64,000 bases of DNA from Salvelinus alpinus (lineage: Eukaryota > Chordata > Actinopteri > Salmoniformes > Salmonidae): contig NC_092091.1 in assembly GCF_045679555.1 (NCBI RefSeq), forward strand, positions 93,698,084-93,762,083, in the 5' to 3' direction. Below, piece by piece: positions 1 through 64,000 of the stretch (positions are counted from its first letter, which is position 1; each line of letters starts with the position of its first letter). The notes beneath the pieces were generated by a model, which worked only from the letters and a program-made list of their open reading frames with translations, did not search any database and was not told where the DNA came from. A program made the translations under genes and the position numbers.

Positions 1-24
1 CCCTAGCGTCAAGACGGAATCTAG

Positions 25-279
25 ACGGTAGAATGTTCCCGTTAAACAGAATACAGGCGGTAGGATGTTCCCGTTAAACAGAATACAGACGGTAGGATGT
101 TCCCGTTAAACAGAATACAGACGGTAGGATGTTCCCGTTAAACAGAATACAGACGGTAGGATGTTCCCGTTAAACAGAATACAGAATGTAGACAGTAGAA
201 TGTTCCCGTTAAACAGAATACAGATGGTAGAATGTTCCCGTTAAACAGAATACAGACGGTAGGATGTTCCCGTTAAACA
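25..279. repeat. 32-bp minisatellite in melk intron
   Basis: About eight tandem copies of a 32-bp unit with the recurring core GATGTTCCCGTTAAACAG. Spacing was measured between successive GTTAAACAG cores, for example 41 and 73. The array ends about 15 bases before the pyrimidine tract and AG that open the melk penultimate coding exon, so it sits inside the preceding intron. Confidence 0.9.
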
Positions 280-296
280 GACTCTCCTCTCCCCAG

Positions 297-384
297 CTAT
301 ACTCTGAAGTGTCGTACCCAGGGGGACTTTGGGAAGGTGACCATGGCTTTTGAGCTGGAGGTGTGTCTACTGCACAGACCTGAG
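297..384 (+). CDS. melk: melk penultimate coding exon (KA1 domain)
   Basis: This 88-nt exon follows a pyrimidine-rich acceptor (CTCTCCTCTCCCCAG) and ends at GAG before GTACAT. After one carried-over base it encodes 29 residues including DFGKVTMAFELEVC, which I recognise as the C-terminal KA1 region of maternal embryonic leucine zipper kinase. MELK is a serine/threonine kinase of the AMPK-related family linked to cell-cycle progression, and its KA1 domain is an autoinhibitory, membrane-binding module. The exon ends in phase 0 and joins cleanly to the exon at 2295. Kinase-domain exons lie outside the window, to the left. The family call rests on remembered similarity to the vertebrate C terminus and on the expected neighbour pax5. 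Confidence 0.9.
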
Positions 385-477
385 GTACATATTGATTTCT
401 ACTGATCAGGTTATTGATGGTTAGTGTTGGTTATTGACCAGGCTCTTGCTGCCACAGTGGACCGCCCTATTGATTAT

Positions 478-517
478 TGATGTGTGTTGTAGGTGGTGGA
501 GTGAGGAGATGCAGGGA
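478..517 (+). other. duplicated melk acceptor and exon start (decoy)
   Basis: The stretch TGTGTGTTGTAG followed by GTGGTGGAGTGAGGAGA closely matches the true last-exon boundary at 2283-2312 (GCTGTGTGTTGTAG, then GTGGTGTGTGTGAGGAGA). It lies at the left edge of the intronic array and the true acceptor at the right edge. Used as an acceptor (AG at 491-492), it would give V-V-E and then TGA in the melk frame. I read it as a leftover copy of the exon edge from the duplication that founded the array. Confidence 0.75.
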
Positions 518-2262
518 TCACGTTATTGATTACTAACACCAGCAGGGATCAGGTTATTGATTACTAACACTCAGCAGGGATCACGTTATTGATAACTAAC
601 TTCCAGCAGGGATCACGTTATTGATAACTAACTTCCAGCAGGGATCACGTTATTGATAACTAACTTCCAGCAGGGATCACGTTATTGATAACTAACTTCC
701 AGCAATGATCACGTTATTGATAACTAACTTCCAGCAGGGATCACGTTATTGATAACTAACTTCCAGCAGGGATCACGTTATTGATTACTAACACTCAGCA
801 GGGATCACGTTATTGATAATTAACTTCCAGCAGGGATCACGTTATTGATTACTAACACTCAGCAAGGATCACGTTATTGATAACTAACTTCCAGCAGGGA
901 TCACGTTATTGATAACTAACTTCCAGCAGGGATCACGTTATTGATAACTAACTTCCAGCAGGGATCACGTTATTGATAACTAACTTCCAGCAGGGATCAC
1001 GTTATTGATAACTAACTTCCAGCAGGGATCACGTTATTGATTACTAACACTCAGCAGGGATCATGTTATTGATAATTAACTTCCAGCAGGGATCACGTTA
1101 TTGATTACTAACACTCAGCAAGGATCACGTTATTGATAACTAACTTCCAGCAGGGATCACGTTATTGATAACTAACTTCCAGCAGGGATCACGTTATTGA
1201 TAACTAACTTCCAGCAGGGATCACGTTATTGATTACTAACACTCAGCAGGGATCATGTTATTGATAATTAACTTCCAGCAGGGATCACGTTATTGATTAC
1301 TAACACTCAGCAAGGATCACGTTATTGATAACTAACTTCCAGCAGGGATCACGTTATTGATAACTAACTTCCAGCAGGGATCACGTTATTGATAACTAAC
1401 TTCCAGCAGGGATCACGTTATTGATAACTAACTTCCAGCAGGGATCACGTTATTGATAACTAACTTCCAGCAGGGATCACGTTATTGATAACTAACTTCC
1501 AGCAGGGATCACGTTATTGATAACTAACTTCCAGCAGGGATCACGTTATTGATTACTAACACTCAGCAGGGATCATGTTATTGATAATTAACTTCCAGCA
1601 GGGATCACGTTATTGATTACTAACACTCAGCAAGGATCACGTTATTGATAACTAACTTCCAGCAGGGATCACGTTATTGATAACTAACACTCAGCAAGGA
1701 TCACGTTATTGATAACTAACACTCAGCAGGGATCACGTTATTGATAACTAACTTCCAGCAGGGATCACGTTATTGATAACTAACTTCCAGCAGGGATCAC
1801 GTTATTGATAACTAACTTCCAGCAGGGATCACTTTATTGATTACTAACACCAGCAGGGATCACGTTATTGATAATTAACTTCCAGCAGGGATCACGTTAT
1901 TGATAATTAACTTCCAGCAGGGATCACGTTATTGATTACTAACACCCAGCAGGGATCAAGTTATTGATTACTAACACTCAGCAGGGATCACGTTATTGAT
2001 TACTAACACTCAGCAGGGATCACGTTATTGATTACTAACACTCAGCAGGGATCACGTTATTGATTACTAACTTCCAGCAGGGATCACGTTATTGATTACT
2101 AACACTCAGCAGGGATCACGTTATTGATAATTAACTTCCAGCAGGGATCACGTTATTGATTACTAACACTTAGCAGGGATCACGTTATTGATAATTAACT
2201 TCCAGCAGGGATCACGTTATTGATAATTAACTTCCAGCAGGGATCACGTTATTGATTATTGA
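510..2262. repeat. 32-bp minisatellite filling the last melk intron
   Basis: About 54 copies of a 32-bp unit. Two main variants alternate, one with TAACTAACTTCCAG and one with TTACTAACACTCAG, each followed by CAGGGATCACG. Blocks of variants recur in the same order, which implies multi-unit duplications. Every unit read on the melk strand carries a branch-point-like CTAAC and an AG, so the intron is a ladder of weak acceptor-like sites. The array makes up nearly the whole 1.9-kb intron. Confidence 0.95.
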
Positions 2263-2294
2263 TATTGATGGATGATTGATGCTGTGTGTTGTAG

Positions 2295-2384
2295 GTGGTG
2301 TGTGTGAGGAGACAGAGGCTGAAGGGAGACTCCTGGGTCTACAAACACCTGGTGGAGGACATCCTCTCTACGTCCAGCATCTAG
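2295..2384 (+). CDS. melk: melk terminal coding exon
   Basis: Ninety nucleotides in phase 0 after GTTGTAG encode 29 residues and a TAG stop at 2382-2384. The peptide includes VRRQRLKGDSWVYKHLVEDI, which matches the end of the MELK KA1 domain as I remember it in human MELK (RRQRLKGDAWVYKRLVEDIL). The final residues STSSI differ from mammals, as expected for a variable C terminus. The acceptor has a poor pyrimidine tract (TGCTGTGTGTTGTAG). Identification is firm because the two exons join in frame and both match the family. Confidence 0.92.
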   Translation: MVCVRRQRLKGDSWVYKHLVEDILSTSSI

Positions 2385-2489
2385 ACGTCACTACTTCCTG
2401 TCCAGGATGTCACATCCTGTCCACGTCCAGCACCTAAAGCCGGTGTCTTAACTAATTCCATGTAGGGCAGAGTGTCTGCAGGTTCACTT

Positions 2490-3184
2490 CAGATCTAGGA
2501 CCAGTCTCCATTTCCTCACCCTTAACTAGTGTAGTATAACTAGTCAGATCTAGGACCAGTCCATTTCCTCACCCTTAACTAGTATAGTATAACTAGTCAG
2601 ATCTAGGACCAGTCTCCATTTCCTCACCCTTAACTAGTGTAGTATAACTAGTCAGATCTAGGACCAGTCTCCATTTCCTCACCCTTAACTAGTATAGTAT
2701 AACTAGTCAGATCTAGGACCAGTCTCCATTTCCTCACCCTTAACTAGTATAGTATAACTAGTCAGATCTAGGACCAGTCTCCATTTCCTCAGCCTTAACT
2801 AGTGTAGTATAACTAGTCAGATCTAGGACCAGTCTCCATTTCCTCACCCTTAACTAGTGTAGTATAACTAGTCAGATCTAGGACCAGTCCATTTCCTCAG
2901 CCTTAACTAGTGTAGTATAACTAGTCAGATCTAGGACCAGTCTCCATTTCCTCACCCTTAACTAGTGTAGTATAACTAGTCAGATCTAGGACCAGTCTCC
3001 ATTTCCTCACCCTTAACTAGTATAGTATAACTAGTCAGATCTAGGACCAGTCTCCATTTCCTCACCCTTAACTAGTGTAGTATAACTAGTCAGATCTAGG
3101 AACAGTCTCCATTTCCTCACCCTTAACTAGTATAACTATAACTAGTAGGGGGATCTACATGAAAACTGACCTGAGATCAGTGTC
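2490..3184. repeat. 55-bp array inside a dispersed inverted-repeat element
   Basis: About twelve copies of a 55-bp unit (53 in copies lacking TC) with CAGATCTAGGACCAGT and paired ACTAGT sites. The left edge (CAGATCTAGGACCAG) and the right edge after the array (AACTGACCTGAGATCAG) match the ends of a short dispersed element. More intact copies of that element lie at 45926-46012 and 47248-47335. The array therefore looks like an internal expansion of one such insertion in the melk 3' UTR. Confidence 0.8.
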
Positions 3185-3310
3185 ACGTTTTATAAAATGT
3201 CAACTTCCTCTCTTTCACATGTGACATTCCTTTCCTCCTTAAACATGTTTCCCTTTAAGTGTGTCACGTTTTATTTTTATTGCGGTGTTACGGTATCATA
3301 GAGCCTTTTA

Positions 3311-4216
3311 ACTTCACAGAATAACAGTTACTGAAAGAATTAATACTTTACAGAATAACAGTTTACTGAAAGAATTAATACTTTACAGAATAACAGTTTA
3401 CTGAAAGAATTAATACTTTACAGAATAACAGTTTACTGAAAGAATTAATACTTTACAGAATAACAGTGTACTGAAAGAATTAATACTTTACAGAATAACA
3501 GTTTACTGAAAGAATTAATACTTTACAGAATAACAGTTTACTGAAAGAATTAATACTTTACATATGAACAGTTTACTGAAAGAATTAATACTTTACATAT
3601 GAACAGTTTACTGAAAGAATTAATACTTTACATATGAACAGTTTACTGAAAGCATTAATACTTTACAGAATAACAGTTTACTGAAAGCATTAATACTTTA
3701 CAGATTAACAGTTTACTGAAAGAATTAATACTTTACAGATTAACAGTTTACTGAAAGTGTTAATAATTTACAGAATAATAGTTTACTGAAAGCATTAATA
3801 CTTTACAGATTAACAGTTTACTGAAAGAATTAATACTTTACAGAATAACAGTTTGCTGAAAGTGTTAATACTTTACAGAATAACAGTTTACTGAAAGTGT
3901 TAATACTTTACAGATTAACAGTTTACTGAAAGCGTTAATACTTTGCAGATTAACAGTTTACTGAAATAATTAATACTTTACAGAATAGCAGTTTACTGAA
4001 AGAATTAATACTTTACAGAATAGCAGTTTACTGAAAGAATTAATACTTTACAGAATAGCAGTTTACTGAAAGAATTAATACTTTACAGAATAGCAGTTTA
4101 CTGAAAGAATTAATACTTTACAGAATAACAGTTTACTGAAAGAATTAATACTTTACAGAATAACAGTTTACTGAAAGAATTAATACTTTACAGATTAACA
4201 GTTTACTGAAAGCATT
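3311..4216. repeat. 36-bp AT-rich minisatellite in melk 3' UTR
   Basis: About 25 copies of a 36-bp unit with the core ACAGTTTACTGAAAGAAT. Variants (ACATATGAACAG, ACAGATTAACAG, ACAGAATAGCAG) are clustered, showing stepwise local spread. The last copy runs into the first candidate polyadenylation signal. Confidence 0.92.
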
Positions 4217-4222
4217 AATAAA
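4217..4222 (+). terminator. candidate proximal melk poly(A) signal
   Basis: AATAAA created where the final 36-bp repeat unit meets unique sequence, followed by CGTTGTTTGTAAAT as a GT-rich downstream element. It is about 1.8 kb after the stop codon. Confidence 0.4.
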
Positions 4223-4370
4223 ACGTTGTTTGTAAATATACCAGTAATAGGATTCCCAATTTACTTGTTTCTCTATCATGTATTTTACTTTTGTAGGAGA
4301 AATGTTGTTTTAACTATAGTATGTTTTCCTGGTTTTCAGTAAGATTTATGTTAATATTGTAAAGGAACAA

Positions 4371-4376
4371 AATAAA
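4371..4376 (+). terminator. candidate distal melk poly(A) signal
   Basis: AATAAA followed within ten bases by GTTTGTGTTC, a good GT-rich downstream element. It lies in unique sequence between two arrays and is the better of the two candidates. Confidence 0.5.
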
Positions 4377-4399
4377 TGGAGTTTGTGTTCATGTTGACT

Positions 4400-6616
4400 G
4401 TTTCTGGAGAGAGAACCACTGTAGAAATATTACACTAGATGGGACTCACTGTGTAGAAATATATTACACTAGATGGGACTCACTGTGTAGAAATATTATA
4501 CTAGATGGGACTCACTGTGTAGAAATATTATACTAGATGGGAACCACTGTGTAGAAATATTATACTAGATGGGAACCACTGTGTAGAAATATATTATACT
4601 AGATGGGAACCACTGTGTAGAAATATATTACACTAGATGGGAACCACTGTAGAAATATTATACTAGATGGGACTCGCTGTGTAGAAATATTAAACTAGAT
4701 GGGACTCGCTGTGTAGAAATATTACACTAGATGGGACTCGCTGTGTAGAAATATTACACTAGATGGGACTCGCTGTGTAGAAATATTACACTAGATGGGA
4801 CTCACTATGTAAAACATATTACACTAGATGGGACCCACTGTGTAGAAATATTACCCTAGATGGGTCTCACTGTGTAGAAATATTACACTAGATGGGACTC
4901 ACTGTGTAGAAATATTACACTAGATGGGACTCACTATGTAAAACATCAAACTAGATGGGTCTCACTGTGTAGAAATATTAAACTAGATGGGACTCACTGT
5001 GTAGAAATATATTACACTAGATGGGACTCGCTGTGTAGAAATATTAAACTAGATGGGACTCGCTGTGTAGAAATATTACACTAGATGGGACTCGCTGTGT
5101 AGAAATATTACACTAGATGGGACTCACTGTGTAGAAATATTACACTAGATGGGACTCACTGTGTAGAAATATAATACACTAGATGGGACTCACTGTGTAG
5201 AAATATATTAAACTAGATGGGACTCACTGTGTAGAAATATTACCCTAGATGGGACTCGCTGTGTAGAAATATATTACACTAGATGGGACTCACTGTGTAG
5301 AAATATTACACTAGATGGGACTCACTATGTAAAACATATTACACTAGATGGGACTCACTGTGTAGAAATATTACACTAGATGGGTCTCACTGTGTAGAAA
5401 TATTACACTAGATGGGACTCACTATGTAAAACATATTACACTAGATGGGACTCACTGTGTAGAAATATTACACTAGATGGGACTCGCTGTGTAAAACATC
5501 AAACTAGATGGGACTCACTGTGTAGAAATATATTACACTAGATGGGACTCGCTGTGTAGAAATATTACACTAGATGGGACTCGCTGTGTAGAAATATTAC
5601 ACTAGATGGGACTCACTATGTAAAACATATTACACTAGATGGGACCCACTGTGTAGAAATATTACCCTAGATGGGTCTCACTGTGTAGAAATATTACACT
5701 AGATGGGACTCACTGTGTAGAAATATTACACTAGATGGGACTCACTATGTAAAACATCAAACTAGATGGGTCTCACTGTGTAGAAATATTAAACTAGATG
5801 GGACTCACTGTGTAGAAATATATTACACTAGATGGGACTCGCTGTGTAGAAATATTAAACTAGATGGGACTCGCTGTGTAGAAATATTACACTAGATGGG
5901 ACTCGCTGTGTAGAAATATTACACTAGATGGGACTCACTGTGTAGAAATATTACACTAGATGGGACTCACTGTGTAGAAATATAATACACTAGATGGGAC
6001 TCACTGTGTAGAAATATATTAAACTAGATGGGACTCACTGTGTAGAAATATTACCCTAGATGGGACTCGCTGTGTAGAAATATATTACACTAGATGGGAC
6101 TCACTGTGTAGAAATATTACACTAGATGGGACTCACTATGTAAAACATATTACACTAGATGGGACTCACTGTGTAGAAATATTACACTAGATGGGTCTCA
6201 CTGTGTAGAAATATTACACTAGATGGGACTCACTATGTAAAACATATTACACTAGATGGGACTCACTGTGTAGAAATATTACACTAGATGGGACTCGCTG
6301 TGTAAAACATCAAACTAGATGGGTCTCACTGTGTAGAAATATTAAACTAGATGGGACTCACTGTGTAGAAATATTACACTAGATGGGACTCACTGTGTGG
6401 AAATATTACACTAGATGGGTCTTACTGTGTAGAAATATCAAACTAGATGGGACTCGCTGTGTAAAACATCAAACTAGATGGGACTCACTGTGTAGAAATA
6501 TTAAACTAGATGGGACTCACTGTCTAGAAATATTACACTAGATGGGACTCACTGTCTAGAAATATTACACTAGATGGGACTCACTGTCTAGAAATATTAC
6601 ACTAGATGGAGCTCAC
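4400..6616. repeat. 32-bp minisatellite with 811-bp higher-order duplication
   Basis: About 68 copies of a 32-34 bp unit with GGGACTCACTGTGTAGAA and CACTAGAT. Rare variants recur at a fixed distance. GGACCCACTG occurs at 4831 and 5642, and the variant TCACTATGTAAAACATC occurs at 4931 and 5742. This shows a large tandem duplication of about 811 bp within the array. It starts directly downstream of the predicted melk 3' end. Confidence 0.95.
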
Positions 6617-6699
6617 TGTGCTCATGTTGACAAGTTAAATACAGGTTTAATAACAGTTAAAAACAAATAACACATCATGAATATTAACTTAATGATAAT

Positions 6700-9600
6700 C
6701 TTTATAGCCTAAAATCTCTATAATGAGGATGGTTATAGTGTAATGTATTCACTAGGAACCTAAAGGCTGTATAATGAGGATGGTTATAGTGTAATGTATT
6801 CACTAGGAACTTAAAGGCTGTATAATGAGGATGGTTATAGTGTAATGTATTCACTAGGAACCTAAAGCCTGTATAATGAGGATGGCTATAGTGTAATGTA
6901 TTCACTAGGAACCTAAAGCCTGTATAATGAGGATGGTTATAGTGTAATGTATTCACTAGGAACCCAAATGCTGTATAATGAGGATGGTTATAGTGTAATG
7001 TATTCACTAGGAACCTAAAGGCTGTATAATGAGGATGGCTATAGTGTAATGTATTCACTAGGAACCTAAAGGCTGTATAATGAGGATGGCTATAGTGTAA
7101 TGTATTTACTAGGAACCTAAAGGCTGTATAATGAGGATGGTTATAGTGTAATGTATTCACTAGGAACCTAAAGGCTCTATAATGAGGATGGTTATAGTGT
7201 AATGTATTCACTAGGAACCTAAAGGCTGTATAATGAGGATGGTTATAGTGTAATGTATTCACTAGGAACCTAAAGGCTGTATAATGAGGATGGCTATAGT
7301 GTAATGTATTCACTAGGAACCTAAAGGCTGTATAATGAGGATGGTTATAGTGTAAGGTATTCACTAGGAACCTAAAGGCTGTATAATGAGGATGGCTATA
7401 GTGTAATATATTCACTAGGAACCTAAAGGCTGTATAATGAGGATGGCTATAGTGTAATATATTCACTAGGAACCTAAAGGCTGTTTAATGAGGATAGTTA
7501 TAATCTATAAAGGAGACCAGAGGTGTATTCACTAGGAACCTAAAGGCTGTATAATGAGGATAGTTATAGTGTATAAAGGAGACCAGAGGTGTATTCACTA
7601 GGAACCTAAAGGCTCTATAATGAGGATAGTTATAGTGTATAAAGGAGACCAGAGGTGTATTCACTAGGAACCTAAAGGCTGTATAATGAGGATAGTTATA
7701 GTCTATAAAGGAGACCAGAGGTGTATTCACTAGGAACCTAAAGGCTGTATAATGAGGATGGCTATAGTGTAATGTATTCACTAGGAACCTAAAGGCTTTA
7801 TAATGAGGATAGTTATAGTCTATAAAGGAGACCAGAGGTGTATTCACTAGGAACCTAAAGGCTGTATAATGAGGATGGCTATAGTCTATAAAGAAGACCA
7901 GAGGTGTATTCACTAGGAACCTAAAGGCTGTATAATGAGGATGGTTATAGTCTATAAAGGAGACCAGAGGTGTATTCACTAGGAACCTAAAGGCTGTATA
8001 ATGAGGATGGTTATAGTCTATAAAGGAGACCAGAGGTGTATTCACTAGGAACCTAAAGGCTGTTTAATGAGGATAGTTATAGTCTATAAAGGAGACCAGA
8101 GGTGTATTCACTAGGACCCTAAAGGCTCTATAATGAGGATAGTTATAGTCTATAAAGGAGAACAGAGGTGTATTCACTAGGACCCTAAAGGCTCTATAAT
8201 GAGGATGGTTATAGTCTATAAAGGAGACCAGAGGTGTATTCACTAGGACCCTAAAGGCTTTATAATGAGGATGGTTATAGTGTAATGTATTCACTAGGAA
8301 CCTAAAGGCTGTATAATGAGGATGGTTATAGTGTAATATATTCACTAGGAACCTAAAGGCTGTATAATGAGGATAGTTATAGTCTATAAAGGAGACCAGA
8401 GGTGTATTCACTAGGACCCTAAAGGCTCTATAATGAGGATGGTTATAGTGTAATGTATTCACTAGGAACCTAAAGGCTCTATAATGAGGATAGTTATAGT
8501 GTAATGTATTCACTAGGAACCTAAAGGCTGTATAATGAGGATGGCTATAGTGTAATGTATTCACTAGGAACCTAAAGGCTGTATAATGAGGATGGCTATA
8601 GTGTAAGGTATTCACTAGGAACCTAAAGGCTGTATAATGAGGATGGCTATAGTGTAAGGTATTCACTAGGAACCTAAAGGCTGTATAATGAGGATGGTTA
8701 TAGTGTAATATATTCACTAGGAACCTAAAGGCTGTATAATGAGGATGGTTATAGTGTAATGTATTAACTAGGAACCTAAAGGCTGTATAATGAGGATGGT
8801 TATAGTGTAATGTATTAACTAGGAACCTAAAGGCTGTATAATGAGGATGGCTATAGTGTAATATATTCACTAGGAACCTAAAGGCTGTATAATGAGGATG
8901 GCTATAGTGTAATATATTCACTAGGAACCTAAAGGCTGTTTAATGAGGATAGTTATAGTCTATAAAGGAGACCAGAGGTGTATTCACTAGGAACCTAAAG
9001 GCTGTATAATGAGGATGGCTATAGTCTATAAAGGAGACCAGAGGTGTATTCACTAGGAACCTAAAGGCTGTATAATGAGGATAGTTATAGTCTATAAAGG
9101 AGACCAGAGGTGTATTCACTAGGAACCCAAAGGCTGTATAATGAGGATAGTTATAGTCTATAAAGGAGACCAGAGGTGTATTCACTAGGAACCTAAAGGC
9201 TGTATAATGAGGATGGCTATAGTGTATACAGGAGACCAGAGGTGTATTCACTAGGAACCTAAAGGCTGTATAATGAGGATAGTTATAGTCTATAAAGGAG
9301 ACCAGAGGTGTATTCACTAGGACCCTAAAGGCTCTATAATGAGGATGGTTATAGTCTATAAAGGAGACCAGAGGTGTATTCACTAGGACCCTAAAGGCTC
9401 TATAATGAGGATGGTTATAGTGTAATGTATTCACTAGGAACCTAAAGGCTCTATAATGAGGATGGTTATAGTGTAATGTATTCACTAGGAACCTAAAGGC
9501 TGTATAATGAGGATGTCTATAGTGTAATGTATTCACTAGGAACCTAAAGGCTGTATAATGAGGATGGCTATAGTGTAAGGTATTCACTAGGAACCTAAAG

Positions 9601-9860
9601 GCTGTATAATGAGGATGGCTATAGTGTAAGGTATTCACTAGGAACCTAAAGGCTGTATAATGAGGATGGTTATAGTGTAATATATTCACTAGGAACCTAA
9701 AGGCTGTATAATGAGGATGGTTATAGTCTATAAAGGAGACCAGAGGTGTATACACTAGGAACCTAAAGGCTGTATAATGAGGATGGTTATAGTGTAAGGT
9801 ATTCACTAGGAACCTAAAGGCTGTATAATGAGGATGGTTATAGTGTAATATATTCACTAG
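6700..9860. repeat. 51/66-bp composite minisatellite
   Basis: A 51-bp unit (GGAACCTAAAGGCTGTATAA, then GAGGATGG and TATAGTGTAATGTATTCACTA) alternates with a 66-bp form that has CTATAAAGGAGACCAGAGG in place of GTAATG. Both lengths are divisible by three. The minus strand therefore reads open for up to 305 codons (for example 9857-8940), giving 17- and 22-residue repeats rich in H, Y, F and P. There is no start context, splice signal or non-repeat domain, so I treat the open frames as by-products. Confidence 0.93.
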
Positions 9861-9976
9861 GAACCTAAAGGGGAGGGAACCTAAAGGGGAGGGAACCTAA
9901 AGGGGAGGGAACCTAAAGGGGAGGGAACCTAAAGGGGAGGGAACCTAAAGGGGAGGGAACCTAAAGCGGAGGGAAC
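9861..9976. repeat. 16-bp repeat derived from the preceding unit
   Basis: Seven copies of GGAACCTAAAGGGGAG. The first ten bases equal the start of the neighbouring 51-bp unit, so this short array was spun off from the last copy of it. The last copy continues as GGGAACTTCCTGAATTTGTC, which belongs to the following sequence. Confidence 0.88.
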
Positions 9977-11166
<1,190 letters not shown>

Positions 11167-11170
<4 letters not shown>

Positions 11171-11339
11171 CTCTTTACACAATGAGCCTAATTCTGATTC
11201 CACGATGTTCCTGACACCAGTCCATTACTCTTCTATCCAGGCAGTGAAATCTATGGGGTCACACATCGGGGAGAAGGGCAGAGCATATACATACCTGCTG
11301 TCACAGAAGACATTATGGCACAGCTGCAAAGAAGGGTCC
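11167..11339. other. unique spacer
   Basis: Non-repetitive sequence between the CT tract and the 57-bp array. No splice-bounded open frame, RNA gene or element ends are visible. Confidence 0.4.
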
Positions 11340-12722
11340 TCTATCCACCTCTATGGGCTGGTCTTTCTCACTACTCTCCTGTCCAGCCTGTGGCCCTCTA
11401 TTCACCTCTATGGGCTGGTCTTTCTCTATACTCTCCTGTCCAGCCTGTGGCCCTCTATCCACCTCTATGGGCTGGTCTTTCTCTATACTCTCCTGTCCAG
11501 CCTGTGGCCCTCTATCCACCTCTATGGGCTGGTCTTTCTCTATACTCTCCTGTCCAGCCTGTAGCCCTCTATCCACCTCTATGGGCTGGTCTTTCTCTAT
11601 ACTCTCCTGTCCAGCCTGTGGCCCTCTATCCACCTCTATGGGCTGGTCTTTCTCTATACTCTCCTGTCCAGCCTGTGGCCCTCTATCCACCTCTATGGGC
11701 TGGTCTTTGTCTATACTCTCCTGTTCAGCCTGTAGCCCTCTATCCACCTCTATGGGCTGGTCTTTCTCTCTACTCTCCTGTCCAGCATGTAGCCCTCTAT
11801 CCACCTCTATGGGCTGGTCTTTCTCTATACTCTCCTGTCCAGCCTGTAGCCCTCTATCCACCTCTATGGGCTGGTTTTCTCTACACTCCCCTGTCCAGCC
11901 TGTAGCCCCCTATCCACCTCTATGGGCTGGTCTTTCTTTATACTCTCCTGTCCAGCCTGTAGCCCTCTATCCACCTCTATGGGCTGGTCTTTCTCTCTAC
12001 TCCCCTGTTCAGCCTGTAGCCCTCTATCCACCTCTATGGGCTGGTCTTTCTCTCTACTCTCCTGTCCAGCATGTAGCCTTCTATCCACCTCTATGGGCTG
12101 GTCTTTCTCTATACTCTCCTGTCCAGCCTGTAGCCTACTATCCACCTCTATGGGCTGGTTTTCTCTATACTCCCCTGTTCAGCCTGTAGCCCTCTATCCA
12201 CCTCTATGGGCTGGTCTTTCTCTCTACTCTCCTGTCCAGCCTGTGTCCCTCTATCCACCTCTATGGGCTGGTCTTCTCTATACTCTCCTGTCCAGCCTGT
12301 AACCCTCTATCCACCTCTATGGGCTTGTCTTTCTCTATACTCTCCTGTCCAGTCTGTAGCCCTCTATCCACCTCTATGGGCTGGTCTTTCTCTCTACTCT
12401 CCTGTCCAGCCTGTGGCCCTCTATCCACCTCTATGGGCTGGTCTTTCTCTCTACTCTCCTGTCCAGCCTGTAGCCCTCTATCCACCTCTATGGGCTTGTC
12501 TTTCTCTATACTCTCCTGTCCAGCCTGTAGCCCTCTATCCACCTCTATGGGCTGGTCTTTCTCTCTACTCTTCTGTCCAGCCTGTAGCCCTCTATCCACC
12601 TCTATGGGCTGGTCTTTCTCTCTACTCTTCTGTCCAGCCTGTAGCCCTCTATCCACCTCTATGGGCTGGTCTTTCTCTCTACTCGCCTGTCCAGCCTGTA
12701 GCCCTCTATCCACCTCTATGTG
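11340..12722. repeat. 57-bp minisatellite
   Basis: About 24 copies of a 57-bp unit with GGGCTGGTCTTTCTCTATAC, CCTGTCCAGCCTGTAG and CCTCTATCCACCTCTAT. The unit length is 19 codons and lacks stops in several frames on both strands, giving overlapping repeat-only open frames that are not credible genes. Sporadic one-base deletions (GGTTTTCTC, GGTCTTCTC) shift the frames within the array. Confidence 0.95.
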
Positions 12723-12985
12723 GCGTTAGGACTCAGTCACATGTCTTGCCCATCCAACAAAGAAGACCAATCAACCAATCCAGGCTCTTTACAGGTGAAA
12801 CCAGTATGTTGAAAGATGCTCATTAGGCTGCATAGCTTTCACCTGGTCAGTCAGTTTTTCATAGGAGAAGAGAGGAGGACAGACTTGAATAGTCAACTGA
12901 TGGGAAAAGCCTGTGTATTTGACAGCTACAGTTTAATCTAATGAAAACACGTGGCCTCTTCATTCAGACCCTCCATTGGACAACC
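12723..12985. other. unique spacer
   Basis: About 260 bases of single-copy sequence with no recognisable gene or element. It ends in the seed of the next array (AGCAGCTATTCAC). Confidence 0.4.
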
Positions 12986-14010
12986 GGTGAGCAGCTATTC
13001 ACTTCCTCCTATGATGTAGGGCAGCTATTCACCTCCTCCTATGATGTAGGGCAGCTATTCACCTCCTCCTATGATGTAGGGCAGCTATTCACCTCCTCCT
13101 ATGATGTAGGGCAGCTATTCACCTCCTCCTATGATGTAGGGCAGCTATTCACCTCCTCCTATGATGTAGGGCAACTATTCACCTCCTCCTATGATGTAGG
13201 GCAGCTATTCACCTCCTCCTATGATGTAGGGCAGCTATTCACCTCCTCCTATGATGTAGGGCAGCTATTCACCTCCTCCTATGATGTAGGGCAGCTATTC
13301 ACCTCCTCCTATGATGTAGGGCAACTATTCACCTCCTCCTATGATGTAGGGCAGCTATTCACCTCCTCCTATGATGTAACGCAGGCCTGGGCAGCTATTC
13401 ACCTCCTCCTATGATGTAGGGCAGCTATTCACCTCCTCCTATGATGTAGGGCAGCTATTCACCTCCTCCTATGATGTAGGGCAGCTATTCACCTCCTCCT
13501 ATGATGTAGGGCAGCTATTCACCTCCTCCTATGATGTAGGGCAGCTATTCACCTCCTCCTATGATGTAGGGCAACTATTCACCTCCTCCTATGATGTAGG
13601 GCAGCTATTCACCTCCTCCTATGATGTAACGCAGGCCTGGGCAGCTATTCACCTCCTCCTATGATGTAGGGCAGCTATTCACCTCCTCCTATGATGTAGG
13701 GCAGCTATTCACCTCCTCCTATGATGTAGGGCAGCTATTCACCTCCTCCTATGATGTAGGGCAGCTATTCACCTCCTCCTATGATGTAGGGCAGCTATTC
13801 ACCTCCTCCTATGATGTAGTGCAACTATTCACCTCCTCCTATGATGTAGGGCAGCTATTCACCTCCTCCTATGATGTAGGGCAGCTATTCACTTCCTCCT
13901 ATGATGTAGGGCAGGCCTGGGCAGCTATTCACTTCCTCCTATGATATAGGGCAGGCCTGGGCAGCTATTCACTTCCTCCTATGATGTAGGGCAGGTCTGG
14001 GCAGCTATTC
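12986..14010. repeat. 30-bp minisatellite with 250-bp superstructure
   Basis: About 33 copies of a 30-bp unit, GGGCAGCTATTCACC plus TCCTCCTATGATGTA. The interruption AACGCAGGCCTGG occurs at 13379 and 13629, exactly 250 bases apart, flanking the same order of variants. Eight-unit blocks have therefore duplicated. Decayed copies with GCAGGCCTGG close the right edge. Confidence 0.95.
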
Positions 14011-14043
14011 ACCTGATTGGTGTCACACTTCCCCTCTCACATC

Positions 14044-14130
14044 CCCAGCAAACACAGCTGATTAATCACATTGCATTCTAAACTGAAGATCAGGATTAGG
14101 TGATTATTGGAGTCAGGTGTGTTTGCTGGG
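14044..14130. mobile_element. short inverted-repeat (MITE-like) remnant
   Basis: Left arm 14044-14069 (CCCAGCAAACACAGCTGATT) and right arm 14100-14130 (reverse-complement CCCAGCAAACACACCTGACT) form imperfect terminal inverted repeats around about 30 bases. Size and structure fit a small non-autonomous DNA element. I do not assign a family. Confidence 0.5.
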
Positions 14131-14291
14131 ACAAAAGTGCCCAGGCCTGGTGTATTTGCAAAGTAACCACCACGTTTAAGTCCAAGACAACATAAACTAA
14201 GCGGGTGGTTGAACCTCTTGTGTGTGTGTTTAGTTTCTTAGGATCTCCGTTAGCTGTTACACATTAAAATACATGGAGAGTACAGAACAGA

Positions 14292-14297
14292 TATAAA
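14292..14297 (+). promoter_or_regulatory. candidate TATA box
   Basis: TATAAA lies 67 bases upstream of the ATG at 14364, a workable distance for a short 5' UTR. The surrounding sequence (GGATCTCCGTTAGCTGTTAC, then TACAGAACAG) resembles a dispersed repeat, so the match may be chance. Confidence 0.25.
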
Positions 14298-14363
14298 CAA
14301 AAACATAAAATGAAATTAAAAATCTATTTTCTTCCAGAGGTTGGAGAGGGAATATGAAACAAG

Positions 14364-14406
14364 ATGAAGATTGTACTGGTCGTGGCTCTCGTCCTGCTGT
14401 TTGTCT
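14364..14406 (+). CDS. unknown membrane protein, exon 1
   Basis: ATG in a good context (ACAAGATGA) opens MKIVLVVALVLLFV, a hydrophobic leader resembling a signal peptide or signal anchor. It is followed by one base and a consensus donor, GTGAGT at 14407. The exon ends in phase 1 and matches the exon at 16457, which starts with two bases of a split codon. The donor and the preceding 16-18 bases (GTCCTGCTGTTTGTCT) recur four more times downstream within the 107-bp array. An alternative partner is a strong acceptor at 15731-15732, which would add only eight codons and a stop. I do not recognise the protein family. Confidence 0.55.
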
Positions 14407-15150
14407 GTGAGTAAAACAGGTCCCATAGGACTCTGGTCAAAAATATGATGCCCCCAGCTAACAACTAACGTTCCCACACCTTTAGAGATGGTTCCTCGTC
14501 CTGCTGTTTGTCTGTGAGTAAAACCGGTCCCATAGGACTCTGGTCAAAAATATGATGCCCCCAGCTAACAACTAACGTTCCCACACCTTTAGAGATGGTT
14601 CCTCGTCCTGCTGTTTGTCTGTGAGTAAAACAACCAGTCCCATAGGACTCTGGTCAAAAATATGATGCCCCCAGCTAACAACTAACGTTCCCACACCTTT
14701 AGAGATGGTTCCTCGTCCTGCTGTTTGTCTGTGAGTAAAACAGGTCCCATAGGACTCTGGTCAAAAATACGATGCCCCCAGCTAACAACAAATGTTCCCA
14801 CATCTTTAGAGATGGTTCCTCGTCCTGCTGTTTGTCTGTGAGTAAAACAACCGGTCCCATAGGACTCTGGTCAAAAATACGATGCCCCCAGCTAACAACA
14901 AATGTTCCCACACCTTTAGAGATGGTTCCTCATCCCTTGTACATCTGAATAAAACAACAGGACCCATAGGAATCTGGTCCCCAAAAAATACGATGCCCCC
15001 AGCTAACAACAAATGTTCCCACACCTTTAGAGATGGTTCCTCATCCCTTGTACATCTGAATAAAACAACAGGACCCATAGGAATCTGGTCCCCAAAAAAT
15101 ACGATGCCCCCAGCTAACAACAAATGTTCCCACACCTTTAGAGATGGTTC
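14389..15150. repeat. 107-bp array containing the exon-1 donor
   Basis: Seven units of about 107-110 bp. The first five contain CTGTTTGTCT followed by GTGAGTAAAAC, with donor-like GTs at 14407, 14514, 14621, 14731 and 14838. The last two replace this with CATCCCTTGTACATCTGAAT and have lost the donor. Shared parts include CCCATAGGACTCTGGTC and GATGCCCCCAGCTAACAAC. Confidence 0.92.
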
Positions 15151-15232
15151 CCTTACGTCTCATTAGGGCATGTTTACATAGGAATGTTCCAGTGATGTGC
15201 GAAAACTTTTTCCAAGATACAGTCCCATTCCC

Positions 15233-15434
15233 TTAATGTCAAACAGAACTCACCCAGAACGTGGTTACCATGGGAATGTTGCAAGAATGTTCCGGTGTCC
15301 AGTTTTTCTGAGGGTTAACATACCCAGAACGTGGTTACCATGGGAATGTTAACCCTCAGAAAAACTGGACACCGGAACATTCTGGCAACATTCCCATGGT
15401 AACCACGTTCTGGGTGAGTTCTGTTTGACATTAA
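15233..15434. repeat. near-perfect 89-bp palindrome
   Basis: Left arm 15233-15321 and right arm 15346-15434 are reverse complements. I find one mismatch (CAAGAATG against the complement of CATTCTGG). The 24-base spacer 15322-15345 (CCCAGAACGTGGTTACCATG) is itself a third copy of sequence inside the left arm. An RNA from this intron could form an 89-bp stem. Confidence 0.93.
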
Positions 15435-16456
15435 TGATGGAATCGGCGTTAGGGGGAAATGGCGCCGGTTGTTTTCGTTATTGTTGTAGCTGAGCAGAGG
15501 AGAATGATCATAGTGTGCGGTGTATATAATGGGCTTTTCTGTCATGCCTGCGATGATGTCAGAGGGGGAGGGGGGTAGTTTGCAGTTAACGTCTTTGTCG
15601 TTGTAAAATATCACAAACGGACTTGGCAGTTTCATTTAATGAAGGATTCCAGCTTTTTAAGGGAATATTCTCCTAACTTTTACGATAAATAGTTTGTAGA
15701 AGTTGTCCCATTTTTTTTTTTCTCTCTCCCAGGTTTAGAAGAAGTGACTGCTAAATGCTAACTCCTGTCCATATAAGCTGGTAGCATAGCTAGCATACAG
15801 TAATCGGTGGTGGTAGTCAGTCGTTTTTTAACTGTAATGCAGTTGATTGATGACGAAGAACTTGTATTGGGGGTTGACACCCATACAGGCATTATTCTCA
15901 TTTTTTTTTTTTTACCTCAACATAGTGTGAAATACACAAACAATAGGCTAAAATGTAGGCTAATTTTGCTGAGGGGGCAAATGAGAAGCTCCTATGTCAA
16001 GCACCGGGAAAAGGACTCCCAACATCTCAAGTACTGACTTGCCTATTTTAAATAAAGGTTATATATAGAGAAAGTAAGGTATTTTCGTCTAGCTAGTTAC
16101 TCGTAATTAGCTGGAAGGCGATCACTACAAGTGGTGCTGTGCAGACCAGTTTGTTGGATTTGTACGACCGCTCCTCGACGCTCAAGAAGTATAAACGCTT
16201 TGACTAATGCGGAAGGATGCACAGCCGTAAATACCGTACGGCCACCGCAGATGTTTGGGCGGGGGGGGGGGGGGGGGGACTAGACGCTCTAACATCAAGG
16301 GAACGTTCCGGTTGACATCACAAACGGGTTCTTTCTACCAACAATTGTTAGCTGGGGCCTCAACAACGGATGCTTCCACACGTTGTGCACTAATGAACAT
16401 GTCCCCACTACCCTCTGTTGTGTCAATGTTAACCTTTCACCTTTCACCTCCCTCAG
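15435..16456 (+). other. remainder of intron 1 of the unknown gene
   Basis: Single-copy sequence with a poly(T) run at 15711-15722, a strong acceptor-like TCTCTCTCCCAG ending at 15732, and an uninterrupted run of about 20 G at 16260-16279. The acceptor at 15732 would join exon 1 in frame but meets a stop after eight codons. I see no other exon or RNA gene. Confidence 0.4.
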
Positions 16457-16512
16457 GGCTTCAGAATGCCCACAGGTCTGACGTCAACCAACAAGGAAGT
16501 GTTTGTGATCAG
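16457..16512 (+). CDS. unknown membrane protein, exon 2
   Basis: After the pyrimidine-rich acceptor TTCACCTCCCTCAG this 56-nt exon completes the split codon from exon 1 and adds 18 residues, LQNAHRSDVNQQGSVCDQ, a polar segment with one cysteine. It ends in phase 0 at CAG before GTCAGT. It is supported only by phase consistency and splice motifs. The peptide would be the luminal or extracellular linker between the leader and the membrane domain. Confidence 0.5.
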
Positions 16513-16660
16513 GTCAGTCTATAATGTACTGGGGGGGGGGAAACCATGATGCCTGCCGATCGTGTTTTGTGCATGTTGAAGATGGGGACCATTTTTGTAG
16601 ATGGGTGAAATATTCATGACTGGGGAAGAGAAGTAACGTATCGTTCTGTTCCATTTCCAG

Positions 16661-17278
16661 GCTCTTCCTCTGTCGATTTCCAGGCTCCTCTTCTCCCCTC
16701 TCTCTGTCTACTCCTGGCTGGTCTCTGGGATGGTTCAACTCCTCTTCTCCCCTCTCTCGGTCTACTCCTGGCTGGTCTCTGTAATGGTTAAACTCCTCTT
16801 CTCCTCTCTGGCCCTCATCCTCTCCTCCCTGTATTACACGGTCCTGCTCCTGCTGGCCGGGCCCTGCTGTATCGTCACCTTGTCTCTGGCTGTGCTAGTG
16901 TCCTGTCTCCGTGTAGTTATCTACATGGTTCACCTTGTGTTGGTGCTCTGTGCTCTGGCAGTGCTCGCCATCATGACTCCACACAAAATGGCTGATGTGA
17001 ATGGACCCAAAATGGCTGATGTGAATGGACCCAAAATGGCTAATGTGAATGGACCCAAAATAGCTGATGTGAATGGACCCAAAATGGCTGATGTGAATGG
17101 ACCCAAAATGGCTGATGTGAATGGACCCAAAATGGCTGATGTGAATGGACCCAAAATGGCTGATGTGAATGGACCCAAAATGGCCACTGGTACCACGGTT
17201 AATGACCAAACCTTCTACGACCAACTGAAACTGCAGCTCCAAGACTCGGACAGATCTGGGATCAGTGTTGGGTCGTAA
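16661..17278 (+). CDS. unknown multi-pass membrane protein, terminal exon
   Basis: The acceptor CTGTTCCATTTCCAG opens 205 codons ending in TAA at 17276-17278. With exons 1 and 2 the predicted protein is 238 residues. The exon encodes an 18-residue unit repeated in tandem (LLFSPLSVYSWLVS, 54 bp, at 16685 and 16739, with a decayed third copy at 16793). Then follows a long hydrophobic stretch that could hold two or three membrane spans (AGPCCIVTLSLAVLVSCLRV and MVHLVLVLCALAVLAI). Next come eight copies of KMADVNGP and a polar tail ending DSDRSGISVGS. A second TTTCCAG 23 bases into the exon is out of frame. The single-copy hydrophobic region and the tail look genuinely coding. Function is unknown and I recognise no family. 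Confidence 0.55.
   Translation, partial: ALPLSISRLLFSPLSVYSWLVSGMVQLLFSPLSVYSWLVSVMVKLLFSSLALILSSLYYTVLLLLAGPCCIVTLSLAVLVSCLRVVIYMVHLVLVLCALAVLAIMTPHKMADVNGPKMADVNGPKMANVNGPKIADVNGPKMADVNGPKMADVNGPKMADVNGPKMADVNGPKMATGTTVNDQTFYDQLKLQLQDSDRSGISVGS
16985..17176 (+). repeat. 24-bp coding minisatellite (KMADVNGP x8)
   Basis: Eight copies of an eight-codon unit in frame within the terminal exon. Three and four carry substitutions (MANVNGP and IADVNGP). The reverse strand is also open and gives an ILGPFTSA repeat, which I reject as a shadow. Confidence 0.9.
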
Positions 17279-17359
17279 GGCTTCACAGGAAGGCTGAGGG
17301 CATCGTGTTGAGTCTGAAATACAGTTGATCAGTGTTTTTATTTGTTGTATTTGTTAAAG

Positions 17360-17365
17360 AATAAA
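17360..17365 (+). terminator. poly(A) signal of the unknown gene
   Basis: AATAAA 82 bases after the stop codon, followed by TTGTGTTGG about 25 bases on. This supports 14364-17278 as a transcribed gene with a compact 3' UTR. The next array starts about 30 bases downstream. Confidence 0.55.
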
Positions 17366-17394
17366 TTCCCTTCCCTGCTTCATGATTGTGTTGG

Positions 17395-18603
17395 CATATC
17401 CCTTCCTTTATCCTGTTTGGTTAACTTGAGTCTCCCTCATATCCCTTCCTTTATCCTGTTTGGTTAACTTGAGTCTCCCTCATATCCCTTCCTTTATCCT
17501 GTTTGGTCAACTTGAGTCTCCCTCATATCCCTTCCTTTATCCTTTATCCTGTTTGGTCAACTTGAGTCTCCCTCATATCCCTTCCTTTATCCTGTTTGGT
17601 CAACTTGAGTCTCCCTCATATCCCTTCCTTTATCCTTCATCCTGTTTGGTCAACTTGAGTCTCCCTCATATCCCTTCCTTTATCCTGTTTGGTCAACTTG
17701 AGTCTCCCTCATATCCCTTCCTTTATCCTGTTTGGTCAACTTGAGTCTCCCTCATATCCCTTCCTTTAGTCTGTTTGGTCAACTTGAGTCTCCCTCATAT
17801 CCCTTCCTTTATCCTTCATCCTGTTTGGTCAACTTGAGTCTCCCTCATATCCCTTCCTTTATCCTTCATCCTGTTTGGTCAACTTGAGTCCCCCCTCATA
17901 TCCCTTCCTTTATCCTGTTTGGTCAACTTGAGTCCCCATCATATCCCTTCCTTTATCCTGTTTGGTCAACTTGAGTCCTCCCTCATATCCCTTCCTTTAT
18001 CCTGTTTGGTCAACTTGAGTCCCCCTCATATCCCTTCCTTTATCCTGTTTGGTCAACTTGAGTCCCTCCTCATATCCCTTCCTTTAGTCTGTTTGGTCAA
18101 CTTGAGTCTCCCTCATATCACTTCCTTTATCCTGTTTGGTCAACTTGAGTCCCTCCTCATATCCCTTCCTTTAGTCTGTTTGGTCAACTTGAGTCTCCCT
18201 CATATCACTTCCTTTATCCTTCATCCTGTTTGGTCAACTTGAGTCTCCCTCATATCCCTTCCTTTATCCTGTTTGGTCAACTTGAGTCCCTCCTCATATC
18301 CCTTCCTTTAGTCTGTTTGGTCAACTTGAGTCTCCCTCATATCACTTCCTTTATCCTGTTTGGTCAACTTGAGTCCCTCCTCATATCCCTTCCTTTAGTC
18401 TGTTTGGTCAACTTGAGTCTCCCTCATATCCCTTCCTTTATCCTGTTTGGTCAACTTGAGTCCTCCCTCATATCCCTTCCTTTATCCTGTTTGGTCAACT
18501 TGAGTCCTCCCTCATATCCCTTCCTTTATCCTGTTTGGTCAACTTGAGTCCTCCCTCATATCCCTTCCTTTATCCTGTTTGGTCAACTTGAGTCTCCCTC
18601 ATT
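17395..18603. repeat. 43-bp minisatellite
   Basis: About 28 copies of a 43-bp unit, GTTTGGTCAACTTGAGTC plus CCTCATATCCCTTCC and TTTATCCT. A seven-base insertion (TTTATCC or TTCATCC) marks some copies. It begins just downstream of the predicted poly(A) site of the unknown gene. Confidence 0.95.
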
Positions 18604-18884
18604 TAGTAGAGTGAATGTGTTTTAAACTATGGTTTAGGATTGTGACGTTTACACCTGGAGGAGAGAAACTGAGATGTTTGATTGATGTGAGCTGACTGAG
18701 ACCCCAAAATACTGGAAGACACAGGCTACTTAGACTATTCTCTCCTCATTCTTCACCCCCATCCAATTATCTCTGTTCTTACTCTGTAGAGAGATATTAT
18801 CTCTGTTCTTACTCCTCTGTAGAAAGAGATACCACAAGCCCTCCTGGGTTCATCTGCACCCGGTGTTGTTTAAACCCGACTTAG
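18604..18884. other. unique spacer
   Basis: About 280 single-copy bases including a short imperfect repeat of GATATTATCTCTGTTCTTAC. No gene seen. Confidence 0.4.
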
Positions 18885-19480
18885 TTTCCCAGACGCCCCG
18901 GCTTAGTTTCCCAGATGCCCCGGCTTAGTTTCCCAGACGCCCGGCTTAGTTTCCCAGACGCCCGGCTTAGTTTCCCAGACGCCCGGCTTAGTTTCCCAGA
19001 CGCCCGGCTCAGTTTCCCAGACGCCCCGGCTCAGTTTCCCAGACGCCCCGGCTCAGTTTCCCAGACGCCCCGGCTTAGTTTCCCAGACGCCCCGGCTTAG
19101 TTTCCCAGACGCCCGGCTTAGTTTCCCAGACGCCCCGGCTCAGTTTCCCAGACGCCCCGGCTCAGTTTCCCAGACGCCCCGACTTAGTTTCCCAGACGCC
19201 CGGCTCAGTTTCCCAGACGCCCCGACTTAGTTTCCCAGACGCCCCGACTTAGTTTCCCAGACGCCCCGGCTCAGTTTCCCAGACGCCCCGGCTCAGTTTC
19301 CCAGACGCCCCGGTTCAGTTTCCCAGACGCCCCGGCTCAGTTTCCCAGACGCCCCGGCTCAGTTTCCCAGACGCCCCGGCTCAGTTTCCCAGACGCCCCG
19401 GCTCAGTTTCCCAGACGCCCCGGCACAGTTTCCCAGACGCCCCGGCTCAGTTTCCCAGACGCCCCGGCTCAGTTTCCCCA
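18885..19480. repeat. 21/22-bp GC-rich minisatellite
   Basis: About 27 copies of CAGTTTCCCAGACGCCCCGG plus CT, with a 21-bp form lacking one C clustered at the left. GC-rich and strand-asymmetric (C-rich on plus), unlike most arrays here. Confidence 0.95.
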
Positions 19481-19734
19481 GATATCAGGATGAATTAGAG
19501 ACAATAAGGGATCGTTCTACTCTTCCAGGCTATCTCTATCTCGGGTCAACCGCATCACATCGTATCTATGGAACGCCAGCTGTAGGTTTTTTTATCACCA
19601 TCATCATGAATCAATTGTCAGCTCCGGAGGCCCAACTCAGTCCCATGGACTCTGATCAGAGTATTCGTCAAAGCTATTTGATGCATAAACCAGTAGTAAA
19701 ACAATCTTGTTATTTTTCTCTCACAAGATGGAAA
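19481..19734. other. unique spacer before Tc1 remnant
   Basis: Single-copy sequence. I see no clear Tc1 left inverted repeat, so the transposon appears 5'-truncated or replaced here. Confidence 0.35.
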
Positions 19735-20367
19735 CCACTCGTCAGTAAAAGGTACACGACAGCCCTCTTGGAGTTTTGCCAAAAGGCACCTAAAGGACTC
19801 TCAGACCATGAGAAATAAGATTCTCTGGTCTGATAAAATCCAGATTGAACTATTTGGCCTGAATGCCAAGCGTCACGTCAGGAGGAAACCTGGCTCCATC
19901 CCTATGGTGAAGCATGGTGGTGGCAGCATCATGCTGTGGGGATATTTTTCAGGGACTGGGAGACTAGTCAGGATTGAGGGAAAGATGAATGGAGCAAAGT
20001 ACAGAGGTCCTTGATGAAAACCTGCTCCAGAGCGCTCAGGACCTCAGACTGGGGCGAAGGTTCACCTTCCAACAGGACAATGACCCTAAGCACACAGCCA
20101 AGACAATACAGGAGTGGCTTCAGGACAAGTCTCAATGTCCTTGAGTGGCCCAGCCAGAGCCCGAACTTGAACCCGATCGAACATCTCTGGAGAGACCTGA
20201 AAATAGCTGTGCAGCATCACTCCCCATCCAACCTGACAGAGCTTGAGAGGATCTGCAGAGAAGAATGGGAGAAACTCCCCAAATACAGGTGTGCCAAGCT
20301 TGTAGCTCATTACCCAAGAAGACTAGAGGCTGTAATCACTGCCAAAGGTGCTTCAACAAAGTACTGA
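19735..20367 (+). pseudogene. broken Tc1 transposase (DD34E family)
   Basis: Three frame blocks together cover the catalytic core of a Tc1/mariner DDE transposase, which cuts and pastes DNA at TA targets. ILWSDK (about 19820, first D) lies in the block 19808-20014. QQDNDPKHTAK (about 20073-20105, second D) is readable only in a different frame from the block that follows. The third block, 20011-20367, carries VLEWPSQSPNLNPIEHLWRD with the catalytic E and ends AKGASTKY. At least two frameshifts, a stop at 20012-20014 and the loss of the N-terminal DNA-binding domain make it non-functional. Confidence 0.88.
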
Positions 20368-20459
20368 GTGAAGGGTCTGAATACTTATGTAAATGTGTTA
20401 TTTCATTTTTGTTTATTTGATACATTTGCAAAAATTTCTAAACCTGTTTTTGCTTTGTC
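19735..20459 (+). mobile_element. Tc1/mariner-like transposon remnant, 5'-truncated
   Basis: It contains the C-terminal two thirds of a Tc1-type transposase and the AT-rich 3' flank (AGGGTCTGAATACTTATGTA, then GTTTTTGCTTTGTCATTATGG). That wording is typical of fish Tc1 elements. The distal inverted repeat is not seen. A hAT-like element interrupts the sequence at 20468, and beyond it the Tc1 sequence gives way to an array. Confidence 0.85.
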
Positions 20460-20467
20460 ATTATGGT

Positions 20468-20857
20468 CAGTGGTGGGAAAAGTACTCTATTGTCATAAAG
20501 TAAAGATGCCTTAATAGAAAATGACTAAAGTTGAAAGTCATCCAGTAAACTTGAGTAAAAGTATTTGGTTTTAAAGATACTTAAGTATCAAAAATAAAAG
20601 TATAAATCATTTCTAATTCCTTTATATTAAGGAAACCAGATAAGTGTGTGAATTGGACCATTTTCCTGTCCTGCGAACCATTCAAAATATAACGAGTTGT
20701 TTTGGTTGTCAGGGAAAACTGTATGGAGTAAAAAGTACATTATTTTCTTTAGGAAAGTAGTGAAGTAAAAGTCGTCAAGAATATAAATAGTAAAGTAAAG
20801 ATACCCCCAAAAAACTACTCAAGTACTTTATTTATGCTGAAGGACTTTACACCACTG
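20468..20857. mobile_element. hAT-like non-autonomous element with 8-bp TSD
   Basis: A 390-bp element starts CAGTGGTGGGAAAAGTAC and ends CTTTACACCACTG, giving short terminal inverted repeats (CAGTGGTG/CACCACTG). It is bounded on both sides by ATTATGGT (20460-20467 and 20858-20865), an 8-bp target-site duplication diagnostic of hAT transposons. It has no transposase. The interior (GAGTAAAAGTATTTGG, AAGTACATTATTTTC) is familiar from fish genomes. It inserted into the 3' flank of the Tc1 remnant, so it is the younger of the two. Confidence 0.88.
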
Positions 20858-20884
20858 ATTATGGTCAAATGGTGTGGTTGAGTC

Positions 20885-23570
20885 ATGGTTAAATTACTCA
20901 TTAAGGATCAGGTTAAATGGTGGCGACACCAGGACTCATTAAGGATCAGGTTAAATGGTGGAGACACCAGGACTCATTAAGGATCAGGTTAAATGGTGGA
21001 GACACCAGAACTCATTAAGGATCAGGTCAGGACTCATTAAGGATCAGGTTAAATGGTGTTGACACCAGGACTCATTAAGGATCAGGTCAGGACTCATTAA
21101 GGATCAGGTTAAATGGTGTTGACACCAGGACTCATTAAGGATCAGGTCAAATGGTGGAGACACCAGGACTCATTAAGGATCAGGTTAAATGGTGGAGACA
21201 CCAGGACTCATTAAGGATCAGGTCAAATGGTGGGGACACCAGGACTCATTAAGGATCAGGTTAAATGGTGGAGACACCAGGACTCATTAAGGATCAGGTC
21301 AGGACTCATTAAGGATCAGGTTAAATGGTGGAGACACCAGGACTCATTAAGGATCAGGTAAAATGGTGGAGGCACCAGGACTCATTAAGGATCAGGTCAA
21401 ATGGTGGAGACACCAGAACTCATTAAGGATCAGGTTAAATGGTGGAGACACCAGGACTCATTAAGGATCAGGTCAAATGGTGGAGACACCAGAACTCATT
21501 AAGGATCAGGTTAAATGGTGGAGACACCAGGACTCATTAAGGATCAGGTCAAATGGTGGAGACACCAGGACTCATTAAGGATCAGGTTAAATGGTGGAGA
21601 CACCAGGACTCATTAAGGATCAGGTCAGGACTCATTAAGGATCAGGTCAAATGGTGGAGACACCAGGACTCATTAAGGATCAGGTCAAATGGTGTTGACA
21701 CCAGGCCTCATTAAGGATCAGGTTAAATGGTGTTGACACCAGGACTCATTAAGGATCAGGTTAAATGGTGTTGACACCAGGACTCATTAAGGATCATGTT
21801 AAATGGTGGAGACACCAGAACTCATTAAGGATCAGGTCAGGACTCATTAAGGATCAGGTCAAATGGTGGAAACACCAGGACTCATTAAGGATCAGGTCAG
21901 GACTCATTAAGGATCAGGTCAAATGGTGTTGACACCAGGACTCATTAAGGATCACGTTAAATGGTGGAGACACCAGGACTCATTAAGGATCAGGTCAGGA
22001 CTCATTAAGGATCAGGTTAAATGGTGGAGACACCAGGACTCATTAAGGATCAGGTTAAATGGTGGAGACACCAGGACTCATTAAGGATCAGGTCAAATGG
22101 TGGAGACACCAGGACTCATTAAGGATCAGGTTAAATGGTGGAGACATCAGGACTCATTAAGGATCAGGTCAGGACTCATTAAGGATCAGGTTAAATGGTG
22201 GAGACACCAGGACTCATTAAGGATCAGGTCAAATGGACTCGTTAAGGATCAGGTCAAATGGACTCGTTAAGGATCTGGTCAAATGGTGGAGACACCAGAA
22301 CTCATTAAGGATCAGGTCAGGACTCGTTAAGGATCAGGTCAAATGGTGGAGACACCAGGACTCATTAAGGATCAGGTCAGGACTCATTAAGGATCAGGTT
22401 AAATGGTGGAGACACCAGGACTCATTAAGGATCAGGTCAAATGGACTCGTTAAGGATCAGGTCAAATGGACTCGTTAAGGATCTGGTCAAATGGTGGAGA
22501 CACCAGAACTCATTAAGGATCAGGTCAGGACTCGTTAAGGATCAGGTCAAATGGTGGAGACACCAGGACTCATTAAGGATCAGGTCAGGACTCATTAAGG
22601 ATCAGGTTAAATGGTGGAGACACCAGGACTCATTAAGGATCAGGTCAAATGGTGGAGACACCAGGACTCATTAAGGATCAGGTCAGGACTCATTAAGGAT
22701 CAGGTCAGGACTCATTAAGGATCAGGTTAAATGGTGGAGACACCAGGACTCATTAAGGATCAGGTCAAATGGTGGAGACACCAGGACTCATTAAGGATCA
22801 GGTCAGGACTCATTATTGATCAGGTCAGGACTCATTAAGGATCAGGTTAAATGGTGGAGACACCAGAACTCATTAAGGATCAGGTCAGGACTCATTAAGG
22901 ATCAGGTCAAATGGTGAAGACACCAGGACTCATTAAGGATCAGGTTAAATGGTGGAGACACCAGGACTCATTAAGGATCAGGTCAAATGGTGGAGACACC
23001 AGGACTCATTAAGGATCAGGTCAGGACTCATTAAGGATCAGGTTAAATGGTGGAGACACCAGGACTCATTAAGGATCAGGTCAGGACTTATTAAGGATCA
23101 GGTCAGGACTCATTATTGATCAGGTCAGGACTCATTAAGGATCAGGTTAAATGGTGGAGACACCAGGACTCATTAAGGATCAGGTTAAATGGTGGAGACA
23201 CCAGGACTCATTAAGGATCAGGTCAGGACTCATTATTGATCAGGTCAGGACTCATTAAGGATCAGGTTAAATGGTGGAGACACCAGGACTCATTAAGGAT
23301 CAGGTCAAATGGACTCATTAAGGATCAGGTCAAATGGACTCATTAAGGATCAGGTCAAATGGACTCGTTAAGGATCAGGTCAAATGGACTCGTTAAGGAT
23401 CAGGTCAAATGGACTCGTTAAGGATCAGGTCAAATGGACTCGTTAAGGATCAGGTCAAATGGACTCGTTAAGGATCAGGTCAAATGGACTCGTTAAGGAT
23501 CAGGTCAAATGGACTCGTTAAGGATCAGGTCAAATGGACTCGTTAAGGATCAGGTCAAATGGACTCGTGT
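20885..23570. repeat. 38/22/25-bp composite minisatellite
   Basis: Units share GGATCAGGT and ACTCATTAA. The 38-bp form carries AAATGGTGGAGACACCAGG. A 22-bp deletion form reads GGATCAGGTCAGGACTCATT. A 25-bp form with AAATGGACTCG takes over at 23300-23570. A 208-bp block is duplicated (from 22233 and from 22441). The seed resembles the Tc1/hAT junction (ATTATGGTCAAATGGTG), so the array may have grown from that junction. Confidence 0.93.
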
Positions 23571-25500
<1,930 letters not shown>

Positions 25501-25715
25501 TTGAATGACGGCCTGGGGGGGTAATGAGTTAAACAGCACATAACCCTGTGATCATTACTGTCAACCAACACACACACATGAACACACACCATCTCTGCTA
25601 CAGTGGATGGAGAAAAGGTGTGTAAAGGTCATTATGGAGAATGTCAAGGATTGGAAAATCAGGTGTACATGTCAGCAGTGGAAAGGTCGAAGTAGGTTAA
25701 CATTACTCTGACTAG

Positions 25716-28700
25716 ACTAGATAACTACCTGGAGTCATATAAAACATTACTCTGACTAGACAACTACCTGGAGTCATATAAAACATTACTCTGACTAGAC
25801 AACTACCTGGAGTCATATAAAACATTACTCTGACTAGATAACTACCTGGAGTCATATAAAACATTACTCTGACTAGATAACTACCTGGAGTCATATAAAA
25901 CATTACTCTGACTAGATAACTACCTGGAGTCATATAAAACATTACTCTGACTAGATAACTACCTGGAGTCATATAAAACATTACTCTGACTAGATAACTA
26001 CCTGGAGTCATATAAAACATTACTCTGACTAGATAACTACCTGGAGTCATATAAAACATTACTCTGACTAGACTAGATAACTCCCTGGAGTCATATAAAA
26101 CATTACTCTGACTAGACTAGATAACTACCTGGAGTCATATAAAACATTACTCTGACTAGATAACTACCTGGAGTCATATAAAACATTACTCTGACTAGAC
26201 TAGATAACTACCTGGAGTCATATAAAACATTACTCTGACTAGATAACTACCTGGGGTCATATAAAACATTACTCTGACTAGATAACTACCTGGAGTCATA
26301 TAAAACATTACTCTGACTAGATAACTACCTGGAGTCATATAAAACATTACTCTGACTAGATAACTACCTGGAGTCATATAAAACATTACTCTGACTAGAC
26401 TAGATAACTACCTGGAGTCATATAAAACATTACTCTGACTAGATAACTACCTGGAGTCATATAAAACATTACTCTGACTAGATAACTACCTGGAGTCATA
26501 TAAAACATTACTCTGACTAGATAACTACCTGGGGTCATATAAAACATTACTCTGACTAGATAACTACCTGGAGTCATATAAAACATTACTCTGACTAGAT
26601 AACTACCTGGAGTCATATAAAACATTACTCTGACTAGACTAGATAACTACCTGGGGTCATATAAAACATTACTCTGACTAGATAACTACCTGGAGTCATA
26701 TAAAACATTACTCTGACTAGATAACTACCTGGAGTCATATAAAACATTACTCTGACTAGACTAGATAACTACCTGGAGTCATATATAACATTACTCTGAC
26801 TAGATAACTACCTGGAGTCATATAAAACATTACTCTGACTAGACTAGATAACTACCTGGAGTCATATATAACATTACTCTGACTAGATAACTACCTGGAG
26901 TCATATAAAACATTACTCTGACTAGACTAGATAACTACCTGGAGTCATATAAAACATTACTCTGACTAGATAACTACCTGGAGTCATATACAACATTACT
27001 CTGACTAGATAACTACCTGGAGTCATATAAAACATTACTCTGACTAGATAACTACCTGGAGTCATATAAAACATTACTCTGACTAGATAACTACCTGGAG
27101 TCATATAAAACATTACTCTGACTAGACTAGATAACTACCTGGAGTCATATAAAACATTACTCTGACTAGACTAGATAACTACCTGGAGTCATATAAAACA
27201 TTACTCTGACTAGATAACTACCTGGAGTCATATAAAACATTACTCTGACTAGATAACTACCTGGAGTCATATAAAACATTACTCTGACTAGACTAGATAA
27301 CTACCTGGAGTCATATAAAACATTACTCTGACTAGATATCTACCTGGAGTCATATAAAACATTACTCTGACTAGATAACTACCTGGAGTCATATATAACA
27401 TTACTCTGACTAGATAACTCCCTGGAGTCATATAAAACATTACTCTGACTAGATATCTACCTGGAGTCATATAAAACATTACTCTGACTAGATAACTCCC
27501 TGGAGTCATATAAAACATTACTCTGACTAGATAACTACCTGGAGTCATATAAAACATTACTCTGACTAGACTAGATAACTACCTGGAGTCATATAAAACA
27601 TTACTCTGACTAGATAACTACCTGGAGTCATATAAAACATTACTCTGACTAGACTAGATAACTACCTGGAGTCATATAAAACATTACTCTGACTAGATAA
27701 CTACCTGGAGTCATATAAAACATTACTCTGACTAGATAACTACCTGGAGTCATATAAAACATTACTCTGACTAGATAACTACCTGGAGTCATATAAAACA
27801 TTACTCTGACTAGATAACTACCTGGAGTCATATAAAACATTACTCTGACTAGACTAGATAACTACCTGGAGTCATATAAAACATTACTCTGACTAGATAA
27901 CTACCTGGAGTCATATAAAACATTACTCTGACTAGATAACTACCTGGAGTCATATAAAACATTACTCTGACTAGATAACTACCTGGAGTCATATAAAACA
28001 TTACTCTGACTAGATAACTCCCTGGAGTCATATAAAACATTACTCTGACTAGATAACTCCCTGGAGTCATATAAAACATTACTCTGACTAGATAACTACC
28101 TGGAGTCATATAAAACATTACTCTGACTAGATAACTACCTGGAGTCATATAAAACATTACTCTGACTAGACTAGATAACTACCTGGAGTCATATAAAACA
28201 TTACTCTGACTAGATATCTACCTGGAGTCATATAAAACATTACTCTGACTAGACTAGATAACTACCTGGAGTCATATACAACATTACTCTGACTAGATAA
28301 CTCCCTGGAGTCATATAAAACATTACTCTGACTAGATAACTACCTGGAGTCATATAAAACATTACTCTGACTAGATAACTACCTGGAGTCATATAAAACA
28401 TTACTCTGACTAGATAACTACCTGGAGTCATATAAAACATTACTCTGACTAGATAACTACCTGGAGTCATATAAAACATTACTCTGACTAGACTAGATAA
28501 CTACCTGGAGTCATATAAAACATTACTCTGACTAGATATCTACCTGGAGTCATATAAAACATTACTCTGACTAGACTAGATAACTACCTGGAGTCATATA
28601 AAACATTACTCTGACTAGATAACTACCTGGAGTCATATAAAACATTACTCTGACTAGATAACTACCTGGAGTCATATAAAACATTACTCTGACTAGATAA

Positions 28701-28736
28701 CTACCTGGAGTCATATAAAACATTACTCTGACTAGA
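25716..28736. repeat. 39/44-bp minisatellite
   Basis: About 75 copies of a unit with ACTACCTGGAGTCATATAAA and CATTACTCTGACTAGATA. The 44-bp form has GACTAGACTAGATA (a five-base duplication of CTAGA). Thirteen codons per 39-bp unit leave the minus strand open between 44-bp copies, which produces a series of MFYMTPGSYLVRV-like frames of 63 to 115 codons. These are repeat artefacts. Confidence 0.95.
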
Positions 28737-28911
28737 CTCTCGCTCATCCTCCATCCCTCCACCTCTCTCTCATTCTCCATCCCTCCACCTCTCTCTCATC
28801 CTCCATCCCTCCACCCCTCTCTCATCCTCCATCCCTCTACCTCTCTCTCATTCTCCATCCCTCCACCCCTCTCTCATCCTCCACCTCTCTCTCATTCTCC
28901 ATCCCTCCAAG
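28737..28911. repeat. pyrimidine-rich tandem repeat
   Basis: Repeats of CTCTCTCATCCTCCATCC and CTCCACC in 18-32 bp steps, directly abutting the 39-bp array. Confidence 0.85.
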
Positions 28912-29095
28912 TAAATTAATGGGGCTTTATTGGCATGGGAAACATTTTGTTAACATTGCCTTAGCAAGTGAAATAGATAATAAACAAAAGTGGAAATAAA
29001 CAATATAAAATGAACAGTAAACATTACACTCACAGAGGTTCCAAAAGCAGTAGAGACATTTCAAATGTCATATTATGGCTATGTACTCTCTCTCT
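28912..29095 (-). mobile_element. LINE 3' end fragment
   Basis: On the minus strand the sequence ends GTTTCCCATGCCAATAAAGC. That resembles the 3' terminus of the plus-strand LINE at 33905-33945 (CTTGCCATGTCAATAAAGTC). The fragment is 5'-truncated to under 200 bases, as is usual for target-primed insertions, and includes GTGAGTGTAATGTTTACTG. The family was judged by eye only. Confidence 0.65.
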
Positions 29096-29345
29096 CTATC
29101 TCATCCCTCTCTCTCTCTCTTCCTCTGTTTTATCCCTCTTCACTAATCAACCAACCCAATTACCCAGATGCCCCAGCACCACCTCCCTACGGGAGTTCCG
29201 CAGGGCCAAAAAGCACCAGCGGTGACTGACGCTAATTTGGATGACTTTTTGCCCTGTTTTTAACTACCGCTGTTTTCTCTCCTCTCGTCTCATGTGATGA
29301 TAGAAGGAGCGCAGATACAGAAAAATTAGAGATGGGGTGTCAGAT
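29096..29345. other. spacer with short CT tract
   Basis: Mostly single-copy; (CT)n at 29082-29125. A short open frame, 29010-29225, crosses the LINE fragment and the CT tract and is not credible. Confidence 0.35.
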
Positions 29346-29369
29346 TAATGTTATGTAATTGGAGCGTTA

Positions 29370-29795
29370 GAAGGAGGGGAGACAAGAGAGGGAGGGGAGG
29401 AAGGAGAGAGGGAGAGGAGGAAGGAGAGAGGGAGGGGAGGAAGGAGAGAGGGAGAGGAGGAAGGAGAGAGGGAGGGGAGGAAGGAGAGAGGGAGAGGAGG
29501 AAGGAGAGAGGGAGAGGAGGAAGGAGAGAGGGAGAGGAGGAAGGAGAGAGGGGGGGAGGAGAGAGGGAGGGAGGGGAGGAAGGAGAGAGGGAGGGGAGGA
29601 AGAAGAGAGGGAGGGGGGGAAGGAGAGAGGGAGGGGAGACAAGAGAGGGAGGGGAGGAAGTAGAGAGGGAGGGGGGGAAGGAGAGAGGGAGGGGGGGAAG
29701 GAGAGAGGGAGAGGAGGAAGTAGAGAGGGAGGGGGGAAGGAGAGAGGGAGGGGAGGAAGAAGAGAGGGAGGGGAGACGAGAGGGAGTTGAGAGAG
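29370..29795. repeat. purine-only GGAGGAAGGAGAGAGGGA array
   Basis: About 425 bases of G and A only on the plus strand, built on a unit near 18-20 bp (GGAGGAAGGAGAGAGGGA). Mirror-like homopurine tracts of this kind can form triplex DNA. Confidence 0.9.
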
Positions 29796-29940
29796 GTAAA
29801 GAGGGTGCTGCAAGGCCATGGATTTGATTGGCTAACTAAGTGGCTCAGTTTGACCTCTAACCCCTGTGTGATGTGATAGGGTGTCTCTCAGAGGAGGGGG
29901 GTGGATGGATGGTGGGGGGGTTGAATAATACATAACTTAG

Positions 29941-30183
<243 letters not shown>

Positions 30184-30329
30184 ATATTGCAAGTACAAAG
30201 AAAAACTCCAAATAACTCATGTAGGGCAGAATTGGGCCAATACCCCTCCTTATTCGAATAGAAAAAAGAGCCGTCGCATTTTACAACCATCTAAAAACAC
30301 GTGACCCTAAAACATTCCATCACACAGCT

Positions 30330-30920
30330 CTACAATGTCAAGAGATGAAACCAGAGAAGAGTCCCCTCAGCCAGCTAGTTCTGAGGCTCAACCATCTTCA
30401 TCACTCTTCATCACACAGCTCTACAATGTCAAGAGATGAAACCAGAGAAGAGTCCTCTCAGCCAGCTAGTTCTGAGGCTCAACCATCTTCATCACTCTTC
30501 ATCACACAGCTCTACAATGTCAAGAGATGAAACCAGAGAAGAGTCCCCTCAGCCAGCTAGTTCTGAGGCTCAACCATCTTCATCACTCTTCATCACACAG
30601 CTCTACAATGTCAAGAGATGAAACCAGAGAAGAGTCCCCTCAGCCAGCTAGTTCTGAGGCTCAACCATCTTCATCACTCTTCATCACACAGCTCTACAAT
30701 GTCAAGAGATGAAACCAGAGAAGAGTCCCCTCAGCCAGCTAGTTCTGAGGCTCAACCATCTTCATCACTCTTCATCACACAGCTCTACAATGTCAAGAGA
30801 TGAAACCAGAGAAGAGTCCCCTCAGCCAGCTAGTTCTGAGGCTCAACCATCTTCATCACTCTTCATCACACAGCTCTACAATGTTAAGAGATGAAACCAG
30901 AGAAGAGTCCCCTCAGCCAG
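30330..30920. repeat. 91-bp array within LINE ORF2
   Basis: Six and a half copies of a 91-bp unit, ATGAAACCAGAGAAGAG to CACAGCTCTACAATGTCAAG, starting every 91 bases from 30345 to 30800. Copies are nearly identical. Since 91 is not a multiple of three, each copy shifts the ORF2 frame. Confidence 0.95.
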
Positions 30921-31169
30921 CTGGTTCTGAGGCTCAGTTCACCAACCCAAACCAACCCCATAGAGCCTCGGGACAGCCCTCAGAAAATCTGGCCCAACCA
31001 AATCATCACAAAACAAAAATAGAAATATATCACCTATTGGAAAGACACCACAAAAAATCAAAGTAAACTTCAATGCTATTTGTCTCTAAACAGACAGTAC
31101 ATGGTGGCAGACTATCTGACCACTGTGACTGATAGAAAACTGAGGAAAACATTGACTAGGTACAGACTC

Positions 31170-31885
31170 AGTGAGCACAGTCTGGCTATAGCGACCGGTC
31201 GTCACAGACAAACCTGGCTGCCCAGAGAGGACAGTCTGGCTATAGAGACCGGTCGTCACAGACAAACCTGGCTGCCCAGAGAGGACAGTCTGGCTATAGA
31301 GACCGGTCGTCACAGACAAACCTGGCTGCCCAGAGAGGACAGTCTGGCTATAGAGACCGGTCGTCACAGACAAACCTGGCTGTCCAGAGAGGACAGTCTG
31401 GCTATAGAGACCGGTCGTCACAGACAAACCTGGCTGCCCAGAGAGGACAGTCTGGCTATAGAGACCGGTCGTCACAGACAAACCTGGCTGCCCAGAGAGG
31501 ACGGTCTGGCTATAGAGACCGGTCGTCACAGACAAACCTGGCTGCCCAGAGAGGACGGTCTGGCTATAGAGACCGGTCGTCACAGACAAACCTGGCTGCC
31601 CGGAGAGGACGGTCTGGCTATAGAGACCGGTCGTCACAGACAAACCTGGCTGCCCGGAGAGGACAGTCTGGCTACAGAGACCAGTCGTCACAGACAAACC
31701 TGGTTGCCCAGAGAGGACAGTCTGGCTATAGAGACCGGTCGTCACAGACAAACCTGGCTGCCCGGAGAGGACAGTCTGGCTACAGAGACCGGTCGTCACA
31801 GACAAACCTGGCTGCCCAGAGAGGACAGTCTGGCTACAGAGACCGGTCGTCACAGACAAACCTGGCTGCCCAGAGAGGACAGTCT
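31170..31885 (+). repeat. 54-bp in-frame array within LINE ORF2
   Basis: Thirteen copies of an 18-codon unit, SLAIETGRHRQTWLPRED, flanked by YRLSEH before and SLCSLCSRGE after. The reading frame is kept throughout. Substitutions (S/G at position 1, I/T at 4, R/G at 16) form clusters. From memory of fish LINEs the unit normally occurs once. Confidence 0.95.
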
Positions 31886-32182
31886 GTGCTCACTCTGCTC
31901 CAGGGGAGAGGTAGAGACAGAGCTGCATTTCCTACTACACTGTGACAAATACTCAGACCTAAGAGAATATTTATTTCCCAAAATTATAATTCAATACAAA
32001 GAATTTGAAAATATAAAAGATGAAGAAAAAATCTAATATTTATTGGGTGAAAAGCCAAAATGTGCAGTTTTGGCAGCCAAATATGTGTCCTCCTGCCACA
32101 ACCTGAGGGACAGCCAGTGAAAAGTGCAAAGTAATGTTGATAATATTTCCCATTTAGCTTAGTTTTGTTTTGTCTTTTATAC

Positions 32183-33731
32183 CAGGTCATGTGTCTTCCC
32201 AGTCATGTTGACACTGGTCTACTACCAGGTCATGTGTCTTCTCAGTCATGTAGACACTGGTCTACTACCAGGTCATGTGTCTTCTCAGTCATGTTGACAC
32301 TGGTCTACTACCAGGTCATGTGTCTTCTCAGTCATGTTGACACTGGTCTACTACCAGGTCATGTGTCTTCTCAGTCATGTTGACACTGGTCTACTACCAG
32401 GTCATGTGTCTTCTCAGTCATGTTGACACTGGTCTACTACCAGGTCATGTGTCTTCTCAGTCATGTTGACACTGGTCTACTACCAGGTCATGTGTCTTCT
32501 CAGTCATGTTGACACTGGTCTACTACCAGGTCATGTGTCTTCTCAGTCATGTTGACACTGGTCTACTACCAGGTCATGTGTCTTCTCAGTCATGTTGACA
32601 CTGGTCTACTACCAGGTCATGTGTCTTCTCAGTCATGTTGAAACTGGTCTACTACCAGGTCATGTGTCTTCTCAGTCATGTTGACACTGGTCTACTACCA
32701 GGTCATGTGTCTTCTCAGTCATGTTGACACTGGTCTACTACCAGGTCATGTGTCTTCTCAGTCATGTTGACACTGGTCTACTACCAGGTCATGTGTCTTC
32801 TCAGTCATGTTGACACTGGTCTACTACCAGGTCATGTGTCTTCTCAGTCATGTAGACACTGGTCTACTACCAGGTCATGTGTCTTCTCAGTCATGTTGAC
32901 ACTGGTCTACTACCAGGTCATGTGTCTTCTCAGTCATGTAGACACTGGTCTACTACCAGGTCATGTGTCTTCTCAGTCATGTAGACACTGGTCTACTACC
33001 AGGTCATGTGTCTTCTCAGTCATGTAGACACTGGTCTACTACCAGGTCATGTGTCTTCTTAGTCATGTTGAGACTGGTCTACTACCAGGTCATGTGTCTT
33101 CTCAGTCATGTTGACACTGGTCTACTACCAGGTCATGTGTCTTCTCAGTCATGTTGACACTGGTCTACTACCAGGTCATGTGTCATCTCAGGCATGTTGA
33201 CACTGGTCTACTACCAGGTCATGTGTCTTCTCAGTCATGTTGACACTGGTCTACTACCAGGTCATGTGTCTTCTCAGTCATGTTGACACTGGTCTACTAC
33301 CAGGTCATGTGTCTTCTCAGTCATGTTGACACTGGTCTACTACCAGGTCATGTGTCTTCTCAGTCATGTTGACACTGGTCTACTACCAGGTCATGTGTCT
33401 TCTCAGTCATGTTGACACTGGTCTACTACCAGGTCATGTGTCTTCTCAGTCATGTTGACACTGGTCTACTACCAGGTCATGTGTCTTCTCAGTCATGTTG
33501 ACACTGGTCTACTACCAGGTCATGTGTCTTCTCAGTCATGTTGACACTGGTCTACTACCAGGTCATGTGTCTTCTCAGTCATGTTGACACTGGTCTACTA
33601 CCAGGTCATGTGTCTTCTCAGTCAGGTTGACACTGGTCTACTACCAGGTCATGTGTCTTCTCAGTCATGTTGAGACTGGTCTACTACCAGGTCATGTGTC
33701 TTCTCAGTCATGTTGAGACTGGTCTACTACC
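32183..33731. repeat. 43-bp array within LINE 3' UTR
   Basis: About 36 copies of CAGGTCATGTGTCTTCTCAG plus TCATGTTGACACTGGTCTACTAC. The flanks (GTTTTGTCTTTTATAC before, CATTGCTTTAATGTATTG after) belong to the LINE 3' region. GTAGACAC variants cluster in mid-array. Confidence 0.95.
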
Positions 33732-33942
33732 ATTGCTTTAATGTATTGTTGTTCTGATTAATATTGTTGTTGTAGTTGCTGTTAATGGTAATCCCATGTC
33801 CACTACTATTATTATTGCTGTTGGTCCCACCATTTATTTATATATAAATATATACATATATATTTTATTTGTATTTTTCGATATGTATACTTTGACAATG
33901 TAAGTAATAATGAACTTGCCATGTCAATAAAGTCAATTGAAT

Positions 33943-33945
<3 letters not shown>

Positions 33946-34002
<57 letters not shown>
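33946..34002. repeat. (GA)n LINE tail microsatellite
   Basis: Uninterrupted GA repeat directly after the LINE terminus AATTGAATTA. It probably arose from the element's simple-repeat tail. Confidence 0.9.
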
Positions 34003-34704
<702 letters not shown>

Positions 34705-34774
34705 GGTAGTTTTAAGATGAAAGCACGGACAACATGGACCCAGAACATTTGAACTGTTAAAAAAAACAACACCT

Positions 34775-34780
34775 TTTATT
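34775..34780 (-). terminator. candidate pax5 poly(A) signal
   Basis: Minus-strand AATAAA followed by AGGTGTTGTTTTTTTTAAC, a good GT/T-rich downstream element. Another AATAAA on the plus strand lies at 34791-34796, so polarity rests on context. Confidence 0.4.
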
Positions 34781-34915
34781 CGAAGAACCCAATAAAATTA
34801 TGTCAAAAATATTTACAAATAATGACTTTGTTTCTTCACGGTACATAAATCCAAGATTCACAAAAACACACACACACTCTGTTGGACAGGAGAACAGATG
34901 CACATATTAGAATCT

Positions 34916-35008
34916 GGCTTAAATCCCACCCTATTCCCTTTGTAGTGCACTTCTTTTCAACAGAAGTACACTATTATAAAAGAGATTTCAGGGTGTTATT
35001 TAGGACCC
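34916..35008. mobile_element. copy of the short TAGTGCAC inverted-repeat element
   Basis: The left part has CCCACCCTATTCCCTTTGTA and GTGCACTTC. The right part has AGTACACTAT and GGGTGTTATTTAGGACC. The arms are inverted relative to each other. This is the same family as 36834-36932 and 38126-41380, here with one unit. Confidence 0.65.
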
Positions 35009-36231
35009 TTGTCCCACAGATGCACCCAGCGAACTGCAAGTCAACATTTTCACAGAACAAATAAACCCCATTAAAACTAAAAAATAATATTATAATCATT
35101 ATTATGAACAATAACAACAGTTATATATAAAAAATAAGCGTAATATCAAAGTCACTTTATTTATTTCCAGTTTTTACAGAACAAAAGTAAAAAAAAAAAT
35201 AAAAAAAAGTAAAAAAAAAGAGAGAAATTCAGTGACATGATATCTTTGGCAAATTGGCAGAAAAAATACATTCAGATATTTAGAAGACGCCACGAAACAC
35301 AGACGGAGAGAAAAAAACACAGCAAGGTTTTGTTTTTTGATACAACTAGAAAAATTAGAATTAAAAAAACATACACATTTTTCTTTTTAAAGAAGTATTT
35401 TATTTTCTTTCATTTTGACGTTGTTTTAAATCGTCCCCTTCCACAACATTGAAGGTATTTAATATTTTCTGTTATTTGTGTTTTAATTATTTTTTTTTTT
35501 TGTATGTAACAAGTTTCCAACATTTTCCTCACATTGATATAAGTGTATGTGTAGTTTAAAACAGGCTTTAGACTCAGGCTTTGGTGAAGGCTACAGAGAC
35601 GTTTTTCATCCTCAGCTTGGGAGGGAATTCTCTCCTTTCATTTAGATACAAAATTATTATTTTTTAAATGATTTTTTAAAACCAAATTTAGTATTTTTTT
35701 TATATTTTTTTTATTTTTAATTTTTTACATTTCATCATCTTAACGTTTTCTGTTGTCTTTAAAATGTGAAACGGTAAAAACGTGTCGACAGGAAGTTGTG
35801 GAACCGAGGACACTTCGGTTGTCAGATTGTTTAGAAAAGGCCACAGTTTTCTGTGCAGAAGGTTTTCCGACGGGCCCTGGTCAAATGTAGGGTATTACTG
35901 TGCCATTCAGTTGAGTACATTTGTTTTGTTTTATTTATTTATTTAAGTTACTGAAGGCTGAACCCGTGAATCTTCTAGATTAATATTGTAACGTTGATTT
36001 ATTGTAAATAGCATTTGTGCCACTAATTTGTTGTTATTGTTGTCGTCGTCACGGTGATATTTAAATGTTGTGGTTTTTAGGAAGGCGTTTTTCTTATACC
36101 TCGAATGGTTTTATACTGAGAGACGCGAAAAAATTAAAAATATGAGTAAATAATGATAAAATGAATCATATTTTAGTATGGAAATATTTAGGTTTGATCG
36201 TCCAGTCAGAAGTGGGAAATAAAATGGAAAC

Positions 36232-36640
36232 TAACCTCCAAGATAATGATTTAGTTGTTTGCTGGGAGATACAATGGAAACTAATCAAGATAATGACTAA
36301 ATTGTTTGCTGGGAGATACAATGGAAGTTAACCAAGATAATGATTTAATTGTTTGCTGGGAGATACAATGGAAACTAACCAAGATAATGATTTAATTGTT
36401 TGCTGGGAGATACAATGGAAACTAACCAAGATAATGACTGAATTGTTTGCTGGGAGATACAATGGAAACTAACCAAGATAATGACTGAATTGTTTGCTGG
36501 GAGATACAATGGAAACTAACCAAGATAATGACTGAATTGTTTGCTGGGAGATACAATGGAAACTAACCAAGATAATGACTGAATTGTTTGCTGGCAGATA
36601 CAATGGAAACTAACCAAGATAATGACTGAATTGTTTGCGG
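36232..36640. repeat. 47-bp minisatellite
   Basis: About nine copies of GATAATGACTGAATTGTTTG plus CTGGGAGATACAATGG and AAACTAACCAA. It lies in the AT-rich presumed pax5 3' UTR. Confidence 0.93.
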
Positions 36641-36833
36641 TCGTAATACGATGAGAAAAATGATGCGTCTTGGTCTTTAGAAAACAAAGACTATATATTT
36701 CTATTGTGTATGAAAGATGTTGAAGATGTGATTTTAAAAAGCATTGAAACACGTCCAGGTAGAACACAGACCTCCAGAAACAGGAAGGTGTGTCAGAAAA
36801 GGGGTTTGCCTTTGGAACGACCTCACTGGGTAT

Positions 36834-36932
36834 ACTAAGCACCCTATCCCCTATATAGTGCACTATTACCCTATTGGCCCTGGTCTAAAGTAGTGCACTA
36901 CATAGGGAATAGGGGTGTTGTTTGGGATGTAC
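36834..36932. mobile_element. single-unit copy of the TAGTGCAC inverted-repeat element
   Basis: Left arm GCACCCTATCCCCTATATAG and right arm ATAGGGAATAGGGGTGTTGT flank CCCTGGTCTAAAGTAGTGCA. The arms are inverted copies. It shows what the element at 38126-41380 looks like without tandem expansion. Confidence 0.75.
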
Positions 36933-37039
36933 CCCCTGAGTCTTTTCCATTTCCAGCCCTCCAGTTTCTGACAGAACGGTGAATATTATGAGATTATTAT
37001 GAGATCTGAAAAATCAAAGAAGACAAAATTATTATTATT

Positions 37040-37955
<916 letters not shown>

Positions 37956-38125
37956 GTGTGGCCTCTGCCCCACTGTGCGGTACAGTACCACCCACAATGA
38001 CAGACCCTCAATGTCACGCCTGTCAATCAAATAAGACCCCTCGACCAATGGAAACCCTCCCTCTCTGTCCGTGAGCCAATGAGGTCAGAGCAATGCCAAG
38101 ACGTGTTCCAGAACGATACAATGGA

Positions 38126-41100
38126 TACGTTCCAAATGGCACCCTGTACCCTATATAGGGCCCTGGTCTAAAGTAGTGCACTATATAGGGCCCTGGTCTA
38201 AAGTAGTGCACTATATAGGGCCCTGGTCTAAAGTAGTGCACTATATAGGGAATAGGGCCCTGGTCTAAAGTAGTGCACTATATAGGGCCCTGGTCTAAAG
38301 TAGTGCACTATATAGGGCCCTGGTCTAAAGTAGTGCACTATATAGGGCCCTGGTCTAAAGTAGTACCCTATATAGGGCCCTGGTCTAAAGTAGTGCACTA
38401 TATAGGGCCCTGGTCTAAAGTAGTGCACTATATAGGGCCCTGGTCTAAAGTAGTGCACTATATAGGGAATAGGGCCCTGGTCTAAAGTAGTACACTATAT
38501 AGGGCCCTGGTCTAAAGTAGTGCACTATATAGGGCCCTGGTCTAAAGTAGTGCACTATATAGGGAATAGGGCCCTGGTCTAAAGTAGTGCACTATATAGG
38601 GAATAGGGCCCTGGTCTAAAGTAGTGCACTATATAGGGCCCTGGTCTAAAGTAGTGCACTATATAGGGCCCTGGTCTAAAGTAGTGCACTATATAGGGAA
38701 TAGGGCCCTGGTCTAAAGTAGTGCACTATATAGGGCCCTGGTCTAAAGTAGTGCACTATATAGGGAATAGGGCTCTGGTCTAAAGTAGTGCACTATATAG
38801 GGAATAGGGCCCTGGTCTAAAGTAGTGCACTATATAGGGAATAGGGCCCTGGTCTAATGTAGTGCACTATATAGGGCTCTGTTCTAAAGTAGTGCACTAT
38901 ATAGGGAATAGGGCCCTGGTCTAAAGTAGTGCACTATATAGGGAATAGGGCCCTGGTCTAAAGTAGTGCACTATATAGGGAATAGGGCTCTGGTCTAAAG
39001 TAGTGCACTATATAGGGAATAGGGCTCTGGTCTAAAGTAGTGCACTATATAGGGAATAGGGCTCTGGTCTAAAGTGGTGCACTATATAGGGCCCTGGTCT
39101 AAAGTAGTGCACTATATAGGGAATAGGGCCCTGGTCTAAAGTAGTGCACTATATAGGGCTCTGGTCTATAGTAGTGCACAATATAGGGAATAGGGCCCTG
39201 GTCTAAAGTTGTGCACTATATAGGGAATAGGGCTCTGGTCTAAAGTAGTGCACTATATAGGGAATAGGCTCTGGTTACTAGTAGTTCACTATATAGGGAA
39301 TAGGGCTCTGGTCTAAAGTAGTGCACTATATAGGGAATAGGGCTCTGGTCTAAAGTAGTGCACTATATAGGGAATAGGGCCCTGGTCTAAAGTAGTACCC
39401 TATATAGGGCCCTGGTCTAAAGTAGTGCACTATATAGGGCCCTGGTCTAAAGTAGTGCACTATATAGGGCCCTGGTCTAAAGTAGTGCACTATATAGGGA
39501 ATAGGGCCCTGGTCTAAAGTAGTACACTATATAGGGCCCTGGTCTAAAGTAGTGCACTATATAGGGCCCTGGTCTAAAGTAGTGCACTATATAGGGAATA
39601 GGGCCCTGGTCTAAAGTAGTGCACTATATAGGGAATAGGGCCCTGGTCTAAAGTAGTGCACTATATAGGGCCCTGGTCTAAAGTAGTGCACTATATAGGG
39701 CCCTGGTCTAAAGTAGTGCACTATATAGGGAATAGGGCCCTGGTCTAAAGTAGTGCACTATATAGGGCCCTGGTCTAAAGTAGTGCACTATATAGGGAAT
39801 AGGGCTCTGGTCTAAAGTAGTGCACTATATAGGGAATAGGGCCCTGGTCTAAAGTAGTGCACTATATAGGGAATAGGGCCCTGGTCTAATGTAGTGCACT
39901 ATATAGGGCTCTGGTCTAAAGTAGTGCACTATATAGGGAATAGGGCCCTGGTCTAAAGTAGTGCACTATATAGGGAATAGGGCCCTGGTCTAAAGTAGTG
40001 CACTATATAGGGAATAGGGCTCTGGTCTAAAGTAGTGCACTATATAGGGAATAGGGCTCTGGTCTAAAGTAGTGCACTATATAGGGAATAGGGCTCTGGT
40101 CTAAAGTGGTGCACTATATAGGGCCCTGGTCTAAAGTAGTGCACTATATAGGGAATAGGGCCCTGGTCTAAAGTAGTGCACTATATAGGGCTCTGGTCTA
40201 TAGTAGTGCACAATATAGGGAATAGGGCCCTGGTCTAAAGTTGTGCACTATATAGGGAATAGGGCTCTGGTCTAAAGTAGTGCACTATATAGGGAATAGG
40301 CTCTGGTTACTAGTAGTTCACTATATAGGGAATAGGGCTCTGGTCTAAAGTAGTGCACTATATAGGGAATAGGGCCCTGGTCTAAAGTAGTGCACTATAT
40401 AGGGAATAGGGCCCTGGTCTAAAGTAGTACACTATATAGGGCCCTGGTCTAAAGTAGTGCACTATATAGGGAATAGGGCCCTGGTCTAAAGTAGTGCACT
40501 ATATAGGGAATAGGGCCCTGGTCTAAAGTAGTGCACTATATAGGGCCCTGGTCTAAAGTAGTGCACTATATAGGGCCCTGGTCTAAAGTAGTGCACTATA
40601 TAGGGAATAGGGCCCTGGTCTAAAGTAGTGCACTATATAGGGCCCTGGTCTAAAGTAGTGCACTATATAGGGAATAGGGCTCTGGTCTAAAGTAGTGCAC
40701 TATATAGGGAATAGGGCCCTGGTCTAAAGTAGTGCACTATATAGGGAATAGGGCCCTGGTCTAATGTAGTGCACTATATAGGGCTCTGGTCTAAAGTAGT
40801 GCACTATATAGGGAATAGGGCCCTGGTCTAAAGTAGTGCACTATATAGGGAATAGGGCCCTGGTCTAAAGTAGTGCACTATATAGGGAATAGGGCTCTGG
40901 TCTAAAGTAGTGCACTATATAGGGAATAGGGCTCTGGTCTAAAGTAGTGCACTATATAGGGAATAGGGCTCTGGTCTAAAGTGGTGCACTATATAGGGCC
41001 CTGGTCTAAAGTAGTGCACTATATAGGGAATAGGGCCCTGGTCTAAAGTAGTGCACTATATAGGGCTCTGGTCTATAGTAGTGCACAATATAGGGAATAG

Positions 41101-41380
41101 GGCCCTGGTCTAAAGTTGTGCACTATATAGGGAATAGGGCTCTGGTCTAAAGTAGTGCACTATATAGGGAATAGGCTCTGGTTACTAGTAGTTCACTATA
41201 TAGGGAATAGGGCTCTGGTCTAAAGTAGTGCACTATATAGGGAATAGGGCTCTGGTCTAAAGTAGTGCACTATATAGGGAATAGGGCCCTGGTCTAAAGT
41301 TGTGCACTATAATTGGGAATAGGGCTCTGGTCTAAAGTAGTGCACTATATAAGGAATAGTGTGCTATTTTAGGACGCAGC
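38126..41380. mobile_element. inverted-repeat element inflated by a 30/37-bp array
   Basis: The left end CGTTCCAAATGGCACCCTG and the right end ATAGTGTGCTATTTTAGGAC are diverged inverted repeats of a short dispersed element. Between them are about 95 units of GGCCCTGGTCTAAAGTAG plus TGCACTATATA. The 37-bp form adds GGAATAG. A rare variant, CTGGTTACTAGTAGTTC, recurs at 39271, 40303 and 41178 with the same neighbours, so blocks of about 1.03 and 0.88 kb have duplicated. Confidence 0.85.
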
Positions 41381-41500
41381 CTCGGTGTCCTTGTGTAGTT
41401 GAGTTGAAGGGCTTTAGATGAAGAGATGATGACTCTGTTCACTTCCTCCAGGGGAATGTCTGTCCAACGGTCGATATTCCTTCAAATTGACACTAGCGGG

Positions 41501-41580
<80 letters not shown>

Positions 41581-41669
41581 CCGCAAAGAAAAAAGTTAAA
41601 GTCTCAAGAGAATGAAAATAAAGAAATACAGAGAAATAAGAAAGGAAGTAAAAGGAAAGAAAAGAAAAA
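41381..41669. other. spacer with (GT)n
   Basis: Unique sequence 41381-41502, then (GT)n 41503-41578, then an A-rich stretch with GAAAGAAAAGAAAAAGAC that seeds the next array. No gene seen. Confidence 0.5.
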
Positions 41670-42303
41670 GACTGGAGTACCACAGAAAGGTTCTGAGTTA
41701 AAGAAAAGACTGGAGGACCAGAGAAAGGTTCTGAGTTAAAGAGAAGACTGGAGGACCACAGAAAGGTTCTGAGTTAAAGAAAAGACTGGAGGACCAGAGA
41801 AAGGTTCTGAGTTAAAGAGAAGACTGGTGGACCACAGAAAGGTTCTGAGTTAAAGAAAAGACTGGATGACCAGAGAAAGGTTCTGAGTTAAAGAGAAGAC
41901 TGGTGGACCACAGAAAGGTTCTGAGTTAAAGAGAAGACTGGAGGACCAGAGAAAGGTTCTGAGTTAAAGAGAAGACTGGTGGACCACAGAAAGGTTCTGA
42001 GTTAAAGAAAAGACTGGAGGACCAGAGAAAGGTTCTGAGTTAAAGAGAAGACTGGAGGACCACAGAAAGGTTCTGAGTTAAAGAAAAGACTGGAGGACCA
42101 CAGAAAGGTTCTGAGTTAAAGAAAAGACTGGAGGACCACAGAAAGGTTCTGAGTTAAAGAAAAGACTGGAGGACCAGAGAAAGGTTCTGAGTTAAAGAGA
42201 AGACTGGAGGACCACAGAAAGGTTCTGAGTTAAAGAGAAGACTGGAGGACCAGAGAAATGTTCTGAGTTAAAGAAAAGACTGGAGGACCACAGAAAGGTT
42301 CTG
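41670..42303. repeat. 38-bp minisatellite
   Basis: About 16 copies of GACTGGAGGACCACAGAAAG plus GTTCTGAGTTAAAGAAAA. Two variants (CACAGA/CAGAGA and GAAAA/GAGAA) alternate. Confidence 0.93.
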
Positions 42304-42350
42304 AGATTTAGTTAATCACAGTTAGAAGTCACTATTGTCTTAACTTAAAT

Positions 42351-42498
42351 TAAAGAGATATCTGACATATTTCATGATGATCAAGTGATAGTTTTAAATG
42401 AAAGAGATATCTGACATATTTCATGATGATCGAGTGATAATTTTAAATTAAAGAGATATCTGACATATTTCATGATGATCGAGTGATAGCCTAGCCTT
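42351..42498. repeat. 49-bp repeat, three copies
   Basis: AAAGAGATATCTGACATATT and TTCATGATGATCGAGTGATA at 49-base spacing (42352, 42401, 42450). This is a young or arrested array of only three units. Confidence 0.9.
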
Positions 42499-43042
42499 CC
42501 GCTACATGATTGTATCTGGGTTTTCTGTGCTTGATTAAGTAGCCTGTATGACTCTGAGTTTTTATAAGTTGCTGCTAATATGCAAATTCTGCTCTAAAAG
42601 TCTGTATTCCGATTGGTTGTTCCGACCTAACTCACTTCCTGTTCATTGTCCAATTGGATTATGTCATGATGATATGTTGACCTATTGACCCAATCCTGGA
42701 GGTCATGGGGGTGTAGCCAGGTTGGTTTGGCGCCAGGAAAGAACCTCCATTCGGGCTCTAGCTAGGGGCAGCCATTTTGTGTCTGTGTAGATCAGTGGCA
42801 CTTGTTTTAGCGACGCGTGGTCAGTAGGGGAGTGTTAGTGACGCGTGGTCAGTAGGGGAGTGTTCAGGTATAAACCTAAAGGCACCTTATTTAGTCAGCT
42901 GGTGAGTTTCAGGATCTAATGCCTCAGAATCAAGAGAGAGAGAGAGAGAATGTTAAGGATGGGTTCCACGACAGAGTTAGAGTTTAGTAGAACGGACAGA
43001 GACAAGGGCCTACGTCCCTATTGGCACCCTGTTCCCCACGTA
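42499..43042. other. unique spacer
   Basis: Single-copy, with a 26-bp direct repeat (GTGACGCGTGGTCAGTAGGG at about 42811 and 42839). The left end of the TAGTGCAC element family (ACGTCCCTATTGGCACCCTG) sits at 43011-43042 and leads into the next array. Nothing coding is recognised. Confidence 0.45.
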
Positions 43043-45345
43043 GTCCCTTCTAGTGGTTCTAGAATGTCCCTTCTAGTGGTTCTAGAATGTCCCTTCTAGT
43101 GGTTCTAGAATGTCCCTTCCAGTGGTTCTAGAATGTCCCTTCTAGTGGTTCTAGAATGTCTCTTCTAGTGGTTCTAGAATGTCCCTTCTAGTGGTTCTAG
43201 AATGTCCCTTCTAGTGGTTCTAGAATGTCCCTTCTAGTGGTTCTGGAATGTCTAGTGGTTCTAGAATGTCCAGTGGTTGTAGAATGTCTAGTGGTTGTAG
43301 AATGTCTAGTGGTTCTAGAATGTCTAGTGGTTCTAGAATGTCCAGTGGTTGTAGAATGTCTAGTGGTTGTAGAATGTCTAGCGGTTGTAGAATGTCTAGT
43401 GGTTCTAGAATGTCTAGTGGTTCTAGAATGTCTAGAGGTTATAGAATGTCTAGATGTTATAGAATGTCTAATGGTTTTAGAATGTCCCTTCTAGTGGTTC
43501 TAGAATGTCCCTTCTAGTGGTTCTAGAATGTCCCTTCTAGTGGTTCTGGAATGTCTAGTGGTTCTAGAATGTCCCTTCTAGTGGTTCTAGAATGTCCCTT
43601 CTAGTGGTTCTGGAATGTCTAGTGGTTCTAGAATGTCCCTTCTAGTGGTTCTGGAATGTCTAGTGGTTCTAGAATGTCTCTTCTAGTGGTTCTAGAATGT
43701 CCCTTCTAGTGGTTCTGGAATGTCTAGTGGTTCTGGAATGTTTAGTGGTTGTAGAATGTCTAGAGGTTCTAGAATGTCTAGAGGTTGTAGAATGTCTAGT
43801 GGTTCCAGAATGTCTAGTGGTTTCAGAATGTCTAGTGGTTCCAGAATGTCTAGTGGTTTCAGAATGTCTAGTGGTTCTAGAATGTTTAGTGGTTCCAGAA
43901 TGTCTAGTGGTTTCAGAATGTCTAGTGGTTCTAGAATGTCTAGTGGTTCCAGAATGTCTAGTGGTTTCAGAATGTCTAGTGGTTCTAGAATGTCTAGTGG
44001 TTCTAGAATGTCTAGTGGTCCTAGAATGTCTAGAGTGGTTCCAGAATGTCTAGTGGTTTCAGAATGTCTTGTGGTTCTAGAATGTCTAGTGGTTCTAGAA
44101 CGTCTAGTGGTTCTAGAATGTCTAGTGGTTCCAGAATGTCTAGTGGTTTCAGAATGTCTAGTGCTTCTAGAATGTCTAGTGGTTCCAGAATGTCTAGTGG
44201 TTCTAGAATGTCTAGAGGTTATAGAATGTCTAGATGTTATAGAATGTCTAATGGTTTTAGAATGTCCCTTCTAGTGGTTCTAGAATGTCCCTTCTAGTGG
44301 TTCTAGAATGTCCCTTCTAGTGGTTCTGGAATGTCTAGTGGTTCTAGAATGTCTCTTCTAGTGGTTCTAGAATGTCCCTTCTAGTGGTTCTGGAATGTCT
44401 AGTGGTTCTGGAATGTCTAGTGGTTGTAGAATGTCTAGAGGTTCTAGAATGTCTAGAGGTTGTAGAATGTCTAGTGGTTCCAGAATGTCTAGTGGTTTCA
44501 GAATGTCTAGTGGTTCCAGAATGTCTAGTGGTTTCAGAATGTCTAGTGGTTCTAGAATGTTTAGTGGTTCCAGAATGTCTAGTGGTTTCAGAATGTCTAG
44601 TGGTTCTAGAATGTCTAGTGGTTCCAGAATGTCTAGTGGTTTCAGAATGTCTAGTGGTTCTAGAATGTCTAGTGGTTCTAGAATGTCTAGTGGTCCTAGA
44701 ATGTCTAGAGTGGTTCCAGAATGTCTAGTGGTTTCAGAATGTCTTGTGGTTCTAGAATGTCTAGTGGTTCTAGAACGTCTAGTGGTTCTAGAATGTCTAG
44801 TGGTTCCAGAATGTCTAGTGGTTTCAGAATGTCTAGTGCTTCTAGAATGTCTAGTGGTTCCAGAATGTCTAGTGGTTCCAGAATGTCTAGTGGTTCTAGA
44901 ATGTCTAGTGGTTCTAGAATGTCTAGTGGTTCTAGAATGTCTAGTGGTTCTAGAATGTCTAGTGGTTCCAGAATGTCTAGTGGTTCCAGAATGTCTAGTG
45001 GTTTCAGAATGTCTAGTGGTTTCAGAATGTCTAGTGGTTCTAGAATGTCCAGTGCTTCTAGAATGTCCAGTGCTTCTAGAATGTCCAGTGCTTCTAGAAT
45101 GTCTAGTGGTTCCAGAATGTCTAGTGGTTCCAGAATGTCTAGTGGTTTCAGAATGTCTAGTGGTTTCAGAATGTCTAGTGGTTCTAGAATGTCCAGTGCT
45201 TCTAGAATGTCTAGTGGTTCCAGAATGTCTAGTGGTTTCAGAATGTCTAGTGGTTTCAGAATGTCTAGTGGTTCCAGAATGTCTAGTGGTTCCAGAATGT
45301 CTAGTGGTTCTAGAATGTCTCGTGGTTCTAGAATGTCCGTTCTAG
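43043..45345. repeat. 18/23-bp minisatellite with 675-bp duplication
   Basis: Over 110 units based on TCTAGTGGTTCTAGAATG (18 bp), with a 23-bp form adding CCCT. The block beginning near 43672 recurs 675 bases later, near 44347, with the same order of point variants (GTTGTAG, GTTCCAG, GTTTCAG, GTCCTAGA). Codon-length units leave several frames open for up to 316 codons. These are not genes. Confidence 0.95.
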
Positions 45346-46528
45346 TAAAGCTAACTCCACAGGGTTGACCCATATCGAGGCGAACCATGGGGTTTAGAGG
45401 TGCATACAAAACAACTGTAATAAGGTCTACAGACGTGTAAGTGAAGGATTTCTTTTCTATCGCTATTTATCTTACAACAGAGATTAAAACAACAGTTTGT
45501 TCCGTAGCTTTCCGTAGCTATACCATATATATATGTATATCTTTCTGTTCAGTTTTGGTTCCTTCCAACCAGGCAGCTACAACTACATTGTAGCATCCAC
45601 ACACTACGTTCACACACACACACACACGCACACGCACACGCACACGCACACGCACGCAGAGAGTATCCAAAACAACAACAAGTCACTCTCAGACAAAGGC
45701 TAAAAACTACACACCTTTTAATTCTCTTTTTTTCTTTTTTTCTTTGTTTGTTTGTTTGTTTGTCACTAAAATCTAAATGTTTAAATATCATGAATATTTC
45801 AAAATCGAATATTGATATCTAGACTTTATTTAAAGTCCTTTTTTATTAAGTGTTTAATATACACATCTCATACAGACGGCCGGTACGGGAGAAATGGCAC
45901 TAAGGCTAGAACCTGCTCTTAACCACAGATCTGGGATCAGTTTATCCTCCCCCCAGGTCCTTAACCATTAGAGGAGGAGGGGGGGATATATAACTGACCT
46001 GAGATCAGTGACTAGGGAACAGTTCCCTGCATACTGGTCAGCGTATCAGTAAAGACCTAACTCATGCATTGTCACAGCGCAGAACACATAGAGGAGGAAA
46101 GGGGGGGGGGGGAATTAAACAAAAGGCTTTGGTTTATTCTCCCCACTGAAGAACGAGCGGCTAATGGAAGACAAGCACTAAGAAGGAGAAGGAGAAGAAG
46201 AAGTCAAAATGGCGTCTATATGAAGGTGATTTGGGTCACTTTGTGCTTCTTGTCGTTAGTCAGCCACACCACTGAGGGGGGGCACCACTATCTTTGGGGA
46301 TTTTGGAGAGAGAGAGAGAGAGAGAGAGGAAGGGGAGTGGCCACCATTGCTACTTCCTGGTTACTCATTAGCATATTCAGGATGTGGGAAAATAATGGAA
46401 ATCACCTCTAAAAACGGAACAACGGAGCCGTAATTATAGTCACTTTTGAGTGCAGCGAAAAGAGATTTAAATATATTACTCTCTCTCTCTTTATATATAT
46501 ATATATCTCTCTTATTCACCAGAAACTC

Positions 46529-46530
<2 letters not shown>
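45346..46530. other. unique region, possibly pax5 3' UTR
   Basis: Mostly single-copy. It holds a (CACACG)n patch at 45610-45660, poly(G) near 46100, and at 45926-46012 a short dispersed element (CAGATCTGGGATCAG to CCTGAGATCAGTG). That is the same family as the element hosting the melk UTR array. Minus-strand AATAAA motifs lie at about 45826 and 45842. No coding exon is recognised. Confidence 0.45.
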
Positions 46531-46814
<284 letters not shown>

Positions 46815-47440
46815 GTCCTTCCTCCCAAAGTGGGCACTTTCTTCACTTCCCTTCACTGAGTTCAAAGGAAATGACTGGTATAACAAAACAATAAAAAAAA
46901 AGCCTCTACCAATCCAATGGTTTTTAGATTTGTGGGAGGGTAGTGAACGAGTGTACACTTCAGGAGAAAGGAGATACTATTTGGGATTCACTCCCTCTAT
47001 GTTGTACTCATCAGGCTGTAATGTGGAGGCTGTTCAGCTCCATCTCTCCAGGTCTCTTAAACTCTGCTGGGTGTCAAGTCTCCCGAGCTACTAGTTCATT
47101 GATTCATTGATTAATAATGTCAGTGATTGACCAGACAGTCTAGTTACCTGGTGTCCCCAGGTCTGAATCAGTCCCTGGTCAGAGGGACAGGATGACAACC
47201 AGGAGAGCTCTGGACTACAGTCGAATAGTCCCGGTGTATATACCAATAATCTGATCTGGGATCAGCTTGCCCTCCCCAGATCCTAACCCTGTCCATTAGG
47301 TGGTAACATGTCCAATCTGACCTGGGTTCAGTCTCTGTGGGTACATCCATCCTGTTCATAACAGGTGCAATAGCAATAGCTCAGTGTCTCAGCTCAGCAG
47401 GGATTGGTCGGCTCGAGTGTCAATCAAAGCGTGCAGTCGG
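46815..47440. other. unique region next to pax5 terminal exon
   Basis: Single-copy apart from a dispersed element copy at 47248-47335 (CTGATCTGGGATCAGCTTG to CTGACCTGGGTTCAG). It probably lies in the pax5 3' UTR. No other gene seen. Confidence 0.4.
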
Positions 47441-47469
47441 GAGTTTACTGATATAAAGCAGATCTTCCT

Positions 47470-47695
47470 CCTCTACGTCCTCTCCCCTCCTCCTTCCTGT
47501 TTCTCCTCCTCGTCCTCCTCTTCCTCTTCATCCACTTCCTCCTCCTCTCCTTCCTCCTTCCTGTTTCTCCTCCTCGTCCTCCTCTTCCTCTTCATTCACT
47601 TCCTCCTCCTCCTCTCCTTCCTCCTTCCTGTTTCTCCTCCTCATCCTCCTCCTCCTCATCCTCCTCTTCCTCCTCTTCTGTCAGTAGGCAGGCTA
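47470..47695. repeat. CTC-rich pyrimidine repeat
   Basis: Three imperfect copies of a 75-80 bp pyrimidine block with TCCTTCCTGTTTCTCCTCC and TCTTCCTCTTCA. On the pax5 RNA strand it is purine-rich (GAGGAGGAA), 80-300 nt past the stop codon. Confidence 0.85.
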
Positions 47696-47771
47696 ATATT
47701 GGACAGTGCTGGTGCTATCTCTCTTTTCTTCCTCCTCTTCCTCATCCTCCTCTTCGTCGTTTGGGGCGGGG

Positions 47772-47854
47772 TCAGTGGCGGTCGTAGGCGGAGGCAGATG
47801 CCGTGGCAGCCGGTCCCGCCCCTCGCGATGCCGCGCTGTAGTAGTACGGCGACC
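47772..47854 (-). CDS. pax5: pax5 terminal coding exon
   Basis: The acceptor GTGTGTGTAG is followed by 83 nt that complete the split glycine codon of the exon at 61912-61998. The peptide is SPYYYSAASRGAG, an alanine-rich run, then AYDRH and TGA. This is the conserved C terminus of PAX5 as I remember it (human ends SPYYYSAAARGAA...AYDRH). It belongs to the inhibitory/transactivation tail of the B-lineage paired-box transcription factor, which acts in the nucleus. The alanine-rich segment here is slightly expanded. The paired domain and octapeptide exons lie beyond the right edge. PAX2 and PAX8 tails are similar, but melk synteny favours pax5. Confidence 0.93.
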
Positions 47855-47970
<116 letters not shown>

Positions 47971-48112
47971 CTGGGTGAGAGCAGCGCTGCTAATCCCCTG
48001 TGACAAACACTCCCCTCGTGGATACCTGTCCCTGTCATATCCATCAATCACACACTGACACCTCCCTCCCCTGTACCTCTACCTGTCAGCCTGTCAGCCT
48101 GTCAGCCTCATC

Positions 48113-48180
<68 letters not shown>

Positions 48181-48181
48181 G
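48113..48181. repeat. (CTGT)n microsatellite
   Basis: About 17 copies of CTGT, located 38 bases downstream (in pax5 orientation) of the candidate cassette-exon donor. It is the same motif as one arm of the inverted microsatellite at 46.6 kb. Confidence 0.95.
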
Positions 48182-48218
48182 CAGTCTGCAATCCCCCCCC
48201 AAAAAAATGTAATCCTAC

Positions 48219-48308
48219 CTTGCATCTGTCCCGTCTGGCTGGCGGTGAAGAGCCCAGAAGAACAGCCAATCTCCGTCCCCAGCAGAGACCCATAGTCCTG
48301 TTGGAACA
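48219..48308 (-). CDS. pax5: candidate pax5 cassette exon (90 nt)
   Basis: On the minus strand a pyrimidine-rich acceptor (CTCTCTCTCAG) and a GTAGGA donor bound 90 nt that start and end in phase 1. It therefore fits between the penultimate (61912-61998) and terminal (47772-47854) exons without changing frame. In that frame it is open and encodes FQQDYGSLLGTEIGC followed by a serine/glutamine-rich stretch ending TGQMQ. The other two frames are also open, so openness alone is weak evidence. Exact phase match at both ends and good splice sites are the support. I do not recall this segment in mammalian PAX5. It may be a fish-specific alternative exon or an unused exon-like sequence. Confidence 0.5.
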
Positions 48309-49775
48309 CTGAGAGAGAGGACACCACTACAGGTTAATAACATCTCACCCCTGACCTCTGACCCCTGACCTACCATAGTCCTGTTGGAACACTGAGAGAG
48401 AGAGGACATCACTACAGGTTAATAACCTCTGACCCCTGACCTACCATAGTCCTGTTGGAACACTGAGAGAGAGGACATCACTACAGGTTAATAACCTCTG
48501 ACCCCTGACCTCCCATAGTCCTGTTGGAACACTGAGAGAGAGAGGACATCACTACAGGTTAATAACCTCTGACCCCTGACCTCTGACCCCTGACCTCCCA
48601 TAGTCCTGTTGGAACACTGAGAGAGAGAGGACATCACTACAGGTTAATAACCTCTGACCCCTGACCTCTGACCCTTGACCTCCCATAGTCCTGTTGGAAC
48701 ACTGAGAGAGAGAGGACATCACTACAGGTTAATAACCTCTGACCCCTGACCTCTGACCCCTGACCTCCCATAGTCCTGTTGGAACACTGAGAGAGAGAGG
48801 ACATCACTACAGGTTAATAACCTCTGACCCCTGACCTCCCATAGTCCTGTTGGAACACTGAGAGAGAGAGGACATCACTACAGGTTAATAACCTCTGACC
48901 CCTGACCTCCCATAGTCCTGTTGGAACACTGAGAGAGAGAGGACATCACTACAGGTTAATAACCTCTGACCCCTGACCTCCCATAGTCCTGTTGGAACAC
49001 TGAGAGAGAGAGGACATCACTACAGGTTAATAACCTCTGACCCCTGACCTCTGACCCCTGACCTCCCATAGTCCTGTTGGAACACTGAGAGAGAGAGGAC
49101 ATCACTACAGGTTAATAACCTCTGACCCCTGACCTCCCATAGTCCTGTTGGAACACTGAGAGAGAGAGGACATCACTACAGGTTAATAACCTCTGACCCC
49201 TGACCTCTGACCCCTGACCTCCCATAGTCCTGTTGGAACACTGAGAGAGAGAGGACATCACTACAGGTTAATAACCTCTGACCCCTGACCTCTGACCCTT
49301 GACCTCCCATAGTCCTGTTGGAACACTGAGAGAGAGAGGACATCACTACAGGTGAATAACCTCTGACCCCTGACCTACCATAGTCCTGTTGGAACACTGA
49401 GAGAGAGAGGACATCACTACAGGTTAATAACCTCTGACCCCTGACCTCCCATAGTCCTGTTGGAACACTGAGAGAGAGAGGACATCACTGCAGGTTAATA
49501 ACCTCTAAAACCCTGACCTCTGACCCCTGACCTCCCATAGTCCTGTTGGAACACTGAGAGAGAGGACATCACTACAGGTTAATAACCTCTGACCCCTGAC
49601 CTCTGACCCCTGACCTCCCATAGTCCTGTTGGAACACTGAGAGAGAGAGGACATCACTACAGGTTAATAACCTCTGACCCCTGACCTCCCATAGTCCTGT
49701 TGGAACACTGAGAGAGAGAGGACATCACTACAGGTGAATAACCTCTAAAACCCTGACCTCTGACCCCTGACCTTT
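48297..49775 (-). repeat. 71/87-bp array of the cassette-exon acceptor
   Basis: Nineteen copies (the exon edge itself plus eighteen upstream) of CTCTCTCTCAG followed by TGTTCCAACAGGACTATGG on the minus strand. They are separated by AGGTCAGGGGTCAGAGG, optionally duplicated by about 14-16 bases, then TTATTAACCTGTAGTGATG. In the pax5 frame each decoy reads V-F-Q-Q-D-Y-G and then meets TAA. Confidence 0.95.
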
Positions 49776-50276
49776 CATCTCTGACACAGACACAACCGTA
49801 AGGTTAGTTAGAGAACTCAACGTTGTCGTAAGTCCTCAATAATGGCGTCTGCGAAAGCACAGGCGCAAGCGGCCGTTGAGGCCTTCTCCTCCATTTCGAA
49901 GTAGTTAATTTTCTTCTTCTTCTTCTTTTGTATTTGAAAAAGAGGCTCAATCTAATAATGGTGATTTACTGCCACATCCAGGGCTGAAGTCCTGCACTAT
50001 ATATTGTGGGGCATTAATTTATTGTGGCCACTAGATGGCGGTAAACAGTTTAAAACCATTAACAAACCATAGCATCCTATTAGAAGAAGATGAAGACATT
50101 GCTCTGCTCATAAGACTGATCGCTCCCAAACCTCCCCATAGGAATTCTCCACCCGGGTCGACTACTTTAAAATGGTGGAAGCCGTCAAAGTCCACGTAAC
50201 AACAACAACAAAAACAAAACAAAAAACGGGTTCTATCCCCAAGTCATCTAATTATCTCTATGGACACAACACTACA
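49776..50276. other. unique island inside pax5 intron
   Basis: About 500 single-copy bases between two arrays, including GGCGCAAGCGGCCGTTGAGG, a (TTC)n patch and CACTAGATGGCGGTAAACAG. No exon bounded by splice sites in the pax5 frame is evident. A degraded repeat cannot be excluded. Confidence 0.4.
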
Positions 50277-53200
50277 GTTGACCTCTACAGTCTACAGTAT
50301 AACCCCTGACCTCTACAGTCTACAGTATAACCCCTGACCTCTACAGTCTACAGTATAACCCCTGACCTCTACAGTCTACAGTATAACCCCTGACCTCTAC
50401 AGTCTACAGTATAACCCCTGACCTCTACAGTCTACAGTATAACCCCTGACCTCTACAGTCTACAGACTACAGTATAACCCCTGACCTCTACAATCTACAG
50501 ACTACAGTATAACCCCTGACCTCTACAATCTACAGACTACAGTATAACCCCTGACCTCTACAATCTACAGACTACAGTATAACCCCTGACCTCTACAATC
50601 TACAGACTACAGTATAACCCCTGACCTCTACAGTCTACAGTATAACCCCTGACCTCTACAGTCTACAGTATAACCCCTGACCTCTACAGTCTACAGTATA
50701 ACCCCTGACCTCTACAGTCTACAGTATAACCCCTGACCTCTACAGTCTACAGTATAACCCCCTGACCTCTACAGTCTACAGTATAACCCCTGACCTCTAC
50801 AGTCTACAGTATAACCCCTGACCTCTACAGTCTACAGTATAACCCCTGACCTCTACAGTCTACAGTATAACCCCTGACCTCTACAGTCTACAGTATAACC
50901 CCTGACCTCTACAGTCTACAGTATAACCCCTGACCTCTACAGTCTACAGTATAACCCCTGACCTCTACAGTCTACAGTATAACCCCTGACCTCTACAGTC
51001 TACAGTATAACCCCTGACCTCTACAGTCTACAGTATAACCCCTGACCTCTACAGTCTACAGTATAACCCCTGACCTCTACAGTCTACAGTATAACCCCTG
51101 ACCTCTACAGTCTACAGTATAACCCCTGACCTCTACAGTCTACAGTATAACCCCTGACCTCTACAGTCTACAGTATAACCCCTGACCTCTACAGTCTACA
51201 GTATAACCCCTGACCTCTACAGTCTACAGTATAACCCCTGACCTCTACAGTCTACAGTATAACCCCTGACCTCTACAATCTACAGTCTACAGTATAACCC
51301 CTGACCTCTACAGTCTACAGTATAACCCCTGACCTCTACAGTCTACAGTATAACCCCTGACCTCTACAGTCTACAGTATAACCCCTGACCTCTACAGTCT
51401 ACAGTATAACCCCTGACCTCTACAGTCTACAGTATAACCCCTGACCTCTACAGTCTACAGTATAACCCCTGACCTCTACAGTCTACAGTATAACCCCTGA
51501 CCTCTACAGTCTACAGTATAACCCCTGACCTCTACAGTCTACAGTATAACCCCTGACCTCTACAGTCTACAGTATAACCCCTGACCTCTACAATCTACAG
51601 TATAACCCCTGACCTCTACAGTCTACAGTATAACCCCTGACCTCTACAATCTACAGTATAACCCCTGACCTCTACAATCTACAGTATAACCCCTGACCTC
51701 TACAATCTACAGTCTACAGTATAACCCCTGACCTCTACAATCTACAGTATAACCCCTGACCTCTACAGTCTACAGTATAACCCCTGACCTCTACAGTCTA
51801 CAGTATAACCCCTGACCTCTACAGTCTACAGTATAACCCCTGACCTCTACAGTCTACAGTATAACCCCTGACCTCTACAGTCTACAGTATAACCCCTGAC
51901 CTCTACAGTCTACAGTATAACCCCTGACCTCTACAGTCTACAGTATAACCCCTGACCTCTACAGTCTACAGTATAACCCCTGACCTCTACAGTCTACAGT
52001 ATAACCCCTGACCTCTACAGTCTACAGTATAACCCCTGACCTCTACAGTCTACAGTATAACCCCTGACCTCTACAGTCTACAGTATAACCCCTGACCTCT
52101 ACAGTCTACAGTATAACCCCTGACCTCTACAATCTACAGTATAACCCCTGACCTCTACAGTCTACAGTATAACCCCTGACCTCTACAATCTACAGTATAA
52201 CCCCTGACCTCTACAATCTACAGTATAACCCCTGACCTCTACAATCTACAGTCTACAGTATAACCCCTGACCTCTACAATCTACAGTATAACCCCTGACC
52301 TCTACAATCTACAGTATAACCCCTGACCTCTACAATCTACAGTATAACCCCTGACCTCTACAATCTACAGTATAACCCCTGACCTCTACAATCTACAGTA
52401 TAACCCCTGACCTCTACAATCTACAGTATAACCCCTGACCTCTACAATCTACAGTATAACCCCTGACCTCTACAATCTACAGTATAACCCCTGACCTCTA
52501 CAATCTACAGTCTACAGTATAACCCCTGACCTCTACAATCTACAGTCTACAGTATAACCCCTGACCTCTACAATCTACAGTCTACAGTATAACCCCTGAC
52601 CTCTACAATCTACAGTCTACAGTATAACCCCTGACCTCTACAATCTACAGTCTACAGTATAACCCCTGACCTCTACAATCTACAGTCTACAGTATAACCC
52701 CTGACCTCTACAATCTACAGTCTACAGTATAACCCCTGACCTCTACAATCTACAGTCTACAGTATAACCCCCTGACCTCTACAATCTACAGTCTACAGTA
52801 TAACCCCTGACCTCTACAATCTACAGTCTACAGTATAACCCCTGACCTCTACAATCTACAGTCTACAGTATAACCCCTGACCTCTACAATCTACAGTCTA
52901 CAGTATAACCCCTGACCTCTACAATCTACAGTCTACAGTATAACCCCTGACCTCTACAATCTACAGTCTACAGTATAACCCCTGACCTCTACAATCTACA
53001 GACTACAGTATAACCCCTGACCTCTACAATCTACAGTCTACAGTATAACCCCTGACCTCTACAATCTACAGTCTACAGTATAACCCCTGACCTCTACAAT
53101 CTACAGTCTACAGTATAACCCCTGACCTCTACAATCTACAGTCTACAGTATAACCCCTGACCTCTACAATCTACAGTCTACAGTATAACCCCTGACCTCT

Positions 53201-56200
53201 ACAATCTACAGACTACAGTATAACCCCTGACCTCTACAATCTACAGTCTACAGTATAACCCCTGACCTCTACAATCTACAGTCTACAGTATAACCCCTGA
53301 CCTCTACAATCTACAGACTACAGTATAACCCCTGACCTCTACAATCTACAGACTACAGTATAACCCCTGACCTCTACAATCTACAGTCTACAGTATAACC
53401 CCTGACCTCTACAATCTACAGACTACAGTATAACCCCTGACCTCTACAATCTACAGTCTACAGTATAACCCCTGACCTCTACAATCTACAGACTACAGTA
53501 TAACCCCTGACCTCTACAATCTACAGTCTACAGTATAACCCCTGACCTCTACAATCTACAGTCTACAGTATAACCCCTGACCTCTACAATCTACAGTCTA
53601 CAGTATAACCCCTGACCTCTACAATCTACAGTCTACAGTATAACCCCTGACCTCTACAATCTACAGTCTACAGTATAACCCCTGACCTCTACAATCTACA
53701 GTCTACAGTATAACCCCTGACCTCTACAATCTACAGTCTACAGTATAACCCCTGACCTCTACAATCTACAGTCTACAGTATAACCCCTGACCTCTGCAAT
53801 CTACAGTCTACAGTATAACCCCTGACCTCTACAATCTACAGTCTACAGTATAACCTCTGACCTCTGCAATCTACAGTCTACAGTATAACCCCTGACCTCT
53901 ACAATCTACAGTCTACAGTATAACCCCTGACCTCTACAATCTACAGTCTACAGTATAACCCCTGACCTCTACAATCTACAGTCTACAGTATAACCCCTGA
54001 CCTCTACAATCTACAGTCTACAGTATAACCCCTGACCTCTACAATCTACAGTCTACAGTATAACCCCTGACCTCTACAATCTACAGACTACAGTATAACC
54101 CCTGACCTCTACAATCTACAGTCTACAGTATAACCCCTGACCTCTACAATCTACAGTCTACAGTATAACCCCTGACCTCTACAATCTACAGTCTACAGTA
54201 TAACCCCTGACCTCTACAATCTACAGTCTACAGTATAACCCCTGACCTCTACAATCTACAGTCTACAGTATAACCCCTGACCTCTACAATCTACAGTCTA
54301 CAGTATAACCCCTGACCTCTACAATCTACAGTCTACAGTATAACCCCTGACCTCTACAATCTACAGTCTACAGTATAACCCCTGACCTCTACAATCTACA
54401 GTCTACAGTATAACCCCTGACCTCTACAATCTACAGACTACAGTATAACCCCTGACCTCTACAATCTACAGTCTACAGTATAACCCCTGACCTCTACAAT
54501 CTACAATCTACAGTATAACCCCTGACCTCTACAGTCTACAGTATAACCCCTGACCTCTACAGTCTACAGTATAACCCCTGACCTCTACAGTCTACAGTAT
54601 AACCCCTGACCTCTACAGTCTACAGTATAACCCCTGACCTCTACAGTCTACAGTATAACCCCTGACCTCTACAGTCTACAGTATAACCCCTGACCTCTAC
54701 AGTCTACAGTATAACCCCTGACCTCTACAGTCTACAGTATAACCCCTGACCTCTACAGTCTACAGTATAACCCCTGACCTCTACAGTCTACAGTATAACC
54801 CCTGACCTCTACAGTCTACAGTATAACCCCTGACCTCTACAATCTACAGTCTACAGTATAACCCCTGACCTCTACAGTCTACAGTATAACCCCTGACCTC
54901 TACAGTCTACAGTATAACCCCTGACCTCTACAGTCTACAGTATAACCCCTGACCTCTACAGTCTACAGTATAACCCCTGACCTCTACAGTCTACAGTATA
55001 ACCCCTGACCTCTACAGTCTACAGTATAACCCCTGACCTCTACAGTCTACAGTATAACCCCTGACCTCTACAGTCTACAGTATAACCCCTGACCTCTACA
55101 GTCTACAGTATAACCCCTGACCTCTACAGTCTACAGTATAACCCCTGACCTCTACAATCTACAGTATAACCCCTGACCTCTACAGTCTACAGTATAACCC
55201 CTGACCTCTACAATCTACAGTATAACCCCTGACCTCTACAATCTACAGTATAACCCCTGACCTCTACAATCTACAGTCTACAGTATAACCCCTGACCTCT
55301 ACAATCTACAGTATAACCCCTGACCTCTACAGTCTACAGTATAACCCCTGACCTCTACAGTCTACAGTATAACCCCTGACCTCTACAGTCTACAGTATAA
55401 CCCCTGACCTCTACAGTCTACAGTATAACCCCTGACCTCTACAGTCTACAGTATAACCCCTGACCTCTACAGTCTACAGTATAACCCCTGACCTCTACAG
55501 TCTACAGTATAACCCCTGACCTCTACAGTCTACAGTATAACCCCTGACCTCTACAGTCTACAGTATAACCCCTGACCTCTACAGTCTACAGTATAACCCC
55601 TGACCTCTACAGTCTACAGTATAACCCCTGACCTCTACAGTCTACAGTATAACCCCTGACCTCTACAGTCTACAGTATAACCCCTGACCTCTACAATCTA
55701 CAGTATAACCCCTGACCTCTACAGTCTACAGTATAACCCCTGACCTCTACAATCTACAGTATAACCCCTGACCTCTACAATCTACAGTATAACCCCTGAC
55801 CTCTACAATCTACAGTCTACAGTATAACCCCTGACCTCTACAATCTACAGTATAACCCCTGACCTCTACAATCTACAGTATAACCCCTGACCTCTACAAT
55901 CTACAGTATAACCCCTGACCTCTACAATCTACAGTATAACCCCTGACCTCTACAATCTACAGTATAACCCCTGACCTCTACAATCTACAGTATAACCCCT
56001 GACCTCTACAATCTACAGTATAACCCCTGACCTCTACAATCTACAGTATAACCCCTGACCTCTACAATCTACAGTCTACAGTATAACCCCTGACCTCTAC
56101 AATCTACAGTCTACAGTATAACCCCTGACCTCTACAATCTACAGTCTACAGTATAACCCCTGACCTCTACAATCTACAGTCTACAGTATAACCCCTGACC

Positions 56201-59200
56201 TCTACAATCTACAGTCTACAGTATAACCCCTGACCTCTACAATCTACAGTCTACAGTATAACCCCTGACCTCTACAATCTACAGTCTACAGTATAACCCC
56301 TGACCTCTACAATCTACAGTCTACAGTATAACCCCCTGACCTCTACAATCTACAGTCTACAGTATAACCCCTGACCTCTACAATCTACAGTCTACAGTAT
56401 AACCCCTGACCTCTACAATCTACAGTCTACAGTATAACCCCTGACCTCTACAATCTACAGTCTACAGTATAACCCCTGACCTCTACAATCTACAGTCTAC
56501 AGTATAACCCCTGACCTCTACAATCTACAGTCTACAGTATAACCCCTGACCTCTACAATCTACAGACTACAGTATAACCCCTGACCTCTACAATCTACAG
56601 TCTACAGTATAACCCCTGACCTCTACAATCTACAGTCTACAGTATAACCCCTGACCTCTACAATCTACAGTCTACAGTATAACCCCTGACCTCTACAATC
56701 TACAGTCTACAGTATAACCCCTGACCTCTACAATCTACAGTCTACAGTATAACCCCTGACCTCTACAATCTACAGACTACAGTATAACCCCTGACCTCTA
56801 CAATCTACAGTCTACAGTATAACCCCTGACCTCTACAATCTACAGTCTACAGTATAACCCCTGACCTCTACAATCTACAGACTACAGTATAACCCCTGAC
56901 CTCTACAATCTACAGACTACAGTATAACCCCTGACCTCTACAATCTACAGTCTACAGTATAACCCCTGACCTCTACAATCTACAGACTACAGTATAACCC
57001 CTGACCTCTACAATCTACAGTCTACAGTATAACCCCTGACCTCTACAATCTACAGACTACAGTATAACCCCTGACCTCTACAATCTACAGTCTACAGTAT
57101 AACCCCTGACCTCTACAATCTACAGTCTACAGTATAACCCCTGACCTCTACAATCTACAGTCTACAGTATAACCCCTGACCTCTACAATCTACAGTCTAC
57201 AGTATAACCCCTGACCTCTACAATCTACAGTCTACAGTATAACCCCTGACCTCTACAATCTACAGTCTACAGTATAACCCCTGACCTCTACAATCTACAG
57301 TCTACAGTATAACCCCTGACCTCTACAATCTACAGTCTACAGTATAACCCCTGACCTCTGCAATCTACAGTCTACAGTATAACCCCTGACCTCTACAATC
57401 TACAGTCTACAGTATAACCTCTGACCTCTGCAATCTACAGTCTACAGTATAACCCCTGACCTCTACAATCTACAGTCTACAGTATAACCCCTGACCTCTA
57501 CAATCTACAGTCTACAGTATAACCCCTGACCTCTACAATCTACAGTCTACAGTATAACCCCTGACCTCTACAATCTACAGTCTACAGTATAACCCCTGAC
57601 CTCTACAATCTACAGTCTACAGTATAACCCCTGACCTCTACAATCTACAGACTACAGTATAACCCCTGACCTCTACAATCTACAGTCTACAGTATAACCC
57701 CTGACCTCTACAATCTACAGTCTACAGTATAACCCCTGACCTCTACAATCTACAGTCTACAGTATAACCCCTGACCTCTACAATCTACAGTCTACAGTAT
57801 AACCCCTGACCTCTACAATCTACAGTCTACAGTATAACCCCTGACCTCTACAATCTACAGTCTACAGTATAACCCCTGACCTCTACAATCTACAGTCTAC
57901 AGTATAACCCCTGACCTCTACAATCTACAGTCTACAGTATAACCCCTGACCTCTACAATCTACAGTCTACAGTATAACCCCTGACCTCTACAATCTACAG
58001 ACTACAGTATAACCCCTGACCTCTACAATCTACAGTCTACAGTATAACCCCTGACCTCTACAATCTACAGTCTACAGTATAACCCCTGACCTTCTACAAT
58101 CTACAGTCTACAGTATAACCCCTGACCTCTACAATCTACAGTCTACAGTATAACCCCTGACCTCTACAATCTACAGTCTACAGTATAACCCCTGACCTCT
58201 ACAATCTACAGTCTACAGTATAACCCCTGACCTCTACAGTCTACAGTATAACCCCTGACCTCTACAATCTACAGTCTACAGTATAACCCCTGACCTCTAC
58301 AATCTACAGTCTACAGTATAACCCCTGACCTCTACAATCTACAGTCTACAGTATAACCCCTGACCTCTACAATCTACAGTCTACAGTATAACCCCTGACC
58401 TCTACAATCTACAGTCTACAGTATAACCCCTGACCTCTACAATCTACAGTCTACAGTATAACCCCTGACCTCTACAATCTACAGTCTACAGTATAACCCC
58501 TGACCTCTACAATCTACAGTCTACAGTATAACCCCTGACCTCTACAATCTACAGACTACAGTATAACCCCTGACCTCTACAATCTACAGTCTACAGTATA
58601 ACCCCTGACCTCTACAATCTACAGTCTACAGTATAACCCCTGACCTCTACAATCTACAGTCTACAGTATAACCCCTGACCTCTACAATCTACAGACTACA
58701 GTATAACCCCTGACCTCTACAATCTACAGTCTACAGTATAACCCCTGACCTCTACAATCTACAGTCTACAGTATAACCCCTGACCTCTACAATCTACAGA
58801 CTACAGTATAACCCCTGACCTCTACAATCTACAGTCTACAGTATAACCCCTGACCTCTACAATCTACAGTCTACAGTATAACCCCTGACCTCTACAATCT
58901 ACAGACTACAGTATAACCCCTGATCTCTACAATCTACAGTCTACAGTATAACCCCTGACCTCTACAATCTACAGACTACAGTATAACCCCTGACCTCTAC
59001 AATCTACAGTCTACAGTATAACCCCTGACCTCTACAATCTACAGTCTACAGTATAACACCTGACCTCTACAATCTACAGTCTACAGTATAACCCCTGACC
59101 TCTACAATCTACAGTCTACAGTATAACCCCTGACCTCTACAATCTACAGACTACAGTATAACCCCTGACCTCTACCAATCTACAGACTACAGTATAACCC

Positions 59201-61718
59201 CTGACCTCTACAATCTACAGTCTACAGTATAACCCCTGACCTCTACAATCTACAGTCTACAGTATAACCCCTGACCTCTACAATCTACAGTCTACAGTAT
59301 AACCCCTGACCTCTACAATCTACAGTCTACAGTATAACCCCTGACCTCTACAATCTACAGACTACAGTATAACCCCTGACCTCTACAATCTATAGTCTAC
59401 AGTATAACCCCTGACCTCTACAGTCTACAGTATAACCCCTGACCTCTACAATCTACAGTCTACAGTATAACCCCTGACCTCTACAATCTACAGTCTACAG
59501 TATAACCCCTGACCTCTACAATCTACAGTCTACAGTATAACCCCTGACCTCTACAATCTACAGTCTACAGTATAACCCCTGACCTCTACAATCTACAGTC
59601 TACAGTATAACCCCTGACCTCTACAATCTACAGTCTACAGTATAACCCCTGACCTCTACAATCTACAGTCTACAGTATAACCCCTGACCTCTACAATCTA
59701 CAGTCTACAGTATAACCCCTGACCTCTACAATCTACAGTCTACAGTATAACCCCTGACCTCTACAATCTACAGTCTACAGTATAACCCCTGACCTCTACA
59801 ATCTACAGTCTACAGTATAACCCCTGACCTCTACAATCTACAGTCTACAGTATAACCCCTGACCTCTACAATCTACAGTATAACCCCTGACCTCTACAAT
59901 CTACAGTCTACAGTATAACCCCTGACCTCTATAATCTACAGTCTACAGTATAATCCCTGACCTCTACAATCTATAGACTACAGTATAACCCCTGACCTCT
60001 ACAATCTACAGTCTACAGTATAACCCCTGACCTCTACAATCTATAGACTACAGTATAACCCCTGACCTCTACAATCTACAGTATAACCCCTGACCTCTAC
60101 AATCTACAGTCTACAGTATAACCCCTGACCTCTACAATCTACAGACTACAGTATAACCCCTGACCTCTACAATCTACAGTCTACAGTATAACCCCTGACC
60201 TCTACAATCTACAGTCTACAGTATAACACCTGACCTCTACAATCTACAGTCTACAGTATAACCCCTGACCTCTACAATCTACAGTCTACAGTATAACCCC
60301 TGACCTCTACAATCTACAGACTACAGTATAACCCCTGACCTCTACCAATCTACAGACTACAGTATAACCCCTGACCTCTACAATCTACAGTCTACAGTAT
60401 AACCCCTGACCTCTACAATCTACAGTCTACAGTATAACCCCTGACCTCTACAATCTACAGTCTACAGTATAACCCCTGACCTCTACAATCTACAGTCTAC
60501 AGTATAACCCCTGACCTCTACAATCTACAGACTACAGTATAACCCCTGACCTCTACAATCTATAGTCTACAGTATAACCCCTGACCTCTACAGTCTACAG
60601 TATAACCCCTGACCTCTACAATCTACAGTCTACAGTATAACCCCTGACCTCTACAATCTACAGTCTACAGTATAACCCCTGACCTCTACAATCTACAGTC
60701 TACAGTATAACCCCTGACCTCTACAATCTACAGTCTACAGTATAACCCCTGACCTCTACAATCTACAGTCTACAGTATAACCCCTGACCTCTACAATCTA
60801 CAGTCTACAGTATAACCCCTGACCTCTACAATCTACAGTCTACAGTATAACCCCTGACCTCTACAATCTACAGTCTACAGTATAACCCCTGACCTCTACA
60901 ATCTACAGTCTACAGTATAACCCCTGACCTCTACAATCTACAGTCTACAGTATAACCCCTGACCTCTACAATCTACAGTCTACAGTATAACCCCTGACCT
61001 CTACAATCTACAGTATAACCCCTGACCTCTACAATCTACAGTCTACAGTATAACCCCTGACCTCTATAATCTACAGTCTACAGTATAATCCCTGACCTCT
61101 ACAATCTATAGACTACAGTATAACCCCTGACCTCTACAATCTACAGTCTACAGTATAACCCCTGACCTCTACAATCTATAGACTACAGTATAACCCCTGA
61201 CCTCTACAATCTACAGTATAACCCCTGACCTCTACAATCTACAGTCTACAGTATAACCCCTGACCTCTACAATCTACAGTCTACAGTATAACCCCTGACC
61301 TTCTACAATCTACAGACTACAGTATAACCCCTGACCTCTACAATCTACAGTCTACAGTATAACCCCTGACCTCTACAATCTACAGTCTACAGTATAACCC
61401 CTGACCTCTACAATCTACAGACTACAGTATAACCCCTGACCTCTACAATCTACAGTCTACAGTATAACCCCTGACCTCTACAATCTACAGTCTACAGTAT
61501 AACCCCTGACCTCTACAATCTACAGTCTACAGTATAACCCCTGACCTCTACAATCTACAGACTACAGTATAACCCCTGACCTCTACAATCTACAGTCTAC
61601 AGTATAACCCCTGACCTCTACAATCTACAGTCTACAGTATAACCCCTGACCTCTACAATCTACAGACTACAGTATAACCCCTGACCTCTACAATCTACAG
61701 ACTACAGTATAACCCCTG
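50277..61718. repeat. 11.4-kb 28/35-bp array in pax5 intron
   Basis: A 28-bp unit (ACCTCTACAGTCTACAGTAT plus AACCCCTG) and a 35-bp form with an extra seven bases (ACCTCTACAATCTACAGTCT...) fill nearly the whole intron. Rare markers reveal higher-order duplications. CCTCTGCAAT at 53791 and 57355, and the isolated CAATC units at 51276/54840 and 51591/55155, are all 3,564 apart. CTACCAATC, AACACC and TATAGTC markers at 59.1-59.4 kb recur 1,170 bases later. Confidence 0.97.
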
Positions 61719-61911
61719 ACCCCCTAACCTAGTGTCCAGCACAGCCTGAACCTCAACCTCCAGTAATATCAAATTCACACATAAGGGGCTCTGCTCAAAA
61801 GTAGTGCACTAAATAGAGAATTAGGGGTGTCTTTGAGTTGAGATGGAACGGTTGATTGGTTAATTGGGGATGGAATAATGTCCGTGATTGGTGTAGGGGT
61901 TATTGCCTTAC
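61719..61911. other. unique intron start of pax5 with half element
   Basis: Single-copy sequence between the pax5 donor (GTAAGG, minus strand at 61906-61911) and the array. Positions 61783-61838 carry half of the TAGTGCAC element (GGGCTCTGCTCAAAAGTAGT, GAATTAGGGGTGTC). Confidence 0.55.
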
Positions 61912-61998
61912 CTAACAGGCTGGGGTTTGGAAATCTCCACGACTCGTTATATGTGGAATACTGAGGGTGGGAATAGGGACTCCCGGAGAAATCTCCTC
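61912..61998 (-). CDS. pax5: pax5 penultimate coding exon
   Basis: On the minus strand TTTCTGTTCCAG precedes 87 nt ending before GTAAGG. The exon starts and ends in phase 1. It encodes GDFSGS, then [19 protein letters not shown] and SLL. This matches human PAX5 ([28 protein letters not shown] as remembered, in the C-terminal transactivation region). The split glycine is completed by the terminal exon at 47854, 14 kb away. The acceptor region is dominated by the decamer array at 62.0-63.6 kb. Identification as pax5, rather than pax2 or pax8, rests on WRFPNP and on the melk neighbour. Confidence 0.94.
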
Positions 61999-62002
61999 CT
62001 GG

Positions 62003-63580
62003 AACAGAAACAGACAGATATTAACCGTTAATAACAGACGGGAACAGATATTAACCGTTAATAACAGACAGGAACAGACAGGAACAGAGAGGAACAGAGA
62101 GGAACAGAGAGGAACAGACAGGAACAGAGAGGAACAGACAGGAACAGACAGGAACAGACAGCAACAGAGAGGAACAGACGGGAACAGAGAGGAACAGACA
62201 GGAACAGACAGGAACAGACAGGAACAGACAGGAACAGACAGGAACAGACAGGAACAGAGAGGAACAGAGAGGAACAGACAGGAACAGACAGGAACAGACA
62301 GGAACAGAGAGGAACAGAGAGGAACAGACAGGAACAGAGAGGAACAGAGAGGTACAGAGAGGAACAGAGAGGAACAGACAGGAACAGACAGGAACAGACA
62401 GGAACAGAGAGGAACAGAGAGGAACAGAGAGAAACAGAGAGAAACAGAGAGAAACAGAGAGAAACAGAGAGGAACAGAGAGGAACAGACAGGAACAGAGA
62501 GGAACAGAGAGGAACAGAGAGGAACAGAGAGGAACAGACAGGAACAGACAGGAACAGAGAGGAACAGAGAGGTACAGAGAGGAACAGAGAGGAACAGAGA
62601 GGAACAGACAGGAACAGAGAGGAACAGAGAGGAACAGACAGGAACAGAGAGGAACAGAGAGGAGCAGAGAGGAACAGAGAGGAACAGAGAGGAACAGACA
62701 GGAACAGAGAGGAACAGACAGGAACAGAGAGGAACAGAGAGGAACAGAGAGGAACAGACAGGAACAGAGAGGAGCAGAGAGGAACAGAGAGGAACAGAGA
62801 GGCACAGAGAGGCACAGAGAGGAACAGACAGGAACAGAGAGGAACAGAGAGGAACAGAGAGGAACAGAGAGGAACAGACAGGAACAGACAGGAACAGAGA
62901 GGAGCAGAGAGGAGCAGAGAGGAACAGAGAGGAACAGAGAGGAACAGAGAGGAACAGAGAGGAACAGACAGGAACAGAGAGGAACAGACAGGAACAGAGA
63001 GGAACAGACAGGAACAGAGAGGAACAGAGAGGAACAGACAGGAACAGACAGGAACAGAGAGGAACAGACAGGAACAGAGAGGAACAGAGAGGAACAGAGA
63101 GGAACAGAGAGGTACAGAGAGGAACAGACAGGAACAGACAGGAACAGACAGGAACAGAGAGAAACAGAGAGAAACAGAGAGAAACAGAGAGGAACAGAGA
63201 GGAACAGACAGGAACAGACAGGAACAGACAGGAACAGAGAGGAACAGACAGGAACAGACAGGAACAGAGAGGAACAGAGAGGAACAGAGAGGAACAGAGA
63301 GGAACAGAGAGGAACAGAGAGGAGCAGAGAGGAACAGAGAGGAACAGACAGGTACAGAGAGGAACAGAGAGGAACAGAGAGGAGCAGAGAGGAACAGAGA
63401 GGAACAGAGAGGAACAGAGAGGAACAGACAGGAACAGAGAGGAACAGAGAGGAACAGACAGGAACAGACAGGAACAGACAGGAACAGAGAGGAACAGAGA
63501 GGAACAGAGAGGAACAGACAGGAACAGAGAGGAACAGAGAGGAACAGAGAGGAACAGACAGGAACAGACAGGAACAGAAC
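62003..63580. repeat. 10-bp array upstream of pax5 penultimate exon
   Basis: About 150 copies of GGAACAGAGA or GGAACAGACA. A 33-34 bp duplication with GATATTAACCGTTAATAAC lies at 62015-62070, next to the exon. On the pax5 strand the unit is TCTCTGTTCC or TGTCTGTTCC, free of A. Because three decamers make ten codons and the units lack stops, both strands stay open for over 560 codons. Those frames are artefacts of composition. Confidence 0.97.
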
Positions 63581-64000
63581 AGTAGTAGCGTATCTCTCTC
63601 CTTCCTCTTCTCCCTTTCTTCCTCCTCATCTCTCTCTCTCCTTCTTTTTCCCCCCACAATCCAGCCACCACCCTCACATCAAAACAACATTCCCTGTCCT
63701 CTCCTCCTCTCTCTCTCTCTCGCTCTCTCTTTCTTGTCTTCCTCAAAACCTTTACTCCTCCCCAGGGATTCTTCTCCCTGAGCTGACAGTCACTGAGCCC
63801 TCCCTCCCTCCCTCCCTCCCTCCTTCCCTCCTTCCCTCCTTCCCTCCATCCCTCTGTCTCTCTCCCCCGTTCTGTCCGTTCTGCCTCAGTGATCCACCAC
63901 CCCCCCCGAGAGAGAGCGCGCTAGAAGGAGAGCATTGCTTTATGGGGATTATAATAGAGTAGACAAAGAACTGAAGAAAAGAGATGATGAACAGTATTAG
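63581..64000. other. pax5 intron continuation, pyrimidine-rich
   Basis: CT-rich low-complexity sequence with (CCCT)n at 63800-63845 and poly(C) near 63900. No exon recognised; the next pax5 exon upstream lies beyond the window. Confidence 0.5.

Follow-up and report, generated by a model that had tools for sequence, protein, structure and literature searches.

A minisatellite carrying 19 copies of a pax5 splice acceptor in Arctic charr, a probable by-product of repeat turnover

The apparent pax5 gene of Arctic charr (Salvelinus alpinus) holds a tandem array in which the acceptor of a 90-nt exon, together with the start of that exon, is multiplied to 19 copies, 18 of them decoys upstream of the authentic site. 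This array is probably a mirage minisatellite, akin to the amphioxus mirages, which are described as minisatellite-like duplications of intron-exon boundaries (PMC3087553); as such it would be a by-product of repeat turnover that is mostly tolerated by splicing, and no evolved switch. The features concerned lie as follows in the window, the whole stretch of 64,000 nt that was analysed (G000:C6:93698084-93762083).

61912..61998, minus strand: 87-nt pax5 exon preceding the array, with donor TTAG/GTAAGG, assigned by translation and by the match of the joined peptide to Pfam Pax2_C
48309..49760, minus strand: boundary-spanning minisatellite, its 18 decoy units mostly 71 or 85 bp long with a few of 69, 83 or 86, delimited by repeat and 19-mer searches
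48219..48308, minus strand: 90-nt exon VFQQDYGSLLGTEIGCSSGLFTASQTGQMQ, phase 1-1, whose acceptor is array unit 19; identical peptide in Pax5 of many teleosts
47772..47854, minus strand: last pax5 coding exon (GSPYYYSAASRGAGPAATASASAYDRH, then the stop), assigned by translation; (TG)n reaches its AG

By inference, the gene on the minus strand of the window is pax5, as the first-pass annotation had it, and that of Arctic charr: the C-terminal 85 residues of the S. alpinus Pax-5 isoform X3 model (P0027) are the residues encoded by the three window exons, of 87 nt (61998-61912), 90 nt (48308-48219) and, for the last, coding from 47854. All of their junctions are of phase 1, and both the exon end that had been proposed at 61912 and the proposed 90-nt exon at 48219-48308 stand, the former with its TTAG/GTAAGG donor and the latter with phase 1 in and out. 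At the last exon, (TG)53 followed by TAG (47855-47963) replaces the pyrimidine tract, leaving a poor acceptor. In the Pax2/5/8 and Pax6 genes, most reported splice events affect the C-terminal domains (PMC4488758), and PMC9456430 cites a publication on the alternative splicing of pax5 in trout. A second pax5 was sought as a natural control, and none was recognised besides the C6 locus among 104 matches read by eye (1628 first-look candidates, 104 scored), the other matches resembling other Pax genes.

Each unit of the array consists of the intron end, its AG and the initial 19 nt of the next exon. Nineteen exact copies of the 19-mer TGTTCCAACAGGACTATGG lie on the minus strand, the foremost with its first base at 49707 and the last, which is the start of the 90-nt exon, with its first base at 48308, and CTCTCTCAG precedes the exon start in every one of the 19; no further TGTTCCAACAGGACTATGG copies occur in the window on either strand, allowing up to three substitutions. 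A YTNAY branch-point-like motif is found 26-28 nt before the exon start in all units (TTAAC in 17, TTCAC in 2). The initial count of 19 tandem copies, 18 of them extra, each keeping tract, AG and exon start, is thus confirmed throughout. TRF places the array at 48343-49760. The 18 spacings between 19-mers range over 69-86 bp, namely 71 (8), 85 (6), 83 (2), 86 (1) and 69 (1), and the aligned units fall into a 71-bp and an 85-bp form, a 14-bp step apart; the unit lengths first given, 71 and 87 bp, are right for the former and should read 85 for the latter. A DNA search of the same genome, one that skips very common words, located the array and exon in a single place only, and viral contigs yielded 0 matches to the array.

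Inner units are nearly identical, and the edge unit on the exon side (48308) is the most diverged, with three private bases. Within a shared core of 72 columns, the final 30, made up of CTCTCTCTCAG and the 19-mer, are invariant, and the nine variable sites are all upstream of them. The invariance of the acceptor end hints at constraint, its chance being about 0.008 if sites were independent, a figure for a pattern noticed afterwards in units whose independence is broken by homogenisation. RNA structure was considered as a cause of the repeat and rejected, as the unit and the true site fold no better than shuffled sequences (z 0.62, 0.74, 0.86). Assemblies can mis-size tandem arrays, and the copy number itself might on that account be an assembly artefact; this is very improbable, as the scattered variants, the mixture of 71- and 85-bp units and the diverged edge unit are unlike one block copied by error.

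A first protein search recovered the 90-nt exon from a Pax-5 model of Oncorhynchus keta and from three unnamed ORFs that continue from intron sequence into the exon. A second search, its query padded to reach full-length proteins, yielded, from 203 candidates, 182 proteins at E<=10, and the peptide VFQQDYG is present in 120/120 of the best-listed of these, the decoy reading RSGVRG in 0/120; the query for the 120 was the exon itself, and the count thus gives no share of Pax5 proteins that carry it. The named carriers among the matches listed, read by eye, are teleosts, including Megalops, Esox, Osmerus and many percomorphs, and the S. alpinus model P0027 likewise contains the exon, so that what had been a candidate cassette exon is real. 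An eel protein (P0006) is without it, as, to our knowledge, is human PAX5. Because its peptide occurs in Pax5 of teleosts far from salmonids, the exon is evidently old and predates the array, which holds only its first 19 nt and is derived from it. On structural grounds, the charr array belongs with the mirage minisatellites: its unit spans an exon-intron boundary (19 copies), AG and tract are retained in 18/18 decoys, homogenised inner units are flanked by a diverged edge unit, and the boundary is that of a real exon, older than the array, whose peptide is seen in teleost Pax5 and in the S. alpinus model. Another AG, in frame with the 90-nt exon, precedes the true acceptor by 18 nt (48309-48326). 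In two Oncorhynchus tshawytscha models AMSSLS stands ahead of VFQQDY, as if an AG about 18 nt upstream were used, with the upstream exon skipped.

The surroundings are rich in repeats. Tandem repeats, in 39 merged arrays with a period of at least 10, make up 76% of the window, and account for 94% of the array's intron and 48% of the short intron after the 90-nt exon. They occupy 94% of the readable bases in the next stretch upstream, and 15-100% (mean 69%) of ten 10-kb stretches upstream, where unread bases were treated as non-repeat; on C1-C9, ten stretches of 10 kb taken at round-number positions contain 0-62% (mean 22%). Within the same intron as the array lies a second, far longer minisatellite.

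50312..61721, minus strand: neighbouring 35-bp minisatellite of about 350 copies in the array's intron, sharing the 12-mer GAGGTCAGGGGT with the array unit

A common origin of the two was set aside: the shared 12-mer exceeds 1000/1000 shuffles, but plain CT repeats equal it. Elsewhere in the window, at 19700-20370, plus-strand open frames are present, which we take to resemble pieces of a Tc1-type transposase.

A second boundary of the same gene has been multiplied. At the donor of exon 3, which encodes part of the paired domain, the terminal ~75 nt of the exon and the donor GTACGTAGCAGAG occur in three copies, which lie 103-104 bp apart with 97% matches and are followed by an 81-copy array of 26 bp.

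L029 2409-2723 (G000:C6, about 93882608-93882922), minus strand: exon 3 donor array of three copies, from the sequence of the locus

Two base changes, absent from the real exon, are common to both intronic copies. On this sequence the exon 3 array is, in our reading, a second mirage, on the donor side. When 28-mers over the 13 splice boundaries of the seven pax5 exons located were sought with up to three substitutions, over 20 kb for five exons and over the examined locus for exons 2 and 3, two boundaries proved to be multiplied, the cassette acceptor 19-fold and the exon 3 donor threefold, and the other 11 were single. Two boundary arrays in one repeat-swollen gene would fit repeat turnover, and a cassette switch would not predict the second. 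The exon 3 array and the 94%-repeat intron together make repeat turnover a sufficient cause, and the regulatory role that had been proposed, with copy number tuning the splice choice, is left unsupported. The exon 3 array also suggests that further mirages are possible in repeat-swollen salmonid genes. Domain searches, which are of low sensitivity, reveal only exon copies long enough to score and give no measure of mirage frequency, found no neighbouring repeats of one domain part among 119 hormone-receptor matches read by eye (150/275 candidates scored), and none by eye among the matches listed of 168 to the myosin head (64/982 candidates scored). A hormone-receptor exon next to a very long open frame was examined in sequence and is no mirage, only adjoining CA and CCT repeats.

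The decoys look usable as acceptors. On a rough matrix, 16 of the 18 score 11.04 and two 9.82, compared with 9.82 for the true acceptor, 10.84 for that of the upstream exon and 3.77 for that of the last exon, and 16/18 therefore outscore the true site; by the same rough matrix, the 19 array acceptors rank in the highest 0.7% among the 6,118 AGs of that strand. The first-pass annotation was thus correct in ascribing acceptor marks to each decoy, which has the branch-point-like motif, the pyrimidine tract, the AG and the same exon start. Read on in frame, the decoys reach TAA after 14 codons (n=8), TGA after 15 (n=1), TAA after 19 (n=1), or TAG after 21 (n=7), and one, copy 49396, stops after 73; a TAA within about 15 codons, as originally stated, holds for about half of them and fails for the rest, although a stop is met in 18/18.

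Joined to the true donor, the decoys would give exons of 173-1489 nt, and in 18/18 cases the stop would fall 126-1445 nt ahead of the junction. By the usual distance rule, a stop well upstream of an exon junction leads to mRNA decay, and since all 18 stops lie so placed, decay is a likelier outcome of decoy use than a truncated Pax5, contrary to the truncation that had been anticipated. The same features could be read as a switch between productive and unproductive splicing, where use of an array AG yields an extended exon with an early stop and the copy number sets the loss of pax5 mRNA. For such a switch speak the complete acceptor signals of every decoy, the scores above the true site in 16/18, the ordinary size of the exons from the nearest decoys (173, 244 and 313 nt) and the stops at least 126 nt before the junction in all 18 extensions. 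It is nevertheless unlikely, as the exon 3 mirage shows that such arrays arise in pax5 without switch logic, and in the annotated S. alpinus model (P0027) the upstream exon is spliced to the authentic acceptor. No decoy-tail protein was found at E<=10 among 152 candidates, a weak argument in a collection clustered at 90% identity and for decay targets, which are seldom annotated.

Three copies (49396, 48462 and 48391) bear a donor-like ATG/GTAGGT 18 nt in, with a rough score of 8.22 against 8.63 for the true donor, and would delimit candidate microexons.

49379..49396, minus strand: candidate 18-nt in-frame microexon (VFQQDY), a decoy with ATG/GTAGGT, donor score 8.22
48445..48462, minus strand: candidate 18-nt microexon, second copy, ATG/GTAGGT, 8.22
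48374..48391, minus strand: candidate 18-nt microexon, third copy, ATG/GTAGGT, 8.22

It is conceivable, and distinctly improbable, that the array works as a bank of acceptors tuned by copy number, in which decoys are sometimes used and lower Pax5 by decay, the three GTAGGT copies are spliced as VFQQDY microexons, and repeat length sets the isoform balance of each fish. The array might also serve as a binding platform, its 19 CU-rich tracts gathering a repressor such as PTBP1, which prefers CU-rich RNA, and thereby lowering inclusion of the exon as copies are added. The density of CTCTCT is indeed 37 per kb in the array, compared with 7 per kb on that strand overall, but CU-rich repeats adjoin other pax5 acceptors as well, so the signal is not special to the 90-nt exon, and a platform of this kind seems quite unlikely.

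The by-product explanation would proceed as follows. Repeat turnover in what is now a 94%-repeat intron would have taken in the acceptor of an old pax5 exon together with that exon's first 19 nt, and the captured boundary unit would then have been expanded and homogenised. The spliceosome presumably passes over the 18 decoys for the most part, since the last acceptor alone has a good donor at a distance of 90 nt, a position that exon definition would favour. Rare use of a decoy would produce long exons with early stops, to be removed by nonsense-mediated decay, with probably a small net effect on Pax5. As all 18 decoys keep their AG and 16 outscore the true acceptor, such silence would not be written in the sequence; these intact AGs, the high decoy scores and the invariant acceptor-end columns hint against the by-product explanation, and the lack of further mirages in the low-sensitivity domain searches also counts against it. 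In its favour may be counted the diverged exon-side edge unit, the authentic junction in the S. alpinus model and the amphioxus mirages, which were reported to leave splicing undisturbed (PMC3087553, PMC3902484).

Should splicing be accurate here, the locus would offer a natural test of acceptor choice, in which 19 near-identical acceptors, 16 of them outscoring the true one on the rough matrix, are separated mainly by position and by the downstream exon and donor. Should it be inaccurate, a repeat that possibly varies among individuals would tune a master B-cell gene.

Among known systems, the array resembles the poison exons of AS-NMD in that splicing to a decoy would introduce a premature stop well ahead of an exon junction, as found for 18/18 decoys under the usual distance rule. 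It resembles human IFI6 (6-16), whose minisatellite supplies splice donors (PMC4526556), as a vertebrate minisatellite with units carrying splice sites. It differs from both in that its sites are candidates, and from IFI6 in lying on the acceptor side, the IFI6 repeat being donor-side and shown to be used. The closest likeness in form is to the amphioxus mirages, reported from the globins BflGb6 and BflGb9 and from Adh3, TnC and PGBD5 (PMC3087553, PMC3902484). In BflGb6 the repeated unit comprises an intron's 3' end and the 5' part of an exon, with 6 and 3 units in two haplotypes; splice signals survive in many of the amphioxus units, though not all, homogenisation spares the edge units, and both the Adh3 data and RT-PCR of the globins pointed to splicing that is not disturbed (PMC3087553). 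The PGBD5 repeats are described as similar, and Adh and TnC as without reported aberrant mRNAs (PMC3902484). Among the listings of literature searches over open-licence papers there was no vertebrate mirage on the acceptor side. The amphioxus cases have RT-PCR and haplotype variation behind them, whereas the charr array is known from a single assembly, and its unit is 71/85 bp compared with 150-160 bp in BflGb6. Tandem duplication of a boundary, retention of splice signals and divergence of an edge unit are nonetheless common to both, and with 19 acceptor copies, compared with the 6 and 3 of BflGb6, the charr array would carry amphioxus-type mirages into a vertebrate gene, pax5.
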